64,000 bases of DNA, from positions 310,001-374,000 of the forward strand of contig NZ_CP090640.1 of NCBI RefSeq assembly GCF_029633825.1, given 5' to 3'. This DNA is from Burkholderia contaminans. GTDB taxonomy: Bacteria > Pseudomonadota > Gammaproteobacteria > Burkholderiales > Burkholderiaceae. The position numbers were made by a program, and so were the translations under genes. Below, piece after piece: positions 1 through 64,000 of this stretch (position 1 is its first letter; every line of letters begins with the position of its first letter). The notes under the pieces were generated by a model that saw nothing but the letters and a program-made list of their open reading frames with translations, was not told the DNA's origin and made no database searches.

Positions 1-4
1 CAAC

Positions 5-220
5 ATGAACAAACTGATCGCTGCTCTGGTCGCTGGTCTCTTCGCAACGGCTGCTTTCGCACAAGCATCGGCTCCGGAAGCTGCTCCGGCTGCTGCTGAA
101 GCTGCTTCGGCACCGGCTAAGCACGCTGCCAAGAAGCACCACGCAGCCAAGAAGCACCACAAGGCATCGAAGAAGGCTGCAGCGAGCGACGCAGCAGCAC
201 CGGCAGCTGCTTCGAACTAA
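5..220 (+). CDS. Small exported Ala/Lys/His-rich protein, Asr-like
   Basis: A 71-residue protein. Residues 1-19 form a clear Sec signal peptide (MNKL, then a hydrophobic Ala/Leu/Val core ending AFA before QA). The mature part is low complexity: Ala/Pro/Glu-rich first, then a basic block with AAKKHH written twice and KASKKAAA, then an Ala-rich acidic tail. The basic AAKKHH blocks resemble the periplasmic acid-shock protein Asr of enterobacteria, whose Lys/His repeats are thought to buffer or chaperone at low pH; that link is by composition only. A strong hairpin terminator follows, so the gene is probably transcribed alone. The start lies only 4 nt into the window, so its promoter cannot be seen. 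Confidence 0.7.
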   Translation: MNKLIAALVAGLFATAAFAQASAPEAAPAAAEAASAPAKHAAKKHHAAKKHHKASKKAAASDAAAPAAASN

Positions 221-285
221 GTAAGCTTGCTGTAATAAATAACGCAGTCAAGAACACGCAGTCTTGCCGTTCTTACGGCGTTGAA

Positions 286-323
286 AGGCAGATCACCGCA
301 AGGCGATCTGCCTTTTTCTTTTT
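286..323 (+). terminator. Rho-independent terminator after the Asr-like gene
   Basis: AGGCAGATC at 286-294 pairs with GATCTGCCT at 305-313, followed by a T-rich run to 323. It ends the small exported-protein transcript and separates it from the DUF192 gene. Confidence 0.8.
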
Positions 324-383
324 GTGCCCGACGACACGCATCGCGTACCATGCGGGTCTCGTTTTCCAGATAGGAGCCTTGCT

Positions 384-884
384 GTGCAATTCTCCCTGCG
401 CTCGTCGCTCGGCCGCCTTGCGCGCGCCGCCGTGTTTCCCGCCGCACTCGCCGTCATGGCGTTCGGCATGCAGGCCGCCAGCGCGCAAGTGCCGCCCGGC
501 GCCAAGCAGCCGAGCGAATTCCCGCGTGTGAAGCTGCGCGCCGGCATGTACGTGATCGACGCGGCCGTCGCCGCGAACGACCCCGACCGCGAACAGGGGC
601 TGATGTACCGTTCGCAGCTCGCGCCGAACGAAGGCATGCTGTTCGTGTTCAACGAGAACGCCGTGCATTGCTTCTGGATGAAGAACACGCTGATCCCGCT
701 GTCGATCGCGTTCATCCGCGCGGACGGCACGATCACCGACATCGACGAGATGAAGGCCGAGACGACCGACAACCACTGCCCGCGCAACAACGGCGTCTAT
801 GCGCTCGAAATGAGCAAGGGCTGGTTCGCGGCGAAGGGCATCAAGCCCGGCATGAAGCTCGAAGGCCTGCCGAAGGCCCAGTGA
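384..884 (+). CDS. DUF192 family exported protein
   Basis: A 166-residue protein. I chose GTG 384 because AGGAG lies at 372-376, seven bases upstream, and because it opens directly into a signal peptide (basic N-terminus, hydrophobic core, cleavage ASA before Q at about residue 34). An ATG further upstream at 324 sits in the T-run of the preceding terminator and is unlikely. The mature part carries the DUF192 signature: REQGLMYR, EGMLFVF, the HCFWMKNT segment, IPLSIAFI and the closing VYALEMSKGWFAAKGIKPG. DUF192 is a small beta-barrel fold, usually exported, without an established biochemical role. It is flanked by terminators on both sides, so it appears monocistronic. Confidence 0.88.
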   Translation: MQFSLRSSLGRLARAAVFPAALAVMAFGMQAASAQVPPGAKQPSEFPRVKLRAGMYVIDAAVAANDPDREQGLMYRSQLAPNEGMLFVFNENAVHCFWMKNTLIPLSIAFIRADGTITDIDEMKAETTDNHCPRNNGVYALEMSKGWFAAKGIKPGMKLEGLPKAQ

Positions 885-920
885 CGGCCATTGCCGCGGC
901 GCGGTGCCGCGCAACGACCG

Positions 921-953
921 AAGCCGGCCGCCCGTTGCGCGCCGGCTTTTTTT
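921..953 (+). terminator. Rho-independent terminator after the DUF192 gene
   Basis: AAGCCGGC at 921-928 pairs with GCCGGCTT at 941-948, followed by a T-run to 953. It isolates the DUF192 gene from fusA. Confidence 0.75.
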
Positions 954-1100
954 CGCCCGCCGGCGGTGACGCCCGGCTTGATTCCGCCGCTGCCGGCCGC
1001 ATCTGCAAAAGCCACGCGCAAGCGCTATGCTTTAAGTCTCGCTTGACCAGCCCGGGCCGCCACTGTCGGCCCGCTTACATCCGAACCTAAGGAGGTTCAC

Positions 1101-3212
<2,112 letters not shown>

Positions 3213-3245
3213 GCGCGGCGCGCTCGCGCGCTGCTGCCTGCAGGC

Positions 3246-3277
3246 AAGGCCCGTCCGGTTCCGGACGGGCCTTTTTT
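3246..3277 (+). terminator. Rho-independent terminator of fusA
   Basis: AAGGCCCGTCCGG at 3246-3258 pairs perfectly with CCGGACGGGCCTT at 3261-3273, followed by a run of six T. A strong terminator 33 nt after the fusA stop. Confidence 0.9.
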
Positions 3278-3367
3278 CATTCGGCGCCCGCGGCCTTTTG
3301 ATCGGCACGCCAGGCGTTTTTTTCGCGTGCCACAATGGATCGCGATTCGTCAGATGGAACCATCCCG

Positions 3368-4378
3368 ATGCCGCTCACCCCTGCCCTGCGCCGCCTGCTG
3401 ATCCTCTATGCCGGCCTGATCGCCGCGAACGCCGCCGTCTGGCTGTGGGCGCTCGCCGTGTTGCGCGACCATCCGCTGCTGCTCGGCACCGCGGCGATCG
3501 CATACGGACTCGGGCTGCGTCATGCGGTCGACGCCGACCACATCGCCGCGATCGACGTTGCAACGCGCAAGCTGATGCAGGAAGGCCAGCGTCCGGTGAG
3601 CGTCGGCCTGTTCTTCTCGCTCGGCCATTCGACGATCGTGATCGCCGCGACGCTCGGCATCGCGCTGACCGCGTTCGCACTGCGCGACCGGTTCGACGCA
3701 TTCCGCGAGATCGGCGGCACGATCGGCACGGCGGTGTCGGCCACCTTCCTGCTCGTGCTCGCGTGCGTAAACCTGGTGATCCTGCGCGACGTGTGGCGGC
3801 GCTATCGCGGCACGCACGGGCACGCGCACGATGCCGCGCATGTGCACCGCCCTGCCGGGCTCGTCTCCCGGCTGCTGCGCCCGCTGTTCCGGTTCGTGTC
3901 GAAGAGCTGGCACATGTATCCGGTCGGCGTGCTGTTCGGGCTCGGTTTCGATACTGCAACCGAAATCGGCCTGCTCGCGATCGCCGCTGCGCAGGCGAGC
4001 CAGGGGCTGCCGGTCTATACGGTCATGCTGTTTCCCGCGCTTTTCACCGCCGGCATGACGCTGATCGACTCGACCGACAACGTGCTGATGATTCACGCGT
4101 ACGGCTGGGCGATGGACGATCCGCAGCGCAAGCTGCTCTACAACGCGAGCATCACGTTCGTGTCGGCGGCCGTCGCACTGGCGATCGGCGGGATCGAGGC
4201 AGCCGGCCTGCTGGCCGACAAGCTGTCGCTGACGGGCCCCGTGCGCGACGCGCTCGACGCGCTCGGCGAACGCTTCGGCTCGATCGGGTATGGCATCGTC
4301 GCCCTGTTCCTCGTCTGCTGGATCGCGTCGATCCTGTTCCACCGCTGGCAGCGCGCGGCTGACGCGCCTGCACGCTGA
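3368..4378 (+). CDS. Nickel/cobalt permease, NiCoT (HoxN/NicT) family
   Basis: A 336-residue inner-membrane permease with about eight hydrophobic segments that imports Ni2+ and/or Co2+. The NiCoT signature is intact: RHAVDADHIAAID, containing HX4DH at residues 52-58, then FFSLGHSTIV, LGFDTATEIG and GMTLIDSTDN. A cytoplasmic loop around residues 150-165 is His-rich (HGHAHDAAHVH). I prefer ATG 3368; the frame opens at ATG 3335, but that ATG overlaps a CACAAT that looks like a -10 element and has no Shine-Dalgarno. No urease, hydrogenase or cobalamin gene lies nearby to say which metal is used. The next gene downstream encodes an exported His/Asp-rich repeat protein, which may be related by function. 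Confidence 0.92.
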   Translation: MPLTPALRRLLILYAGLIAANAAVWLWALAVLRDHPLLLGTAAIAYGLGLRHAVDADHIAAIDVATRKLMQEGQRPVSVGLFFSLGHSTIVIAATLGIALTAFALRDRFDAFREIGGTIGTAVSATFLLVLACVNLVILRDVWRRYRGTHGHAHDAAHVHRPAGLVSRLLRPLFRFVSKSWHMYPVGVLFGLGFDTATEIGLLAIAAAQASQGLPVYTVMLFPALFTAGMTLIDSTDNVLMIHAYGWAMDDPQRKLLYNASITFVSAAVALAIGGIEAAGLLADKLSLTGPVRDALDALGERFGSIGYGIVALFLVCWIASILFHRWQRAADAPAR

Positions 4379-4490
4379 GCCACGCGCGAACGCCCGGACG
4401 TTTCATTCCGGAAACAAAATCCCCCCGACGATGCTGCGTGCATGCGTCGCGCGCTCGCACGCGCCTTGCGCGACGGGCACAAGCAGCCGA

Positions 4491-4506
4491 TGGCACGAAT
4501 CTCGCA
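4491..4506 (+). promoter_or_regulatory. Candidate sigma-54 promoter
   Basis: TGGCACGAATCTCGCA matches the RpoN consensus TGGCACG-N4-TTGCA with one mismatch and exact GG/GC spacing. It lies in the gap between the Ni/Co permease and the repeat-protein gene, about 165 bases before its start codon. Apart from this, the gap 4379-4673 holds no gene that I can support. No upstream activator site was recognised. Confidence 0.45.
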
Positions 4507-4673
4507 CATAGGGATTCGCACGGCGGGCCCGCGTGCCGATCCGCGTTCGCGGCTGGCGTCAAGCGCCGGCCCTAAGGCAATCGGTTACCGATAGGATAAC
4601 GAATCTTTTATGGCTCCCTGCACTACACGTAGCTAGCCGCGCGGCAACGAGGCGTCGCGCGCATGGGGAGGCC

Positions 4674-6212
4674 ATGATGCATAAGACGAAACAACCGTCC
4701 CGCCCGGCGGGACGGCGCCCTCGTGCAACCTTGCTGGCCGCGGCCGCGTTTGCGTGCTGCTGCTCGTATGCCGTCGCACAAACCACCACGCCTGATTCCG
4801 CGCCCGGCGCGAACGCCGGCGCAGACACCATCATGACGCTGGTCGCCGACGCTACGTCATGCGCGGCCAATCCGGCTGGGTGTGCGGTGCAGGTCTATGC
4901 CGGTCATGGTATCGGCGGGAACGGGGCCGGCCCGAGCAGCAGTGGGAGCGGCAGCCCTGGGCCGGCCAACGGTAGTGGCAGCGGCAACGGTAGCGGTGGA
5001 AATAACGGCAACGGTGCCGTCGGACCTGCCGGTGTCGGTGGAACGACAGGCGGAACGTCCGGCGGGACGAGCGGCACGGGTCGCGGAGGCAACTCGTCCG
5101 GCAACGGTGGTAACGGTAGTTCCGGTGGTAGCGGCACTTCGGGTGGAGGTACTTCGGGTGGAGGTACTTCGGGTGGCGGTACTTCGGGTGGCGGCACTTC
5201 GGGTGGCGGCACTTCGGGTGGCGGCACTTCGGGTGGTGGCACTTCGGGTGGTGGCACTTCGGGTGGTGGCACTTCGGGTGGTGGTACTTCCGGTGGCGGC
5301 ACTTCGGGGGGCGGCACTTCGGGGGGCGGCACTTCCGGTGGCGGAGGCCATGGCGGACACGGAGGCGGTGGCAATGGTGACGGCGGTGGTCACGGCGATG
5401 GTGGCGGCCATGGCGACGGCGGTGGCCATGGCGACGGTGGCGGCCATGGCGACGGTGGCGGTCATGGCGACGGTGGCGGTCATGGCGACGGCGGTGGTCA
5501 CGGCAACGGCGGTGGCCACGGCGACGGTGGCGGCCATGGCGACGGTGGCGGTCATGGCGACGGCGGTGGCCACGGCGACGGTGGCGGTCATGGCGACGGC
5601 GGTGGTCACGGCGACGGCGGTGGTCACGGCGACGGCGGTGGCCACGGCGACGGTGGCGGTCATGGCGACGGCGGTGGCCACGGCGACGGTGGCGGTCATG
5701 GCGACGGTGGCGGTCATGGCGACGGCGGTGGTCACGGCAACGGCGGTGGCCACGGCGACGGTGGCGGTCATGGCGACGGTGGCGGTCATGGCAACGGTGG
5801 CGGTCATGGCGACGGCGGTGGCCACGGCAACGGTGGTGGCCAAGGCAACGGTGGTGGCCATGGCGACGGCGGTGGTCACGGCAACGGCGGTGGCCACGGC
5901 GACGGTGGCGGCCATGGCAACGGTGGCGGCCACGGCGACGGTGGCGGCCATGGCGACGGCGGTGGCCATGGCGACGGTGGTGGCCATGGCGACGGTGGTG
6001 GCCATGGCGACGGCGGCGGCCACGGCAACGGCGGTGGCCACGGCGACGGTGGCGGCCATGGCAACGGTGGTCAAGGCACTGGCGGTGGCAACGGCGGCTC
6101 GGGCAATGGCGGCGGTCACGGCAACGGTGGCTCGGGCAACGGCGAAGGCAACGGTGGCCACGGCAATGGCGGCGGTCACGGCAACGGCGGCTCTTCCGGC
6201 GGCAACCACTGA
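4674..6212 (+). CDS. Exported Gly-rich protein with GGGTS and GHGDGG repeats
   Basis: A 512-residue protein of unknown function. ATG 4674 (or ATG 4677) follows GGGGAG at 4665-4670. Residues 1-35 look like a signal peptide: a basic stretch with RR at 14-15, a hydrophobic Ala/Leu core with CCC at 28-30, and cleavage AVA before Q. A short unique segment follows (to about residue 90), with one Cys pair in TSCAANPAGCAV. Then come Ser/Gly/Asn-rich sequence, thirteen GGGTS pentapeptides, a linker, thirty-eight hexapeptides of type GHG(D/N)GG, and a Gly/Asn/Ser tail ending NH. About forty regularly spaced His with neighbouring Asp suggest metal binding or a surface/matrix role; that is inference. It is not a collagen GXY repeat. 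Two other frames are also open across the repeats, but only this frame has a signal peptide and ribosome-binding site. Confidence 0.8.
   Translation: MMHKTKQPSRPAGRRPRATLLAAAAFACCCSYAVAQTTTPDSAPGANAGADTIMTLVADATSCAANPAGCAVQVYAGHGIGGNGAGPSSSGSGSPGPANGSGSGNGSGGNNGNGAVGPAGVGGTTGGTSGGTSGTGRGGNSSGNGGNGSSGGSGTSGGGTSGGGTSGGGTSGGGTSGGGTSGGGTSGGGTSGGGTSGGGTSGGGTSGGGTSGGGTSGGGTSGGGGHGGHGGGGNGDGGGHGDGGGHGDGGGHGDGGGHGDGGGHGDGGGHGDGGGHGNGGGHGDGGGHGDGGGHGDGGGHGDGGGHGDGGGHGDGGGHGDGGGHGDGGGHGDGGGHGDGGGHGDGGGHGDGGGHGNGGGHGDGGGHGDGGGHGNGGGHGDGGGHGNGGGQGNGGGHGDGGGHGNGGGHGDGGGHGNGGGHGDGGGHGDGGGHGDGGGHGDGGGHGDGGGHGNGGGHGDGGGHGNGGQGTGGGNGGSGNGGGHGNGGSGNGEGNGGHGNGGGHGNGGSSGGNH
5142..5336 (+). repeat. 13 tandem 15-bp units encoding GGGTS
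   Basis: Thirteen contiguous 15-bp units of the type GGTGGCGGCACTTCG, in frame with the Gly-rich gene. Differences between units are nearly all at third codon positions (GGT/GGC/GGA/GGG, TCG/TCC), so the peptide repeat is exact. Confidence 0.95.
5388..6071 (+). repeat. 38 tandem 18-bp units encoding GHG(D/N)GG
   Basis: Exactly 38 units of 18 bp, type GGTCATGGCGACGGTGGC. The peptide varies only at Asp/Asn and at one unit where His is replaced by Gln (GQGNGG). Silent changes are spread over the array. Such an array can expand or contract by slippage without breaking the frame. Confidence 0.95.
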
Positions 6213-6239
6213 CCGGAGACGTTGCCTGGGCGGGTGCCG

Positions 6240-7085
6240 TCAGAGCATCTCGAGCGCGCGCTTGCTGCGCGGCGGACGGAAGTAAGCGTCAAGCTGCGCG
6301 CGCTCGTCATCGCTGAAGACGAAATCGAGCGCGGCCCGGTTGTCGCGCACGTGTTCGAGCCGCGACGCCTTCGGGATCGCGAACACCCCCGGCTGCGCGA
6401 GCACCCACGCGAGCGCGACGCGCATCACCGACACACCGCGCTGCCGCGCGATCTCGTCGAGCGGCGAGTGCTTCGGCAGCCGCCCGTGATCCACCGGGCT
6501 GTAGGCCATCGCCGGCATCCGGTGGTCGGCAAGCCACGGCAGCAAGTCGAACTCGGGGCCGCGACGCGCGACGTTGTAAAGGATCTGGTTGGTCGCACAC
6601 GCGCCGCCACCGGCTTCATCGACGAGCTCGGCCATGTCCGCGGTATCGAAGTTGCTGACACCCCAGTGACGGATCTTGCCCGCGCGCTGCAGCGCCTCGA
6701 AGCCTTCGACCGTCTCTTCGAGCGGCACCGAGCCGCGCCAGTGCAGCAGGTACAGGTCGAGGCGATCGGTGCTCAGGCGCTTGAGGCTCGCATCGCACGC
6801 GGCGACGACACCGCGCCGGCTCGCATGGTGCGGATAGACCTTGCTGACGAGGAACACGTCGTCGCGCAAGCCCGCGAGTGCTTCACCGACCAGTTCCTCG
6901 GTCGCGCCGTCACCGTACATCTCGGCCGTATCGACCAGCGTCATCCCGAGCGCGACGCCTTCGCGCAGCGCCGCGATCTCGTCGGCGCGCCGGGCGGGCC
7001 GCTCGCCCATTTCCCACGTGCCCAGGCCAAGCTTCGGAATCGTCTCGCCGTCCGGCAGGACGACCGTGGCGATCGTGTCTGTCAT
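6240..7085 (-). CDS. Aldo/keto reductase family oxidoreductase
   Basis: A 281-residue cytosolic NAD(P)H-dependent reductase of the AKR (TIM-barrel) superfamily. The catalytic tetrad is visible: Asp52 and Tyr57 in VDTAEMYGDG, Lys82 in VSKVYP and His115 in LLHWRG. The cofactor-binding part includes WGVSNFD, the VAFNQ-like position TNQILYN, and IPKASRLEHVRDN. The start at 7085 is preceded by GAGGAA; the frame stays open upstream, but that part has no AKR similarity. The substrate cannot be told from sequence. It runs convergent to the repeat-protein gene and divergent from the GntR regulator gene, which may control it. Confidence 0.9.
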   Translation of the reverse strand: MTDTIATVVLPDGETIPKLGLGTWEMGERPARRADEIAALREGVALGMTLVDTAEMYGDGATEELVGEALAGLRDDVFLVSKVYPHHASRRGVVAACDASLKRLSTDRLDLYLLHWRGSVPLEETVEGFEALQRAGKIRHWGVSNFDTADMAELVDEAGGGACATNQILYNVARRGPEFDLLPWLADHRMPAMAYSPVDHGRLPKHSPLDEIARQRGVSVMRVALAWVLAQPGVFAIPKASRLEHVRDNRAALDFVFSDDERAQLDAYFRPPRSKRALEML

Positions 7086-7251
7086 GCGTTCCTCGTTGCG
7101 GATTCGTGGCCGCGCACCGCGGCCCAGCCATGGAATACGACACATCAGTGTAGTCAATCGGCGCGCCATTCACCTATTGCACGGCAAAAACCGGCTATAA
7201 CGGCGCCACGTGATGACTTAGAATGGCCGCAATCAGATCGATACCCACTCC

Positions 7252-7998
7252 ATGAAGGCATCCACGGACGACCGCTGGCAGGACCTGCGCCCCGACCCCG
7301 ACAACGACACGCCGCTCTACCTGCAGCTCGCCCGCAAGCTCGGCGACGCGATCCACGACAACCGCTGGACGGCCGGGGAGGCATTGCCCTCCGAACGCGT
7401 GCTGTCCGATGCGCTCGGCGTCTCGCGCATCACCGCGCGCAAGGCGATCGCGCTGCTCGTCGAGCAAGGCCTGATTCGCCGCACGCAGGGCGCCGGCAAC
7501 TTCATCCAGCCACGCTATGAAGATCCGCTGTCGCGGCTGTCGAGCTTCAGCGAAATGCTCGAGCGCCGCGGCTTCAAGCCGAGCTCGCAATGGCTCGCGC
7601 GCGAGATCCAGCCGGCGAACCGCGACGAAGTGATCCAGCTCGGGCTGTCGCCGGCCGCGTCGGTCACGCGCCTGAAGCGCCTGCGTCTCGCCGACGGCAT
7701 CGTGATGGCCGTCGAGAATTCGACGTTTCCCGCGACGCTGATCCCCGATCCGCAGGCGATCGGCGGCTCGCTGTACAGCTATCTCGAAGCGCGCGGCACG
7801 CCGATCGTGCGCGCACTGCAGCATTTCCGCGCCGTCAACGCGACCGACGAGATCGCCGAGCAGATGGGCATCGCGCCGCACGACGCGCTGCTGCTGATCA
7901 CACGAATCGGCTATACGTCGGACCAGCGCGCGATCGAACTGACCGACACCTACTGCCGCAACGACTACTACGACTTCGTCGTCGAGCTGCGCAAGTAA
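7252..7998 (+). CDS. GntR family (HutC/UTRA) transcriptional regulator
   Basis: A 248-residue regulator. Residues about 20-85 form the GntR winged helix-turn-helix (TPLYLQLARKL..., LPSERVLSDALGVSRITARKAIALLVEQGLI). Residues about 105-240 form a UTRA effector-binding domain (SSFSEMLERRG...LSRLKR-like VTRLKRLRLADG...). UTRA proteins sense small metabolites such as sugar phosphates, urocanate or fatty acids; the ligand here is unknown. It is divergent from the aldo/keto reductase gene, and the 166-bp gap between them would hold both promoters. TAGAAT at about 7218-7223 is a possible -10. Confidence 0.9.
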   Translation: MKASTDDRWQDLRPDPDNDTPLYLQLARKLGDAIHDNRWTAGEALPSERVLSDALGVSRITARKAIALLVEQGLIRRTQGAGNFIQPRYEDPLSRLSSFSEMLERRGFKPSSQWLAREIQPANRDEVIQLGLSPAASVTRLKRLRLADGIVMAVENSTFPATLIPDPQAIGGSLYSYLEARGTPIVRALQHFRAVNATDEIAEQMGIAPHDALLLITRIGYTSDQRAIELTDTYCRNDYYDFVVELRK

Positions 7999-8019
7999 CG
8001 CCGGCCGCGCCGCCGGCGC

Positions 8020-9411
8020 TCACAGCCAGCGCGCGTCATCGGTGCCGAGCGGCACGGGCGGTCGCGCAAGCGACGGCGGCGTCGCCGACAACCGCTCGGC
8101 CGGCCGCACCACATCGAGCGTGCCGAACGGCGACGCGATGCGCTCGATCCGGTCGCGCACGTCGGTGCGCGTGAAGTCGGGTGCCTGCAGGCCGTCCGGC
8201 ACGATGCCGAACGACTGCAGCCAGCGTCCCGTCTGCGCGAGCGACAGCCGTACGTGCCAGCTTCCCCCTTCGCGCGCCCGGCGCGCGAGCGCGATCATCG
8301 CACCGAACGCCGCGAGATAACCCGTTGCATGATCGAGCGCCTGGCACGGCAGGTGGCGCGGCCCGTCCGCGTGCGCGGCCTGCTGCTCCTGCCATGCGAT
8401 CCCGCTCGCCGACTGCACGAGGCTGTCGAAGCCGCGCCGCTGCGCCCACGGCCCCGCATGCCCGTACGCGGATATCGATACGTACACGATGCCGGGCCGC
8501 CGCATCGCCAGTGCGTGGGGCGCGAAGCCGCGCGCTGCGAGCGCGCCGGGCCGGTACGACTGCAGGAACACATCCGCATCGTGTGCGAGCGCGTGCAGCG
8601 TATCGATGCCCGCCGCGTCGCGCAGGTCGATCCACGCCGAACGCTTGCCGCGCCCGTTGTCGATCACGAGCGGCGCGATGTTCGGCAGGTGCGGGCCGTT
8701 GACGAGCAGCGTCTGCGCGCCGTGCGACGCCAGCGTGCGGCCCGCGACCGGCCCGGCGATGATGCGCGTGAGATCGAGCACACGCACACCCGTGAGCGGC
8801 TGGCCGGCTTCGCCGCGACCGATCGGCTCGACCGGCGCGTCACCGATCCGCTCGATTTCGAACAGCGGCAGCGACGCGATCGCGCGCGCCTGCTCGAGCG
8901 ACGCCCACTCGTCAGGTGTTCTGATCAATGCCGCGCACAGCCCGGCGTCGGCCAGCGCGGTATCGAGTGCCGCACCGTCCCGCGCGCGGATCGCCGCGGC
9001 AACAGCGTCCCGCTGCGCGCCGCAGCCGAGTACGTCGAGAATTCCGTTCAGGTGATGCGGGAAGTTCGCGTGCAACTGGATCCAGCGGCCGTCGCCCGTC
9101 TCGAAGAAGCCCGTCACCGGATGACGCAACTCCGGCGGCGGACCATCGTCCACGCGCAGGTAGCGTTCGCTGCGGAACGCGACGAGCGCGTCGCGCACCG
9201 ACACGTCGACGGATTGCGCGACGCCCGTGCGAAGGCGGTGGCATTCGGCCGCCGCGAGCCCGGCTGCCGCGATCGTCGCCGCGGCCAGCGTGCCGACGCG
9301 GAAGGTCGACGGCAACGTCGTGTCCTGCCCCGTCACGGTCGCACGGGCGAGCGTGCCGGGGTCGCCGCGTGCGAGCCGCCACAGATGCGCCAAAGCGAGT
9401 TCGGGTGTCAT
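8020..9411 (-). CDS. Family III CoA-transferase (CaiB/BaiF), permuted domain order
   Basis: A 463-residue protein of the CaiB/BaiF class, which moves CoA between carboxylic acids through an aspartyl-CoA intermediate. The Rossmann-like opening that normally starts the family (GVRVLDLTRIIAGPVAG) begins only near residue 215, and is followed by the usual VFLQSYRPGALAARG, YVSISAYGHAGPW and ALDHATGYLAAFGAM (candidate catalytic Asp). Elements that normally come later (HRLRTGVAQSVDVSVRDAL, GFFETGDGRWIQLH) lie before it. The order is therefore circularly permuted. The start at 9411 is the first Met of the family-like sequence; the frame is open to 9603, but that part looks non-coding. Its stop is 21 bp from the GntR stop. 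The substrate is unknown. Confidence 0.85.
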   Translation of the reverse strand: MTPELALAHLWRLARGDPGTLARATVTGQDTTLPSTFRVGTLAAATIAAAGLAAAECHRLRTGVAQSVDVSVRDALVAFRSERYLRVDDGPPPELRHPVTGFFETGDGRWIQLHANFPHHLNGILDVLGCGAQRDAVAAAIRARDGAALDTALADAGLCAALIRTPDEWASLEQARAIASLPLFEIERIGDAPVEPIGRGEAGQPLTGVRVLDLTRIIAGPVAGRTLASHGAQTLLVNGPHLPNIAPLVIDNGRGKRSAWIDLRDAAGIDTLHALAHDADVFLQSYRPGALAARGFAPHALAMRRPGIVYVSISAYGHAGPWAQRRGFDSLVQSASGIAWQEQQAAHADGPRHLPCQALDHATGYLAAFGAMIALARRAREGGSWHVRLSLAQTGRWLQSFGIVPDGLQAPDFTRTDVRDRIERIASPFGTLDVVRPAERLSATPPSLARPPVPLGTDDARWL

Positions 9412-9861
9412 GGCGGAATGAGCGGTGAGGAAGACAAGATCGAGTCTAGGATCGGCGGCAGTCGCGAGCAATACTGGCTGCACGAATCCGCATGTCATGC
9501 ACGGTCGCATTCCCTGCGCTCCGGCAGAAGCGGCCGACATCACACCTTCCTGTGCGCGGGAAGCCAGCCGTTCTCCTCCATACCGGCGCGAACCCCTGCA
9601 CATGTGAACCGTGACCTGCTGCGCTCACTACCGGATCACGCAACCGGGCACCGCTCCCATCACGCGGACCGAGCGTGGCTGCCCGCACGCTGCCGTGCCG
9701 ACGCGAAACGCTCGCGCGGCGGCGGCGAACGTTCGTTCGACCGGAATGCACCCGAGCCGGACTCGCAGATCACCCAGATCGCCGCATGACCAAACGGCCT
9801 GCAGGATCACGCATGCGCTCGAACAATGTCAGGACAGGGAACGAATCCCGCCCCGGGCGCG
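9412..9861. other. Intergenic stretch without a supportable gene
   Basis: 450 bases between the CoA-transferase start and the DUF2917 stop. Several frames are open, as expected at this GC content, but none has a ribosome-binding site, family similarity or sensible composition. No hairpin with a T-run was seen. It must contain the promoter of the CoA-transferase gene. Confidence 0.5.
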
Positions 9862-10185
9862 CTACGTCGGCAGCGATACGGGCGCATGACGCCGGCCGTC
9901 TCGCCACGAGACGAGCGGCCTCCACCACGGGTGCGCAGCGCGCGGCGCCGGCACCTCGAGCGGACCGAACGCGAACGTCGCACGCTGCGACCCCGCGCTG
10001 ACCCATACATGCATGCCGGGCGTCAGCATCAGCGAGGCCCCGGCCCCCAGCCAGTGATCATCCGGCAAGCCCTCGATCGTCGCCCAAACCTCGCCGTCGG
10101 CCACCTCCAGCGAGGTGCGATCGACGATCCGCCACCGACCGGCCGGCTCGTCGCCATCGATCACATAAAGTCGCAGTTCGCGCAT
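9862..10185 (-). CDS. DUF2917 domain protein
   Basis: A 107-residue protein. The start at 10185 is set by AGGAGG eight bases upstream (CAGGAGGCTGCC then ATG). The core WRIVDRTSLEVADGEVWATIEG, DDHWLGAGASLMLTPG and HVWVSAG is the DUF2917 pattern, a short all-beta domain common in Burkholderiales with no assigned function. The last 25 residues (HPWWRPLVSW and a basic tail) are variable. It is divergent from the DHA2 efflux gene. Confidence 0.8.
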   Translation of the reverse strand: MRELRLYVIDGDEPAGRWRIVDRTSLEVADGEVWATIEGLPDDHWLGAGASLMLTPGMHVWVSAGSQRATFAFGPLEVPAPRAAHPWWRPLVSWRDGRRHAPVSLPT

Positions 10186-10403
10186 GGCAGCCTCCTGGTC
10201 GCACGGGTCCGATGGCGTCAGTATTTCGGACAGCGGCAGCACACGGACAGATACGGCTGCAGACACTTTTGGCTGAACTGTACTGGTCGATCGACGGGGA
10301 CGGGCGCCCGCCGGCCGGACTTCGCGCCGCCCTTGCGCCGAACCGGCACGACGCGACGGCTTTCCCTACAATGTCGGCTGTCCCGCGCCACCATCCCGCC
10401 CCC

Positions 10404-11840
10404 ATGTTCCAGCGTCCGCCTGCCGCCGCCCCCGGCGAAAAAAACCTCACCGTGATGCTCTGGCTCGTCGCAACGGGCTTCTTCATGCAGACACTCGATG
10501 CGACGATCGTGAACACGGCGCTGCCGTCGATGGCCGCGAGCCTTGGCGAATCGCCGCTGCGGATGCAGTCGGTCGTGATCGCGTACTCGCTGACGATGGC
10601 GGTGATGATCCCGGTGTCGGGCTGGCTCGCCGATACCTTCGGCACGCGGCGCGTGTTCTTCAGCGCGATCCTGGTGTTCTCGCTCGGCTCGCTGCTGTGC
10701 GCGAATGCGCATACGCTCACGCAACTTGTCGCGTTCCGCGTCGTGCAGGGGGTCGGCGGCGCGATGCTGCTGCCGGTCGGACGGCTCGCGGTGCTGCGCA
10801 CCTTTCCGGCGGAGCGCTACCTGGCCGCGCTGTCGTTCGTCGCGATTCCCGGCCTGATCGGCCCGCTGATCGGGCCGACGCTCGGCGGCTGGCTCGTGAA
10901 GATCGCGTCGTGGCACTGGATCTTCCTGATCAACGTGCCGGTCGGCGTCGCGGGCTGCATCGCGACCTTCTATTCGATGCCCGATTCACGCAACCCGGCC
11001 GTCGGCCGTTTCGACCTGAAGGGCTACCTGCTGCTGACGATCGGCATGGTCGCGATCTCGCTGTCGCTCGACGGGCTCGCCGATCTCGGGATGCAGCACG
11101 CGGCCGTGCTCGTGCTGCTGATCCTGAGCCTCGCGTGCTTCGTCGCGTACGGGCTGTATGCGGTGCGCGCGCCGCAACCGATCTTTTCACTGGAACTGTT
11201 CCGGATCCATACCTTCAGCGTCGGGCTGCTCGGCAACCTGTTCGCGCGGATCGGCAGCGGCGCGATGCCGTACCTGATCCCGCTGCTGCTGCAGGTGAGC
11301 CTCGGCTACTCGGCCTTCGAGGCCGGGCTGATGATGCTGCCGGTGGCCGCCGCCGGGATGTTCTCGAAGCGGATCATCACGCGCCTGATCACGCAGCACG
11401 GCTACCGCAAGGTGCTGCTCGCGAACACGATCATGGTCGGCGTGATGATGGCCAGCTTCGCGCTGATGCGCGACACGGTGCCGGTGTGGGTGAAGGTCGT
11501 GCATCTGGCGCTGTTCGGCGGCTTCAACTCGATGCAGTTCACCGCGATGAACACGCTGACGCTGAAGGATCTCGGCACGGGCGGCGCGAGCAGCGGCAAC
11601 AGCCTGTTCTCGCTGGTGCAGATGCTGTCGATGAGCCTCGGCGTCACGGTCGCGGGCGCGCTGCTCGCGACGTTCACGGGCATGCTGCGCACCGTGACGC
11701 CGAGCAACACGCTGCCGGCGTTCCATGCGACGTTCATCTGCGTCGGGATCATCACGGCGGCTTCCGCGTGGATCTTCGCGCAGCTCGCGCCCGAGATCCG
11801 CAGTACCGCGCGCAAGACCGACCCGTCCGAGCGCGCGTGA
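10404..11840 (+). CDS. DHA2-family MFS multidrug efflux transporter
   Basis: A 478-residue inner-membrane proton antiporter of the major facilitator superfamily, 14-helix DHA2 type. It starts with TGFFMQTLDATIVNTALPSM, the classical motif of helix 1, then GWLADTFGTRRVFF (motif A), RVVQGVGGAMLLPVGR (motif B) and GPTLGGWLV (motif C). The second half carries the remaining helices and is complete. I start at ATG 10404 because TACAAT at 10367-10372 looks like its -10 element; an in-frame ATG at 10371 overlaps that element. No Shine-Dalgarno is obvious. It resembles MdtD-type proteins, but the drug substrates cannot be inferred. Confidence 0.9.
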   Translation: MFQRPPAAAPGEKNLTVMLWLVATGFFMQTLDATIVNTALPSMAASLGESPLRMQSVVIAYSLTMAVMIPVSGWLADTFGTRRVFFSAILVFSLGSLLCANAHTLTQLVAFRVVQGVGGAMLLPVGRLAVLRTFPAERYLAALSFVAIPGLIGPLIGPTLGGWLVKIASWHWIFLINVPVGVAGCIATFYSMPDSRNPAVGRFDLKGYLLLTIGMVAISLSLDGLADLGMQHAAVLVLLILSLACFVAYGLYAVRAPQPIFSLELFRIHTFSVGLLGNLFARIGSGAMPYLIPLLLQVSLGYSAFEAGLMMLPVAAAGMFSKRIITRLITQHGYRKVLLANTIMVGVMMASFALMRDTVPVWVKVVHLALFGGFNSMQFTAMNTLTLKDLGTGGASSGNSLFSLVQMLSMSLGVTVAGALLATFTGMLRTVTPSNTLPAFHATFICVGIITAASAWIFAQLAPEIRSTARKTDPSERA

Positions 11841-11845
11841 TGCGT

Positions 11846-11875
11846 GGTGCGCGCCGAACCGGGTCGGCGCGCACC
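11846..11875. terminator. Perfect 12-bp hairpin after the DHA2 gene
   Basis: GGTGCGCGCCGA at 11846-11857 and TCGGCGCGCACC at 11864-11875 form a perfect stem with a 6-nt loop, six bases after the stop. There is no T-run, so it may protect the 3' end or help termination rather than act as a full intrinsic terminator. Confidence 0.45.
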
Positions 11876-12030
11876 ATCACGGTGCATCGCAGCCCCGCGA
11901 TGCGCATCTGATACATCCGCCATGCCCGGCGACGCCACCGCGACGCGCCGCCGCACGGGGTACGATGCCGTGCACGCTTCTTGCTCGCCTATTCTCTAGG
12001 TAAACTGGCAGTCTTCCTTCGGCCGACATC

Positions 12031-13305
12031 ATGAGCATGATCGAAATCGATCCCCCCGGCTTTCAGCCGCCCCGCCCCGTCGCGGGCGACGACGGGAACC
12101 GGCGCACCGTGCTGTACGGCGGCTACACCGTGTTCAGCGTGTTCCAGCCCGTTTTCTCGGTGTCGCATCGCCGCGCGATCGGCTATCACGCGTCGCTGCG
12201 CGCGCACGACGAGGAAAGCCGCCAGGTGGCGTCGCACGAGGTGTTCACGCAGGCGGCGCGGCGCGGCGACCTGCTCGAGCTCGGCCGGCTCGCCGAATCG
12301 CTGCATCTCGGCAACTTCCACGCATTCGACAGCCATGACGAATGGCTCTTCCTGAGCCTGCATCCGGCCGCGCTGATGGATACCGTCTACAGCGACGCGA
12401 TGCTCGCGAACCTGAAGGCGCTCGGGCTGCCGCCGCATCGCGTGGTGCTAGAGGTGCCCGAACAGGCAGGCGGCGAAACGCCGCGCTACGCGGCGATCGT
12501 CGACGGGCTGCGCAAGGCCGGCTTCCTGATCGCGCTGGTCGGATTCGGCGCGAAGCATTCGAACATCGACCGCGTGTGGCACCTGCATCCCGACATCGTC
12601 ACGCTCGACCGCGGCATCCTCGCGCAGGCGAGCGAGCACTCACATCTCGAACGCGTGCTGCCGGGGCTCGTGTCGCTGCTGCACGAATCCGGGCAACTCG
12701 TGCTGATGGGCGGGCTCGCGACCGAGCGCGACGCGCTGATCGCACTGGAGTGCGACGTCGATTTCGTGCAGGGCCAGTACTTCGCGGGGCCGAGCGTCGA
12801 ACCGGTGCAGCCGCAGGCCGCCGCGGGCTGCATGGACACACTGTCGGCCGCGTTGCGGCTGCGCGTCGCGGAACGCGAGCGCACGCAGGCGGAACGGCTC
12901 GCACCGTACGTCGCGGCGCTCGAGGAAGCAAGCCGCAAGCTCGGCGCAGGCGAGCCGCTCACCGACGCGGCGGCCGTCGTGCTCGGGCTGCCCGAGACCG
13001 CGCGCTGCTTCCTGCTCGACGCATCGGGTCGCCAGATCGGCGACAACGTGCTCGCACGCGGCAGCGTCTCGCAGCGCGCCAAGCGCTTCCGGCCGCTGCT
13101 GCACTCCGAAGGCGCGAGCTGGGAACGTCGCCCGTACTTCATCGACGCGATGCGCGCACCGGGCCGTGTGCACCTGACGGCGCCCTACCTGTCGATCAAC
13201 GAGGCGCACCTGTGCGTGACCGCATCGATCGCCGCGCCGGTCGCGACCGGCATGCAGGTACTTTGCGTCGACATCAACTGGGAAGCGGCACTCAACCGCG
13301 AATGA
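12031..13305 (+). CDS. Degenerate EAL-domain protein with a C-terminal sensor-like domain
   Basis: A 424-residue protein. Residues about 30-270 align with the EAL phosphodiesterase fold, but the catalytic set is lost: the EAL triplet is HAS (GYHASLR, 51-57), the Asn of the N-V-P strand is Ser (LFLSLHP), the DDFG motif is VGFG (ALVGFGAKHSN), the Lys of PDxxKxD is Thr (PDIVTLDR), and the EGVE motif is GGLAT. LEVPEQ and the QGQYF strand are kept. It should therefore not hydrolyse cyclic di-GMP, and may be a receptor or scaffold. Residues about 285-420 (ERTQAERLAPYVAALEEASRKL..., CFLLDASGRQIGDN...RRPYFIDAM...LSINEAHLCVT) resemble a Cache/PDC sensor. No transmembrane helix is present, so it is cytosolic. 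Confidence 0.82.
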   Translation: MSMIEIDPPGFQPPRPVAGDDGNRRTVLYGGYTVFSVFQPVFSVSHRRAIGYHASLRAHDEESRQVASHEVFTQAARRGDLLELGRLAESLHLGNFHAFDSHDEWLFLSLHPAALMDTVYSDAMLANLKALGLPPHRVVLEVPEQAGGETPRYAAIVDGLRKAGFLIALVGFGAKHSNIDRVWHLHPDIVTLDRGILAQASEHSHLERVLPGLVSLLHESGQLVLMGGLATERDALIALECDVDFVQGQYFAGPSVEPVQPQAAAGCMDTLSAALRLRVAERERTQAERLAPYVAALEEASRKLGAGEPLTDAAAVVLGLPETARCFLLDASGRQIGDNVLARGSVSQRAKRFRPLLHSEGASWERRPYFIDAMRAPGRVHLTAPYLSINEAHLCVTASIAAPVATGMQVLCVDINWEAALNRE

Positions 13306-13327
13306 GCGCGCCGCCGCGCCGCCCTGC

Positions 13328-13930
13328 TCAGGCCGCGGCGGTCTTGCGTACGATCAGCCGGTGCACACGCTTGCCGGACGATGCGCTGACGACTTCGTGC
13401 TCATCGATCACCTGCGTGCCGGCGCCGAGCGCCGCCCGCATCCGCGCCGAATCGAGCGGCGTGTAGAGGCGGCCGCGCTCGTCGCGCAACGCGCCGTTTC
13501 CGGCCACCCGCCAGCTCATGTACAACGTGCCGCCCGGCATCAGCAGATCGGCCAGCCGCGTGGCGGCGGCCGCCGCTTCCGCCTGTTCGAGATGCATGAC
13601 GACCGTTTCGCACAGCACGTTGCGAAACGCGCCGGACGGCACGCCGGCCAGCGCCGGCAGCGCGGCCAGCTCGAAGGTGAGGTCCGGATGGTGGCGCCGC
13701 GCCTCGTCGAGCAGCGCGGCGCTCGCGTCGTAGCCGCGCACGTCGAAGCCGCGCGACGCGAGCCAGGCCGTATCGCGTCCGGCCCCGCAGCCGACGTCCG
13801 CAGTCGGCCCCGGCAAGAAATGCTGCTCCAGCAGCGCGTACATGTCGTCGGGCGCAGCCTGGTCGAGCCAGTCCTGCGCGTATTGCGCGGCATGGGCGTC
13901 GTAGGCATCGAGAGTCGGGCGATCCACCAT
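13328..13930 (-). CDS. Class I SAM-dependent methyltransferase
   Basis: A 200-residue cytosolic methyltransferase. Motif I (TADVGCGAGRDTAWLASRG) followed by VRGYDAS marks the AdoMet site, and the later MPGGTLYMSWRV is motif III-like. The start at 13930 has GGAG eight bases upstream; nine extra codons upstream are also open. The substrate is not identifiable. It runs convergent to the EAL gene, 22 bp away. Confidence 0.85.
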   Translation of the reverse strand: MVDRPTLDAYDAHAAQYAQDWLDQAAPDDMYALLEQHFLPGPTADVGCGAGRDTAWLASRGFDVRGYDASAALLDEARRHHPDLTFELAALPALAGVPSGAFRNVLCETVVMHLEQAEAAAAATRLADLLMPGGTLYMSWRVAGNGALRDERGRLYTPLDSARMRAALGAGTQVIDEHEVVSASSGKRVHRLIVRKTAAA

Positions 13931-14030
13931 GGTGACGGCTCCGTAAAGGCGTCGCATGACGCACTCCGCATCTTAGCCGTTGCACACTCCGTTCGGCATC
14001 GCGCACGGCCACGCGGCGAGTCGTGCAGCC

Positions 14031-15077
14031 CTACGCAGCCCGCACGTTGCCCGTATGCGGCGCCTGCGCGGTCAGCTCGGCCCACAGCGCATCGCCGCGC
14101 CAGGCCGGACGCGCCGCCGCACGTTCCGCGTCATGCACGAGCGCGCAGAGTCGCGCATTGACGGGCGCCTGCCCGCCGAAGTGGGCGGCCAGCCGCACGA
14201 CCTCGCCGTTGATCCACTCGACTTCCGTCGCCCGCCCCGACGCAAGATCGTCGGACATCGACGAACGCGCGAGCGGATCGATCGCGAGCATCCGGCCGCC
14301 AAGCACGCGAAACGCCGGATCGGGCAAGTCGAGCACGGCCGGGAGCCACCCGGCCGGCAACGGCGTCAGCCGCGCGGGCCGGATCGCGGCCCGCGCCAGC
14401 CAGTGCAGCGCTTCGCGCTGCGCAAGCGCGACGCAGCGCCGGTACGCACGTTGCGCGAGTTCGTCGCGCAGCGGCAGGTTCGCGAGCGCGTTGACCGCGT
14501 TGTTCAGGTTGAGCAGCAGCTTCGCCCATTGCACGGCCCGCATGTCGCGATGCAGCGCGAGCGGCAGCCCGGCACGCGCGAATGCGCCGGCGAACGGCGT
14601 CAGCGCGGGGGAGGCTTCGGCCGCCAGCGCACCGGCCGAGCCCTGGTGAAACGCACCGGGCTCGCGCTCGATCACGTTGAACGGCACCATGCCGGCCAGC
14701 ACGGTGGCTTGCGGCAGCGCTTCGCGCAGCACGTCGGCGTTATGCAGGCCGTTCTGGAAGCTGATCACGACCGTGCCATGCCGCAGCACGCCGGCAAGCT
14801 GCGCCGCGGCCTCACGCGTCGCGGCCGATTTGACCGCCACGAGCACGAGCCGCGCGGTCGCCGCAGCCGCCGGATCGGTCTCGAACACGACATCGGCCGG
14901 CGCGAGGGTCGCGCGATAGCCGCGCTGGTCGGTCAGCGTCAGCCCGTGCCGAAGAATCGCGTCGCCGATCCGTGCACGGCCGACGAGCGTCACATCCGCG
15001 CCAGCCGCCGCCAGACGTCCGCCGAGATAGCAGCCGACGGCACCCGCGCCGAACACACAGGCCGGTGCGTCAGACAT
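14031..15077 (-). CDS. panE: 2-dehydropantoate 2-reductase (ketopantoate reductase)
   Basis: A 348-residue NADPH-dependent reductase; the family reaction is ketopantoate to pantoate in pantothenate synthesis. The dinucleotide fold starts with CVFGAGAVGCYLGG (about 7-20). The catalytic Lys and Asn lie in AVQWAKLLLNLNNAVNAL, and the later Glu in SSMSDDLASGRATEVEWING. Its start overlaps the end of the Mpo1-like gene by 8 bp, so the two are likely cotranscribed. A second member of this family lies at 55701-56645 in a catabolic operon, so this copy is the better candidate for the biosynthetic enzyme. Confidence 0.85.
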   Translation of the reverse strand: MSDAPACVFGAGAVGCYLGGRLAAAGADVTLVGRARIGDAILRHGLTLTDQRGYRATLAPADVVFETDPAAAATARLVLVAVKSAATREAAAQLAGVLRHGTVVISFQNGLHNADVLREALPQATVLAGMVPFNVIEREPGAFHQGSAGALAAEASPALTPFAGAFARAGLPLALHRDMRAVQWAKLLLNLNNAVNALANLPLRDELAQRAYRRCVALAQREALHWLARAAIRPARLTPLPAGWLPAVLDLPDPAFRVLGGRMLAIDPLARSSMSDDLASGRATEVEWINGEVVRLAAHFGGQAPVNARLCALVHDAERAAARPAWRGDALWAELTAQAPHTGNVRAA

Positions 15078-15594
15078 GCGAATGCGCGCCGCCGTGCACG
15101 GGCCCGGCCCGACGCTCGACTTCGCGGCGCACGTCGCCGCGCAGCCCCGCGAAGAACGCGACCTCGGCGACGACGAACAGCGGCCCGACCATCAGGCCGA
15201 CCAGATCGTCGACGAACGCGGGCTTGCGCCCCTCGAACCAGTGCCCGACGAACTGCACGATCCAGCCGACGACGAACGCGCCGACGCCGACTGCGAGCCA
15301 TTGCACAGTCGGCAGCAACGCGAGCGCCTGGGCGGCCCACAGGCCGAGCGCGAACAGCGCGGTCATCATGATCCCGAACCGCAGGTCGAGGCGCAGATAG
15401 AACACCGCGAACGCGACGGCCATCAGCAGCGCCGGCGACAGCGCGACGCCGGCCAGCATCCCGAGCGCCGGCCGCGACAACAGCACCTCGACCGCGAACA
15501 CGATCATCGGAATGCCGACCAGATGCGTCGCGATGTTGCGCGCGTCGCGGTGGTAGGCCGCATACTGGGCAAGATGGTCTTCGAGCGTTTTCAT
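15070..15594 (-). CDS. Mpo1-like (DUF962) membrane protein
   Basis: A 174-residue polytopic membrane protein with four or five hydrophobic segments. The start at 15594 follows AGGAG. The family marks are clear: AYHRDARNIATHLVGIPMIV near the N-terminus, and IVQFVGHWFEGRKPAFVDD near the C-terminus; the conserved His residues are those that bind Fe2+ in yeast Mpo1, a dioxygenase that shortens 2-hydroxy fatty acids. The bacterial role is not established. It overlaps panE by 8 bp. The very C-terminal HGGAHSH is His-rich. Confidence 0.85.
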   Translation of the reverse strand: MKTLEDHLAQYAAYHRDARNIATHLVGIPMIVFAVEVLLSRPALGMLAGVALSPALLMAVAFAVFYLRLDLRFGIMMTALFALGLWAAQALALLPTVQWLAVGVGAFVVGWIVQFVGHWFEGRKPAFVDDLVGLMVGPLFVVAEVAFFAGLRGDVRREVERRAGPVHGGAHSHV

Positions 15595-15675
15595 CGCGTC
15601 TCCTGGTCCATGGTTGAGCGCTATGATGCGCGTCACGCCCGAGAACCTCTGTCAGCTACCCGACATCGCGCGCCC

Positions 15676-16383
15676 ATGCCCTCTCCGCTTGCCCCGTACC
15701 TGCCGCAGATCGAAGCGAACCCGTGGTTCGCCGCGCTGCCGCCCGCGTTGCGCGCGGACCTGCTCGCCCGCGCGGCGCTGCGCCGGCTGCCGGCCGGCCA
15801 TGCGTTGTTCCGGCGCGGCGACCCGCCATGCGGGCTGTACGCGGTACTGGCCGGTTCACTCACGATAGGTGCGGTCGACCCGCAGGGCAAGGAAGCGCTG
15901 CTGACGGTGGCCGAGCCCGTCACCTGGTTCGGCGAAATCGCGCTGTTCGACGGCCAGCCGCGCACGCACGACGCGATCGCACTCGACGACGCGCTGCTGC
16001 TGCACGTGCCGCAGGCCGCGCTGCTCGCGATCCTCGACGCGACGCCGCAATACTGGCGGCAATTCGCGCTGCTGATGGCGCAGAAGCTGCGCCTGAGCTT
16101 CCTGACCGTCGAATCGATGAGCGTGATGCCGGCCGCGCAGCGGCTCGCCGCCCGCCTGCTGATGATCGCCGACGGCTACGGCGGAATCAGCGCCGGGCGC
16201 ACCCGCATCCGGCTGTCGCAGGAAAAGCTCGCGGCGATGCTGTCGCTGACGCGGCAGACCACCAACCAGTTGCTGAAGGCGCTGCAGGCCGACGGCGTCG
16301 TGCGGCTGCACGTGGGCGAAATCGAGCTCGTCGACGTCGATGCGCTGCGGCGGGCGAGCGGGTTGCCCGACGGCATGCGCTGA
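15676..16383 (+). CDS. Crp/Fnr family transcriptional regulator
   Basis: A 235-residue regulator. Residues about 15-135 form the cyclic-nucleotide-binding beta-roll (FRRGDPPCGLYAVLAGSLTIG, WFGEIALFDGQPRTHDA), and residues about 155-225 a winged helix (RIRLSQEKLAAMLSLTRQTTNQLLKALQADGVVRL). There is no N-terminal Cys cluster, so it is not an Fe-S Fnr. The beta-roll lacks the clear Arg-Ser pair for cAMP, so the effector is uncertain. The start at ATG 15676 fits the family length. It lies 88 bp upstream of chrA on the same strand and may regulate it. Confidence 0.9.
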   Translation: MPSPLAPYLPQIEANPWFAALPPALRADLLARAALRRLPAGHALFRRGDPPCGLYAVLAGSLTIGAVDPQGKEALLTVAEPVTWFGEIALFDGQPRTHDAIALDDALLLHVPQAALLAILDATPQYWRQFALLMAQKLRLSFLTVESMSVMPAAQRLAARLLMIADGYGGISAGRTRIRLSQEKLAAMLSLTRQTTNQLLKALQADGVVRLHVGEIELVDVDALRRASGLPDGMR

Positions 16384-16471
16384 GTTTCGGCACCACCGCA
16401 GCGCGGCCTCCCCGCCGTTACCGCGTTGCGCTATCGTGGCGGCTCGTCCGTTCATCTCTGTCCGCACCGCC

Positions 16472-17683
16472 TTGAGCACGTCAACCGCCTCCGCCCCTTC
16501 CCGCCATCCGTGGCCCGTGTTCATCGCGTTCCTGCGGCTCGGCCTGACGTCGTTCGGCGGCCCGGTCGCGCATCTCGGCTACTTCCGCACCGAATTCGTC
16601 ACGCGGCGCGGCTGGCTCACCGAGCGCACGTACGCGGATCTCGTCGGGCTGTGCCAGTTCCTGCCGGGACCCGCGAGCAGCCAGGTCGGGATGGCGATCG
16701 GCCTCGCGCGCGCCGGCTACGCGGGCATGTTCGCGGCGTGGCTCGGCTTCACGCTGCCGTCGGCGCTGCTGATGACGCTGTTCGCGCTCGGCGTGCACGC
16801 AACGGGCGCGCCGATCGAAGCCGGTGCGCTGCACGGGCTGCGCATCGTGTCGGTCGCCGTGATCGCGCAAGCCGTGTGGGGCATGGCGCGCACGCTGTGC
16901 CCGGATGCGCGCCGCGTCACGCTGATGGCCGCGGCCGCCTGCGTTGTGCTGCTCGCACCGGCCGCGTGGACCCAGGTTGCAGTGATCGTCGCCGCCGGGC
17001 TGGCCGGCCTCGTGCTGCTGCCGCAGCCGACGCGTGGCGCGCATGATCCGCTGCCGCTGCACGTGTCGCCTCGCGCGGGCGTGCTGTGGCTCGCGCTGTT
17101 CGCGGCGCTCCTCGTCGTCCTGCCGTTTGCGACCCGCACGCTGCGCTCCGATACGCTTGCCGTCGTCGATGCGTTCTTCCGGACGGGCGCGCTCGTGTTC
17201 GGCGGCGGACACGTGGTGCTGCCGCTGCTGCAGGCGGCCGTGGTTGCGCCCGGCTGGGTCGGCGATGCGGCGTTCCTGGCCGGATACGGCGTCGCGCAGG
17301 CCGTGCCGGGGCCGCTGTTCACGTTCTCGGCGTTCCTCGGCGCGTCGTTGCGCACCGCGCCGAACGGCTGGCTCGGCAGCACGATCGCGCTGGTGTCGAT
17401 CTTCGCGCCGTCGTTCCTGCTGGTGGCCGGCACCGCGCCGTTCTGGGAACAGCTGCGCCGCAGCACGCGCATGCAGGCCGCGCTCGCGGGCGTGAACGCG
17501 GCCGTCGTCGGGCTGCTGGTCGCCGCGCTCTATCACCCGGTCTGGACCGATACGATCGTGGCGCCGCGCGATCTGGCCGCCGCGCTCGTCGCGTTCGTTG
17601 CACTGGTGTTCTGGCGCGTGCCGCCGTGGGCCGTCGTGATCGCGAGCGCCGCGCTCGGCTGGGGGCTCGGCGTCCTGGCCTGA
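16472..17683 (+). CDS. chrA: Chromate transporter, two-domain ChrA
   Basis: A 403-residue inner-membrane protein of the CHR superfamily, long-chain form with two homologous halves. The N-terminal half has FLRLGLTSFGGPVAHLGYFR and VGLCQFLPGPASSQVG; the C-terminal half repeats the pattern with FFRTGALVFGGGHVVLPLL and VAQAVPGPLFTFSAFLG. ChrA exports chromate and gives resistance, usually driven by the membrane potential. No ATG fits; TTG 16472 opens directly before the conserved sequence and gives the usual length of about 400. The frame upstream overlaps the Crp/Fnr gene and is not family-like. It shares a bidirectional terminator with sodB. Confidence 0.88.
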   Translation: MSTSTASAPSRHPWPVFIAFLRLGLTSFGGPVAHLGYFRTEFVTRRGWLTERTYADLVGLCQFLPGPASSQVGMAIGLARAGYAGMFAAWLGFTLPSALLMTLFALGVHATGAPIEAGALHGLRIVSVAVIAQAVWGMARTLCPDARRVTLMAAAACVVLLAPAAWTQVAVIVAAGLAGLVLLPQPTRGAHDPLPLHVSPRAGVLWLALFAALLVVLPFATRTLRSDTLAVVDAFFRTGALVFGGGHVVLPLLQAAVVAPGWVGDAAFLAGYGVAQAVPGPLFTFSAFLGASLRTAPNGWLGSTIALVSIFAPSFLLVAGTAPFWEQLRRSTRMQAALAGVNAAVVGLLVAALYHPVWTDTIVAPRDLAAALVAFVALVFWRVPPWAVVIASAALGWGLGVLA

Positions 17684-17722
17684 CCGGCGATACGCGCAGC
17701 ACGTTCCACCTCGACAGAAAAC

Positions 17723-17749
17723 AAAAAGCCCTCGTTTCGAGGGCTTTTT
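17723..17749. terminator. Bidirectional terminator between chrA and sodB
   Basis: AAAAAGCCCTCG at 17723-17734 pairs with CGAGGGCTTTTT at 17738-17749. A T-run is present on both strands, so it can stop chrA from the left and sodB from the right. Confidence 0.9.
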
Positions 17750-17790
17750 GCTGGGTGCCGCGCGCCGTAGCGGCGCGCAGGCGCCGGACC

Positions 17791-18369
17791 TTACGCGAAG
17801 TTCTTCGCTGCGAAGTCCCAGTTCACGATGTTCCAGAACGCTTCGACGAACTTCGGACGTGCGTTGCGGTAGTCGATGTAGTACGCGTGTTCCCACACGT
17901 CGATCGTCAGCAGTGCCTTGTCGGCGGTCGTCAGCGGCGTTGCCGCGTTGCTCGTCGACACGATGTCGAGCGAACCGTCAGCCTTCTTCACGAGCCATGC
18001 CCAGCCCGAGCCGAACGTGCCGACTGCAGCCTTCGTGAACGCTTCCTTGAATGCGTCGTACGAACCCCACTTCGCGTTGATCGCGTCGCCCAGTGCGCCC
18101 GTCGGTGCGCCGCCGCCGTTCGGCGACAGGCTGTTCCAGAAGAACGTGTGGTTCCAGATTTGCGCGGCGTTGTTGAAGATGCCGCCCGACGACTTCTTCA
18201 CGATCTCTTCCAGCGACAGGTTTTCGAATTCCGTGCCCGGGATCAGATTGTTCAGGTTCGTCACATAAGCCTGATGGTGCTTGCCGTAGTGGTACTGGAT
18301 CGTCTCGAGCGAGATGGTCGGCGCGAGTGCGTCTTCAGCGTACGGGAGCGGCGGGAGCGTATGAGCCAT
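17791..18369 (-). CDS. sodB: Iron superoxide dismutase
   Basis: A 192-residue enzyme that converts superoxide to H2O2 and O2 in the cytosol. All four metal ligands fall at the classical SodB positions: His27 (QYHYGKHH), His74 (IWNHTFFW), Asp157 and His161 (DVWEHAYY). Gln70 in AAQIWNH is the iron-type residue. Length is standard. It is monocistronic, with its own promoter and terminator. Confidence 0.97.
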
Positions 18370-18425
18370 GGCGATTCCTTCGTTGAGTATGTAGGGAGGC
18401 TGTGTTGGATGCTGCCGAGCGTCCG

Positions 18426-18455
18426 ATTGTAGGCGAGGACGAATAACCCCGCAAA
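18426..18455 (-). promoter_or_regulatory. Candidate sigma-70 promoter of sodB
   Basis: On the minus strand TTTGCG (18455-18450), an 18-bp spacer, then TACAAT (18431-18426), about 56 bases before the sodB start. The start is preceded by GAAGGAATCGCC. Confidence 0.5.
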
Positions 18456-18596
18456 CTCACGGGCCATTTATCCGCGGTATGCGGAAAAGCGATGTTTGCG
18501 CATCGTCCGGTAGGACGAACCCGACGATGAGCAGCATCCGTTCCCGTGCACGATGCGTCCGTTGCCGCAACCTTCGCGCCGCTTGCACCCGTTACG

Positions 18597-19979
18597 TCAG
18601 ATCGTATCCGTCAGCCGCGGCTGCACGTCGGCGATCGACACGTCGGCCGAGCCTTCCGCGAGATGCACGGTCAGCCGGCGCTGCGGCTTCAGCGCGTTCG
18701 GCGTGCGCACCGCACGGCCCGTCTGCGCATCGATCAGCGCCGCATAGCCGCGCTCGAGCGTGCGCTGCGGGCTCAGCACCTCGAGCCGTGCCGCACAGGC
18801 TGACACGCGAGCCGTGTCGCGTTCGTGACGGCGCTGCAAGGCCTGCGCAAGACGCTGCGACAGCCCCGCGAGCGCCCGGCGCGCCTGCGACGGATCGGGG
18901 CGCGCGCGCTGCCAGCGCAGCTGAGCGAGCGCGAACCGCGCGCGCGCGTCGCGCACCGGCCGCGACGCCGCCGACGCAAGCCGCACCGCGAGCTGCTCGA
19001 CGTGCGTGCGCTGCCGCTGCAGCCGCTCGGCCGGGCTCACCAGCCGGCGCGCGAGCCAGTCGAGCTGCTGCGCGCGCTGTTCGAGCCGGCGCTCCATGCC
19101 GCGCGCGAGCGCGCGCTGGCGCTCGCCGACCTCGCGCAGCAGCAAAGCGCGCTGCGGGCTCGCCAGCTCGGCGGCGCCGGTCGGCGTCGGCGCGCGCACG
19201 TCGGCCGCGAAGTCCGCGATCGTGAAATCGGTTTCGTGCCCGACGCCGCTGACGACCGGCAGTTCGCTCGCCGCGATCGCGCGCGCCAGCGCCTCGTCGT
19301 TGAACGACCACAGATCCTCGATCGACCCGCCGCCGCGACAGACCAGCAACACGTCGACCTCGCGGCGCGCATTCGCGGTCTCGACGGCCGCGACGAGCTT
19401 TTCGGCGGAACCGGCGCCCTGCACGGGCGCCGGATAGACGATCACCGGAATGTGCGGCGCGCGGCGGGCGAGCGTGGTCAGCACGTCGCGCAGCGCCGCC
19501 GCCTGCAGCGACGTGACGATGCCGATCGCGCGCGGGTGGGCCGGCAGCGGCCGCTTGCGCTCGGGCGCGAACAGTCCCTCGCTCTCGAGCTGCGCCTTCA
19601 GCCGCAGGAACGCCTCGTACAGGCGCCCCTGCCCGGTGCGCCGCACGGCCTCCACATTGAGCTGCACTTCGCCGCGCGGCTCGTACATCGTGACGACCGC
19701 GCGCACCTCGATCCGGTCACCTTCGCGCGGCGTGAACTCCGCGTATTGCGCGCGGCCGCGGAACATCACGCAGCGCATCTGCGCCTGCTGGTCCTTGATC
19801 GAGAAATACCAGTGGCCGCTCGCGGCGCGCGTGAAATTCGACACTTCGCCCGAAATCCACAGCAGCGGAAACGAGCGCTCGAGCATCGTCGAAATTGCGC
19901 GATTGAGCGCTGAAACGGGAATCACTTCGTCGCCGCCGCGGGTCGCGCCCGGTGCGGCAAATGGGGAGTCGGAAGGCAT
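18597..19979 (-). CDS. xseA: Exodeoxyribonuclease VII large subunit
   Basis: A 460-residue catalytic subunit of exonuclease VII, which cuts single-stranded DNA from both ends and works with XseB. It opens with an OB-fold (about 20-115: [21 protein letters not shown]..., [17 protein letters not shown]), followed by the catalytic core ([59 protein letters not shown]) and a long Arg/Ala-rich coiled coil. The ending RGYAAL...[14 protein letters not shown] is the family C-terminus. The start at 19979 gives the usual length; the frame upstream to 20186 is not family-like. xseB is not in the window. Confidence 0.95.
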
Positions 19980-20171
19980 GGACGGTCGGATGAATGCTGG
20001 CGGCGACACGATAGTCCGACACGCGCGCGACGTCCAGCGCCGGCCGCATGTACCGTGACGTTCGGAAGGTGTCCACACTTTGGCAATCATCGGCCTGAAA
20101 CGCGGGAAAACCGCTGCAAAACCCAGACAATTCGCTCCAACACATTGATTTTTATATATTTTTAAATCTTT

Positions 20172-20190
20172 CTGAATGATTCTCATCCGA
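20172..20190. promoter_or_regulatory. Weak Fur-box-like element
   Basis: The segment holds AATGATTCTCAT, which matches about ten of nineteen positions of the Fur consensus, including both inner ATGAT/ATCAT-like arms. It lies at the edge of the AT-rich patch. A likely but unproven iron-regulated promoter part. Confidence 0.25.
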
Positions 20191-20246
20191 TTCGAAGCCC
20201 ACCCGGCGGGCGTTTGACGTCATCGAACGAGGAGTTTTTCACAGAG

Positions 20247-20255
20247 TTATCCACA
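20247..20255 (+). promoter_or_regulatory. Perfect DnaA box (TTATCCACA)
   Basis: Exact nine-base DnaA consensus upstream of lpxK. A single box is not an origin; it may titrate DnaA or be chance. Confidence 0.4.
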
Positions 20256-20428
20256 AGCCCCCACGATCCGGCCCCGCAGGCTGCGGCGGCCGGTCGCGCT
20301 AGCCGCCCCGCCTGCGGCGCGCTAGAGTGCCGCCTTCCGCAGACCCCGCGGCATGCGCCGCCCAACGGAGAATCCGCCTTGACGAATCCGTCCCACGCCG
20401 CGGCGCACGACCTGCCGCGCCCGGCCCG

Positions 20429-21457
20429 ATGAGCGCGCCCGATGGCCCGCTCGCCCGGCTCGAAGCCCGCCTGACGCGCGAATGGCAGCGCCGCGGCGCG
20501 CTCGCGTGGGCGCTCACGCCGTTTGCATGCGTGTTCGGCCTGTGCGCGGCGTTACGGCGCACCGCCTACGCGCAGGGCTGGAAGAAGCCGGTCGACGTCG
20601 GCGTGCCCGTCGTCGTGGTCGGCAACGTGACCGTCGGCGGCACCGGCAAGACGCCGACCGTGATCGCCCTCGTCGACGCGTTGCGCGCGGCCGGCTTCAC
20701 GCCCGGCATCGTGTCGCGCGGCTACGGTGCGAACGTGAAGGCGCCGACCGCCGTCACGCCCGCGTCGCGCGCCAGCGCGGGCGGCGACGAACCGCTCCTG
20801 ATCGCACGCCGCACCGGCGCGCCCGTCTGGGTCTGCCCGGATCGCGTCGCGGCCGCGCAGGCGCTGCGGGCCGCGCATCCGGACGTCGACGTGATCGTCA
20901 GCGACGACGGCCTGCAGCATTACCGCCTCGCGCGCACGGTCGAGCTCGTCGTGTTCGACCACCGGCTCGGCGGCAACGGCTTCCTGCTGCCGGCCGGACC
21001 GTTGCGCGAGCCGCTGTCGCGGCATCGCGACGCCACGCTCGTCAACGATCCGTACAGCGGCGCGCTGCCGCCGTGGCCCGACACCTATTCGCTCGCGCTC
21101 ACGCCGGGCGCCGCGTGGCACCTCGACCAGCCCGCGCTGCGCCGCCCGCTGTCGCAATTCGCGAACGAGCGCGTGCTCGCCGCGGCCGGCATCGGCGCGC
21201 CGGAACGCTTCTTCGCGACGCTGCGCGCGGCCGGTCTCGCGCCCGCGACGCGCGCGCTTCCCGACCACTACGCGTTCGCCGAAAATCCGTTCGTCGACGA
21301 CGCCGTCGATGCGATCCTGATCACCGAGAAGGATGCAGTAAAATTGGGCGCTTCCTGGCGCGACGCCCGACTGTGGGTGGTCCCCGTCGAAGCCGCGCTC
21401 GACCCTCGCCTCATTGCCCTCGTTGTGGAGAAACTCCGTGGACGCTCGCCTGCTTGA
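20429..21457 (+). CDS. lpxK: Tetraacyldisaccharide 4'-kinase
   Basis: A 342-residue inner-membrane-associated kinase that phosphorylates the 4' position of the lipid A disaccharide, giving lipid IVA. It has the Walker A motif [13 protein letters not shown] (about residues 65-77), preceded by one membrane-anchoring hydrophobic segment ([14 protein letters not shown]). Further family marks are [36 protein letters not shown] and LPAGPLREP, with ITEKDAVKL near the end. The start at ATG 20429 fits the family length. It overlaps the following Trm112 gene, as in the common lpxK-ycaR-kdsB order. Confidence 0.95.
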
Positions 21458-21632
21458 AATCCTTGTGTGCCCTATCTGCAAAGGCCCGCTCCACTATGAC
21501 CGTGCCGCGCAGGAGCTGATCTGCAACGCGGACAAGCTCGCCTACCCGATCCGCGACGGCATCCCCGTGATGCTGGTCGACGAGGCACGTCAGACCGTCG
21601 AAGGCACGCCGGTCGACCCGGCCGGCCGCTAA
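21438..21632 (+). CDS. Trm112 family protein (YcaR-like)
   Basis: A 64-residue protein. GTG 21438 has GGAG seven bases upstream and overlaps the 3' end of lpxK by 20 bases, so translation is probably coupled. It starts [18 protein letters not shown] with a CxxC at 11-14 and continues [21 protein letters not shown], the pattern of E. coli YcaR. In eukaryotes Trm112 activates methyltransferases; in bacteria the role is not clear. Only one full CxxC pair is present, as is usual in this bacterial group. Confidence 0.93.
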
Positions 21633-21742
21633 GCCGCCCGACCCGGCCCTCGTCGCGGCCCGTCCGCAGCGAGGGCGCCGAACCCGCGGGCGGCCCCCGT
21701 TCTGACGCGCCGCCCGCTCCGCTCTCTTCACCGCCCTCCCCG

Positions 21743-22528
21743 ATGACTCAACCCTTCATCGCCGTCATTCCCGCCCGGCTCGCTTCGACGCGGCTCCCGA
21801 ACAAGCCGCTCGCCGATCTCGGCGGCAAGCCGATGGTCGTGCGCGTCGCCGAGCGCGCGCGCGAAGCGGGCGCGCAGCAGGTGCTGGTCGCGTCCGACGC
21901 GCAGAGCGTGCTCGATGCGGCCCGCGATCACGGTTTCGAAGCGGTGCTGACGCGCGCCGACCATCCGTCCGGCACCGACCGGCTCGCGGAAGTCGCGGCG
22001 ACGTTCGGGTGGAGCGACGACACCGTCGTCGTCAACGTGCAGGGCGACGAACCGCTGATCGACCCCGTGCTCGTGCGCGACGTAGCGTCGCACCTCGCGA
22101 CCCATCCGGCCTGCGCGATTGCGACGGCCGCCCACCCGATCCACGACGCGGCCGACGTGTTCAACCCGAACGTGGTGAAGGTCGCGCTCGACGCGCAGAG
22201 CGTCGCGCTGTACTTCTCGCGCGCGCCGATTCCGTGGAGCCGGGACGCGTACCAGCCGCACTGGCCCGACGTCGCGGCCATGCCTGCACCGGCCTTCCCG
22301 GTCTATCGGCACATCGGCCTCTATGCCTATCGCGCGCGTTTCCTGCGCACCTATCCGACGCTCGCGCAGGCGCCGATCGAACAGGCCGAGCAGCTCGAGC
22401 AGCTGCGCGCGCTCTGGCACGGCGAGCGCATCGCAGTGCTGATCACCGAGTCCGCGCCGGAAGCCGGGATCGACACGCCGGCCGATCTCGCACGCGTGCA
22501 GGCCCTTTTTCAGCCGTCATCAAAATAA
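21743..22528 (+). CDS. kdsB: 3-deoxy-manno-octulosonate cytidylyltransferase (CMP-Kdo synthetase)
   Basis: A 261-residue cytosolic enzyme that makes CMP-Kdo from CTP and Kdo for the lipopolysaccharide inner core. The N-terminal nucleotide-binding signature [15 protein letters not shown] is followed by [40 protein letters not shown] and YFSRAPIPW, all standard for KdsB. It works in the same pathway as lpxK two genes upstream: KdtA adds Kdo to the lipid IVA made by LpxK. The 110 bp between it and the Trm112 gene hold no other feature. Confidence 0.97.
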
Positions 22529-22540
22529 CCCGTGGCATAA

Positions 22541-23398
<858 letters not shown>

Positions 23399-23418
23399 GC
23401 AGCGCATCGCGCACCCGC

Positions 23419-23447
23419 AAGCCGCCCGTTCCGGGCGGCTTTTTTTT
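23419..23447 (+). terminator. Rho-independent terminator of adk
   Basis: AAGCCGCCCG at 23419-23428 pairs with CGGGCGGCTT at 23432-23441, followed by a T-run. Confidence 0.9.
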
Positions 23448-23693
23448 GCCCGGGCGGGCTTCGCACGACCGCTCCGGTCTCGCCGTCGCGCAAGCGTGCC
23501 CCGTACAATCGGTCGGGTGCGGGCGCTCCCGTGACCCGGGCGCCGGCATCTCAACCGCTCGCACGGCATCGAACCGCGCAACCGCTTTGCGCGGCACCGC
23601 AACCAGCGCCGAGGCGCCAGCAGCGGTCGATCACCTTGGATGGGTCCGCCCTGAGCGCTAAAGCGCCAGGGGCGCTCAACAACGGAGACAGTC

Positions 23694-24452
23694 ATGGACA
23701 TTCGCGGCAACGTGTTTCTGATCACGGGCGGCGCATCGGGCCTCGGCGCCGGCACCGCGCGGATGCTCGCGCAGGCAGGCGGCATGGTCGTGCTCGCCGA
23801 CCTGAACGACGCGGCGGGCACGGCGCTCGCGACCGAACTGGGCGGCATCTTCGTGCACTGCGACGTGTCGAGCGAAGCCGACGCGCACGCGGCCGTCAGC
23901 GCGGCGACGCAAGCCGGCACGCTGCGCGGCCTCGTGAACTGCGCGGGCATCGCGCCCGCCGCGAAGACCGTCGGCAAGGACGGCGCGCATCCGCTCGACG
24001 TGTTCGCGAAGACGATCAACGTGAACCTCGTGGGCACATTCAACATGATCCGGCTCGCGGCCGCCGCGATGGCTGCCACCGCGCCGACGGCGGACGGCGA
24101 GCGCGGCGTGATCGTCAGCACAGCGTCGGTTGCCGCGTTCGACGGGCAGATCGGCCAGGCCGCATACGCGGCGTCGAAAGCCGGTGTCGCGGGCATGACG
24201 CTGCCGATCGCGCGCGATCTGTCGCGCAGCGGCATCCGTGTGATGACGATCGCGCCCGGCCTGTTCGAGACGCCGATGCTGCTCGGCATGCCGCAGGACG
24301 TGCAGGACGCGCTCGGCGCGATGGTGCCGTTCCCGCCGCGGCTCGGCAAACCGGCCGAATACGCGCTGCTGGTGCGCCAGATCGTCGAGAATCCGATGCT
24401 CAACGGTGAAGTGATCCGCCTCGACGGCGCGATCCGGATGCAGCCGAAATAG
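23694..24452 (+). CDS. Short-chain dehydrogenase, type II 3-hydroxyacyl-CoA dehydrogenase-like
   Basis: A 252-residue NAD-dependent dehydrogenase of the classical SDR family. It has the cofactor motif [16 protein letters not shown], the NCAGIAP loop, catalytic Ser in [13 protein letters not shown] and the YAASKAG Tyr/Lys pair. The pattern [27 protein letters not shown] with [11 protein letters not shown] is that of HSD17B10-type enzymes, which oxidise 3-hydroxy(-2-methyl)acyl-CoA in fatty acid and isoleucine breakdown. The substrate is inferred from family only. The gene stands alone between two terminators; TACAAT near 23502 may be its -10. Confidence 0.88.
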
Positions 24453-24458
24453 GCATAA

Positions 24459-24485
24459 AAAAACGCCCGCGATGCGGGCGTTTTT
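24459..24485. terminator. Bidirectional terminator
   Basis: AAAAACGCCCGC at 24459-24470 pairs with GCGGGCGTTTTT at 24474-24485. It serves the SDR gene from the left and the murJ-sirB1 transcript from the right. Confidence 0.9.
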
Positions 24486-24515
24486 CATTCAGGGTTCCGG
24501 CAGCGTCGCGGTAGC

Positions 24516-25358
24516 TCAGTCCTCGCCGTCGCGCTGCATCCGCTGCCGCAATTCGGTCACCTGCGACTCGACGACGGTGGCGTCGTCCGCGTCCGGCCGC
24601 TCGCCGAGATACTGTTCGAGATCCTCGAGCGCGGGCCGCAGGTAATCGAGCCGCGCATACGCGAAACCGCGGTCGCGGACTTCGTCGAGGTGCTCGGGCA
24701 GCAGGATCACGAGCCGCTGCTGCACCGCGAGCAGCCGCTGCCAGCGTTCCGTCTGAAGATAGATCGTCTTCAGGTTGCGCAGCATCCGCGCGATGATCTC
24801 TCGGCTCGTCGCCGGCTGCAGCAGCGCGCGCAACGCGCTGTCGACCGCACCGGCCGCCCGCGCGACGTACGGTTCGAGCATCTCGACCATCTCGGCTTCG
24901 GACAGCGAATGGCCGTTGGCCGGATCGATGATCAGGTCGCCGTCCGGCAGCGTGACGCGCAGCAGGAAGTGACCGGGGAACGACACGCCGCGCGCCGGCA
25001 CGCCGATCTGCTCGGCGAGCTCCAGATACAGCACCGACAGCGAGATCGGGATCCCGCGCCGCCGCTTCAGCACGGCGTTCAGGTGGCTGTTATCGGGGTC
25101 GTAATAGTCGTTGTGATTGCACGCGAAGCCGAGCTCGCGGAAGAAGAAATCGTTCAGTGCGGCGACGCGGCCCTTCAGGTCCGCATCGTCCGTGAGCCGC
25201 CGGCGCAACCGCGCCGCCAGCATGTCGAGTTCGGCCAGCGTGCCCTGCAGGTCGAGGTCGGGATACGCGTCCTGCGCCAGCGACAGCGCCGCTTCCGTGA
25301 CGGGCAGACTGTCGTCGTCCGCCACGAGCGTGCTGAAGTAGTCGAGGACGCGGGTCAT
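24516..25358 (-). CDS. SirB1 family transglutaminase-like/TPR protein
   Basis: A 280-residue cytosolic protein. The N-terminal two thirds are the SirB1 (transglutaminase-like) domain: FFFRELGFACNHNDYYDPDNSHLNAVL..., RRRGIPISLSVLYLELAEQIGVPARGVSFPGHFLLR and LIIDPANG; the Cys, His and Asp positions are those of the fold. The C-terminal third is a TPR-like region (LRNLKTIYLQTERWQRLLAVQQRLVILLP). Function is not established; the name comes from a Salmonella invasion-regulator locus. An in-frame GTG at 25370 overlaps the murJ stop as GTGA and has AAGG upstream, so four more residues are possible. It is coupled to murJ. Confidence 0.88.
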   Translation of the reverse strand: MTRVLDYFSTLVADDDSLPVTEAALSLAQDAYPDLDLQGTLAELDMLAARLRRRLTDDADLKGRVAALNDFFFRELGFACNHNDYYDPDNSHLNAVLKRRRGIPISLSVLYLELAEQIGVPARGVSFPGHFLLRVTLPDGDLIIDPANGHSLSEAEMVEMLEPYVARAAGAVDSALRALLQPATSREIIARMLRNLKTIYLQTERWQRLLAVQQRLVILLPEHLDEVRDRGFAYARLDYLRPALEDLEQYLGERPDADDATVVESQVTELRQRMQRDGED

Positions 25359-25366
25359 TGCGGTCG

Positions 25367-26917
25367 TCACTTGGCGCGCCTTCTGAAATAAGCGTATTTG
25401 AAGCCCATCACCCACAACATACCGAAATATAGTGCAGCGAACAGCACGAGGCACGCGGCCATCAGCGCGATGCGATCGAGCGGCCGCGTACGCATCCCGG
25501 TCCAGTCGAAGCTGATCGACAGCCAGTGCATCAGGCCGGCGAGCACGAGCGCCGCGCCGATCAGCTGCACGAAGAAGCGCAGCCAGCCCGGCGACGGCTG
25601 GTAGATGCCGCGCTTGCGCAGCCCGATGAACAGCAGCAGCGAGTTCAGGCACGCGCCGACGCCGATGCTCAGCGTCAGGCCCGCGTGGCCGATCAGCGGC
25701 ACGAACACGTAGTTCGAGATCTGCGTGACGATCAGCACGCCGATCGCGATCTTCACGGGCGTCTTGATGTCCTGCTTCGCATAGAAGCCCGGCGCGAGGA
25801 TCTTGATCAGGATGATGCCGACGAGGCCGATCCCGTAGGTCGCCAGCGCGCGCGCGACCATCGTGACGGTGTGCGCGTCGAACTTGCCGTAGTTGAACAG
25901 TGTCGCGGTGAGCGGCGTCGCGAAGAAGAACAGCGCGAGCGCACTCGGCGCCGCGAGCAGGAACGTGACGCGCAGGCCCCAGTCGAGCAGCGCCGAATAC
26001 TCGTGCGAATCGGCATCGACGTGCGCCTTCGACAGGCTCGGCAGCAAGATCGTGCCGAGCGCGACGCCGAGCAGCGCCGTCGGGAATTCCATCAGGCGGT
26101 CGGCGTAGTTGATCCACGACACGGCGCCCTGCCCGAGCCGCGACGCGATGTTGGTGTTGATGATCAGCGACAGTTGCGCGACCGACACCGCGAACGTCGC
26201 GGGCACCATCTTCGCGAGCACGCGCTTCACGCCCGGGTGGCGCAGCGCGCGCAGCGGGTTGAGGCCGATCAGCGGCACCATGTCGATCTTCTTCAGGCCC
26301 GGCAGCTGCACGAGGAACTGCAGCACGCCGCCGACGATGACGGCCCATGCCAACGCAAACACCGGTACCTTCAGGTGCGGCGCGACGAACACGGCTGCGG
26401 CGATGAACGCGACGTTGAGCAGCACCGGCGCGAACGCGGGCAGCGAGAAGCTCTTGTACGTGTTCAGCACGCCGGAGGCGAGCGTCGTCAGCGAGATGAA
26501 CACGATGTACGGGAACATGATCTGCGTCATCGTGACCGCGAGCGGGAACGCCTGCCCGTCGGTGTGCAGGCCGGACGCGACCGCGAACACGACCCACGAT
26601 GCGCCGGCGATCCCGACCACCGACAGCACGGCAAGCGCCCACGCCAGCACGGTGGACATCGCGTCGACGAGCGCTTTCGTCGCGTCATGCCCCTGCTGGT
26701 TCTTGAACTCGGCGAGGATCGGCACGAACGCCTGCGAGAACGCACCTTCGGCAGACAGGCGGCGCAGCAGGTTCGGGATACGGAAGGCAACGTAGAACGC
26801 GTCGGTGTATTGACTGGCGCCGAACGCACGGGCGATCAGCGTCTCGCGGGCCAGTCCGGTCACGCGCGACAGCAGCGTGAAGCCGCTGACCGTCAGCAGG
26901 GCTCGGAATAGATTCAT
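25367..26917 (-). CDS. murJ: Lipid II flippase
   Basis: A 516-residue polytopic inner-membrane protein of the MOP exporter superfamily with about 14 helices. It moves lipid II to the periplasmic side for peptidoglycan synthesis. It opens with MNLFRALLTVSGFTLLSRVTGLARE and has the family segments RIPNLLRRLSAEGAFSQAFVPI, LASGVLNTYKSFSLPAFAPVLLN, VSWINYADRLMEFPTALLGVALGT and LAPGFYAKQDIKTPVKIA, with the essential Arg/Asp positions kept. The start at 26917 is fixed by family alignment; a perfect TATAAT lies only nine bases upstream of it. The SirB1 gene follows immediately. Confidence 0.96.
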   Translation of the reverse strand: MNLFRALLTVSGFTLLSRVTGLARETLIARAFGASQYTDAFYVAFRIPNLLRRLSAEGAFSQAFVPILAEFKNQQGHDATKALVDAMSTVLAWALAVLSVVGIAGASWVVFAVASGLHTDGQAFPLAVTMTQIMFPYIVFISLTTLASGVLNTYKSFSLPAFAPVLLNVAFIAAAVFVAPHLKVPVFALAWAVIVGGVLQFLVQLPGLKKIDMVPLIGLNPLRALRHPGVKRVLAKMVPATFAVSVAQLSLIINTNIASRLGQGAVSWINYADRLMEFPTALLGVALGTILLPSLSKAHVDADSHEYSALLDWGLRVTFLLAAPSALALFFFATPLTATLFNYGKFDAHTVTMVARALATYGIGLVGIILIKILAPGFYAKQDIKTPVKIAIGVLIVTQISNYVFVPLIGHAGLTLSIGVGACLNSLLLFIGLRKRGIYQPSPGWLRFFVQLIGAALVLAGLMHWLSISFDWTGMRTRPLDRIALMAACLVLFAALYFGMLWVMGFKYAYFRRRAK

Positions 26918-26926
26918 GGGGCGCTT

Positions 26927-26932
26927 ATTATA
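26927..26932 (-). promoter_or_regulatory. Perfect -10 hexamer nine bases before murJ
   Basis: TATAAT on the minus strand, nine bases from the ATG, would start transcription within one or two bases of the start codon. No good -35 is seen at 16-18 bp. Confidence 0.35.
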
Positions 26933-27016
26933 CGGACGTTGCGTGGCCCGGCCAGCGGCCGATGCCGAAAAGCGCGCACGCGCGCGGCGCCCTCCTCGGC
27001 GGGTGTCACGTTGAAC

Positions 27017-27046
27017 TTGCCACGCGCTTGATTTTGTTGCTATAAT
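27017..27046 (+). promoter_or_regulatory. Promoter of rpsT
   Basis: TTGCCA (27017-27022), 18 bp, TATAAT (27041-27046). It predicts a leader of about 170 bases, which contains the hairpin CCCCTG...CAGGGG at about 27127-27150. E. coli S20 represses its own translation, so such a leader would fit autoregulation; that is inference here. Confidence 0.65.
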
Positions 27047-27221
27047 CGCCGGTTTCTGGGCTCGTACATGCACGGCAACTGCCGTTTTCATGTCCCTGCC
27101 TCGGTTAAAATCACCGTTTTTTATGCGCCCCTGGGCAATCGCTCTCAGGGGACGGATCGAAAAGCAGCGCTTGGCCGTCTAGGCTCCAAGCTCTGGAAAC
27201 AGGACAGGATAAGGAACCGTC

Positions 27222-27494
27222 ATGGCTAACTCCGCACAAGCACGCAAGCGCGCCCGCCAGGCCGCGAAGGCAAATTCGCACAACTCGGCGCTGCGCTCGA
27301 AATTCCGTACCGCGATCAAGGCTGTTCGCAAGGCTGTCGACGCCGGCGATCAAGCAAAGGCTGCAGAGCTGTTCAAGTCTGCCGTCAAGACGATCGACAC
27401 GATCGCCGACAAGAAGATCGTTCACAAGAACAAGGCCGCTCGCAGCAAGAGCCGCCTGGCCGCAGCCGTCAAGGGTCTGCAGGCAGCAGCGTAA
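27222..27494 (+). CDS. rpsT: 30S ribosomal protein S20
   Basis: A 90-residue, strongly basic, largely helical primary 16S rRNA-binding protein. [16 protein letters not shown]..., [16 protein letters not shown] and [21 protein letters not shown] are the S20 pattern and length is standard. ATAAGGAACC precedes the start. It is divergent from murJ, as in many beta-proteobacteria, and ends in a bidirectional terminator. Confidence 0.98.
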
Positions 27495-27540
27495 ATCCGG
27501 TGCGCCCGCTCACGCGGGCGTTCCTGTTTCCTGCGATCGC

Positions 27541-27568
27541 AAAAAAGCCCGCCTAGGCGGGCTTTTTT
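27541..27568. terminator. Bidirectional terminator of rpsT
   Basis: AAAAAAGCCCGCC at 27541-27553 and GGCGGGCTTTTTT at 27556-27568 form a perfect 13-bp stem with a T-run on both strands. Confidence 0.92.
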
Positions 27569-27651
27569 GTCGCCTGTCGCCGGCGCATCCTGCAAGCCGA
27601 CGACAGTTGCCACGAGGGCGGGCGCGGCAAGCGCCCTCGCCCGCGCCGGCA

Positions 27652-27972
27652 TCACTTCTTCACGCCGTAGTCCGGCAGTTCGCACGCCTCGGTCACGACG
27701 AGGTTGTTGTCCTTCGCGAAATTCAGCACGAAATCGAACGCCATCGGCTCGACGTCGCGCAGCCGGGAATCGAGGATCACGCATTTCAGGTCGCCGAGCA
27801 TCGTCGGACGCACGTAGAGCGAATACTTGAGGCGCGCATTGGGCCCGCTCGCCCCCGGCCCGAAGCAGGCCATCACACCGGCCAGACGTTCCGACCAGTC
27901 GCTCGGGCGAAACTTTTTCCCGTCTTTCGTGATGCCCTGGATGAAGAATTCGGTCGGAGGGGTTTCAGCCAT
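27652..27972 (-). CDS. DUF3579 family protein
   Basis: A 106-residue cytosolic protein. MAETPPTEFFIQGITKDGKKFRPSDWSERLAGVM begins the DUF3579 pattern (split here: FFIQGITKDG, then FRPSDWSERLAGVM), followed by YVRPTMLGDLKCVILD, VEPMAFDFVLNFAKDNNL and ACELPDYGVKK. The family is restricted mostly to beta-proteobacteria and has no known function. It stands divergent from argF, an arrangement found in other Burkholderiales, and a minus-strand TATAAT at 28188-28193 may serve it with a leader of about 200 bases. Confidence 0.85.
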   Translation of the reverse strand: MAETPPTEFFIQGITKDGKKFRPSDWSERLAGVMACFGPGASGPNARLKYSLYVRPTMLGDLKCVILDSRLRDVEPMAFDFVLNFAKDNNLVVTEACELPDYGVKK

Positions 27973-28282
27973 GTGGTTACCCAAGTGACGGCCCGGCGAT
28001 GTCCAGGCAACGGCGCCTGGATACGCGAACACAAAGCTGAAACGGACGGCGGCACAAGCATTCCGATATCCCGAAAACAGGACGTCGGCGCGCGCCGCCG
28101 GCGGACTGCACCGGATTTGTGCAGCGCACGGCTTGTGTCCGGCAGAGCGCGAGGAGGCTTGCCTGCCGGGCTGGAGAAAACTTTTGGATTATACCGCAGC
28201 GCGCCATTGCGCGCCGTCCCGACACCTCTCCGCCTGCGTCGCTTGCCGCGCGCGGCGATCGCGCCCCGCTTCTCTCCGCGGC

Positions 28283-28311
28283 TCGTCAAAGCACAGAAAA
28301 TCCTTTATGCT
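28283..28311 (+). promoter_or_regulatory. Candidate argF promoter
   Basis: TCGTCA (28283-28288), 17 bp, TATGCT (28306-28311), about 75 bases before the argF ATG. No ArgR box was recognised. Confidence 0.45.
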
Positions 28312-28319
28312 GCTTTGAG

Positions 28320-28328
28320 TTATCCACA
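28320..28328 (+). promoter_or_regulatory. Perfect DnaA box (TTATCCACA) at the argF transcription start
   Basis: The exact nine-base consensus begins about nine bases after the proposed -10, so bound DnaA would cover the predicted start site. Isolated, with no neighbouring boxes. Confidence 0.35.
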
Positions 28329-28385
28329 CCCGACGGCGGCGCCGTCCGGCCTTGCTGCCGGGTGCAACCCGCCGTATTTTGCTTC

Positions 28386-29315
28386 ATGACCACCAAAACC
28401 ATTCGTCACTACCTGCAGTTCAAGGATTTCTCGCTGGAAGACTACGAGTACGTGCTCGAACGCACGGGTATCCTGAAGCGCAAGTTCAAGAACTACGAGA
28501 CCTACCACCCGCTGCACGACCGCACGCTCGCGATGATCTTCGAGAAGAGCTCGACGCGAACGCGCCTGTCGTTCGAGGCCGGGATCTTCCAGCTCGGCGG
28601 CCACGCCGTCTTCATGAGCACGCGCGACACGCAACTCGGCCGCGGCGAACCCGTCGAGGATTCCGCGCAGGTCATCTCGCGCATGGTCGACATCATCATG
28701 ATCCGCACGTTCGAGCAGGACGTGATCACGCGCTTCGCGCAGAATTCCCGCGTGCCGGTGATCAACGGCCTGACGAACGAGTACCACCCGTGCCAGGTGC
28801 TCGCCGACATCTTCACGTACTACGAGCACCGCGGCCCGATCGCCGGCAAGACCGTTGCCTGGGTCGGCGATGCGAACAACATGCTCTACACGTGGATCGA
28901 AGCCGCACAGATCCTCGGCTTCAAGCTGCGCCTGTCCACGCCGCCGGGCTACGCGCTCGACATGAAGCTCGTGTCGCCCGACAGCGCGCCGTTCTACGAA
29001 GTGTTCGACGATCCGAACGAAGCCTGCAAGGGCGCCGACCTCGTCACCACCGACGTGTGGACGAGCATGGGCTTCGAGGCCGAGAACGAGGCCCGCATGC
29101 AGGCATTCGCCGACTGGTGCGTCGACGAGGAAATGATGGGCCATGCGAACCCGGACGCCCTCTTCATGCATTGCCTGCCCGCGCATCGCGGCGAGGAAGT
29201 GACGGCCGGCGTGATCGACGGCCCGCAGAGCGTCGTGTGGGACGAAGCGGAAAACCGCCTGCACGTGCAGAAGGCGCTGATGGAGTTCCTGCTGCTCGGC
29301 CGCCTCAAGCACTGA
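28386..29315 (+). CDS. argF: Ornithine carbamoyltransferase
   Basis: A 309-residue cytosolic enzyme: carbamoyl phosphate + ornithine to citrulline, in arginine synthesis. The carbamoyl phosphate loop SSTRTR lies at 55-60, followed by FMSTRDTQLGRGE and GLTNEYHPCQVLAD; the ornithine-binding DVWTSMG and the catalytic HCLP at 262-265 are intact. Length is that of the anabolic form. No arcA or arcC neighbour suggests the catabolic type. A strong terminator follows. Confidence 0.96.
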   Translation: MTTKTIRHYLQFKDFSLEDYEYVLERTGILKRKFKNYETYHPLHDRTLAMIFEKSSTRTRLSFEAGIFQLGGHAVFMSTRDTQLGRGEPVEDSAQVISRMVDIIMIRTFEQDVITRFAQNSRVPVINGLTNEYHPCQVLADIFTYYEHRGPIAGKTVAWVGDANNMLYTWIEAAQILGFKLRLSTPPGYALDMKLVSPDSAPFYEVFDDPNEACKGADLVTTDVWTSMGFEAENEARMQAFADWCVDEEMMGHANPDALFMHCLPAHRGEEVTAGVIDGPQSVVWDEAENRLHVQKALMEFLLLGRLKH

Positions 29316-29339
29316 CGCGCCGGCATCCGGCAATCCATG

Positions 29340-29372
29340 AAAAAGGCGCCGATCGACGATCGGCGCCTTTTT
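29340..29372 (+). terminator. Rho-independent terminator of argF
   Basis: AAAAAGGCGCCGATCG from 29340 pairs with CGATCGGCGCCTTTTT ending at 29372. The A/T ends make it usable in both directions, also for murB. Confidence 0.88.
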
Positions 29373-29406
29373 GTTTGGGCGCGAGAAATGCTACGCCAAA
29401 TCCGCG

Positions 29407-30456
29407 TTACAGGCAGACCGGCTCCGCCTCCAGCTCGATGCCGAACTGTGCGCGCACGTCGGCCTGGATCGCCTGCGCCAGCGCAAGCACGTCCGCACCC
29501 GTTGCGCCGCCGCGATTGACGAGCACGAGCGCCTGGCGGTCGTGCACGGCCGCCGCGCCCAGCGCGCGCCCCTTCCAGCCGCAGCGGTCGATCAGCCAGC
29601 CGGCCGCGAGCTTGACCTGCCCGTCCGGCTGCGGATACGACACGACTTCCGGCGCGCGGGCGCGCAGCGCATCGAACTGCGCGGCATCGATCACCGGATT
29701 CTTGAAGAAACTGCCCGCGTTGCCGAGGACGAGCGGATCGGGCAGCTTCGCGCGGCGGATCGCGACGACCGCGTCGAACACGTCGCATGCCGTGGCCGCA
29801 TCGGGTGCCATGCCGCGGGCGTCGAGTTCGCGCGTGACGTCCACGTAGCCGAGCCGCGGTGCCCATTGCTTCGGCAACCGGAACGTGACCGACACGATCG
29901 CGAACCGGCCGCGCCCTTCCCGCTTGAAGAAGCTGTCGCGATAGCCGAACGCGCAGCGCGCGGCGTCGAAACGCTCGCTGCGCCCCGTCGCCAGCTCGAC
30001 CGCGACCAGCGAGTCGAAATACGCCTTCATCTCGAGGCCGTATGCGCCGATGTTCTGGATCGGCGCGGCGCCGACCGTGCCGGGAATCAGCGCGAGGTTC
30101 TCGAGGCCCGCCATCCCGTGCTCGAGCGTCCATGCGACGAATGCGTGCCAGTTCTCGCCGCCGCCGGCCTCGACGTACCACGCGTCGTCGTCCTCCCGCA
30201 CGACGCGGCGGCCGGCGATCTCGTCGAGCAGCACGACGCCGTCGAAATCGCGCGTGAACACGACGTTGCTGCCGCCGCCGAGCACGAGCTGCGGCAGGTT
30301 CGCGACACGTGGGTCGCGATAGAGCGCCTCGAACTGCGACGCATGCGTGATGCGCGCGGCAAAGCGCGCAGTCGCGGCGATACCGAACGTGTTGTGCGCG
30401 GCGAGCGGGTGGTCGGGAAGCAGCGACAGGGCGGAATCGTCAGGAGGCATCGGCAT
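29407..30456 (-). CDS. murB: UDP-N-acetylenolpyruvoylglucosamine reductase
   Basis: A 349-residue FAD enzyme that reduces the enolpyruvyl group to form UDP-MurNAc, an early cytosolic step of peptidoglycan synthesis. It is a type I Mur[25 protein letters not shown] (FAD), [34 protein letters not shown] and the catalytic Ser in [11 protein letters not shown]; Glu near the C-terminus is in the VCL tail region. Divergent from yajQ. Confidence 0.96.
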
Positions 30457-30593
30457 TCGCGGTCACGTCCGCCCGGGCGGCGCATGGCCGGCCTTGGGCA
30501 AACGGAAGGGCATCGGTAAAATGGCAAACAGTCCGCAATTATAGCGAGTGCCCGCGCGCGAGCCGGGTGCCCGCATCTCAAGGGAGGAATGCC

Positions 30594-31079
30594 ATGCCAT
30601 CGTTCGACGTCGTTTCCGAAGCGAACATGATCGAAGTGAAGAACGCCATCGAGCAGTCGAACAAGGAAATTTCGACGCGCTTCGACTTCAAGGGCTCCGA
30701 CGCACGCGTCGAGCAGAAGGAACGCGAGCTGACGCTGTTCGCCGATGACGATTTCAAGCTCGGCCAGGTCAAGGACGTGCTGATCGGCAAGCTGGCCAAG
30801 CGCAACGTCGACGTGCGCTTCCTCGACTACGGCAAGGTCGAGAAGATCGGCGGCGACAAGGTCAAGCAGATCGTCACCGTGAAGAAAGGCGTGACCGGCG
30901 ATCTCGCGAAGAAGATCGTGCGCCTCGTGAAGGACAGCAAGATCAAGGTGCAGGCGAGCATCCAGGGCGACGCGGTGCGCGTGAACGGCACGAAGCGCGA
31001 CGACCTGCAGAGCGTGATCGCGATGCTGCGCAAGGACGTGACCGACACGCCGCTCGACTTCAACAACTTCCGCGACTGA
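30594..31079 (+). CDS. YajQ family cyclic di-GMP/nucleotide-binding protein
   Basis: A 161-residue cytosolic protein. ATG 30594 is preceded by AGGGAGGAAT. It starts [15 protein letters not shown] and contains [41 protein letters not shown] and LDFNNFRD, the YajQ pattern throughout. YajQ homologues bind cyclic di-GMP or nucleotides, and in Xanthomonas one controls virulence through a transcription factor. The partner here is unknown. Confidence 0.93.
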
Positions 31080-31159
31080 TCGCCGGGCGAGCCGTCACGT
31101 GATCCCGCCGGGCCCCGCATACGCGGCGCGCCCGGCACGCGGCCAAGCGCCGCGCTTCC

Positions 31160-31798
31160 TCAGGCTTTCCCGCCGTCCTGCGCGCCGCCATCCGCGGCCG
31201 CCTTCTTCTTGTCGCCGATCCGGCTTTCCTGCCCCGCCAGCAGCTTCGAAATGTTGCCGCGGTGACGCCACACGAGCAGCACGCTCATCGCAAGCACGGC
31301 CCATGCGACCGGATTGTGGCTCGTGCCGAACAGGAACACGTCGAACACCGGCGCGAACACGGCCGCCACCAGCGCCGCGAGCGACGAATAGCGGAAGAAG
31401 AACGCGACGATCAGCCAGGTCAGCGCGGTCGCGAGCCCGAGCACCGGGTGCACCGCGAGCAGCACACCGGCCGCGGTCGCGACGCCCTTGCCGCCCTGGA
31501 AGCGGAAGAACACCGGATACAGGTGGCCGAGGAACACGGCGATCGCGACCCATGCGACCGCGACGTCGGGCAGGCCGAAGCGCCGGGCGAGCCAGACGGC
31601 AAGCCAGCCCTTGAATGCGTCGCCGACGAGCGTCAGGATCGCGGCCTTCTTGTTGCCGCTGCGCAGCACGTTGGTCGCGCCGGGATTCTTCGACCCGTAC
31701 GAACGCGGGTCGGCCAAGCCCATCGCGCCGCTGACGACGACGGCGAACGACACCGAACCGATCAGGTAGGCAACGAGGGCGGCGAGCAGGATCTGCAT
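31160..31798 (-). CDS. plsY: Glycerol-3-phosphate acyltransferase PlsY
   Basis: A 212-residue inner-membrane enzyme with five or six helices that transfers an acyl group from acyl-phosphate to glycerol-3-phosphate, the first step of phospholipid synthesis. The three cytosolic motifs are present: [30 protein letters not shown] and [19 protein letters not shown]. The start at 31798 ([15 protein letters not shown]) is the first family residue. The last 30 residues are a soluble Lys/Ala/Gly-rich tail. Confidence 0.95.
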
Positions 31799-31906
31799 GC
31801 GGAGGACTCTTCTTTCAACGTATCGGTAAAGGGACGGCGGCGCGCGGCACGCCGAAACGGCGCCCATTCTACCGAACGCGCGCGGCCTGCCACGAAGGTG
31901 AAACCC

Positions 31907-32398
31907 TCAGTCGACACTCGCGCACTGCACGGGCTGCGCGCCGAGCAGCGACGTGAGCACGGCCGGCGCGAGGCTGACGAGGTAGCCGCGACGGCCGCCG
32001 TTCAGGTAGATCGTCGGCAGCTCGAGGATCGTCGCCTCGACGTAGACGGGCATCGACTTGCGCGTGCCGAACGGCGACGTGCCGCCGACAAGATAGCCCG
32101 AATGGCGGTTCGCGACCTCGGGCTTGCACGGCTCGATGCGCTTCGCGCCGACCTGCCGCGCGAGGTTCTTCGTCGACACGGTGCGGTCGCCGTGCATCAG
32201 CACGATCAGCGGCTTCGCGTGTTCGTCTTCCATCACGAGCGTCTTCACGACGCTGTGCTCGTCGACGCCGAGCTGGCGCGCCGATTCGCCGGTGCCGCCG
32301 TGCTCGACGTAGTCGTACGGATGCTCGCCGAACGCAATGCCGTGGCGGCGCAGCAACTGGGTGGCCGGGGTTTCGGACACATGCCTGGATTTGCTCAT
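31907..32398 (-). CDS. ybaK: Cys-tRNA(Pro)/Cys-tRNA(Cys) deacylase YbaK
   Basis: A 163-residue cytosolic trans-editing enzyme that removes cysteine mischarged on tRNA(Pro), working with ProRS. The YbaK fold is clear: ETPATQLLRRHGI, VVKTLVMEDE, GAKRIEPCKPEVANRHSGYLVGGTSPFG and LPTIYLNGGRRGYLV. The conserved Lys is in the VVKTL strand. A TAAAAT lies exactly six bases upstream of the ATG (see the findings on leaderless starts). Confidence 0.93.
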   Translation of the reverse strand: MSKSRHVSETPATQLLRRHGIAFGEHPYDYVEHGGTGESARQLGVDEHSVVKTLVMEDEHAKPLIVLMHGDRTVSTKNLARQVGAKRIEPCKPEVANRHSGYLVGGTSPFGTRKSMPVYVEATILELPTIYLNGGRRGYLVSLAPAVLTSLLGAQPVQCASVD

Positions 32399-32404
32399 GG
32401 CGGC

Positions 32405-32410
32405 ATTTTA
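32405..32410 (-). promoter_or_regulatory. TAAAAT six bases before ybaK
   Basis: Minus-strand TAAAAT-GCCGCC-ATG. As a -10 element this would start transcription at or next to the A of the ATG. Confidence 0.35.
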
Positions 32411-32637
32411 ATGGTGAACGACCGGCGAGCGCGCAATCGTGCGCTCGCGCCGGCGGTATACTCGCGACCCGTTTTCCGCCGGGCGGCCTGCTGCTGCACC
32501 GCAACGATTCCGTCCATCATCATTGCGGACATCGCGAAGCGCTATTGCCCGAATGGCCGATTGTGGCGCGCCCGCCGTCATGGCACGATCGTTCGCCAAC
32601 CTCGTCAGCCGCCGCCCGCCCCTTTTCTGGAGACGCC

Positions 32638-34200
32638 ATGCCCTCGTCCCTCCGTTCTTCCGAGCCGCTCGACGTCGACGCACTGCTCGCGGCGCTGCCT
32701 CGCCGCATCGCCGACGTGCCCGCACGCCGGGCCGCGCAGGCGCCGGCGCATCCGGCGCTGATCGAGGACGCGCGCCGCCTGTCGTACGGCGACCTGTCGA
32801 GGGCCATCGATGCAGCCGCCGCAATGCTCGCCAACCTCGGCGTGCAAGGCGGCGACCGCGTGATGATCGTCGCCGAAAACTGCGTCGCGCAGATCGTGCT
32901 GCTGTTCGCGGCAGCCCGCCTCGACGCGTGGGCGCTCGTGTCGAACGCGCGGCTGTCCGCCAGCGAGCTCGACGCGATCGCCGCGCACGCGCGGCCGAAG
33001 CTGATCGCGTTCACCACCGACGCATCGCCCGACGCACGCACGCATGCCGAACGGCACGACGCGACACCTGCCGGCGCGCTGCCGGTCGACATCGGCGCAT
33101 GGTCTTACCGCGTCGACCCGAGCGCGCCGGGCGAACCGGTCGCCGCCGACGGCGCCGCGCAATGCGCGGCGCTGATCTACACGACCGGCACGACCGGCGC
33201 GCCGAAAGGCGTGATGCTGTCGCATCGCAACCTGCTGTTCATCGCGGCGACGTCGAGCTCGCTGCGCCGCGTGTCGCCCGACGACGTCGTCTACACGGTG
33301 CTGCCCGTGTCGCACGTGTACGGGCTCGCGTCGGTCTGCCTCGGCAGCCTGTACGCGGGCGCGACGCTGCGGCTCGCGCCGCGCTTCTCGCCCGAAGCCG
33401 TGCGCGTCGCGCTCGCCGACGAAGGCGTCACGATCTTCCAGGGCGTGCCCGCGATGCACGCGAAGCTGCTCGAACACCTGCACACGCAGGGCCACACGTG
33501 GCGCGCACCGCGCCTGCGCTTCGCGTATTCGGGCGGCTCGCCGCTCGACGCGAACCTGAAGGCGCGCGTCGAGCGCCTGTACGGCGTGCCGCTGCACAAT
33601 GGCTACGGGATGACCGAGAGCAGCCCGACGATCACGCAGACGCCGCTCGATGCGCCGCGTACCGACAGCTCGGTCGGCGTGCCGATTCCCGGCGTGGAGA
33701 TGCGGATCGTCGCGCCGGACGGCACCGACGTGCCGCCGGGCGAAGTCGGCGAGATCTGCGTGCGCGGGCCGAACGTGATGCTCGGCTACTACCGCAACGC
33801 GGACGCCACGCGCGCGGCCGTGTCGCCGGACGGCTGGCTGAGCACCGGCGATCTCGCGCGGCAGGAGGCGGACGGTGCGGTAACGATCGCGGGCCGCAGC
33901 AAGGAGCTGATCATCCGGTCGGGCTTCAACGTCTATCCGGTCGAAGTCGAGCAGGTGCTGAACGCGCATCCGGACGTCGTGCAGGCGGCCGTCATCGGCC
34001 GCGCAGTCGAAGGCAACGAGGAAGTGCTCGCGTTCGTCGAGCGGGTGCCCGGCGCAACGGCGGACGAAGCGACGTTGCACGCCTGGTGCGCGGAGCGGCT
34101 CGCGCCTTACAAACGCCCCGCCCACATCCGCGTACTCGACGCGCTGCCGGCCGCGTCGACGGGCAAGGTGCTGAAGCACAAGCTGCGCGAACTGGTCTGA
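32638..34200 (+). CDS. AMP-dependent acyl-CoA synthetase/ligase
   Basis: A 520-residue adenylate-forming enzyme that activates a carboxylic acid as acyl-AMP and then acyl-CoA. ATG 32638 follows TGGAG. Core motifs: IYTTGTTGAPKGVMLSHRN (A3 P-loop), YGMTESSPT, DGWLSTGDLA, GRSKELIIRSGFNVYPVEVE, and the adenylation Lys in STGKVLK near the C-terminus. It is closest in style to the medium/long-chain and benzoate-like ligases, but the substrate cannot be fixed. No beta-oxidation gene is adjacent. It converges with xerD, 48 bp away. Confidence 0.88.
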   Translation: MPSSLRSSEPLDVDALLAALPRRIADVPARRAAQAPAHPALIEDARRLSYGDLSRAIDAAAAMLANLGVQGGDRVMIVAENCVAQIVLLFAAARLDAWALVSNARLSASELDAIAAHARPKLIAFTTDASPDARTHAERHDATPAGALPVDIGAWSYRVDPSAPGEPVAADGAAQCAALIYTTGTTGAPKGVMLSHRNLLFIAATSSSLRRVSPDDVVYTVLPVSHVYGLASVCLGSLYAGATLRLAPRFSPEAVRVALADEGVTIFQGVPAMHAKLLEHLHTQGHTWRAPRLRFAYSGGSPLDANLKARVERLYGVPLHNGYGMTESSPTITQTPLDAPRTDSSVGVPIPGVEMRIVAPDGTDVPPGEVGEICVRGPNVMLGYYRNADATRAAVSPDGWLSTGDLARQEADGAVTIAGRSKELIIRSGFNVYPVEVEQVLNAHPDVVQAAVIGRAVEGNEEVLAFVERVPGATADEATLHAWCAERLAPYKRPAHIRVLDALPAASTGKVLKHKLRELV

Positions 34201-34248
34201 CTTGGGCAGGCCGTCGCACGTGGCGCGGGCGGCGCCGCGCCGGATGCG

Positions 34249-35199
34249 CTAACCGCGCGGATGGTGTTGCGCGTGCAGCGTCTTCAGGCGCTCGCGTGCA
34301 ACGTGCGTATAGATCTGCGTGGTCGAGATGTCGCTGTGGCCGAGCAGCAGCTGCACGACGCGCAGGTCGGCGCCATGGTTCAGCAGGTGCGTCGCGAACG
34401 CATGCCGCAGCGTGTGCGGCGACAGATGTGCGCGCACGTCCGCGTGCTGCGCATGGCGCTTGATGATGTTCCAGAACTGCTGGCGCGTCATCCCGTCGCC
34501 GCGCGCGGTCACGAACAGCGCGTCGGCCGCGCGCGCACCGAGCAGCGCGGGCCGCGCCTCGCGCAGGTAGCGCTCGATCCACCCTTGCGCGACTTCGCCG
34601 AACGGCACGAGCCGCTCTTTCGAGCCCTTGCCCATCACGCGCACCACGCCCTCGTTGAGCCCGACCTCGACGGTCTTCAGCGTCACGAGCTCGCTCACGC
34701 GCAACCCGCTCGCATACATCAGCTCGAGCATCGTGCGATCGCGCAGGCCGAGCGGCGTGCCGATGTCGGGCGCGCCGAGCAGCGCCTCGACCTGCGCCTC
34801 CGACAGCGTCGACGGAAACCGGGCCGCCTGTTTCGCGGACGTGATCCGCAATGTCGGGTCGGCGCTCGCGCGATGCTCGCGCACGGCCCAGCCGTAATAG
34901 CGCCGGAACACGGACAGCCGCCGGTTCGACGATGTCGCCTTGCCGTCGCTGCGCGCGGCGATGTAGCCCGTCACCATCACTTCGTCGACCGAATCGAGCG
35001 ACGCGTCGTGCGTGTCCGCCAGCCATTGTGAAAACAGCATCAGGTCGCGCCGATACGCGTCCAGCGTGTTACGCGCAAGCCCGTGCTCGAGCCACAGCGC
35101 ATCGCAAAACACGTCGATCGACGCGCGGCTCGCGAGCAGCGCGGGGGACGCCGCGGCGGCATCGCCGTCGGCTTCGGGGGAAATCAGCGATTCACTCAT
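34249..35199 (-). CDS. xerD: Site-specific tyrosine recombinase XerD
   Basis: A 316-residue chromosomal recombinase that, with XerC, resolves chromosome dimers at dif. It has the N-terminal SAM-like core-binding domain (about 25-115), and the catalytic domain with all six residues: Arg in ASGLRVSEL, Lys in GKGSKERLVP, HxxR in HTLRHAFATHLL, His in GHSDISTTQ and the nucleophile Tyr in IYTHV. Length and lack of an excisionase or att site argue for a housekeeping Xer, not a phage integrase. Its ATG overlaps the ogt stop (TGATG), so it is coupled to ogt. Confidence 0.94.
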   Translation of the reverse strand: MSESLISPEADGDAAAASPALLASRASIDVFCDALWLEHGLARNTLDAYRRDLMLFSQWLADTHDASLDSVDEVMVTGYIAARSDGKATSSNRRLSVFRRYYGWAVREHRASADPTLRITSAKQAARFPSTLSEAQVEALLGAPDIGTPLGLRDRTMLELMYASGLRVSELVTLKTVEVGLNEGVVRVMGKGSKERLVPFGEVAQGWIERYLREARPALLGARAADALFVTARGDGMTRQQFWNIIKRHAQHADVRAHLSPHTLRHAFATHLLNHGADLRVVQLLLGHSDISTTQIYTHVARERLKTLHAQHHPRG

Positions 35200-35666
35200 C
35201 AGTACGGCACGCCTTCATGCGCCAGCAGCCAGCGCTTCACTTTCTGGTAATAACCGTTGTCGTCGTGGTTCGCGAAGCCGCCGAGTCCGCCCGCCGCGAC
35301 GACGCGATGGCACGGAATCACGAGCGGAAAGTAGTTCGCGCCGCATGCCTGGCCGACCGCGCGCGGCGCGCTGCCGATTCGCTTCGCGACCTGCCCGTAG
35401 GTCAGCACCGTGCCGGGCGGAATATCGCTGATCACGTCCCACACGCGGTGCTGGAACGCGCTGCCGACTTCGGCGAGCGGCAGGTCGAAGCGCGCCGACG
35501 CACGCTCGAAATAACGTTCGATCTGCTTGACCGCACGCTTCGCGAGCGGCGAATCCGGATCGACCGACTTCACCGATTCGGGCAGATAGACGATCTCGCG
35601 CACCACCGCGGCGTCCGTGCGGATGCCGACCTTGCCGAACGGCGCGTCGATGACTGCATTGAACAT
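35199..35666 (-). CDS. ogt: Methylated-DNA-[protein]-cysteine S-methyltransferase
   Basis: A 155-residue suicide enzyme that repairs O6-methylguanine by moving the methyl group to its own Cys119 in IPCHRV (117-122). The helix-turn-helix (LTYGQVAKRIGSAPRAVGQACGAN) and VAAGGLGGF loop are standard. It has no Ada N-terminal regulator domain. The start at 35666 follows AGGAGA. It sits in the queG-ogt-xerD transcript, 64 bases behind queG. Confidence 0.95.
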   Translation of the reverse strand: MFNAVIDAPFGKVGIRTDAAVVREIVYLPESVKSVDPDSPLAKRAVKQIERYFERASARFDLPLAEVGSAFQHRVWDVISDIPPGTVLTYGQVAKRIGSAPRAVGQACGANYFPLVIPCHRVVAAGGLGGFANHDDNGYYQKVKRWLLAHEGVPY

Positions 35667-35730
35667 GGCCCTCTCCTGACCGATGGGTACGCGCGGCACC
35701 ACCGCGCGCCGACGACACTTTACGCCGCCT

Positions 35731-36966
<1,236 letters not shown>

Positions 36967-36972
36967 CGCACT

Positions 36973-36978
36973 ATTTTA
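36973..36978 (-). promoter_or_regulatory. TAAAAT six bases before queG
   Basis: Minus-strand TAAAAT-AGTGCG-ATG, in the 17-bp gap between the divergent queG and tsaE starts. It would give a leaderless queG mRNA. No -35 match at 16-18 bp. Confidence 0.3.
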
Positions 36979-36983
36979 CGAGA

Positions 36984-37538
36984 ATGCCAGCCACGCCCAG
37001 CCATCCGCCTCACGACGCCATGCTGCCCGCCCCGCTCGCGGAGCGTGTGATCGCGCTCGCCGACGAAGCGGCGACCGAGGCGTTCGGCACCCGCTTCGCG
37101 CACGCGCTCGACGCGGCACGCACCGAACTCGCCCGCGCGCATGCGTTCGACGGGCTGCAGATCCAGCTGGTCGGCGATCTCGGCGCGGGCAAGACGTCCC
37201 TCGTCCGCGCGATCCTGCGTGGCCTCGGCCACACGGGGCGCGTGCGCAGCCCGACCTATACGCTCGTCGAGCCGTACGCGCTCGAACGCGACGATGGGGA
37301 ACTCGAGGTCTATCACTTCGATCTGTATCGTTTCAACGATCCGGCCGAATGGTCCGACGCAGGCTTTCGCGAGTATTTCAATTCCAGCGCGATCTGCCTC
37401 GTCGAATGGCCGCAACAGGCGGGCACGCTGCTCGGCGTACCCGATCTGGTTTTCTCGCTCGACGTGGATGGCGACGGCCGCGTCCTCACCGTCCGGGCGT
37501 ACAGCGCTTCAGGAAAGGCATGTCTCGAAAGATGTTGA
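36984..37538 (+). CDS. tsaE: tRNA threonylcarbamoyladenosine biosynthesis ATPase TsaE
   Basis: A 184-residue P-loop ATPase needed with TsaB and TsaD to form t6A37 in tRNA. The Walker A loop GDLGAGKTSLVRAIL starts near residue 64; SPTYTLVEPY, VYHFDLYR and CLVEWPQQAGTLL are the family marks. ATG 36984 gives a 12-residue longer N-terminus than ATG 37020; both are possible and neither has a strong Shine-Dalgarno. Its 3' end overlaps the amidase start by 19 bases, a common tsaE-amiC coupling. Confidence 0.92.
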   Translation: MPATPSHPPHDAMLPAPLAERVIALADEAATEAFGTRFAHALDAARTELARAHAFDGLQIQLVGDLGAGKTSLVRAILRGLGHTGRVRSPTYTLVEPYALERDDGELEVYHFDLYRFNDPAEWSDAGFREYFNSSAICLVEWPQQAGTLLGVPDLVFSLDVDGDGRVLTVRAYSASGKACLERC

Positions 37539-39031
37539 TCAAACCGTTCCGCTCGATCGAATCGGCGGCCACCGCGACGCACAACTGGCGGCGCCGCCAG
37601 ATCCTGCGCGCGGGCGCGTCGACGCTGGTGCTCGGTCTCGTCGCACCGCGCATCGCGCACGCGTCGTCGGTGCTCGGCGTGCGCGTGTGGCCGGCGCGCG
37701 ATTACACGCGCGTCACGATCGAATCCGACCAGCCGCTGCAAAATAGCCAACAGCTGCTGCAGGGTCCCGACCGTCTCGTGGTCGACCTGACCGGCCTCGA
37801 CCTCGACCAGGCGCTGCGCGACCTCGTGTCGAAGATCGCGCCGAACGATCCGCAGATCCAGTCGGTGCGCGTGGGCCAGTATCAGCCGCACGTCGTGCGG
37901 ATGGTGTTCGACCTGAAAGGTTCGGTGAAGCCGCAGGTGTTCACGCTGCCGCCAGTCGGCACCTACAAGTACCGGCTCGTGTTCGACCTGTATCCGGCCG
38001 TCGCGCCCGATCCGCTGTCCGACCTGATCGCGCAGACGGAACGCAAGGAACAGGCGCTCAACGACACCGCGCGCGCGCAGCAGATGCAGCCGCCGACCAC
38101 GCTGGCCGGCCCGGGTACCCCGCCGCCCGCAGCGGGCGACAACAGCGACGCGTTCTTCCAGCGCTTCGCGCAGAACACGCCGCACACGCCGCCCGCCACC
38201 CCGTCGGCGCCCACGAAGCCGGCCGTCAAGCCGCCGCCCGTCATCGCGCGCCGCGACGACAGCGACGACGATGGCGACACCTACAAGTTCACCGCGCCGA
38301 AATCCGGCAAGGGCGGCACCGTGCGCCTGCTGACGGTGGCGATCGACCCGGGCCACGGCGGCGAGGATCCGGGCGCGATCGGCGGCGGCGGTACGTACGA
38401 GAAGCACATCGCGCTCGACATCGCGAAGAAGCTGCGCGCGAAGATCGACGGCGCGCCGAACATGCGCGCGATGATGACGCGCGACGCCGACTTCTTCGTG
38501 CCGCTGAACGTGCGCGTGCAGAAGGCGCGCCGCGTCGGCGCCGACCTGTTCGTGTCGATCCATGCCGACGCCTTCACGACGCCGTCCGCGCGCGGCTCGT
38601 CGGTGTTCGCGCTGTCCGACCACGGCGCGACGAGCGCCGCGGCGCGCTGGATGGCGAACAAGGAAAATTCGTCCGACCTGATCGGCGGCATCAACATCAA
38701 GACGGCGGACGCGGCCGTGAACCGCGCGCTGTTCGACATGTCGACGACCGCGCAGATCCGCGACTCGCTGCGCTACGGCAACTACGTGCTGAAGGAAGTC
38801 GGCGGCATCAACAAGCTGCACAAGGGCTCGGTCGAGCAGGCCGGGTTCGCGGTGCTGAAGGCGCCCGACATTCCGTCGATCCTCGTTGAAACGGCCTTCA
38901 TCAGCAACCCGGAAGAAGAGAGCCGGCTGAACGACGACGGCTATCGCGACCAGATGGCCGACGCGATCTTCCGCGGCATCAAGCGCTATTTCGCCGCGAA
39001 TCCGCCGCTCGCGAAGAGCCGGATGGCCTGA
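37520..39031 (+). CDS. amiC: N-acetylmuramoyl-L-alanine amidase (AmiC-like)
   Basis: A 503-residue periplasmic zinc amidase that cuts the stem peptide from MurNAc during daughter-cell separation. The N-terminus has a twin-arginine signal (NWRRRQILRAGASTLVLGLV, cleavage AHA before S). An AMIN domain follows (about 45-145: VRVWPARDYTRVTIES..., VRMVFDLKG), then a Pro/Ala linker, then Amidase_3 from about 270: AIDPGHGGEDPGAIGG (zinc His), TYEKHIALDIA (zinc Glu), FVSIHADAF (zinc His) and ILVETAFISNPEEE (catalytic Glu). ATG 37520 is preceded by AGGAAAGG inside the tsaE 3' end. Confidence 0.94.
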   Translation: MSRKMLIKPFRSIESAATATHNWRRRQILRAGASTLVLGLVAPRIAHASSVLGVRVWPARDYTRVTIESDQPLQNSQQLLQGPDRLVVDLTGLDLDQALRDLVSKIAPNDPQIQSVRVGQYQPHVVRMVFDLKGSVKPQVFTLPPVGTYKYRLVFDLYPAVAPDPLSDLIAQTERKEQALNDTARAQQMQPPTTLAGPGTPPPAAGDNSDAFFQRFAQNTPHTPPATPSAPTKPAVKPPPVIARRDDSDDDGDTYKFTAPKSGKGGTVRLLTVAIDPGHGGEDPGAIGGGGTYEKHIALDIAKKLRAKIDGAPNMRAMMTRDADFFVPLNVRVQKARRVGADLFVSIHADAFTTPSARGSSVFALSDHGATSAAARWMANKENSSDLIGGINIKTADAAVNRALFDMSTTAQIRDSLRYGNYVLKEVGGINKLHKGSVEQAGFAVLKAPDIPSILVETAFISNPEEESRLNDDGYRDQMADAIFRGIKRYFAANPPLAKSRMA

Positions 39032-39085
39032 CGGCCGTACCCGGCCACCCCGCCCCGCCGCCGGCACGCAGTGCGTGCCGGCGCG

Positions 39086-39967
39086 TCACGACGCCGCGAC
39101 GCGGCGCACCAGTTTCCCGCCGAACACGTTCACCGCGAGTCCGCCCATCACGAGCGCCGTGCCGATCAGTTGTGCGCGCGTCAAATGCTCGTCGAGCAGC
39201 AGCGCCGACGACGCGAGACCGACGATCGGCACCAGCAGCGAGAACTGTGCGACCTGCGCGGCCGGATAGCGCGACAGCAGGCGGCTCCATAGCCCGTAGC
39301 CGAGCAGCGTCGCGACGAACGCGAGATAGACGACGGCGAAGATCGACGCGCCGTTCAGCCCGGCGAGCGCGGTCGCGATCCGCTGCGGCCCTTCGAACCA
39401 CAGCGACAGCAGGAAGAACGGCACGGGCGGCACGAGGCTGGCCCACACGACGAGCGACACGAGGTTCGCACGGCCGACCTTCTTCGTGACGATGTTGCCG
39501 AACGCCCACATCGCGGCCGAGCAGATCGTCAGCAGGAAGCCCGCGAGCGTCATCGCGCGGCCGCCCTGCGCCGCGATCACGACGAGCCCGCCCGCGGCGA
39601 TCGCAAGACCGAGCAGGTTCTGCACGCGCAGCCGCTCGCCGAGGAACAGCATCGCGAACACGAGCGTGAAGAATGCCTGCGACTGCAGCACGAGCGACGC
39701 GAGGCCGGCCGGCATGCCGACGTACATGCCGGTGAACAGGAACACGAACTGGCCGAGCTGGATCGTCGCGCCGTACAGCACCAGCAGGCGCCACGGAATC
39801 TGCGGCCGGCGCACGAAGAACACCGCGGGCACGGCCGCGAGCGTGAAGCGCAGCGCACCGAGCAGCATCGGCGGCATGCCGTGCAGGCCGACCTTGATCA
39901 CGACGAAGTTCACGCCCCACGCCAGGATCACGACCAGCGCAAGCAGCAAGTCCTTCGGGGCCATCAT
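39086..39967 (-). CDS. EamA/DMT family transporter
   Basis: A 293-residue inner-membrane protein with ten hydrophobic helices in two EamA repeats. It opens MMAPKDLLLALVVILAWGVNFV and contains the family segments MPPMLLGALRFTLAAVPA, LASLVLQSQAFFTLVFAM and, in repeat two, AAQVAQFSLLVPIVGLASSALLLDEHLT. Two ATGs at 39967/39964 follow CGAGGAGACG. Family members such as E. coli EamA export cysteine-pathway metabolites; the substrate here is unknown. Confidence 0.9.
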   Translation of the reverse strand: MMAPKDLLLALVVILAWGVNFVVIKVGLHGMPPMLLGALRFTLAAVPAVFFVRRPQIPWRLLVLYGATIQLGQFVFLFTGMYVGMPAGLASLVLQSQAFFTLVFAMLFLGERLRVQNLLGLAIAAGGLVVIAAQGGRAMTLAGFLLTICSAAMWAFGNIVTKKVGRANLVSLVVWASLVPPVPFFLLSLWFEGPQRIATALAGLNGASIFAVVYLAFVATLLGYGLWSRLLSRYPAAQVAQFSLLVPIVGLASSALLLDEHLTRAQLIGTALVMGGLAVNVFGGKLVRRVAAS

Positions 39968-40227
39968 CGGCGTCTCCTCGATTGTCGGATGTTTTCTGAA
40001 GCCGGTCAGTCTACCGGGTTTCGCCGCCCGGCCCGATACCCGCGCGAGGGGCATGGAATCGGCGGCGGGCGCAGCGGCTTGTGCAGCGCAGCGGCTTGCG
40101 CGACGCGATGAATGCCGCACGACGCGTGCCTGCCGCGGCCGCATCGCGCCACGCGTCTTTCGCGTTCGCCGTCACGCGCGCCGCCAGTACAATGACCGAC
40201 AATCCAGCCGTTCCCCACGAGGCCACC

Positions 40228-41109
40228 ATGACCGACTCGATCAAAGCCCTGCTGAAGCCGCACGTGCGCGACATCGGCAACCTGCAGGTGCGCCGCACGC
40301 TGCCCGCACTCGCCGCGCGCCTCGTCGGCCCGTTCATTTTCTTCGATCACATGGGGCCCGCCACGCTGCCACCCGGCACGGGGCTCGACGTGCGCCCGCA
40401 TCCGCATATCGGCCTCGCCACCGTCACCTACCTGTTCGACGGCGCGATCCTGCACCGCGACAGCCTCGGCTCGCTGCAGGAGATCGTGCCGGGTGACGTG
40501 AACTGGATGACGGCCGGCCGCGGCATCGTCCACTCCGAGCGCACGCCCGACGCGCAGCGCGAAAACGGCCACACCGTGCACGGGATCCAGACCTGGGTCG
40601 CGCTGCCGCAGGCGCACGAGACGACCGAGCCGTCGTTCGAGCATCATGCGGCCGACACGCTGCCGAAGCGCGACGAGGACGGCGTCGCGCTGACGGTGAT
40701 CGCCGGCGATGCGTTCGGGCTGCGCTCGCCGGTCACGACGTTCTCGCGCACGCTTTATGTCGCGGCCGAATTCGCGGCCGGCGGCCGTCTCGCACTCGAC
40801 GCGTCGCACGAGGAGCGCGCGGTCTACGTGGTCGACGGCGAGCTCGCGATCGACGGCACGCCGGTGCCGGCCGAGCAGATGGCCGTGCTCGCGCCCGGCG
40901 TCGCGGTCACGCTGACGAGCGCCGGCGGCGCGCGCGCGATGCTGCTCGGCGGCGACAAGATCGACGGCGAGCGCTTCATCGAATGGAATTTCGTCGCCAG
41001 CAGCCGCGAAGCGATCGAGCGCGCGAAAGAAGCCTGGACGCGCCAGGAAATGGGCAAAGTGCCGGGCGAAACGGAGTGGATTCCGCTGCCCGAGTCGAAG
41101 CCGCGTTGA
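40228..41109 (+). CDS. Pirin family protein
   Basis: A 293-residue bicupin. The N-terminal cupin has the metal motif RPHPHIGLATVTYLFDG and VHSERTP; the C-terminal domain follows (Pirin_C, about 170-280: RTLYVAAEFAAGG..., YVVDGELAIDG). Bacterial pirins are reported as quercetinases or as modulators of pyruvate dehydrogenase; neither is shown here. ATG 40228 follows GAGGCC. TACAAT about 40 bases upstream may be the -10. It lies in the same direction as the thioredoxin gene, 52 bp upstream of it. Confidence 0.9.
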   Translation: MTDSIKALLKPHVRDIGNLQVRRTLPALAARLVGPFIFFDHMGPATLPPGTGLDVRPHPHIGLATVTYLFDGAILHRDSLGSLQEIVPGDVNWMTAGRGIVHSERTPDAQRENGHTVHGIQTWVALPQAHETTEPSFEHHAADTLPKRDEDGVALTVIAGDAFGLRSPVTTFSRTLYVAAEFAAGGRLALDASHEERAVYVVDGELAIDGTPVPAEQMAVLAPGVAVTLTSAGGARAMLLGGDKIDGERFIEWNFVASSREAIERAKEAWTRQEMGKVPGETEWIPLPESKPR

Positions 41110-41161
41110 AAAAGGGGCGCGCCGCCCCCATCCTGACGACATTCGAACCGAAGAGAACGCC

Positions 41162-42010
41162 ATGGACACCACGCTTGCCACATTCGAGAAAGACGTCATC
41201 GAGGCGTCGCTGGACGCACCCGTGCTGGTCGACTTCTGGGCGCCGTGGTGCGGCCCCTGCAAGACGCTCGGCCCGCTGCTGGAAAAGCTCGAAGGCGACT
41301 ACGAAGGCCGCTGGAAGCTCGTGAAGGTCAACGTCGACGAGAACCAGGAACTCGCCGCGCACTTCCAGACGCGCAGCATCCCGCACGTGATCGCGTTCGC
41401 CGACGGGCGCCCGGTCGACCAGTTCGTCGGCGTGCTGCCCGAAGGCCAGCTGCGCGCGTTCCTCGACCGGCTGCTGCCGGCGCCCGAGGAAGCCGAACGG
41501 CGTGCCGCGCAGTATGCGATGGCCGAGGCGCGCTACGACGACGCACTCACGCACCTCGAGGCGGCGCTCGCGCTGAACCCGGGCTTCGACGACGCACGCC
41601 TCGATTTGATCGAACTGCTGCTCGCGAACAACCAGGTCGACGCCGCGCGTGACGAGGCCGAGCGCCTGTCGCCGCAGACCGTGCAGAACGGCGATCCGCG
41701 CTACCAGGCGATCAAGACCCGTTTCGACGCGCTCGATGCCACGGCCGACCTGCCGCCGACCGATGCGCTCGAAGCGCGCATCGCGGCGAACCCGGCCGAC
41801 CTCGACGCGCGCTTCGACCTCGCGCAGAGCCTGATCGCGCGGCGCGCGTACGAAGGCGCGGTGGAACAATTGCTGGAAATCGTCACGCGCGACCGCGCGT
41901 ACGGCGACGATCTCGGCCGCCGCACGCTGATCTCGGTGTTCGAGCTGGCCGGCGATCGCCCCGACCTCGTCGCGGGGTGGCGACGCAAACTGAGCATGGC
42001 GCTCAACTGA
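41162..42010 (+). CDS. Thioredoxin-TPR co-chaperone (CnoX/YbbN-like)
   Basis: A 282-residue cytosolic protein. Residues 1-108 are a thioredoxin fold with the active site WAPWCGPCK (Cys30, Cys33) and cis-Pro in SIPHVIAF. Residues about 115-282 are a helical TPR region (YDDALTHLEAALALNPGF...). CnoX couples redox protection to GroEL. E. coli CnoX lacks a functional CxxC; this protein keeps CGPC, so it may also reduce disulfides. Confidence 0.9.
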   Translation: MDTTLATFEKDVIEASLDAPVLVDFWAPWCGPCKTLGPLLEKLEGDYEGRWKLVKVNVDENQELAAHFQTRSIPHVIAFADGRPVDQFVGVLPEGQLRAFLDRLLPAPEEAERRAAQYAMAEARYDDALTHLEAALALNPGFDDARLDLIELLLANNQVDAARDEAERLSPQTVQNGDPRYQAIKTRFDALDATADLPPTDALEARIAANPADLDARFDLAQSLIARRAYEGAVEQLLEIVTRDRAYGDDLGRRTLISVFELAGDRPDLVAGWRRKLSMALN

Positions 42011-42099
42011 ACTGACGTGGCACCGGCCGGGCTGCAACGGCCCGGCTGCCGGATCACCACGCGCCGCAGCATTCCTCGACGACCGCGGTGTACAGCGGC

Positions 42100-42957
42100 T
42101 CAGCCGGCGGCCTGCGCCGCGATCGCGCGCAGCGCATGCGCGGCGGCCGCGAAGCCGAAGCTCGCGGTCACGCACACGCTCGAACCGAACCCTGCGCAGT
42201 TGAGCCCCGCGACGTGCGCGGCCGCGGACGGCTCGGCGCCGTCCTCGAGGTCGCAGGCGGCCGCTTCCGGATAGATCAGCGGCTCGTCCGAATACACGGC
42301 GCTGACCTTGAAACGCGCCTTCGGCCCGCGCGGAAAACCGTGCTGCTTGCGCAATTGCGCGCGCACTTTCGACAGCAGTGGATCCTGGATCGTCAGCGCG
42401 AGATCGTCGATCCGGATGCGCGTCGGGTCGAGCTGGCCGCCCGCCCCGCCAACCACGACGAGCGGCTGGCGCTTCGCGACGCACCACGCGATCAGCGCGA
42501 CCTTCGTGCGCACGCTGTCGATCGCGTCGATCACGTAGTCGAAGCCGCCACCGAGCAGCGCGTCGAAGTTGTCGGGCTCGACGAAATCCTCGATCCGGTT
42601 CACGCGGCACGCGGGATCGATCAGCGCGATCCGCTCGGCCATCGCGTCGACCTTCGGCTTGCCGTAATTGCCGTCGAGCGCGTGGATCTGCCGGTTCGTA
42701 TTGCTTTCGGCGACATTGTCGAGGTCGATCAGCGTCAGCGTGCCGACCGCATTGCGCGCGAGCGCCTCGGCCACCCACGACCCGACGCCGCCGATTCCGA
42801 TCACCGCGACGTGCGCGCGCTCGAACGCGGCGGCGGCCGGCGCGCCGTACAGGCGCGCCACGCCGCCGAAACGCCGCGCGCGATCCACGTCAAGCTGGAT
42901 TTCCGGGGTCGGGGTAAGATCAGAGGAACTGGGCGGGGCAGCGTCGGCGACGGACAT
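42100..42957 (-). CDS. tcdA: tRNA threonylcarbamoyladenosine dehydratase
   Basis: A 285-residue E1-like enzyme that uses ATP to cyclise t6A37 to ct6A. The adenylation fold starts [27 protein letters not shown], then [36 protein letters not shown] and [15 protein letters not shown] near the end. The start at 42957 is family-based. It shares its pathway with tsaE in this window. It is divergent from pdxH. Confidence 0.93.
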
Positions 42958-43085
42958 GGCAGCAAGGAAAACGTAAGTCGTGCAGCCCTCTATTTTGCCT
43001 GAACTCCTCGCTCGCAAGCGCCACTGTGCACGCACGTTTCATGCGCGTTGGCTACAATGGTTCCAGATTGAAGCGTTTGCATAAC

Positions 43086-43730
43086 ATGACGACTCTCGCC
43101 GATCTCCGCATCAATTACTCACGTGCTTCGCTCGACGAAGCCGACGTCGCCCACGACCCCTTCGCCCAGTTCGACCGCTGGTTCAAGGAGGCGCTCGCCG
43201 CCAAGCTGCCCGAGCCGAACACGATGACGCTCGCGACGGTAGGCGACGACGGCCGGCCGTCGGCACGCATCGTGCTCATCAAGGGCGTCGACGAACGCGG
43301 GTTCGTCTTCTTTACCAATTACGAAAGCCGCAAGGGGCGCGATCTTGCCGCGCACCCGCAGGCCGCGCTGCTGTTCTACTGGATCGAGCTCGAGCGCCAG
43401 GTGCGCATCGAAGGCCGGATCGAGAAAACCAGCGCGGAAGAAAGCGACCGCTATTTCGCGTCGCGCCCGCTCGGCTCGCGCATCGGCGCCTGGGCGTCGG
43501 AGCAGAGCGCGGTGATCGACAGCCGCGCGACGCTCGAAGCGCAGGAAAAGGCCGTCAGCGAACGCTACGGCGACAACCCGCCGCGCCCGCCTCACTGGGG
43601 CGGCTACCGCCTCGTGCCCGACTCGATCGAGTTCTGGCAGGGCCGCCCGTCGCGGCTGCACGACCGCCTGCTCTACACGCGCGACGCCGGTACGTCGCAC
43701 GGCTGGTCGATTTCGCGCCTGTCGCCTTAA
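43086..43730 (+). CDS. pdxH: Pyridoxine/pyridoxamine 5'-phosphate oxidase
   Basis: A 214-residue FMN enzyme that makes pyridoxal 5'-phosphate. Family motifs: [35 protein letters not shown] (FMN and substrate contacts), [35 protein letters not shown], and the C-terminal [25 protein letters not shown]. Full length. TACAAT at about 43056 may be the -10. Divergent from tcdA. Confidence 0.97.
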
Positions 43731-43851
43731 GCGCGGCGCCGGCGCACGCCGGTCGTGTCTCGTGTTGCATCCGGGCGCCCGCCTCGCAAGCGGCGGGCGC
43801 CGGTCAAGATACTTGGCTGTATTCGATTCAACGAACAAACGGAGAATCCAA

Positions 43852-45072
43852 ATGTTCTGGGAAAAGAAGCTGGCACAGTGGGCGGACGAAGTACGGGCGA
43901 AAGCGAACATACCGGCGCGCCTCGTGCTGTGGAACGGCGATCAACTCGATTTCGGCACCTTCAGCGCGCCGCAGGTCACGCTGAAGGTCAACAGCGCGTC
44001 GGCGTTGCCGCTCCTGCTCGAACCGAGCCTCGACAATCTCGGCGAGGCGTACGTGAAGGGCAAGATCGACATCGAGGGCAAGCTGTCGGACATCATCAAC
44101 ATCGGCTACTCGCTCGCGCGCAGCACGGTGACGAGCGCGAGCAAGCTGGCGCGCGTGAAGCGCTACTTCAATCACTCGAAGAGCACCGACAAGAAGGCGA
44201 TCCAGTATCACTACGACGTCTCGAACGAGTTCTACAAGCTGTGGCTCGACGAGAACATGGTGTACTCGTGCGCGTACTTCGAGAACGGCGACGAGGATCT
44301 CGCCACCGCGCAGATCAAGAAGATCGACCACATCCTCACCAAGATCCGGCTTCAGCCCGGCCAGCGCCTGCTCGACATCGGCTGCGGCTGGGGCGCGCTC
44401 GTGCTGCGCGCCGCGCAGAAGTTCGGCGCGCAGTGCCTCGGCGTCACGCTGTCGCAGAACCAGTTCGACCTGGCAACCGCGCGCGTGAAGGCCGCCGGGC
44501 TGGAAGACAGGATCGAGATCCGGCTGCAGGACTACCGCGAGATCGACGGCCAGTTCGACCGCATCACGAGCGTCGGGATGTTCGAGCACGTCGGGCGCAA
44601 GAACCTGCCGCTCTATTTCTCGCGCATCCACGACCTGCTCGCCGACGACGGCATCGCGATGAACCACGGCATCACGTCCACCGACGCGGAAAGCGGCGAG
44701 ACGGCGCTCGGCGGCGGCGAGTTCATCGACCGCTACGTGTTCCCGGACGGCGAACTGCCGCACATCAGCCTCGCGCTGGAAGCCGCACAGCGCGGCGGCC
44801 TCGAAGCGATTGACGTCGAAAGCCTGCGGCGGCACTATGCGCGCACGCTCGATATCTGGACGGAAAACTTCGAGGCGAAGGCCGACGCCGCGCGACAACT
44901 CGTCGACGACGAAAAATTCCGTATCTGGCGCGTGTATCTCGCCGGCTGCGCGTATGCATTCGAGCACGACGACGTGTCGATCTTCCAGATCGTGTGCCGC
45001 AAGGCCGGGCAGAGCGCGAAAACGCTGCCGTGGTCGCGGCGCTATATGTACGAACACGCGCTGCCGCGCTAG
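43852..45072 (+). CDS. cfa: Cyclopropane-fatty-acyl-phospholipid synthase
   Basis: A 406-residue SAM-dependent enzyme that adds a methylene across double bonds of membrane phospholipid acyl chains, usually on entry to stationary phase or acid stress. Motifs: YHYDVSNEFYKLWLDENMVYSCAYF, LLDIGCGWGALVLRA (AdoMet), LGVTLSQNQ, and SVGMFEHVG. ATG 43852 follows GGAGAATCCAA. The N-terminal 120 residues are the lipid-binding part. Downstream, the DUF72 gene starts 23 bases later. Confidence 0.95.
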   Translation: MFWEKKLAQWADEVRAKANIPARLVLWNGDQLDFGTFSAPQVTLKVNSASALPLLLEPSLDNLGEAYVKGKIDIEGKLSDIINIGYSLARSTVTSASKLARVKRYFNHSKSTDKKAIQYHYDVSNEFYKLWLDENMVYSCAYFENGDEDLATAQIKKIDHILTKIRLQPGQRLLDIGCGWGALVLRAAQKFGAQCLGVTLSQNQFDLATARVKAAGLEDRIEIRLQDYREIDGQFDRITSVGMFEHVGRKNLPLYFSRIHDLLADDGIAMNHGITSTDAESGETALGGGEFIDRYVFPDGELPHISLALEAAQRGGLEAIDVESLRRHYARTLDIWTENFEAKADAARQLVDDEKFRIWRVYLAGCAYAFEHDDVSIFQIVCRKAGQSAKTLPWSRRYMYEHALPR

Positions 45073-45095
45073 GCGGCGCTTCACGCTGGGCATGC

Positions 45096-46391
45096 ATGGG
45101 TGACGGCAGGACGCGGCGCAAGGCGCCGCCGGAACGACGAGAGCACGACGATGCGGACGCGCCGCACGCCGACGGGCAATTCGACCTGTTCGGCGTGCCG
45201 GCCGACACTGCACGCGCGTCGCCCGACAACGATGGCCCGCCTGCCGATTCAGACGGACAGGTGAACCCGGACGCGCCTGACGACGCGCAGCCGGTACCGC
45301 GCATCCGCACCCACCCCCGTTCTTCCGACGAAACACCGCCCGCCGCTTCCGGCCTGCTGTGGGACGAGCCGTCCCCGCCCGCTGAGCCGCCGAAGAAAGG
45401 CCGGCGCCGGCGCGGCGTGCTGCCCGCGCCGATCGCGCCGGATGTGGCCGACGCAGCGGCCGGCCTGCCGCCGAACGTCCGGCTCGGCACGTCGTCGTGG
45501 ACCTTCCCGGGCTGGGACGGCATCGTCTACGACGGCGATTTTGCTCAGACGAAACTCTCGCGCGAAGGGCTCGAAGCGTACGGCGCGCATCCGCTGCTGA
45601 AGAGCGTGAGCCTCGACCGGTCGTTCTACGGCCCGCTGTCGGTGGCCGACTACCTGCGCTACGCGCAGCAGGTGCCCGACGATTTCCGCTTCGTCGTGAA
45701 GGCGCCGGCTTCCGTGACCGACGCGGTGATCCGCGGCCGGCGCGGCGAACCGTCGGGACCGAACCCGACCTTCCTCGACGCGGATCTCGCCACCCGGGAA
45801 TTCGTGCAGCCGTGCGTCGAAGGGCTCGGCCGGAAAGCCGGCGTGCTCGTGTTCCAGTTCTCGCCACTGCCCGACCCGTTGCTCGCGCAGCCGGCCGAAC
45901 TGATCGACCGGCTCGCCGCGTTCTTCGCGGCGCTGCCGCCGCTGCCGCCGGAAGCCGACTGCACCCGCTACGCGATCGAGATTCGCGACGCGAGCCTGCT
46001 CACGCCGCGCTTCATCCGCGCGCTCGCCGCGCTCGGCGTGCGCTACTGCGTCGGCCTGCACGCGCGGATGCCCGACCCGCTGCGCCAGGCGGCCGCGCTC
46101 GCGCTGCTCGACGGCGACGCGCCGGGCCCGCTAATCGTGCGCTGGAGCCTGCACGGCGGCTTCAAGTATGAACAGGCGAAAGCGAAGTACGAGCCGTTCG
46201 ACAAGCTCGTCGACGAGGATCCGGCCACGCGCTCGGCGCTCGCCGAACTGGCCGCGCGCTATGCGCTGGCCGGGCAGCCGGTGATCATCACGATCAACAA
46301 CAAGGCGGAAGGCTCCGCGCCGCTGTCGTGCATCGCGCTTGCGCGCGAGATCGCCGCCGCGTGCGCGCAGTGGCGCAACGAGGCGGCTTGA
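45096..46391 (+). CDS. DUF72 (YecE-like) protein with disordered N-terminal extension
   Basis: A 431-residue protein. From about residue 127 on it is a DUF72 TIM-barrel-like domain: VRLGTSSWTFPGWDGIVYDG, SLDRSFYGPLSVADYLRYAQQVPDDFRFVVKAP, VFQFSPLP and IVRWSLHGGFKYEQA. Residues 1-126 are an extra charged, Pro/Asp-rich, presumably disordered tail that ordinary family members lack. It contains GQFDLFGVP (QFDLF at 28-32), which resembles a sliding-clamp binding motif, and a basic patch KKGRRRRG (100-107). ATG 45096 is uncertain because the leader is low complexity; it lies 23 bases after cfa. The function of DUF72 is unknown. Confidence 0.85.
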   Translation: MGDGRTRRKAPPERREHDDADAPHADGQFDLFGVPADTARASPDNDGPPADSDGQVNPDAPDDAQPVPRIRTHPRSSDETPPAASGLLWDEPSPPAEPPKKGRRRRGVLPAPIAPDVADAAAGLPPNVRLGTSSWTFPGWDGIVYDGDFAQTKLSREGLEAYGAHPLLKSVSLDRSFYGPLSVADYLRYAQQVPDDFRFVVKAPASVTDAVIRGRRGEPSGPNPTFLDADLATREFVQPCVEGLGRKAGVLVFQFSPLPDPLLAQPAELIDRLAAFFAALPPLPPEADCTRYAIEIRDASLLTPRFIRALAALGVRYCVGLHARMPDPLRQAAALALLDGDAPGPLIVRWSLHGGFKYEQAKAKYEPFDKLVDEDPATRSALAELAARYALAGQPVIITINNKAEGSAPLSCIALAREIAAACAQWRNEAA

Positions 46392-46430
46392 TACCCGCCT
46401 GATACCGGCTCGCGCCGGACGTGGTCGCGC

Positions 46431-46991
46431 TTACGCGCCGCGCAGCGACTTCAGGCGGTGCGAGAACTTCTGACGGAATTTCGCGAGCTTCGGCCCGATC
46501 ACGACCGAGCAGTAGCCCTGCCCCGGGTTACGCGCATAGTAGTTCTGGTGATAATCCTCGGCCGGCCAGTAGTTGTCGTCGAGCGGCGCGACCTGCGTGA
46601 CGATCGGCTGCCCGAACACCTGCTCGCGCTCCAGTTCGCGGATCACGTCGAGCGCCGTGTCGCGCTGTGCGTCCGAATGGGTGAACACGACCGAACGGTA
46701 CTGCGTGCCGACGTCGTTGCCTTGCCGGTTCAACTGGGTCGGATCGTGCGTCGCGAAGAAGATCTCGAGGATCTCGCGATAGCCGATGCGTGCCGGATCG
46801 AACGTCACGTTGACGACTTCCGCGTGGCCCGTATCGCCCTCGCAGATGTCGCGATAGCCGGGATTGCGCGTATGGCCGCCCGCGTAGCCCGACTGGACGG
46901 CCGTCACGCCGTCGACGTCGAGAAACACCGCCTCCGTGCACCAGAAACACCCGCCTCCCAATGTCGCCGTTTCAAGCATCTCGTTCACCAT
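46431..46991 (-). CDS. msrA: Peptide methionine sulfoxide reductase A
   Basis: A 186-residue enzyme that reduces methionine-S-sulfoxide in proteins and free Met. The active site GGGCFWCTEAVF places the catalytic Cys at 15, with a second Cys at 18. GYAGGHTRNPGYRDICEGDTGHAEVV and DPTQLNRQGNDVGTQYRS are the substrate-binding motifs. The start at 46991 follows GAGGGA. It converges with the DUF72 gene. Confidence 0.96.
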   Translation of the reverse strand: MVNEMLETATLGGGCFWCTEAVFLDVDGVTAVQSGYAGGHTRNPGYRDICEGDTGHAEVVNVTFDPARIGYREILEIFFATHDPTQLNRQGNDVGTQYRSVVFTHSDAQRDTALDVIRELEREQVFGQPIVTQVAPLDDNYWPAEDYHQNYYARNPGQGYCSVVIGPKLAKFRQKFSHRLKSLRGA

Positions 46992-47571
46992 GAAATCAGT
47001 CCCTCGTTGATGTCGGTAGCCGGCGCGCATCTGCCGGCGCCACCGTTCCGTCTCGCCGCTGCCCACCCGCGTGCGGGTCGCAACGGCACTTCGGCAAGTA
47101 TCTCACTCGCGCGCGAACCTGACAGAGCGCACAGGTGCCGCGCGCGACCGGCCGCCCGTTTTCTCGACTACACTTAGGCACGCGCGAGCGCGGCGGCAAA
47201 CCTGCTGTCTCGCGCAACGCACCCGATGCATGCCCGACCCTGATGCAAACATCATCTGCCGGAACATCGCTATGCATGCCTTAACAGACATCACCCGCGT
47301 CACTCGCCCGGACGTCGCCGCGTCGCGGGCCGCGGCTTCGATCGCATCACCCCCTTGCCGCGCATCCGCCTCGCTCCGCGTTCGGCGATCCGGCACACCG
47401 CGTCTTTCCGCTTTCACGATCTGATGCACGGCGTCGCACGCTCACCGACGCGTGCATCCGCCTGCCGATCGCTCCCGCCGGCGTGATGCGCGCCGTGCGG
47501 CAACCCGGATTCGCACGCCCACGACGAACGGCCGTGCGACCACGATCCGACACCATCGAGAGGGCATCACC
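46992..47571. other. 580-bp stretch without a supportable gene
   Basis: Between divergent msrA and the methanethiol-oxidase gene. Several frames are open but lack ribosome-binding sites and sensible composition. TACACT near 47167 is a possible -10 that would give mtoX a leader of almost 400 bases. No repeat, tRNA or hairpin terminator was seen. Confidence 0.5.
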
Positions 47572-48978
47572 ATGAGCATGCGGCCTGACCCGACTTTTCA
47601 CGCTTCGCCGGAACTTGCGATGCAGGCGCCGCCCGAAGCGTTTGCCTATACGTTGTTGCTGAGCCCCGATTTTTCCAGACCCGACGCGCTCGCCGTGATC
47701 GACGTGAAGCCCGGCTCGTCGACCTACGGAAAAATCGTGCACACGGTGACGATGCCGAACACCGGCGACGAGTTTCACCACTTCGGCTGGAATGCCTGTT
47801 CGTCGTCGCTGTCGCCGCTGACCGGCCATGCGTTCCTCGAACGCCGCTTCCTGATCATCCCCGGCCTGCGCTCGTCGCGCATCTACGTGATCGACACGAA
47901 GCCGCACCCGACGCAGGCGCGCATCCACAAGATCATCGAGCCCGACGAGGTCTTCTCGAAGACCGGCTATTCGCGGCCGCACACCGTTCATTGCGGGCCC
48001 GAGGGCATCTACGTGAGCACGCTCGGCGGCGCGGGCAAGGACGGCACCGACGGCGCGCCCGGCATCTTCATCATGGATTGCGAGACCTTCGACGTGCTCG
48101 GCCGCTGGGAGATCGATCGCGGCCCGCAGGACAAGCACTACGACTTCTGGTGGAACCTGCCGCGCGACTACATGGTGTCGAGCGAATGGGCGCTGCCGCC
48201 GCAATTCGAGAACGGGATCGTGCCCGAGGACCTGCTCGCGAACAAATACGGGCACCGGCTGCATTTCTGGGACCTGCGCGCGCGTCGCAACGTGCAGACG
48301 ATCGATCTCGGCGCGCAGCACCAGATGGCGCTCGAAGTGCGGCCCGCGCACGACCCGGCGCGCGAATACGGGTTCGTCGGCGTCGTGGTCGACACGACCA
48401 ATCTCGAAGGCTCGATCTGGACGTGGTGGCGCGAAGGCGGCAAGTTCCATGTGAAGAAAACCGCGACGATCCCCGCCGAGCCGGCCGCGGCCGACGAACT
48501 GCCGCCGCTGCTCAAGGGATTCGGCGCGGTGCCGCCGCTCGTGACCGACATCGACCTGTCGCTCGACGATCGCTTCCTCTACGTGTCCTGCTGGGGCACC
48601 GGCGAGATGCGCCAGTACGACGTGTCGGACCCGCACAACCCGGTGCTCGCGGGGTCGGTCCGCATCGGCGGCATCGCGCGCCGTGCGCCGCACTCGAACG
48701 GCCGCACGTTCGCCGGCGGCCCGCAGATGGTCGAGATCAGCCGCGACGGAAAACGCGTGTACTGGACCAACTCGCTCTATTCGACGTGGGACGACCAGTT
48801 CTATCCGGACGGCGTGCCGGGCGCACAGGTGCTCGCGCACGTGGGGCCGGAAGGCGGGCTGACGCTCGCCGACGATTACTGGGTCGAGTTCCCCGACGGC
48901 TATCGCGCGCACCAGATCCGGCTCGAAGGCGGCGACTGCTCGACCGACTCGTTCTGCTATCCGTCGGTCAAGCGTTGA
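47572..48978 (+). CDS. mtoX: Selenium-binding-protein-56 family, methanethiol oxidase-like
   Basis: A 468-residue beta-propeller protein of the SBP56 family. The bacterial member MtoX is a copper enzyme that oxidises methanethiol to formaldehyde, H2O2 and sulfide. Typical motifs: FHHFGWNACSSS, RRFLIIPGLRSSRIYVIDTKP, SRPHTVHCGPEGIYVSTLG, DKHYDFWWNLPRDYMVSSEW, YVSCWGTGEMRQYDVSDP and GGPQMVEISRDGKRVYWTNS; conserved His residues are kept. ATG 47572 has GAGAGGGC upstream. Unlike the Hyphomicrobium enzyme, no N-terminal signal peptide is visible, so it looks cytosolic. SCO1 and MauG genes that accompany mtoX elsewhere are absent; a membrane-protein gene follows with a 4-bp overlap. Confidence 0.88.
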   Translation: MSMRPDPTFHASPELAMQAPPEAFAYTLLLSPDFSRPDALAVIDVKPGSSTYGKIVHTVTMPNTGDEFHHFGWNACSSSLSPLTGHAFLERRFLIIPGLRSSRIYVIDTKPHPTQARIHKIIEPDEVFSKTGYSRPHTVHCGPEGIYVSTLGGAGKDGTDGAPGIFIMDCETFDVLGRWEIDRGPQDKHYDFWWNLPRDYMVSSEWALPPQFENGIVPEDLLANKYGHRLHFWDLRARRNVQTIDLGAQHQMALEVRPAHDPAREYGFVGVVVDTTNLEGSIWTWWREGGKFHVKKTATIPAEPAAADELPPLLKGFGAVPPLVTDIDLSLDDRFLYVSCWGTGEMRQYDVSDPHNPVLAGSVRIGGIARRAPHSNGRTFAGGPQMVEISRDGKRVYWTNSLYSTWDDQFYPDGVPGAQVLAHVGPEGGLTLADDYWVEFPDGYRAHQIRLEGGDCSTDSFCYPSVKR

Positions 48979-49640
48979 ACACCGGCTTGCACGCCCCGTT
49001 CGCGCTGTGGGCGGCCGTGCTCGCGAGCGGGGTGTATCACGGGCTCAACCCCGCGATGGGCTGGCCGCTCGCGGTGTCGAACGCGCTGATGACGCGCCGC
49101 GGCGGCGCGCTCGTCGCGGCGCTCGGCTATCTGGCGCTCGGCCATGCGCTTGCGGTCTTCGCGGTGATGCTGCCGTTCGGGCTGCTCGCCGCGCTGCTCG
49201 CGTGGCAAACGGCGATCCGGATCGGCGCGAGCGCGCTCGTGATCGGCTTCGGCGCCGTGCTGCTGATCCGGCGCCGGCATCCGCGGGCGCTTGCGCGGAT
49301 TCCGCCCGCGCGGCTCGGCCTGTGGTCGTTCGCGGTCGCGATCGCGCATGGCGCGGGGCTGATGCTGGTACCGATCTACCTGGGGCTGTGCGGGCTCGAC
49401 CGGGACGCCGGCCATCGCGCGGCGGCCACGCTCGTCGATGCGCATCTCGGGATGGCGCTCGTCGTCGCGGCCGTGCATGCCATCGCGATGATCGGCGCCG
49501 GCGGCGGGCTCGCGTGGCTCGTGTACCGCTATCTCGGGCTGAAGTTCGTATCGCGGAGCTGGTTCAATCTCGACGCGGTGTGGGCGTCGAGCCTGATCGT
49601 GACGGGCGCGTTGTCGCTCGGTCTGGCGGCGGCGCGATAG
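48975..49640 (+). CDS. Polytopic membrane protein coupled to mtoX
   Basis: A 221-residue inner-membrane protein with about six hydrophobic helices. TTG 48975 overlaps the mtoX stop as TTGA, so translation is coupled; there is no better start. Helices carry conserved-looking polar positions: VYHGLNPAMGWPLAV, GYLALGHALAVF, AIAHGAGLMLVPIYLGLCG and VDAHLGMALVVAAVHAIAM, with several His in the membrane. This pattern recalls metal transporters such as HupE or DsbD-like proteins, but I do not recognise the family. A role in copper supply or export of a product of MtoX is inference. Confidence 0.7.
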   Translation: MNTGLHAPFALWAAVLASGVYHGLNPAMGWPLAVSNALMTRRGGALVAALGYLALGHALAVFAVMLPFGLLAALLAWQTAIRIGASALVIGFGAVLLIRRRHPRALARIPPARLGLWSFAVAIAHGAGLMLVPIYLGLCGLDRDAGHRAAATLVDAHLGMALVVAAVHAIAMIGAGGGLAWLVYRYLGLKFVSRSWFNLDAVWASSLIVTGALSLGLAAAR

Positions 49641-49840
49641 TGCGGGGAGACCTGCGGCCGAGGTCGAGCACGGGTGCCGGGCGGCGCGGCGGCCCCGCAC
49701 GAACGACACGACAGGACGGCCGTGCCGGCAACGTGCCATTGCGCATCCGTCGGCGCGCCGCAGTGTTCGCTACGTCACCCTGCCCCCGCAATGCGCCGTC
49801 CGGCCGGGCCCGGCGGCCCCGATTCCGCTAAAATCGCGCC

Positions 49841-49948
49841 ATGCGCACCCCTTCCTCCTCGACCGCCTTGTCGCCTTTCGTCCGCCGTGCCCGCCCTGCC
49901 CGCGTCGCGCCGCGCCCGCCCGTCTCGTTCCGGATGGCCGCGCGATGA
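49841..49948 (+). CDS. Possible 35-codon leader ORF overlapping the flavin reductase start
   Basis: ATG 49841 opens 35 codons (Ser/Pro/Arg-rich) and ends in a TGA that overlaps the flavin reductase ATG as ATGA. TAAAAT at 49829-49834 ends exactly six bases before the ATG, so the mRNA would be leaderless. The rest of the 304-bp gap 49641-49840 holds nothing I recognise. The composition is not protein-like, so this may be chance. Confidence 0.3.
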   Translation: MRTPSSSTALSPFVRRARPARVAPRPPVSFRMAAR

Positions 49949-50454
49949 GCCACGCCAATCCTCCGGATTTCGACTCGGCCGCCTTCCGGCAAGCACTCGG
50001 CCAGTTCGCCACGGGCGTGACGGTGATCACGACGCGCGCACCGTCCGGCCAGCTGATCGGCATCACCGCCAGCTCGTTCAACTCCGTGTCGCTCGATCCG
50101 CCGCTCGTGCTGTGGAGCCTCGCGCACAAATCGGCGTCGACGCCCGTGTTCCGCGGCAACAGCCATTACGTGGTGAACGTGCTCGCGGCATCGCAGCTCG
50201 ACCTGTGCAAGCGCTTCTCGACCTACAAGGGCGATCGCTTCGAAGGAATCGCGCATGCGGCCGGCAACTCTGGGATGCCCGTGCTCGACGGCGCGCTCGC
50301 GTGGTTCGAATGCCACAACCGCAGCCGCTACGACGAAGGCGACCACGTGATCTTCGTCGGTGAAGTGGAGCGCTGCGGCGTGCGCGCGGAATCCGACACG
50401 GCACCGCCGCTCGTGTTCCACGGCGGCGGCTTCCACGGCCTTACACCGCTTTGA
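49945..50454 (+). CDS. Flavin reductase family protein (NTAB/HpaC-like)
   Basis: A 169-residue FMN-binding split-barrel protein. FRQALGQFATGVTVITTRAPSGQLIGITASSFNSVSLDPPLVLW is the family opening (given here in pieces: QFATGVTVITT, GITASSFNSVSLDPPLVL), followed by YVVNVLAASQ and GDHVIFVGEVE. Members supply reduced flavin to two-component monooxygenases. No monooxygenase is adjacent. It overlaps the kynR 3' end by 14 bases tail to tail. Confidence 0.9.
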   Translation: MSHANPPDFDSAAFRQALGQFATGVTVITTRAPSGQLIGITASSFNSVSLDPPLVLWSLAHKSASTPVFRGNSHYVVNVLAASQLDLCKRFSTYKGDRFEGIAHAAGNSGMPVLDGALAWFECHNRSRYDEGDHVIFVGEVERCGVRAESDTAPPLVFHGGGFHGLTPL

Positions 50455-50941
50455 TCGCCCCCGTGCGCGCCAGCCCGACCGGCGCGCCGGCTTCATCCTT
50501 CAGCGTCTGCAGCACGATGTTCGAACGGATGTCCATCACGCCCGGCGCCTTGTAGAGCCGGTTCAGCACGAAATCCGAATAGTGCTTGAGGTTGTGCGCG
50601 AGCACGCGCAGCAGATAGTGGCTTTCGCCCGTCACGACGAACGCGCCGACCACCTCCGGCCATTCGCGCAGCGCTTCCGCGAAGCGCTCGTGCCATTGAT
50701 TCTCTTCGTTGCGCATCGACACCTGAACGAACGCCTCGAGCTCGAAGCCGAGCTTCTCGCGGCTCAGGCACGCGCGATAGTGCTCGATCACGCCCTGCTC
50801 CTCGAGCAGGCGCATGCGGCGCAGACAGGCGGATGGCGAAAGCGAAATCCGTTCCGCCAGGTCGAGATTGCTGATTCTGCCCTCTTCCTGCAGTACCGCC
50901 AGAATCCGGCAGTCGGTGGCATCGAGCGTGATCGCGTGCAT
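50441..50941 (-). CDS. kynR: Lrp/AsnC family regulator, likely KynR
   Basis: A 166-residue regulator. Residues 1-65 form the AsnC helix-turn-helix ([47 protein letters not shown] in pieces), and residues 70-150 the RAM ligand-binding domain (VQVSMRN..., [15 protein letters not shown]). It is divergent from kynBUA; in Pseudomonas the Lrp-type KynR in this position activates the operon in response to kynurenine. The name rests on this context. Confidence 0.88.
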
Positions 50942-50970
50942 TTTTGGTCCCCGTTTTCCCTCTGAGTCGA

Positions 50971-50998
50971 ATTATCTGCCAATCGGGCGGATTGTCCA
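50971..50998 (-). promoter_or_regulatory. Candidate kynR promoter
   Basis: On the minus strand TGGACA (50998-50993), 16 bp, GATAAT (50976-50971), about 30 bases before the kynR ATG. The 130-bp gap must also hold the kynB promoter and KynR sites; I could not place these with confidence. Confidence 0.4.
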
Positions 50999-51071
50999 TG
51001 TTTATTTCGCAAGCACTTTCTACGAGCGTCCACCTATCATTCGAAGGACCGACTCACCGAATCGTCATGCC

Positions 51072-51713
51072 ATGGACACCCTCTGGGACATCTCGCCGCC
51101 TGTCAGCCCCGCCACCCCCGTATGGCCGGGCGATACGCCGGTTTCCGTCGAACGCGTGTGGCGGATGGAGGCCGGCTCGCCGGTCAACGTCGCGCGCCTG
51201 ACGCTGTCGCCGCACACGGGCGCGCACTGCGACGCGCCGCTGCACTACGACGCCGACGGCGCGCCGATCGGCGCCGTGCCCCTCGACACCTACCTCGGCC
51301 CGTGCCGCGTAATCCATTGCATCGGCGCATCGCCGGTCGTGCAGCCGGCCGACGTCGCGGCCGCGCTCGACGGCGTACCGCCTCGCGTGCTGCTGCGCAC
51401 CTGTGCGCGCGCCAGCGTCGACGAGTGGGACAGCCACTTCTGCGCGGTCGCGCCGGAGACCGTCGACCTGCTCGCCGCGCACGGCGTGAAACTGATCGGC
51501 ATCGACACGCCGTCGCTCGACCCGCAGGAATCGAAGACGATGGATTCGCATCGCCGCGTGCGCGCGCACCGGATGGCAATCCTCGAAGGCATCGTGCTCG
51601 ACGATGTGCCGCCCGGCGACTACGAACTGATCGCACTGCCGCTGAAATTCGCGACGCTCGACGCGAGCCCCGTGCGCGCGGTGCTGCGCGCGCTGCCCGC
51701 GCGCGCCGCCTGA
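51072..51713 (+). CDS. kynB: Kynurenine formamidase (arylformamidase)
   Basis: A 213-residue metal-dependent hydrolase that converts N-formylkynurenine to kynurenine plus formate. It is a cyclase-family protein: [18 protein letters not shown] and the metal motif [19 protein letters not shown], with [21 protein letters not shown] and [22 protein letters not shown] later. Length equals that of known bacterial KynB. First gene of kynB-kynU-kynA; kynU starts 25 bases downstream. Confidence 0.96.
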
Positions 51714-51738
51714 TTACCCCGACCTACGACCTCACATC

Positions 51739-52995
51739 ATGATGATCAAGACCCGTGAAGACGCGCTCGCGCTCGACCGCGACGATGCGCTCGCCCCGCT
51801 GCGCGACCAGTTCTCCCTGCCCGACGGCGTGATCTACCTCGACGGCAACTCGCTCGGCGCGCAGCCGCGCGCATCGGCCGCCCGCGCGCTGCAGGTGATC
51901 GACGCCGAATGGGGCGAAGGCCTGATCCGCAGCTGGAACACGGCCGGCTGGTTCGCGCTGCCGCGCCGTCTCGGCGACAAGCTCGCGACACTGATCGGCG
52001 GCGCGCCCGGCGAGACGGTCGTGACCGATACGATCTCGATCAACCTGTTCAAGCTGCTGTCGGCGATGGTGCGCCACCAGGCCGAGCGCGCGCCCGAACG
52101 CCGCGTGATCGTGTCGGAGCGCTCGAACTTCCCGACCGACCTGTATATCGCGCAGGGGCTGATCGAGCAGCTCGGCGGCGACTACGAACTGCGCCTGATC
52201 GACGACCCGGCCGACCTGCCCGGCGCGCTCGGCGCGGACACGGCCGTCGCAATGATCACGCACGTGAACTACCGCACCGGCTACATGCACGACATGCCGG
52301 CCGTCACGCAACTCGTGCACGACGCCGGCGGGCTGATGCTGTGGGATCTCGCGCACTCGGCCGGCGCGGTGCCGGTCGACCTGAACGGCGCACGCGCGGA
52401 CGGCGCGGTCGGCTGCACGTACAAGTACCTGAACGGCGGCCCCGGTTCGCCCGCCTTCGTGTGGGTGCCGCATCGTCATCACGCGCACTTCTCGCAGCCG
52501 CTGTCCGGCTGGTGGGGCCACCGCGCACCGTTCGCGATGCAGCCGGGCTTCGCGCCCGATCCGGGCATCGCACGCTTCCTGTGCGGCACGCAGCCGATCG
52601 TGTCGATGTCGATGGTCGAATGCGGGCTCGACGTGTTCCTGCAGACCGACATGCACGCGATCCGCCGCAAGTCGCTCGCGCTGACCGATGCGTTCATCGC
52701 GCTCGTCGAAGCACGCTGCGCGGGCCTGTCGCTGAAGCTCGTCACGCCGCGCGCGCATCACCAGCGCGGCTCGCAGGCGAGCTTCGAGCATCCGCACGGC
52801 TACGAAGTGATGCAGGCGCTGATCGCGCGCGGCGTGATCGGCGACTACCGCGAGCCGTACGTGCTGCGCTTCGGTTTCACGCCGCTCTATACGCGCTTCG
52901 CCGACGTGTGGGATGCCGTCGAGACGCTGCGCGACATCCTCGCCACCGACGCGTGGAAGGCGCCCGAGTTCGCCGAGCGCGGCGCGGTGACCTGA
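51739..52995 (+). CDS. kynU: Kynureninase
   Basis: A 418-residue PLP enzyme that splits kynurenine into anthranilate and alanine. FLDGNSLG-like [44 protein letters not shown] and the PLP-lysine motif [16 protein letters not shown] are all present; [18 protein letters not shown] and [17 protein letters not shown] close it. Tandem ATGs at 51739 and 51742; either may be used. Anthranilate from this pathway can feed quinolone signals or catabolism elsewhere. Confidence 0.97.
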
Positions 52996-53058
52996 TCGGC
53001 CTTGCCCGGCGCGCGTGAGCCGCGCGCCGCGCCCCGTCATTCAAATCTGGAGAGAGTC

Positions 53059-54006
53059 GTGAATTCTGGTCATATGCAGCCACCCGGCGGCGACGCGCCG
53101 GCGGGCTGCCCGTTCTCGGGCGCACGCGCCGCGCATTCGGCACAAGCGGCCCCGGCCGCGCACGAAGCATCGCACGTGCCCGGCGATGCCGGCTGGCACA
53201 ACGCGCAGCTCGATTTCTCGAAATCGATGAGCTACGGCGACTACCTGTCGCTGAATTCGATCCTCGACGCGCAGCATCCGCTGTCGCCCGATCACAACGA
53301 GATGCTGTTCATCATCCAGCATCAGACGAGCGAGCTGTGGATGAAGCTCGCGCTGTTCGAGCTGCGCGGCGCCCTCGACGCGGTGCGCACCGACGCGCTG
53401 CCGCCCGCGTTCAAGATGCTCGCACGCGTGTCGCGCATCCTCGAACAACTGGTGCAGGCGTGGAACGTGCTGTCGACGATGACGCCGTCCGAATATTCGG
53501 CGATGCGCCCGTATCTCGGGCAATCATCGGGTTTCCAGTCTTATCAGTACCGGCAACTCGAATTCCTGCTCGGCAACAAGAACGTGCAGATGCTGCAGCC
53601 GCATGCGCATCGGCCCGACATCCTCGAACAGGTGCGTGCGACGCTCGAGGCACCGTCGTTCTACGACGAAGTCGTGCGCCTGCTCGCGCGGCGCGGCTTC
53701 CCGATCGCGGCGGAGCGGCTCGAGCGCGACTGGACCCAGCCGACCCGGCACGACGAGACGGTCGAAGCCGCGTGGCTCGAGGTGTACCGTCACCCGCAGC
53801 AGCACTGGGAACTCTACGAGATGGCCGAGGAACTCGTCGATCTCGAGGATGCGTTCCGCCAGTGGCGCTTCCGTCACGTGACGACCGTCGAGCGCATCAT
53901 CGGCTTCAAGCAGGGCACGGGCGGCACGAGCGGTGCGCCGTACCTGCGCAAGATGCTCGACGTCGTGCTGTTCCCCGAGCTCTGGCACGTGCGCACCACG
54001 CTGTAA
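53059..54006 (+). CDS. kynA: Tryptophan 2,3-dioxygenase
   Basis: A 315-residue heme dioxygenase that opens the indole ring of tryptophan to N-formylkynurenine, the first step of the pathway. [38 protein letters not shown] (heme-pocket His), [17 protein letters not shown], and [29 protein letters not shown] (heme His and substrate loop) are intact. I start at GTG 53059 because GGAG lies six bases upstream; ATG 53074, five codons later, is the alternative used for similar proteins. Residues 1-45 are a variable Ala/Pro-rich leader. Confidence 0.95.
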
Positions 54007-54036
54007 CGCACCACTCGCCCCCGGGCCCGCCCGCCG

Positions 54037-55434
54037 TCACGACGACGTGCGGGCCAGCTCCTCCCCTTCGCGCGGCTGCACGGCCGCGCGCGACAGTCGC
54101 GGGATATGCCGTCGCACGACGAGCAGCGCGACGCAGACAATCCCCATCGCGATCGCCAGCATCGTCAGATAGGCCGTGGCGCCGCCCGTGGTGATCACGA
54201 TCGCGCCCGCGAACGCACTGAGGATCGCGCCGAGCCGGCCGAACGCGAGTGCGCTCGCGGTGCCCGTCGCGCGCACGGCCGTCGGGTAGATGTACGCACA
54301 GAGCGCGTACATCGTCGACTGCACCGCGTTGACGAACAGTCCGTGCAGGCCGAGCCCGACGATCAGCCAGCCCGTGTGGCGGCCCGCATCGACACCCATC
54401 AGCCACACCGCACTCGCCGCGCCGCCGATACTGCACAGCACGAGCGGCCAGCGCGACCCAGCGTGCGCGATCGTCCACGCGCACAACAGCGCACCGATCA
54501 CGCCGCCGAGGTTGTACGCGGTGAGCCCCGTCCCCGCGACCGACACGCTCAGCCCGCTCGCCGCCAGCATCGTCGGCAGCCAACTGAACGCCGCATACAC
54601 GGCAAGCAGGCACATGAAAAACGCGCACCACAACGCGATCGTGTCGCGCGCGTGGCCGCTCGCGAACAGCGCGCCGAAGCCGCCGCGGCCGCCTGCCGTG
54701 CGTGCGTCCCTCATGTCGGTGAAGGCGGTGCCCGGCGCGACGGACCGCTCCATCCGCGCGAGCAGCGCGCCGAGTTCCGGCCAGCGCGCGGGGCGCCGCG
54801 CGAGATAGCGCGGCGATTCGGGCAGCGCACGCACGAGCACGAAGCCGAGCACGAGCGGCAACGCGCCGCCCGCAAAGAACAGCCCGCGCCAGCCGTAGCG
54901 CGGCAGCACCTCGTGCGCGAACAGGCCGGCCAGCATCCCGCCGAGCGGCACGCAGACGATCGTCGCGGTCACCATCATCGTGCGACGCCGCGCAGGCGTG
55001 TATTCGGCCGTCATCGTCGTGGCCGTCGGCAGCGCGCCGCCAATCCCGAGGCCTGCTATGAAGCGCAGCACCGCGATCGCGGTGACGTCCGGTGCGAAAC
55101 CGATCGCGCAGGTCGCGATGCCGAACAGGAACACGCTGCCGATCACGGCCTGGCGGCGGCCGAAGCGGTCAGCGACGATCCCCGCGCACGCACTGCCGAT
55201 GCCCATCCCGATCAGCCCGGCCGCCACCGCCGGCGCGAACGCGCCACGCGTGATGCCCCATTCGCGGATCAGCACCGGAATCGCGAAGCCGATCAGCTGG
55301 CCGTCGAAGCCGTCGAGCACGATCGCGAGCGCGGCGAGCAGCACCACGCAGCGCTGCATCGTCGTGAACGGCCCGTCGTCGAGCGTCGCGCCGATGTCGA
55401 CGGACGGTGGCGGCAATCCGTCGCGCGTGCTCAT
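54037..55434 (-). CDS. Aromatic acid:H+ symporter (AAHS) family MFS permease
   Basis: A 465-residue inner-membrane symporter with 12 helices. LDGFDGQLIGFAIPVLIREWG is the AAHS helix 1 motif (DGFD as in PcaK/BenK), followed by GIVADRFGRRQAVIG (motif A) and RFIAGLGIGGALPTATTMTAEYTPARRR. It probably imports an aromatic acid such as benzoylformate, mandelate or benzoate, given the genes upstream. The start at 55434 follows GGGAGG. A 27-codon leader ORF overlaps this start (ATGA). It is 266 bp downstream of the reductase gene, so it may have its own promoter. Confidence 0.9.
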   Translation of the reverse strand: MSTRDGLPPPSVDIGATLDDGPFTTMQRCVVLLAALAIVLDGFDGQLIGFAIPVLIREWGITRGAFAPAVAAGLIGMGIGSACAGIVADRFGRRQAVIGSVFLFGIATCAIGFAPDVTAIAVLRFIAGLGIGGALPTATTMTAEYTPARRRTMMVTATIVCVPLGGMLAGLFAHEVLPRYGWRGLFFAGGALPLVLGFVLVRALPESPRYLARRPARWPELGALLARMERSVAPGTAFTDMRDARTAGGRGGFGALFASGHARDTIALWCAFFMCLLAVYAAFSWLPTMLAASGLSVSVAGTGLTAYNLGGVIGALLCAWTIAHAGSRWPLVLCSIGGAASAVWLMGVDAGRHTGWLIVGLGLHGLFVNAVQSTMYALCAYIYPTAVRATGTASALAFGRLGAILSAFAGAIVITTGGATAYLTMLAIAMGIVCVALLVVRRHIPRLSRAAVQPREGEELARTSS

Positions 55435-55514
55435 GCGACCTCCCGTGTACCGCGCTTACGCGGCAACATGCGCGAGCGGCGCGCGGCAAGACAACGGCAT
55501 TCGATGGCGTTCAT
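55431..55514 (-). CDS. Putative 27-residue Cys-containing leader peptide
   Basis: ATG at 55514 is preceded by TGGAGACGCC, a strong Shine-Dalgarno identical to that of normal genes here. It encodes MNAIECRCLAARRSRM and then an Arg/Lys-rich end, 27 residues. The stop TGA overlaps the ATG of the AAHS permease (ATGA). Arg-rich, Cys-containing short ORFs placed like this act as translational leaders elsewhere. No product homology is known to me. The rest of the 266-bp gap 55515-55700 shows nothing else. Confidence 0.5.
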   Translation of the reverse strand: MNAIECRCLAARRSRMLPRKRGTREVA

Positions 55515-55700
55515 GGCGTCTCCATTTGCCCGGGCTGGCGCGGTAGCGCGTGCCCGGATCTCGTGCTGCGCAGGCGGCTGGTGTCGACGCATCGGCGCCG
55601 GCTCCGGTGTCTCGTCCAACCCGTTGCGATCGGGCGCCGTCGCCTGCGCGCGACGCGCTCGTCTCGTCGTGCGGCGCAAGCCGCGCCGCCAGCCTGATGC

Positions 55701-56645
55701 TCAGTTCATCCGTGCGTCGATCAGCCGGACCAGCGCAAGCAGCGTCTCGGCGTGCGGTACCGCGACACCCGCTTCGCGCGCGGCCGCGACGACCTTGCCG
55801 CTGATCGCTTCGATTTCCGTGCGGCGGCCCGCGAGCACGTCCTGCAACATCGACGGGCGATGGCCGCGATGCGCGCCGATCGCATGCTCGACGTTGTGCG
55901 CGATACGTTCGCCGTCGACCGCGATGCCCTTCGCGTGGGCGACGCCGGCCACCTCGGCCGCGATTGCGAGCGCGAGTCGCGGCCCGTCGTGATGATTGCC
56001 GAGCTGGTCGACCGTGCAGCCCGTCGCCGCGCACAGCGTGTTGAGCGCCGCATTGAATGCGACCTTCTCCCAGATCGCGGCCCATACGTCGGTGTCCAGC
56101 GTGCACGCGAGCCCCGCGCGCGACAGCGTTTCGGCCGCCGTCGCCGCGAACGGGCGCGCCGCGCCGTCGGCCGTCATCATGCGGATCGTGCCCGCGCCGT
56201 GCGAGCGCACGTGCGCCGGCCCCGCGGCGTCGGCCGGCCACGTCGTCACGCCGACCAGGATGCGTTCGAGCGGCACGAACGCATTCAGCGTCTCGACGTT
56301 GCCGAGCCCGTTCTGCAGCGTCAGCACGTGCGTGTCCTGCTCAAGCAGCGCGCGCACGCCGTCGAGTGCGGTACGCGTATGCAGCGATTTCGTGAAGACG
56401 ATCAGCAAGTCGAACGATGCATCGGACGATGCGGCCGCATCCGCATTCGCCACTTCCGGCCGCACGGCCTGCAACGTACGGATGCGTCGTTCACCACGAT
56501 CGTCGTCGATGCGCAGTCCGTCACGGCGAATCGCATCGAGGTGCGCGTCGTTCACGTCGATCAGCGTGACTGCCTCGCCGCTTTCGGCCAGCCGCCCGCC
56601 GAACAGCGAGCCCATCGCGCCGGCGCCCAGAATCGCAATCCTCAT
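55701..56645 (-). CDS. Ketopantoate-reductase-family dehydrogenase, candidate D-mandelate dehydrogenase
   Basis: A 314-residue NAD(P)-dependent protein of the PanE/KPR family. Rossmann opening MRIAILGAGAMGSLFGG, then TLIDVNDAHL, LIVFTKSLHT, LTLQNGLGN; catalytic Lys and Asn in WEKVAFNAALNTLCA, and SMLQDVLAGRRTEIEAISG. It lies 14 bases behind the aldehyde dehydrogenase gene in an operon with benzoylformate decarboxylase. KPR-family D-mandelate dehydrogenases are known from Enterococcus, and oxidation of D-mandelate would give exactly the substrate of the decarboxylase. A genuine pantoate role is less likely because another panE lies at 14031-15077. The enzyme assignment is inference from context. 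Confidence 0.85.
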   Translation of the reverse strand: MRIAILGAGAMGSLFGGRLAESGEAVTLIDVNDAHLDAIRRDGLRIDDDRGERRIRTLQAVRPEVANADAAASSDASFDLLIVFTKSLHTRTALDGVRALLEQDTHVLTLQNGLGNVETLNAFVPLERILVGVTTWPADAAGPAHVRSHGAGTIRMMTADGAARPFAATAAETLSRAGLACTLDTDVWAAIWEKVAFNAALNTLCAATGCTVDQLGNHHDGPRLALAIAAEVAGVAHAKGIAVDGERIAHNVEHAIGAHRGHRPSMLQDVLAGRRTEIEAISGKVVAAAREAGVAVPHAETLLALVRLIDARMN

Positions 56646-56659
56646 CGTCGTCGGCCTCG

Positions 56660-58111
56660 TCAGAACGGATAGTGGCGCGGTGCGGTCTGCACCGTGATCC
56701 AGCGCAGGTCCGTGAACGCCGCGATGCCTGCGTTGCCACCGAAGTGACCGAAGCCGCTGTCCTTCACGCCGCCGAACGGCATCTGCGCCTCGTCGTGCAC
56801 GGTCGGGCCGTTCACGTGGCAGATGCCCGATTCGATGCGGGCCGCGACGCGCATCGCACGCGCGACGTCGCGGCTGAACACGGCCGACGACAACCCGAAC
56901 GCGTTGTCGTTCGCGCAACGGATCGCGGCATCCTCGCCGTCGGCGCGCACGATACCCTTCACCGGGCCGAACGACTCCTCGGCATAGATGCGCATCGCCG
57001 GCGTCACGTGGTCGAGCAGCGTGGCCGGGAACAGCGTGCTGTCGGCCTTGCCGCCGCACACGAGCGTCGCGCCGTGCGCGAGCGCATCGTCGATCAGCGC
57101 GTTGCAGCGCTCGACGGCCTTCGTGTCGATCAGCGAACCGAGTACGACGGGCCCTTGGCGAGGATCGCCGAGCGGCAGCGACGCGGCCTTGTCGGCGAGC
57201 TTCGCGACGAACGCATCGGCGATCGATGCGTCGACGACGATGCGTTCGGTCGACATGCAGATCTGCCCGGAATTCGCGAACGCGCCGAACGCGGCCGCCG
57301 CCACTGCGGCGTCGAGGTCGGCGTCGTCGAGCACGACGAACGGCGCCTTGCCGCCGAGCTCCAGCACCGACGGTTTCAGGTGACGCGCGCAAGCTTCGGC
57401 GACGATCCTGCCGACACGCGTCGATCCCGTGAAATTCACGCGGCGCACGGCCGGATGCGCGATCAATGCATCGACGATCGTGCCTGCATCCTCTGGCGCG
57501 TTCGTCACGAAATTGACGACACCCGGCGGCAGCCCGGCTTCCTGCAACGCCTCGACGATCAGACCGTGCGTGACGGGACACAGCTCCGAGCCCTTCAGCA
57601 CGACCGTGTTGCCGCACGCAAGCGGCAGCGCGAGCGCGCGCGTCGCGAGGATCACCGGCGCATTCCACGGGGCGATGCCGAGCACGACGCCGGCCGGCTG
57701 CCGCACGCCCATCGCGAGCGAACCGGGCACGTCGGACGGGATCAGCTCGCCGCCGATTTGCGTGGTCAGCGACGCAGCCTCGACGAGCCCGCTCGCGGCG
57801 AGATGCACGTTGAAGCCGGCCCACAGCGCGGACGCGCCCGTCTCCGCCGCCATCGCGGCGACGAACTGCTCGTGCTTCGCTTCGAGCGCGGCGGCCGCCT
57901 TCAGCAGCAGCGCGCGGCGTGCACCGGGGCCGAGCGCGGCCCAACCGGGAAACGCTCGGGCGGCCGCATCGGCCGCCGCGCGCGCATCGTCGACGGTGCA
58001 TGCCGGCGCTTCTGACGCGACTTCGCCATCGAGCGGGTTGCGGCGCACGAAGGTCGCGCCGCTGGATGAATGGCGACGTTCGCCGCCGATCAGCATCGAT
58101 ACGGTTTGCAT
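56660..58111 (-). CDS. Aldehyde dehydrogenase, likely benzaldehyde dehydrogenase
   Basis: A 483-residue NAD(P)-dependent enzyme. The start at 58111 follows CCGGAGATTCC. Motifs: GIAPWNAPVILATRALALPLACGNTVVLKGSE, NFTGSTRVGRIVAE (cofactor), LELGGKAPFVVLDDAD (Glu) and FANSGQICMSTERI (catalytic Cys). The pattern is that of vanillin/benzaldehyde dehydrogenases. It lies between the benzoylformate decarboxylase gene (38 bp upstream) and the reductase-family gene, so benzaldehyde to benzoate is the probable reaction. Benzoate would then go to the benzoate pathway outside this window. Confidence 0.93.
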   Translation of the reverse strand: MQTVSMLIGGERRHSSSGATFVRRNPLDGEVASEAPACTVDDARAAADAAARAFPGWAALGPGARRALLLKAAAALEAKHEQFVAAMAAETGASALWAGFNVHLAASGLVEAASLTTQIGGELIPSDVPGSLAMGVRQPAGVVLGIAPWNAPVILATRALALPLACGNTVVLKGSELCPVTHGLIVEALQEAGLPPGVVNFVTNAPEDAGTIVDALIAHPAVRRVNFTGSTRVGRIVAEACARHLKPSVLELGGKAPFVVLDDADLDAAVAAAAFGAFANSGQICMSTERIVVDASIADAFVAKLADKAASLPLGDPRQGPVVLGSLIDTKAVERCNALIDDALAHGATLVCGGKADSTLFPATLLDHVTPAMRIYAEESFGPVKGIVRADGEDAAIRCANDNAFGLSSAVFSRDVARAMRVAARIESGICHVNGPTVHDEAQMPFGGVKDSGFGHFGGNAGIAAFTDLRWITVQTAPRHYPF

Positions 58112-58149
58112 GGAATCTCCGGAGGGACGCGCGTCGCGCATCACGTAAT

Positions 58150-59757
58150 TCAGGCAATCTCGACTTCGACGACGACCGGCGTCGCCGCACGCAGCGCGTC
58201 GGCCAGCGTGTCGCGCAGGTGCGTGGCCTCGCTCACGCGTATGCCGCGGCAGCCCATCCCTTGCGCGAGCGCGACGAAATCCAGGTCCGGCAGATCGGTG
58301 CCCTGCACGGGGTCGCCCGGCCCGAAGCCGAACACCGGCGCGAAATCCTGCAGCGCCGCGTAGCGGTGATTGTTCAGGATCACGAACGTGATCGGCAGCT
58401 TCAGTTGCGCGGCGCTCCACAAGGCCTGGATCGAATACAGGCTCGACCCGTCGCCGATCAGGCCGATCACGCGCCGGCCCGGCTGCGCGAGCGCGACGCC
58501 GACGGCGGCCGGCATCCCGTAGCCGAGCCCGCCGCTGTCCATCGTGTAGAACGTGCCGCTGCGCGTGAACGGCAGGTGTTCCTGCATCACGGGCCGTGCG
58601 CTCGGCGCTTCCTCGACGACGATGTCGTGCGCGTCGCGCACGTCGGCAAGCGTCTGCAGCGCGAACGCGACCGACATGCGCTCGCCGGCGGCCGGCGGTT
58701 CGACACGCGCACGCGGCGGCCGCGGCGCGGGCATCGGCCGCTCGGGCGGCGCCGGGCGCGCGAGCAGGTCGCGCGCGGCGAGCCGCAGGTTGCCGACGAC
58801 CGCATCGCCCGACGGCGTCCACGCGGCGATGCCCGGATCGTCGACGAGCTGCACGAGCGTCGCGCCCGGCGGCACGTGCGGGCCGAAGCCCTCGATGTGA
58901 TAGGTGAACGCGGGCGCGCCGAACGCGAACACGAGGTCGTGCCCGTCGAGCCGCGCGACGATCTTCTCGCGGATTGCGGGCAGGAAGCCGGCGAACAGCG
59001 GATGGTCCTCGGGGAAGCTGCAGCGCCCCGACATCGGCGCGACGTACACGCGCGCGCGGTGCCGCTCGGCGAGCCGCACGACGTCGTCCCACGCGCCGGC
59101 GCGATCGACGGCCGCCCCGACCACGAACGCGGGTCGCCGCGCGGCGTCGAGCGTGTCGCCGAGCCGCGCGAGCGCGTCCGGATCGGGCCGCACGACGCTG
59201 CTGACGTCGCGGCGCGGCAGCCGGTCGGCCGGCTTGTCCCAGTCGTCGACCGGGATCGACACGAACACGGGGCCGCGCGGTTCCTGCATCGCGATGCGGT
59301 ACGCACGCGCGATCGCGGCCGGCACGTCCTGCGCACGCGCAGGCTCGATGCTCCATTTCACGTACGGCTTCGGCAGCTCGGCAGCCTGCGTCGCGCCGAG
59401 AAACGGGTCGAACGGCAGGATCGCGCGTGCCTGCTGGCCCGCGGTCACGACCAGCGGCGTGCGATTCTTGAAGGCGGTGAAGAGATTGCCCATCGCGTTG
59501 CCGACGCCCGCCGCCGAATGCAGGTTGACGACCGCCGCATTGCCGGTGGCCTGCGCGTGGCCGTCGGCCATCCCGACCACGACGGCTTCATGCAAGCCGA
59601 GCACGTAGCGGAAATCGTCCGGGAAGTCGCGGAACATCGGCAGCTCGGTCGAGCCGGGATTGCCGAACACGCGGTCGATGCCGAACTGGCGAAGCAGGTC
59701 GATCACCGCATCGCGAACGGTGACCGGTACGGCGGAAGGGGGCGTATGGCCGGACAT
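58150..59757 (-). CDS. mdlC: Benzoylformate decarboxylase
   Basis: A 535-residue thiamine diphosphate enzyme that converts benzoylformate to benzaldehyde and CO2. GNPGSTELPMF with Ser36, LHEAVVVGMADG with Glu57, and NLHSAAGVGNAMGNL with His80 correspond to Ser26, Glu47 and His70 of the Pseudomonas putida enzyme at a constant offset of ten. FTYHIEGFGP (His287) matches the second active-site His. The ThDP motif GDGSSLYSIQALWSAAQLKLPITFVILNN is in pieces intact (GDG...NN). First gene of the operon; divergent from the LysR gene. Confidence 0.93.
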   Translation of the reverse strand: MSGHTPPSAVPVTVRDAVIDLLRQFGIDRVFGNPGSTELPMFRDFPDDFRYVLGLHEAVVVGMADGHAQATGNAAVVNLHSAAGVGNAMGNLFTAFKNRTPLVVTAGQQARAILPFDPFLGATQAAELPKPYVKWSIEPARAQDVPAAIARAYRIAMQEPRGPVFVSIPVDDWDKPADRLPRRDVSSVVRPDPDALARLGDTLDAARRPAFVVGAAVDRAGAWDDVVRLAERHRARVYVAPMSGRCSFPEDHPLFAGFLPAIREKIVARLDGHDLVFAFGAPAFTYHIEGFGPHVPPGATLVQLVDDPGIAAWTPSGDAVVGNLRLAARDLLARPAPPERPMPAPRPPRARVEPPAAGERMSVAFALQTLADVRDAHDIVVEEAPSARPVMQEHLPFTRSGTFYTMDSGGLGYGMPAAVGVALAQPGRRVIGLIGDGSSLYSIQALWSAAQLKLPITFVILNNHRYAALQDFAPVFGFGPGDPVQGTDLPDLDFVALAQGMGCRGIRVSEATHLRDTLADALRAATPVVVEVEIA

Positions 59758-59791
59758 GCTCGGGCGTCTCCTCGATGGCTTGGCGGTTTCC

Positions 59792-59826
59792 ACAGTATCG
59801 AAGCGCAAGCCATTCTCGGATACTGT
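59792..59826. promoter_or_regulatory. Inverted repeat between mdlC and the LysR gene
   Basis: ACAGTATC (59792-59799) and GATACTGT (59819-59826) are perfect inverted copies 19 bp apart, centred in the 99-bp divergent gap. This is the expected place of a LysR-type regulator site controlling both genes. Confidence 0.6.
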
Positions 59827-59856
59827 ATTTTCTGCGATAAGCCATACCGCTCCGAC

Positions 59857-60768
59857 ATGACTTTCGATCTTCGACAATTGCGTGCCTTCACGACGATCGT
59901 CTCGTGCGGCAGCCTCGGCCGCGCCGCCGACGCGCTGCACGTCACGCAGCCGGCGCTGAGCCGGATCCTGAAACGGCTCGAGGACCAGGTCGGCGCGCCC
60001 TTGTTCGAGCGCCACTCGAAGGGCGTGCAGCTCACCGCGTTCGGCGAGGCGCTGCTGCCGCACGCGACGCTGCTGCAGCACGAGGCCGAGCACGCGCGCG
60101 AGGAGCTCGACGCGATGCGCGGCTTCGCGAAAGGCACGATCAAGGTCGGCACGGTGGGCAGCATCGCGAGCCTCGTGCTGCCGGTCGCGGTGGGCCGTGT
60201 GCTCGACCGCTGGCCGAACCTGCGCGTCGAGATCATCGAAGGCGTGTGGGACCGGCTCGCGGAAGGGCTGAACAAGCACGAGATCGATCTCGCGCTGTCC
60301 GCGCACGGGCCCGACACCGACGAGATCGTCGCGATTCCCGAGTGCCGCTGGGAGGATCGCAGCCACATCGTTGCGGCGCCGCACCATCCGCTGCGCGCGC
60401 TCGGCCGCGCGCCGACGCTTGCCGACACGCTGCACGCGCGCTGGGCGATTCCGCCGCGCGGCACCGCACCGTTCGACCACATGCGCGCGACCTTCGACGC
60501 ACACGGGCTCGCGCTGCCCGACATCGCGGTCGAGACGCGCTCGGTGACGACGCTGAAAAGCCTCGTCGCGCATGCCGGCTTCCTGAGCTGGATGGCCGAG
60601 CCGATGTACGGTGCCGAGCAGCGCGCCGGCACGATCGACACACTGCCCGTGCGCGAGGTCGTCGCAGTGCGCACGCTCACCGCGTTCCGGCGCCGCCACG
60701 GCATCCTGCCGGGGCCGGCCGGCAAGCTGCTCGAAGAACTCGTCGCATTGACGCGCGAAGGACGCTGA
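59857..60768 (+). CDS. LysR family transcriptional regulator
   Basis: A 303-residue regulator. The N-terminal helix-turn-helix is FDLRQLRAFTTIVSCGSLGRAADALHVTQPALSRILKRLEDQVGAPLF (in pieces LRQLRAF, GRAADALHVTQPALSRILKR); residues about 90-300 are the periplasmic-binding-like effector domain (GTIKVGTVGSIASLVLP...). It is divergent from the proposed mandelate operon and is its likely activator, with benzoylformate, mandelate or benzaldehyde as possible effectors. It has no other neighbour on its strand. Confidence 0.9.
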   Translation: MTFDLRQLRAFTTIVSCGSLGRAADALHVTQPALSRILKRLEDQVGAPLFERHSKGVQLTAFGEALLPHATLLQHEAEHAREELDAMRGFAKGTIKVGTVGSIASLVLPVAVGRVLDRWPNLRVEIIEGVWDRLAEGLNKHEIDLALSAHGPDTDEIVAIPECRWEDRSHIVAAPHHPLRALGRAPTLADTLHARWAIPPRGTAPFDHMRATFDAHGLALPDIAVETRSVTTLKSLVAHAGFLSWMAEPMYGAEQRAGTIDTLPVREVVAVRTLTAFRRRHGILPGPAGKLLEELVALTREGR

Positions 60769-60890
60769 CGGCACTTTCCGCACCGGCCGCCCGTTCGCGC
60801 CCTCTCCGCCCTCTCCGCCCTCTCCGCCTGCCGCCTGCCGCCGCAGCGCACCATCGAAATGCCGTTTCCCCGCCTTGACTTTCGCTCGCC

Positions 60891-60935
60891 CGAATACGAT
60901 CATTCGCTCACACAAAGAGCAAATGATCGTATTCG
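60891..60935. promoter_or_regulatory. 19-bp inverted-repeat operator upstream of dalD
   Basis: CGAATACGATCATTCGCTC (60891-60909) and GAGCAAATGATCGTATTCG (60917-60935) pair at 18 of 19 positions across a 7-bp spacer. It ends 33 bp before the dalD ATG, just after a TTGACT (60875-60880) that looks like a -35, so a bound protein would cover the -10 region. There is no T-run, so it is an operator rather than a terminator. The regulator gene is not in the window. Confidence 0.7.
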
Positions 60936-60968
60936 ACAGGACAGTCAGGCACGAAGAGGAGACACCGG

Positions 60969-62363
60969 ATGACCGAATCGCCCTCCGCCCGCACGCCCGT
61001 GCTGCTGCACATCGGCGCGGGCTCGTTTCACCGCGCGCACCAGGCGTGGTATCTGCATCGCGTGAACGCGGCCGTCCCGGCCGACGAGCGCTGGTCGCTG
61101 ACCGTCGGCAACATCCGTGACGACATGCACGCGACGATGGACGCACTCGCCGCGCAGCACGGCGCCTACACGCTCGAAACCGTCACGCCGCAAGGCGAGC
61201 GCGCATACGAGACGATCCGCGCGATCACGCGCGTGCTGCCGTGGTCGATCGACCTCGCCGCGCTGATCGACGCCGGCGCCGACCCGGCCTGCCGGATCGT
61301 GTCGTTCACCGTCACCGAAGGCGGCTACTACCTCGACGAACACAACCGGCTCGACCTCGCGAACGCCGATCTCGCGGCCGACCTGCAGGGCGCACGCACG
61401 ACGCTGTACGGCGCACTCGCCGCGCTGCTCGCCGAGCGCGTGACGCGCGGCGCGGGCCCGCTCACGCTGCAGAGCTGCGACAACCTGCGCAACAACGGCG
61501 CGCGCTTTCGCGCGGGGATGCGCGAATTCCTCGAGCGGCGCGGGCTGCTCGAGCTGCTTGCATGGTTCGATGCGAACGTCGCCACGCCGAGCGCGATGGT
61601 CGACCGCATCACGCCGCGCCCGACCGCCGACGTGCGCGAGCGCGTGCTGGCCGCCACCGGCTTCGACGACGCGTGCCCGGTGATGGGCGAATCGTTCATC
61701 CAGTGGGTGATCGAGGACCGCTTCGCGGCCGGCCGGCCGAAGTGGGAGCTGGCCGGCGCCGAACTCGTCGACGACGTGCACCCGTACGAGGAAGCGAAGA
61801 TCCGCATCCTCAACGCGACGCACAGCTGCATCGCGTGGGCCGGCACGCTCGCGGGCCATACGTATATCCACGAAGGGACGCACGACGCGGCGATCCGCCG
61901 CTTCGCGCACGACTACGTGACGCAGGACGTGATCCCGTGCCTCACGCCGAGCCCGCTCGATCTCGCGCGCTACCGCGACGTCGTGCTCGAACGCTTCGGC
62001 AACCCGTACGTGCTCGACACGAACCAGCGCGTCGCGGCCGACGGCTTCTCGAAGATTCCCGGCTTCATCGCGCCGACGCTCGCCGAATCGTTCGCACGCG
62101 GCGCGGCGCCGGTCGCCACCGCCGTGCTGCCCGCGTTGTTCCTGCGCTTTCTCGAACGCTGGGCGCGCGGCGCGCTGCCGTACGTGTACCAGGACGGCGT
62201 GATGGACGAAAGCGCCGCGCGGGCGATCGTCCAGGCCGACGACCCGGTTGTCGCGCTCTGCGCCAGCCGCGCACTGTGGGGCTCGCTCGCCGGCAACGCG
62301 GCGCTGTTCGAGGCGCTGCGCGCCGGGCTCGCGCGGGTCGACGCATGGCTCGCGGCACGCTGA
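60969..62363 (+). CDS. dalD: D-arabinitol 4-dehydrogenase
   Basis: A 464-residue NAD-dependent polyol dehydrogenase of the long-chain mannitol dehydrogenase family; it oxidises D-arabinitol to D-xylulose. LHIGAGSFHRAHQAWYLHR, VGNIRDDM, FTVTEGGYYLDEHNRLD and NCDNLR-like QSCDNLRNNGARF resemble Klebsiella DalD closely. The catalytic Lys segment is EEAKIRILNATHSCIAW, and YIHEGT, DTNQRVAADGFSKIPGFI follow. GAGGAG precedes the ATG. The next gene is a xylulokinase, which fits the pathway. Confidence 0.92.
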   Translation: MTESPSARTPVLLHIGAGSFHRAHQAWYLHRVNAAVPADERWSLTVGNIRDDMHATMDALAAQHGAYTLETVTPQGERAYETIRAITRVLPWSIDLAALIDAGADPACRIVSFTVTEGGYYLDEHNRLDLANADLAADLQGARTTLYGALAALLAERVTRGAGPLTLQSCDNLRNNGARFRAGMREFLERRGLLELLAWFDANVATPSAMVDRITPRPTADVRERVLAATGFDDACPVMGESFIQWVIEDRFAAGRPKWELAGAELVDDVHPYEEAKIRILNATHSCIAWAGTLAGHTYIHEGTHDAAIRRFAHDYVTQDVIPCLTPSPLDLARYRDVVLERFGNPYVLDTNQRVAADGFSKIPGFIAPTLAESFARGAAPVATAVLPALFLRFLERWARGALPYVYQDGVMDESAARAIVQADDPVVALCASRALWGSLAGNAALFEALRAGLARVDAWLAAR

Positions 62364-62446
62364 CGCGCATCCGGGCGAACCTGCCTTGGCACGTGCCCGG
62401 CCGCGCGGCTAAAGTAGCGACTCCCCACTGACGGAACGGATCGCTC

Positions 62447-63927
62447 ATGTATCTCGGCATCGACCTCGGCACCTCGGAAGTGAAGGTGCTGCTGCTCGCC
62501 CCGGACGGCACGGTCGTCGGCACCGCCGGCTCGCCGTTCACCGTGTCGCGGCCGCATCCGCGCTGGGCCGAACAGCATCCGGACGACTGGTGGCAAGGCA
62601 CGCTCGCCGCGCTCGCGGCGCTGCGCGAACGGCACCGCGACGCGTTCGCGCAAGTGCGCGGCATCGGCCTGTCGGGCCAGATGCACGGCGCCGTGCTGCT
62701 CGGCCGCGACGATCGCGTGCTGCGCCCCGCGATCCTGTGGAACGACATGCGCAGCGCCGACGAATGCGCGCTGCTCACCGAACGCGCGCCCGATCTCCAC
62801 GCACTGGCCGGCAACCTCGCGATGCCGGGCTTCACCGCGCCGAAATTGTTGTGGGTCGCGAAGCACGAACCCGACGTATTCGCGGCGACCGCCTGCGTGC
62901 TGATGCCGAAGGATTACCTGCGGTTCCGGCTGACCGGCGCGAAGGTGTCCGATCCGTCTGATGCGGCCGGCACGCTGTGGCTCGACGTCGCGCGCCGCGA
63001 CTGGTCCGATGCGCTGCTCGCCGCATGCGGAATGACGCGTGACCAGATGCCCCGCATCGTCGAAGGCAACGCGCCATCCGGCACGCTGCGCGCGGACATC
63101 GCACGCGAACTCGGGCTGTCGGAAGCCGTCGTGGTGGCCGGCGGCGGCGGCGACAACGCGACGAGCGCACTCGGCATCGGCGCGATCCACGCGGGCGACG
63201 GCTTCGTCTCGCTCGGCACTTCCGGCGTGCTGAGCGTGGTCGGCGATCGCTTCACGCCGAACCCCGCATCGGCCGTGCATGCGTTCTGCCATGCGATTCC
63301 CGATCGCTGGCAATTGATGAGCGTCGTACTGTCGGCCGCGAGCTGCCTGCGCTGGGTCTGCAAGCTGACCGGCACCGACGAGCCCGCGCTGCTCGCCGAA
63401 GTCGAAACGCTCGATGCCGACGCGCTCGCGACGGCGCCGCTGTTCCTGCCCTACCTGTCCGGCGAGCGCACGCCGCACAACGATCCATACGCACAGGGCG
63501 TGTTCTTCGGGATGACGCATGCGACCGAACGCGCGCACCTCGGCTACGCGGTGCTCGAAGGCGTGACGCTGGGCCTCGCCGACGGTCTGGACGCGCTGCA
63601 TGCGGCCGGTGTCGAAACCGACCAGTTGTCGCTGATCGGCGGCGGCGCGCGCAGCGCGTTCTGGGCGCAGCTGATCGCCGATGCGCTGAACGTGCGCACG
63701 CGCCAGCACGGCGGCGGTGAAACCGGTGCGGCGCTCGGCGCGGCACGGCTCGGCTGGCTGGCCGTCGGCGGCGATCCGCATGCGGTGCTGGCGAAGCCCC
63801 GGTGCGAGCCGAATACACGCCGGATGCGGCACGCCATGCGCGGCTGCGCGAACGCCTCGACGCATTCCGCGCGCTGTACCGCCACGTGCAACCGCTGTAC
63901 GAACCGTCGCGCGCGCGGCTCGCGTAA
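62447..63927 (+). pseudogene. xylB: Xylulokinase gene (dalK/xylB-type) with a one-base deletion near the 3' end
   Basis: An FGGY sugar kinase that phosphorylates D-xylulose. From ATG 62447: MYLGIDLGTSEVKVLLL, the substrate motif GLSGQMHGAVLL, WNDMRSADEC, GGGGDNATSALGIGAI (catalytic Asp), LPYLSGERTPHNDPYAQGVFFG and LIGGGARSAFWAQLIADAL. After AVLAKP (63797) the reading shifts: frame 1 turns into Arg/Cys-rich nonsense that stays open to the window end, while a +2 shift (one base lost in the CCCCGG run at 63797-63802) restores VRAEYTPDAARHARL... and a normal stop at 63925-63927. Full length would be about 493 residues. It is either a real frameshift or a sequencing error. It starts 83 bases after dalD. 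The remaining 63928-64000 shows nothing recognisable. Confidence 0.85.
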
Positions 63928-64000
63928 GCGCCGCACGTCACGCGTGGCGGCCGTCGGCCGCGTGCGCGACATGCGGTACAGTGGATGCCGTCATGCGGGC

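Follow-up and report, generated by a model that had tools for sequence, protein, structure and literature searches.

A ketopantoate-reductase-family protein as a candidate (R)-mandelate dehydrogenase in a racemase-free cassette of Burkholderia contaminans

Introduction

The mandelate pathway of Pseudomonas putida comprises the racemase MdlA, the (S)-mandelate dehydrogenase MdlB, MdlC and MdlD, as given in the available part of PMC7760541. In a 2023 paper (PMC10204090), R-mandelate is described as being used via mandelate racemase; according to its available text, the authors found no R-mandelate candidate, and an R-mandelate sensor could not be mined because this compound appears in KEGG solely as the product of a racemase. 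A locus of Burkholderia contaminans raises the question of whether (R)-mandelate (D-mandelate) might instead be oxidized directly. Within the stretch of 64,000 nucleotides analysed here (the window; contig NZ_CP090640.1), genes for a benzoylformate decarboxylase (BFD) and an aldehyde dehydrogenase (ALDH) are packed against a gene of the ketopantoate reductase family (KPR), to which the initial annotation assigned the oxidation of D-mandelate.

Organization of the cassette

The features of the cassette, together with a PanE-like gene outside it that serves for comparison only, are as follows.

58150..59757, minus strand: benzoylformate decarboxylase (BFD, mdlC-like), first gene, 535 aa
56660..58111, minus strand: aldehyde dehydrogenase (ALDH), near salicylaldehyde and vanillin dehydrogenases, 483 aa
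55701..56645, minus strand: KPR-family protein, proposed NAD-dependent (R)-mandelate dehydrogenase, 314 aa
54037..55434, minus strand: MFS permease of the aromatic acid:H+ symporter type, 465 aa
59857..60768, plus strand: divergent LysR regulator, 303 aa, PF00126 and PF03466
59792..59826, no strand: inverted repeat ACAGTATC-N19-GATACTGT, candidate LysR operator between LysR and BFD
14031..15077, minus strand: separate PanE-like protein (NF006083)

The BFD, ALDH, KPR and MFS genes follow each other in this order. The tight packing claimed for the first three was reproduced exactly, with gaps of 38 bp (BFD-ALDH) and 14 bp (ALDH-KPR), and the coordinates and strands confirm that an aromatic-acid permease gene comes after KPR and that the LysR gene diverges from all of them. 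The KPR-MFS and LysR-BFD gaps are 266 and 99 bp, respectively. At spacings of 10-24 the window has no other inverted repeat of this kind, and in 11 other genus loci of the cassette type the repeat is exact in eight, altered in two and absent in one (L061).

BFD, ALDH and the permease

The BFD scored 873.7 bits on the equivalog model NF005485 (benzoylformate decarboxylase), above the cut-off of 493, and 457 bits against a benzoylformate decarboxylase in the PDB. The four residues that we take to be catalytic in the P. putida enzyme (S26, E47, H70 and H281) are all present, as S36, E57, H80 and H287. The ALDH (PF00171, 485.8 bits) possesses Cys285 and Glu251, presumably its catalytic residues; it stays under the cut-off in each of the 25 NCBIfam models shown, and its nearest solved relatives are a salicylaldehyde dehydrogenase (6qhn, 647 bits) and a vanillin dehydrogenase (9ihb, 618 bits). 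The MFS permease is nearest to aromatic acid/H+ symporters, with 302.5 bits on TIGR00895 (under the cut-off of 418.55) and 264 bits on the 4-hydroxybenzoate PcaK model (also under cut-off); a search for a close solved relative found none. It likely takes up the acid.

These affinities of the ALDH and the permease would also suit a ring-hydroxylated substrate. KPR would then be a D-2-hydroxyacid dehydrogenase whose natural substrate is (R)-4-hydroxymandelate or a vanillylmandelate-like acid, derived from plant cyanogenic glycosides or lignin, with mandelate only a side substrate. The 4-hydroxybenzoate hydroxylase PobA, encoded both in the genome's own second cassette and in the KPR clusters L116, L128, L136, L152 and L179, points the same way, as does a nitrilase-family gene in L061 and the KPR loci L196-L198. 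However, the window cassette itself is without PobA, and of the 59 BFD-drawn loci described below, 33 are KPR clusters, just four of which (L116, L128, L136 and L152) show a PobA match longer than 100 aa. We consider this reading possible but rather doubtful.

The KPR protein is related to D-mandelate dehydrogenases

KPR possesses both ApbA domains, the N-terminal PF02558 (140.6 bits) and the C-terminal PF08546 (120.5 bits), each above its cut-off. It also exceeds the cut-off of the apbA_panE subfamily model TIGR00745 (250.6 versus 141.35 bits), the only one of the 18 NCBIfam models listed for which this holds; the other 17 fall below, and there is no equivalog-level PanE match among them. Residues K194, N198, N202, S265 and E277, which we take to be the catalytic Lys/Asn/Asn/Ser/Glu set of the family, are invariant in all 41 rows of alignment A2. 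The residue after strand beta-2 (D30) is Asp or Glu in 41/41 rows. Such an acidic residue presumably selects NAD rather than NADP, from which KPR is predicted to use NAD, although the feature is common beyond the KPR-type D-mandelate dehydrogenases and thus not specific to them.

The closest solved relatives of KPR include the KPR-type D-mandelate dehydrogenases of lactic acid bacteria (3wfi and 5x20 of E. faecium; 8wl1 of L. brevis), which share its family, fold, catalytic residues and acidic NAD-type residue. They are 29-35% identical to KPR, and the midpoint-rooted tree unites KPR with them at 96/91, although on a branch of its own and with long branch lengths. In contrast to the lactic enzymes, which were reportedly described by Wada et al. 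in 2008, the proteobacterial KPR proteins are encoded in BFD/ALDH operons.

Were KPR a genuine ketopantoate reductase, or a 2-keto acid reductase of general function, located in the operon by chance, it would likewise carry the intact catalytic set and score above the TIGR00745 cut-off, and an archaeal ketopantoate reductase is structurally close. Compared to PanE, with which it shares Pfam domains and catalytic residues, KPR nevertheless differs in gene context and in the cofactor residue: the PanE-like protein of the window has Gly-Arg at about the position of D30, and E. coli PanE scores only 74 bits against KPR. A separate panE in the window had been noted, and its product indeed scored 556.4 bits on NF006083 (2-dehydropantoate 2-reductase; cut-off 371). 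The argument that this copy leaves KPR free for catabolism is weak, with five proteins of the genome, cassette KPR and window PanE among them, scoring above 70 bits on the ApbA domain.

KPR is recurrently linked to BFD

The counts below derive from 60 BFD regions hand-chosen from the places listed by a BFD search. Window-type copies were left out, as were 25 places that ranked lower or were partial; one genus (g282) accounts for 20 of these, and its five fetched members have neither KPR nor the flavin enzyme. With L155 removed for a BFD of just 46% identity, 59 regions remained. Loci L052-L065, some picked for holding KPR, were tallied separately and are not among the 59; L128 and L138 were scored as having both enzymes despite a flavin gene on the opposite strand. 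Some named loci are the same records as genomes of the BFD-drawn set, so that the two counts overlap. A homemade gene caller served as a guide to open reading frames only. A BFD search of 369 genomes of the class gave matches in two (the own genome and one other), too sparse to use.

A KPR search returned 30 genus loci, that of the own genome among them; in 29 of these KPR has an ALDH match as its neighbour, and in 29 an MFS match follows. In the ALDH exception, L017, BFD adjoins KPR, and L053, a longer locus from the same genome, has an ALDH match of just 43 aa. Genus genomes with both KPR and BFD matches have the two genes ~1.5 kb apart in 36 of 38 cases. With these three counts, the grouping of the cassette is not due to chance. 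Across the Burkholderiaceae, KPR recurs with BFD clusters in any of three arrangements, and the linkage extends to distant Beta-, Gamma- and Alphaproteobacteria, including Pseudomonas brenneri (L185) with the order BFD-MFS-KPR-ALDH. On plasmids, four of the eight regions opened have a BFD of at least 53% identity beside KPR; the other four have just a TPP enzyme of 24-31%.

KPR is present in 33 of the 59 BFD-drawn clusters, a selected set that gives no frequency estimate, and it alternates or co-occurs with a homologue of the flavin (S)-mandelate dehydrogenase, both being found together in nine. In the genomes whose BFD cluster has neither enzyme, KPR of this kind is absent genome-wide (18/18 searched), unlike a housekeeping gene; 11 of these 18 have a flavin homologue elsewhere, of 46-61% identity, which may or may not be a mandelate enzyme. 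Inspection by eye of neighbouring ORFs, over their first 110 residues, at 14 loci with neither enzyme revealed no consistent third dehydrogenase type. The recurrence of BFD linkage, over three classes of Proteobacteria and in three arrangements, and the 18 absences, disfavour KPR as a passenger PanE, and together with the alternation with the flavin homologue they make a ketopantoate reductase placed here by chance improbable.

A second cassette and the search for a racemase

A second, paralogous cassette on another contig carries genes for a flavin (S)-mandelate dehydrogenase homologue, PobA and nitrilase. The MFS and LysR proteins of the two cassettes share 71% and 67% identity, respectively. 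The flavin, nitrilase and AraC-type proteins of the second cassette are below all NCBIfam cut-offs, and its PobA is above that of NF006091 and just under that of TIGR02360.

The window cassette has no mandelate racemase, and no FMN_dh match lies near it. Of the nine MR_MLE_C matches in the genome, the one closest to the window cassette is at a distance of ~125 kb, and the second cassette has none within 400 kb. A racemase that would make KPR redundant was not recognised among eight of these nine proteins, whose naming is not firm in every case: one galactonate dehydratase over cut-off and a similar one under it, one rhamnonate-dehydratase-like protein under cut-off, two muconate cycloisomerases over cut-off, two proteins matching glucarate dehydratase (one under cut-off), and an eighth scoring 733 bits against a solved MR/MLE-like protein without a named function, 570 against L-fuconate dehydratase and 59 against mandelate racemase. 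The earlier statement that the pathway can do without a racemase and a flavin enzyme stands for the window cassette and the D form only, given the flavin homologue of the second cassette and the nine clusters with both enzymes.

Proposed pathway

Judging from sequence, we regard it as highly probable that the five genes together serve the catabolism of (R)-mandelate or its ring-hydroxylated forms, with KPR acting as an NAD-linked, R-specific dehydrogenase and without a racemase. The MFS symporter would take up the acid, KPR would convert it with NAD+ to benzoylformate, BFD would decarboxylate this to benzaldehyde, and ALDH would oxidize benzaldehyde to benzoate. LysR would turn the operon on, probably in answer to benzoylformate. 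An onward route from benzoate in the same genome is likely but not settled, because the best benzoate dioxygenase match (726.3 bits) is below the cut-off of 780.95. KPR would do for the R form what the flavin (S)-mandelate dehydrogenase does for the S form, and a racemase would therefore not be required. The proposed oxidation of D-mandelate by KPR, feeding BFD and ALDH, best accounts for the gene context and phylogeny of KPR, for its cofactor residue and for the solved structures nearest to it; the substrate, its stereochemistry, the cofactor, the direction and the inducer are what we infer.

KPR might also run as a reductase, for storage or excretion of D-mandelate or as a drain for surplus benzoylformate and NADH, and the available text of PMC12350541 describes 2-keto acid reduction as favoured over oxidation for such dehydrogenases. 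The operon, however, has a symporter that is of the uptake type by family, and its BFD and ALDH would pull benzoylformate away; moreover, some clusters with KPR also contain a homologue of the flavin (S)-mandelate dehydrogenase, and certain KPR loci carry a nitrilase gene. Operation in the reducing direction thus appears highly improbable.

Comparison with known systems

The cassette has in common with the P. putida mdl pathway the conversion of benzoylformate to benzoate by BFD and an aldehyde dehydrogenase, whereas the racemase and flavin dehydrogenase there are replaced by a KPR-family dehydrogenase, the flavin type sitting in the second cassette. The same conversion of benzoylformate (phenylglyoxylate) through benzaldehyde to benzoate is described, in the parts of the sources available, for the PhgR system of Cupriavidus necator (PMC7057948) and bzfRABCD of Pseudomonas LLC-1 (PMC7760541). 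The latter also has LysR, BFD, MFS and ALDH genes; the same partial text states that LLC-1 does not grow on mandelate and reports no mandelate-oxidising gene. In Paraburkholderia hospita, a LysR gene diverges from a mandelate cluster as here, and the available text has the MdlR/PmdlC (S)-mandelate sensor responding to S-mandelate and phenylglyoxylate but not to R-mandelate (PMC10204090). The second cassette of B. contaminans appears to resemble this type.

Discussion

As we read it, the variant of the known pathway presented here is new, and the enzyme type is already known elsewhere. KPR probably complements the flavin enzyme as an R-specific arm, because the same genome holds the paralogous flavin cassette, and the racemase route is probably not the sole route for (R)-mandelate, because similar clusters occur in other soil bacteria. 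A broader proposal, which we find evenly balanced, is that the KPR-based, racemase-free, NAD-linked branch is a common proteobacterial mode of (R)-mandelate use, in which an R-specific KPR and/or an S-specific flavin enzyme precedes one shared BFD-ALDH module, and nitrilase-containing forms link it to plant cyanogens of the (R)- or (S)-mandelonitrile type. Prunasin and dhurrin are such cyanogens.

Similar KPR genes are currently annotated as 2-dehydropantoate 2-reductase or ketopantoate reductase family protein, and if they encode (R)-mandelate dehydrogenases, many of these annotations would be misnamed. Candidate R-mandelate operons and regulators would then come into view, and stereo-complementary enzymes for mandelic acid work would be easily found. 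KPR-type D-mandelate dehydrogenases are known mainly as biocatalysts, and the proposed pathway, if true, would suggest a physiological role for this family.

Organization of the cassette in the window

The 9.44-Mb genome whose contig C1 includes the window most likely performs racemase-free (R)-mandelate catabolism through a five-gene cassette, in which a ketopantoate-reductase-family protein (KPR) is the proposed NAD-dependent (R)-mandelate dehydrogenase. Ring-hydroxylated forms of the acid are the main alternative substrates of the cassette. Gene positions in the window bear out the coordinates of the initial annotation and its 38- and 14-bp gaps:

59857-60768, plus strand: LysR regulator, divergent, 99 bp from BFD
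58150-59757, minus strand: benzoylformate decarboxylase (BFD), first gene, 38 bp to ALDH
56660-58111, minus strand: aldehyde dehydrogenase (ALDH), 14 bp to KPR
55701-56645, minus strand: KPR, 266 bp to MFS
54037-55434, minus strand: MFS permease, last of the minus-strand series

The BFD assignment is firm: the protein scores 873.7 bits where the cut-off is 493, and its catalytic residues are present. The closest relatives of the ALDH are dehydrogenases for salicylaldehyde and vanillin, so its substrate is likely an aromatic aldehyde of some kind. The permease resembles aromatic acid:H+ symporters, with a score below the formal cut-off, and the nearest named relatives of KPR are from Burkholderia (B. 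cenocepacia cluster, 91% identity).

By reading of the window, a short ORF in the KPR-MFS gap (55435-55700, 266 bp) runs into the start of the MFS gene and may act as a leader or in coupling; in the plasmid locus L255, a small hypothetical protein is annotated immediately ahead of the MFS. Directly beside the cassette (49945-54006) lies a kynurenine-type cluster, named by eye, with a flavin reductase, an AsnC/Lrp-type regulator and KynB-, KynU- and KynA-like genes. Of the 12 longer genus loci with KPR, 10 keep a KynA match next to the cassette, the exceptions being L060 and L061.

A paralogous flavin-type cassette in the same genome

A BFD paralogue of 74% identity lies on contig C2, about 5 kb from an FMN_dh match of 444 bits, the single strong one among eight in the genome (the second best has 60 bits). 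Its locus comprises a LysR gene divergent from BFD2, followed by ALDH2, MFS2, 4-hydroxybenzoate 3-monooxygenase (611 bits on NF006091), the FMN enzyme, an AraC-type regulator, a nitrilase that scores 186 bits on PF00795 and 389 bits against the solved NitA, and another MFS. Among solved structures the FMN protein is closest to 6bfg, an (S)-mandelate dehydrogenase (471 bits); the other solved (S)-mandelate dehydrogenases come next, and after them lactate and glycolate oxidases. Against NCBIfam it reached no cut-off. BFD, ALDH, MFS and LysR are 74, 78, 71 and 67% identical between the cassettes, which are therefore paralogous modules differing in the enzyme proposed to make benzoylformate. The initial annotation had KPR oxidizing D-mandelate to benzoylformate, with no need of a racemase or flavin enzyme; its flavin part is amended by the C2 enzyme, which presumably serves the other enantiomer.

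Conservation within the genus

KPR was matched in 47 of 65 genus genomes (E <= 1e-60). Among the 30 genus KPR loci listed, 29 have an ALDH match next to KPR, and 29 have an MFS match after it. KPR and BFD lie ~1.5 kb apart in 36 of the 38 genomes matching both; the exceptions are G037, where KPR sits beside an 87-aa ALDH match and BFD is located in a flavin-type cassette, and G051. Apparent natural decay of the cassette is seen in three related loci, namely L053 (full-length KPR, adjoining ALDH match of only 43 aa), L064 (ALDH match split in two pieces) and L060 (KPR with an 87-aa ALDH match alongside).

KPR and the flavin enzyme across the family

A BFD search (E <= 1e-130) matched 120 of 349 family genomes, from which 60 places were fetched. 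The 59 fetched clusters whose BFD reaches 55% identity or more divide into 24 with KPR and no flavin enzyme, nine with both, seven with the flavin enzyme alone and 19 with neither. KPR lies between ALDH and MFS, after MFS (L152, L153) or across LysR (L136), so its association with BFD outlasts rearrangement. Locus L061 (genome G003) reads LysR-BFD-ALDH-KPR-MFS-AraC-nitrilase-MFS, with the neighbours of the C2 cassette and KPR present; the opposite strand carries its nitrilase and its final MFS, the AraC match is 36%, and flavin and PobA matches are both absent from the cluster. Enzymes of the flavin family act on the S form, and those of the KPR family form or consume D (R) hydroxyacids; clusters with both enzymes therefore fit two dehydrogenases with opposite stereospecificities.

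The clusters with neither enzyme are the BFD-ALDH loci L099, L100, L103, L105, L107, L118, L121, L137, L141-L149, L151 and L156. Across whole genomes (E <= 1e-60), the KPR query matched none of the 18 searched genomes with such clusters, versus 47 of 65 in the genus, and the same query found kin in Pseudomonas brenneri; by this distribution, the KPR gene travels with mandelate-type clusters and is not a housekeeping gene. Since KPR is found elsewhere in none of these 18 genomes, their clusters may start from benzoylformate as such or draw on a different source. A flavin homologue (46-61% identity) occurs somewhere in 11 of the 18. Pseudomonas LLC-1, for which its authors report no mdlA or mdlB, has a LysR-BFD-MFS-ALDH-porin cluster and grows on benzoylformate and not on (R,S)-mandelate (PMC7760541); if LLC-1 has no KPR, this growth pattern is the one expected when the KPR step is missing from a cluster.

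Distribution beyond the family

A KPR scan of named genomes listed 80 loci, with linkage defined as a BFD within 7.5 kb that is 40% or more identical. Linkage was found in 17 of 19 listed loci at KPR identity of at least 55%, in 15 of 30 at 41-54% (six more had only a distant TPP enzyme) and in 2 of 31 below 41%, a drop that serves as a rough negative control. BFD-linked KPR includes Variovorax, Hydrogenophaga, Herbaspirillum, P. brenneri, Halomonas, Marinobacterium, Bosea and several sphingomonads; a nitrilase match occurs in KPR loci L196, L197 and L198 (Pseudomonas bharatica CSV86). Eight plasmid regions were opened, four with a BFD of at least 53% identity and four with only a distant TPP enzyme. 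Plasmid gene sets include:

Bosea vestrisii: ALDH, mdlC, two further genes, KPR, TRAP transporter
Novosphingobium sp. EMRT-2: mdlC divergent from LysR, then KPR, MFS
Neorhizobium petrolearium: KPR beside ALDH, TPP enzyme, alpha-hydroxy-acid oxidizing protein

In L203, L205, L210, L213, L219 and L162, KPR and ALDH lie beside a TPP enzyme ~23-28% identical to BFD, which may be another kind of 2-oxoacid decarboxylase acting on a similar compound; some of these loci also have a flavin enzyme or PobA.

A flavin-type cassette occupies 797-12927 of L255, on a conjugative 234-kb plasmid of Burkholderia anthina SO82, which came from the rhizosphere of sorghum; an IS6 element adjoins the cassette. It holds mdlC, ALDH, MFS, PobA, an alpha-hydroxy-acid oxidizing protein, a helix-turn-helix regulator, a carbon-nitrogen hydrolase and MFS, then iaaH. 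Sorghum produces dhurrin, the (S)-4-hydroxymandelonitrile glucoside, which would fit this gene set.

Regulation

The LysR-BFD space carries an inverted repeat, ACAGTATC-N19-GATACTGT (59792-59826), which occurs nowhere else in the window. Eleven further genus loci with this type of cassette were compared: eight have an exact copy, L058 and L059 have changed versions, and L061 lacks it. The second-type cassettes have a common TAATGACTTT block, which resembles the stretch beside the inverted repeat. PhgR of C. necator is reported to answer phenylglyoxylate, which is converted to benzaldehyde and then benzoate (PMC7057948), and the LysR protein MdlR of P. hospita to answer S-mandelate and phenylglyoxylate, not R-mandelate (PMC10204090). 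As both answer phenylglyoxylate, benzoylformate would by analogy be the expected inducer of the window cassette.

Relation to known mandelate pathways

In Burkholderia terrae BS001 on soil extract, three contiguous predicted mandelate genes are reported to be expressed (PMC5209427). KPR-family D-mandelate dehydrogenases are already known in lactic acid bacteria, and a literature search, mostly outside subscription journals, returned no report of a KPR-type enzyme in a proteobacterial mandelate operon. The cassette would be a variant of a known pathway that draws on a type of enzyme already described in other organisms.
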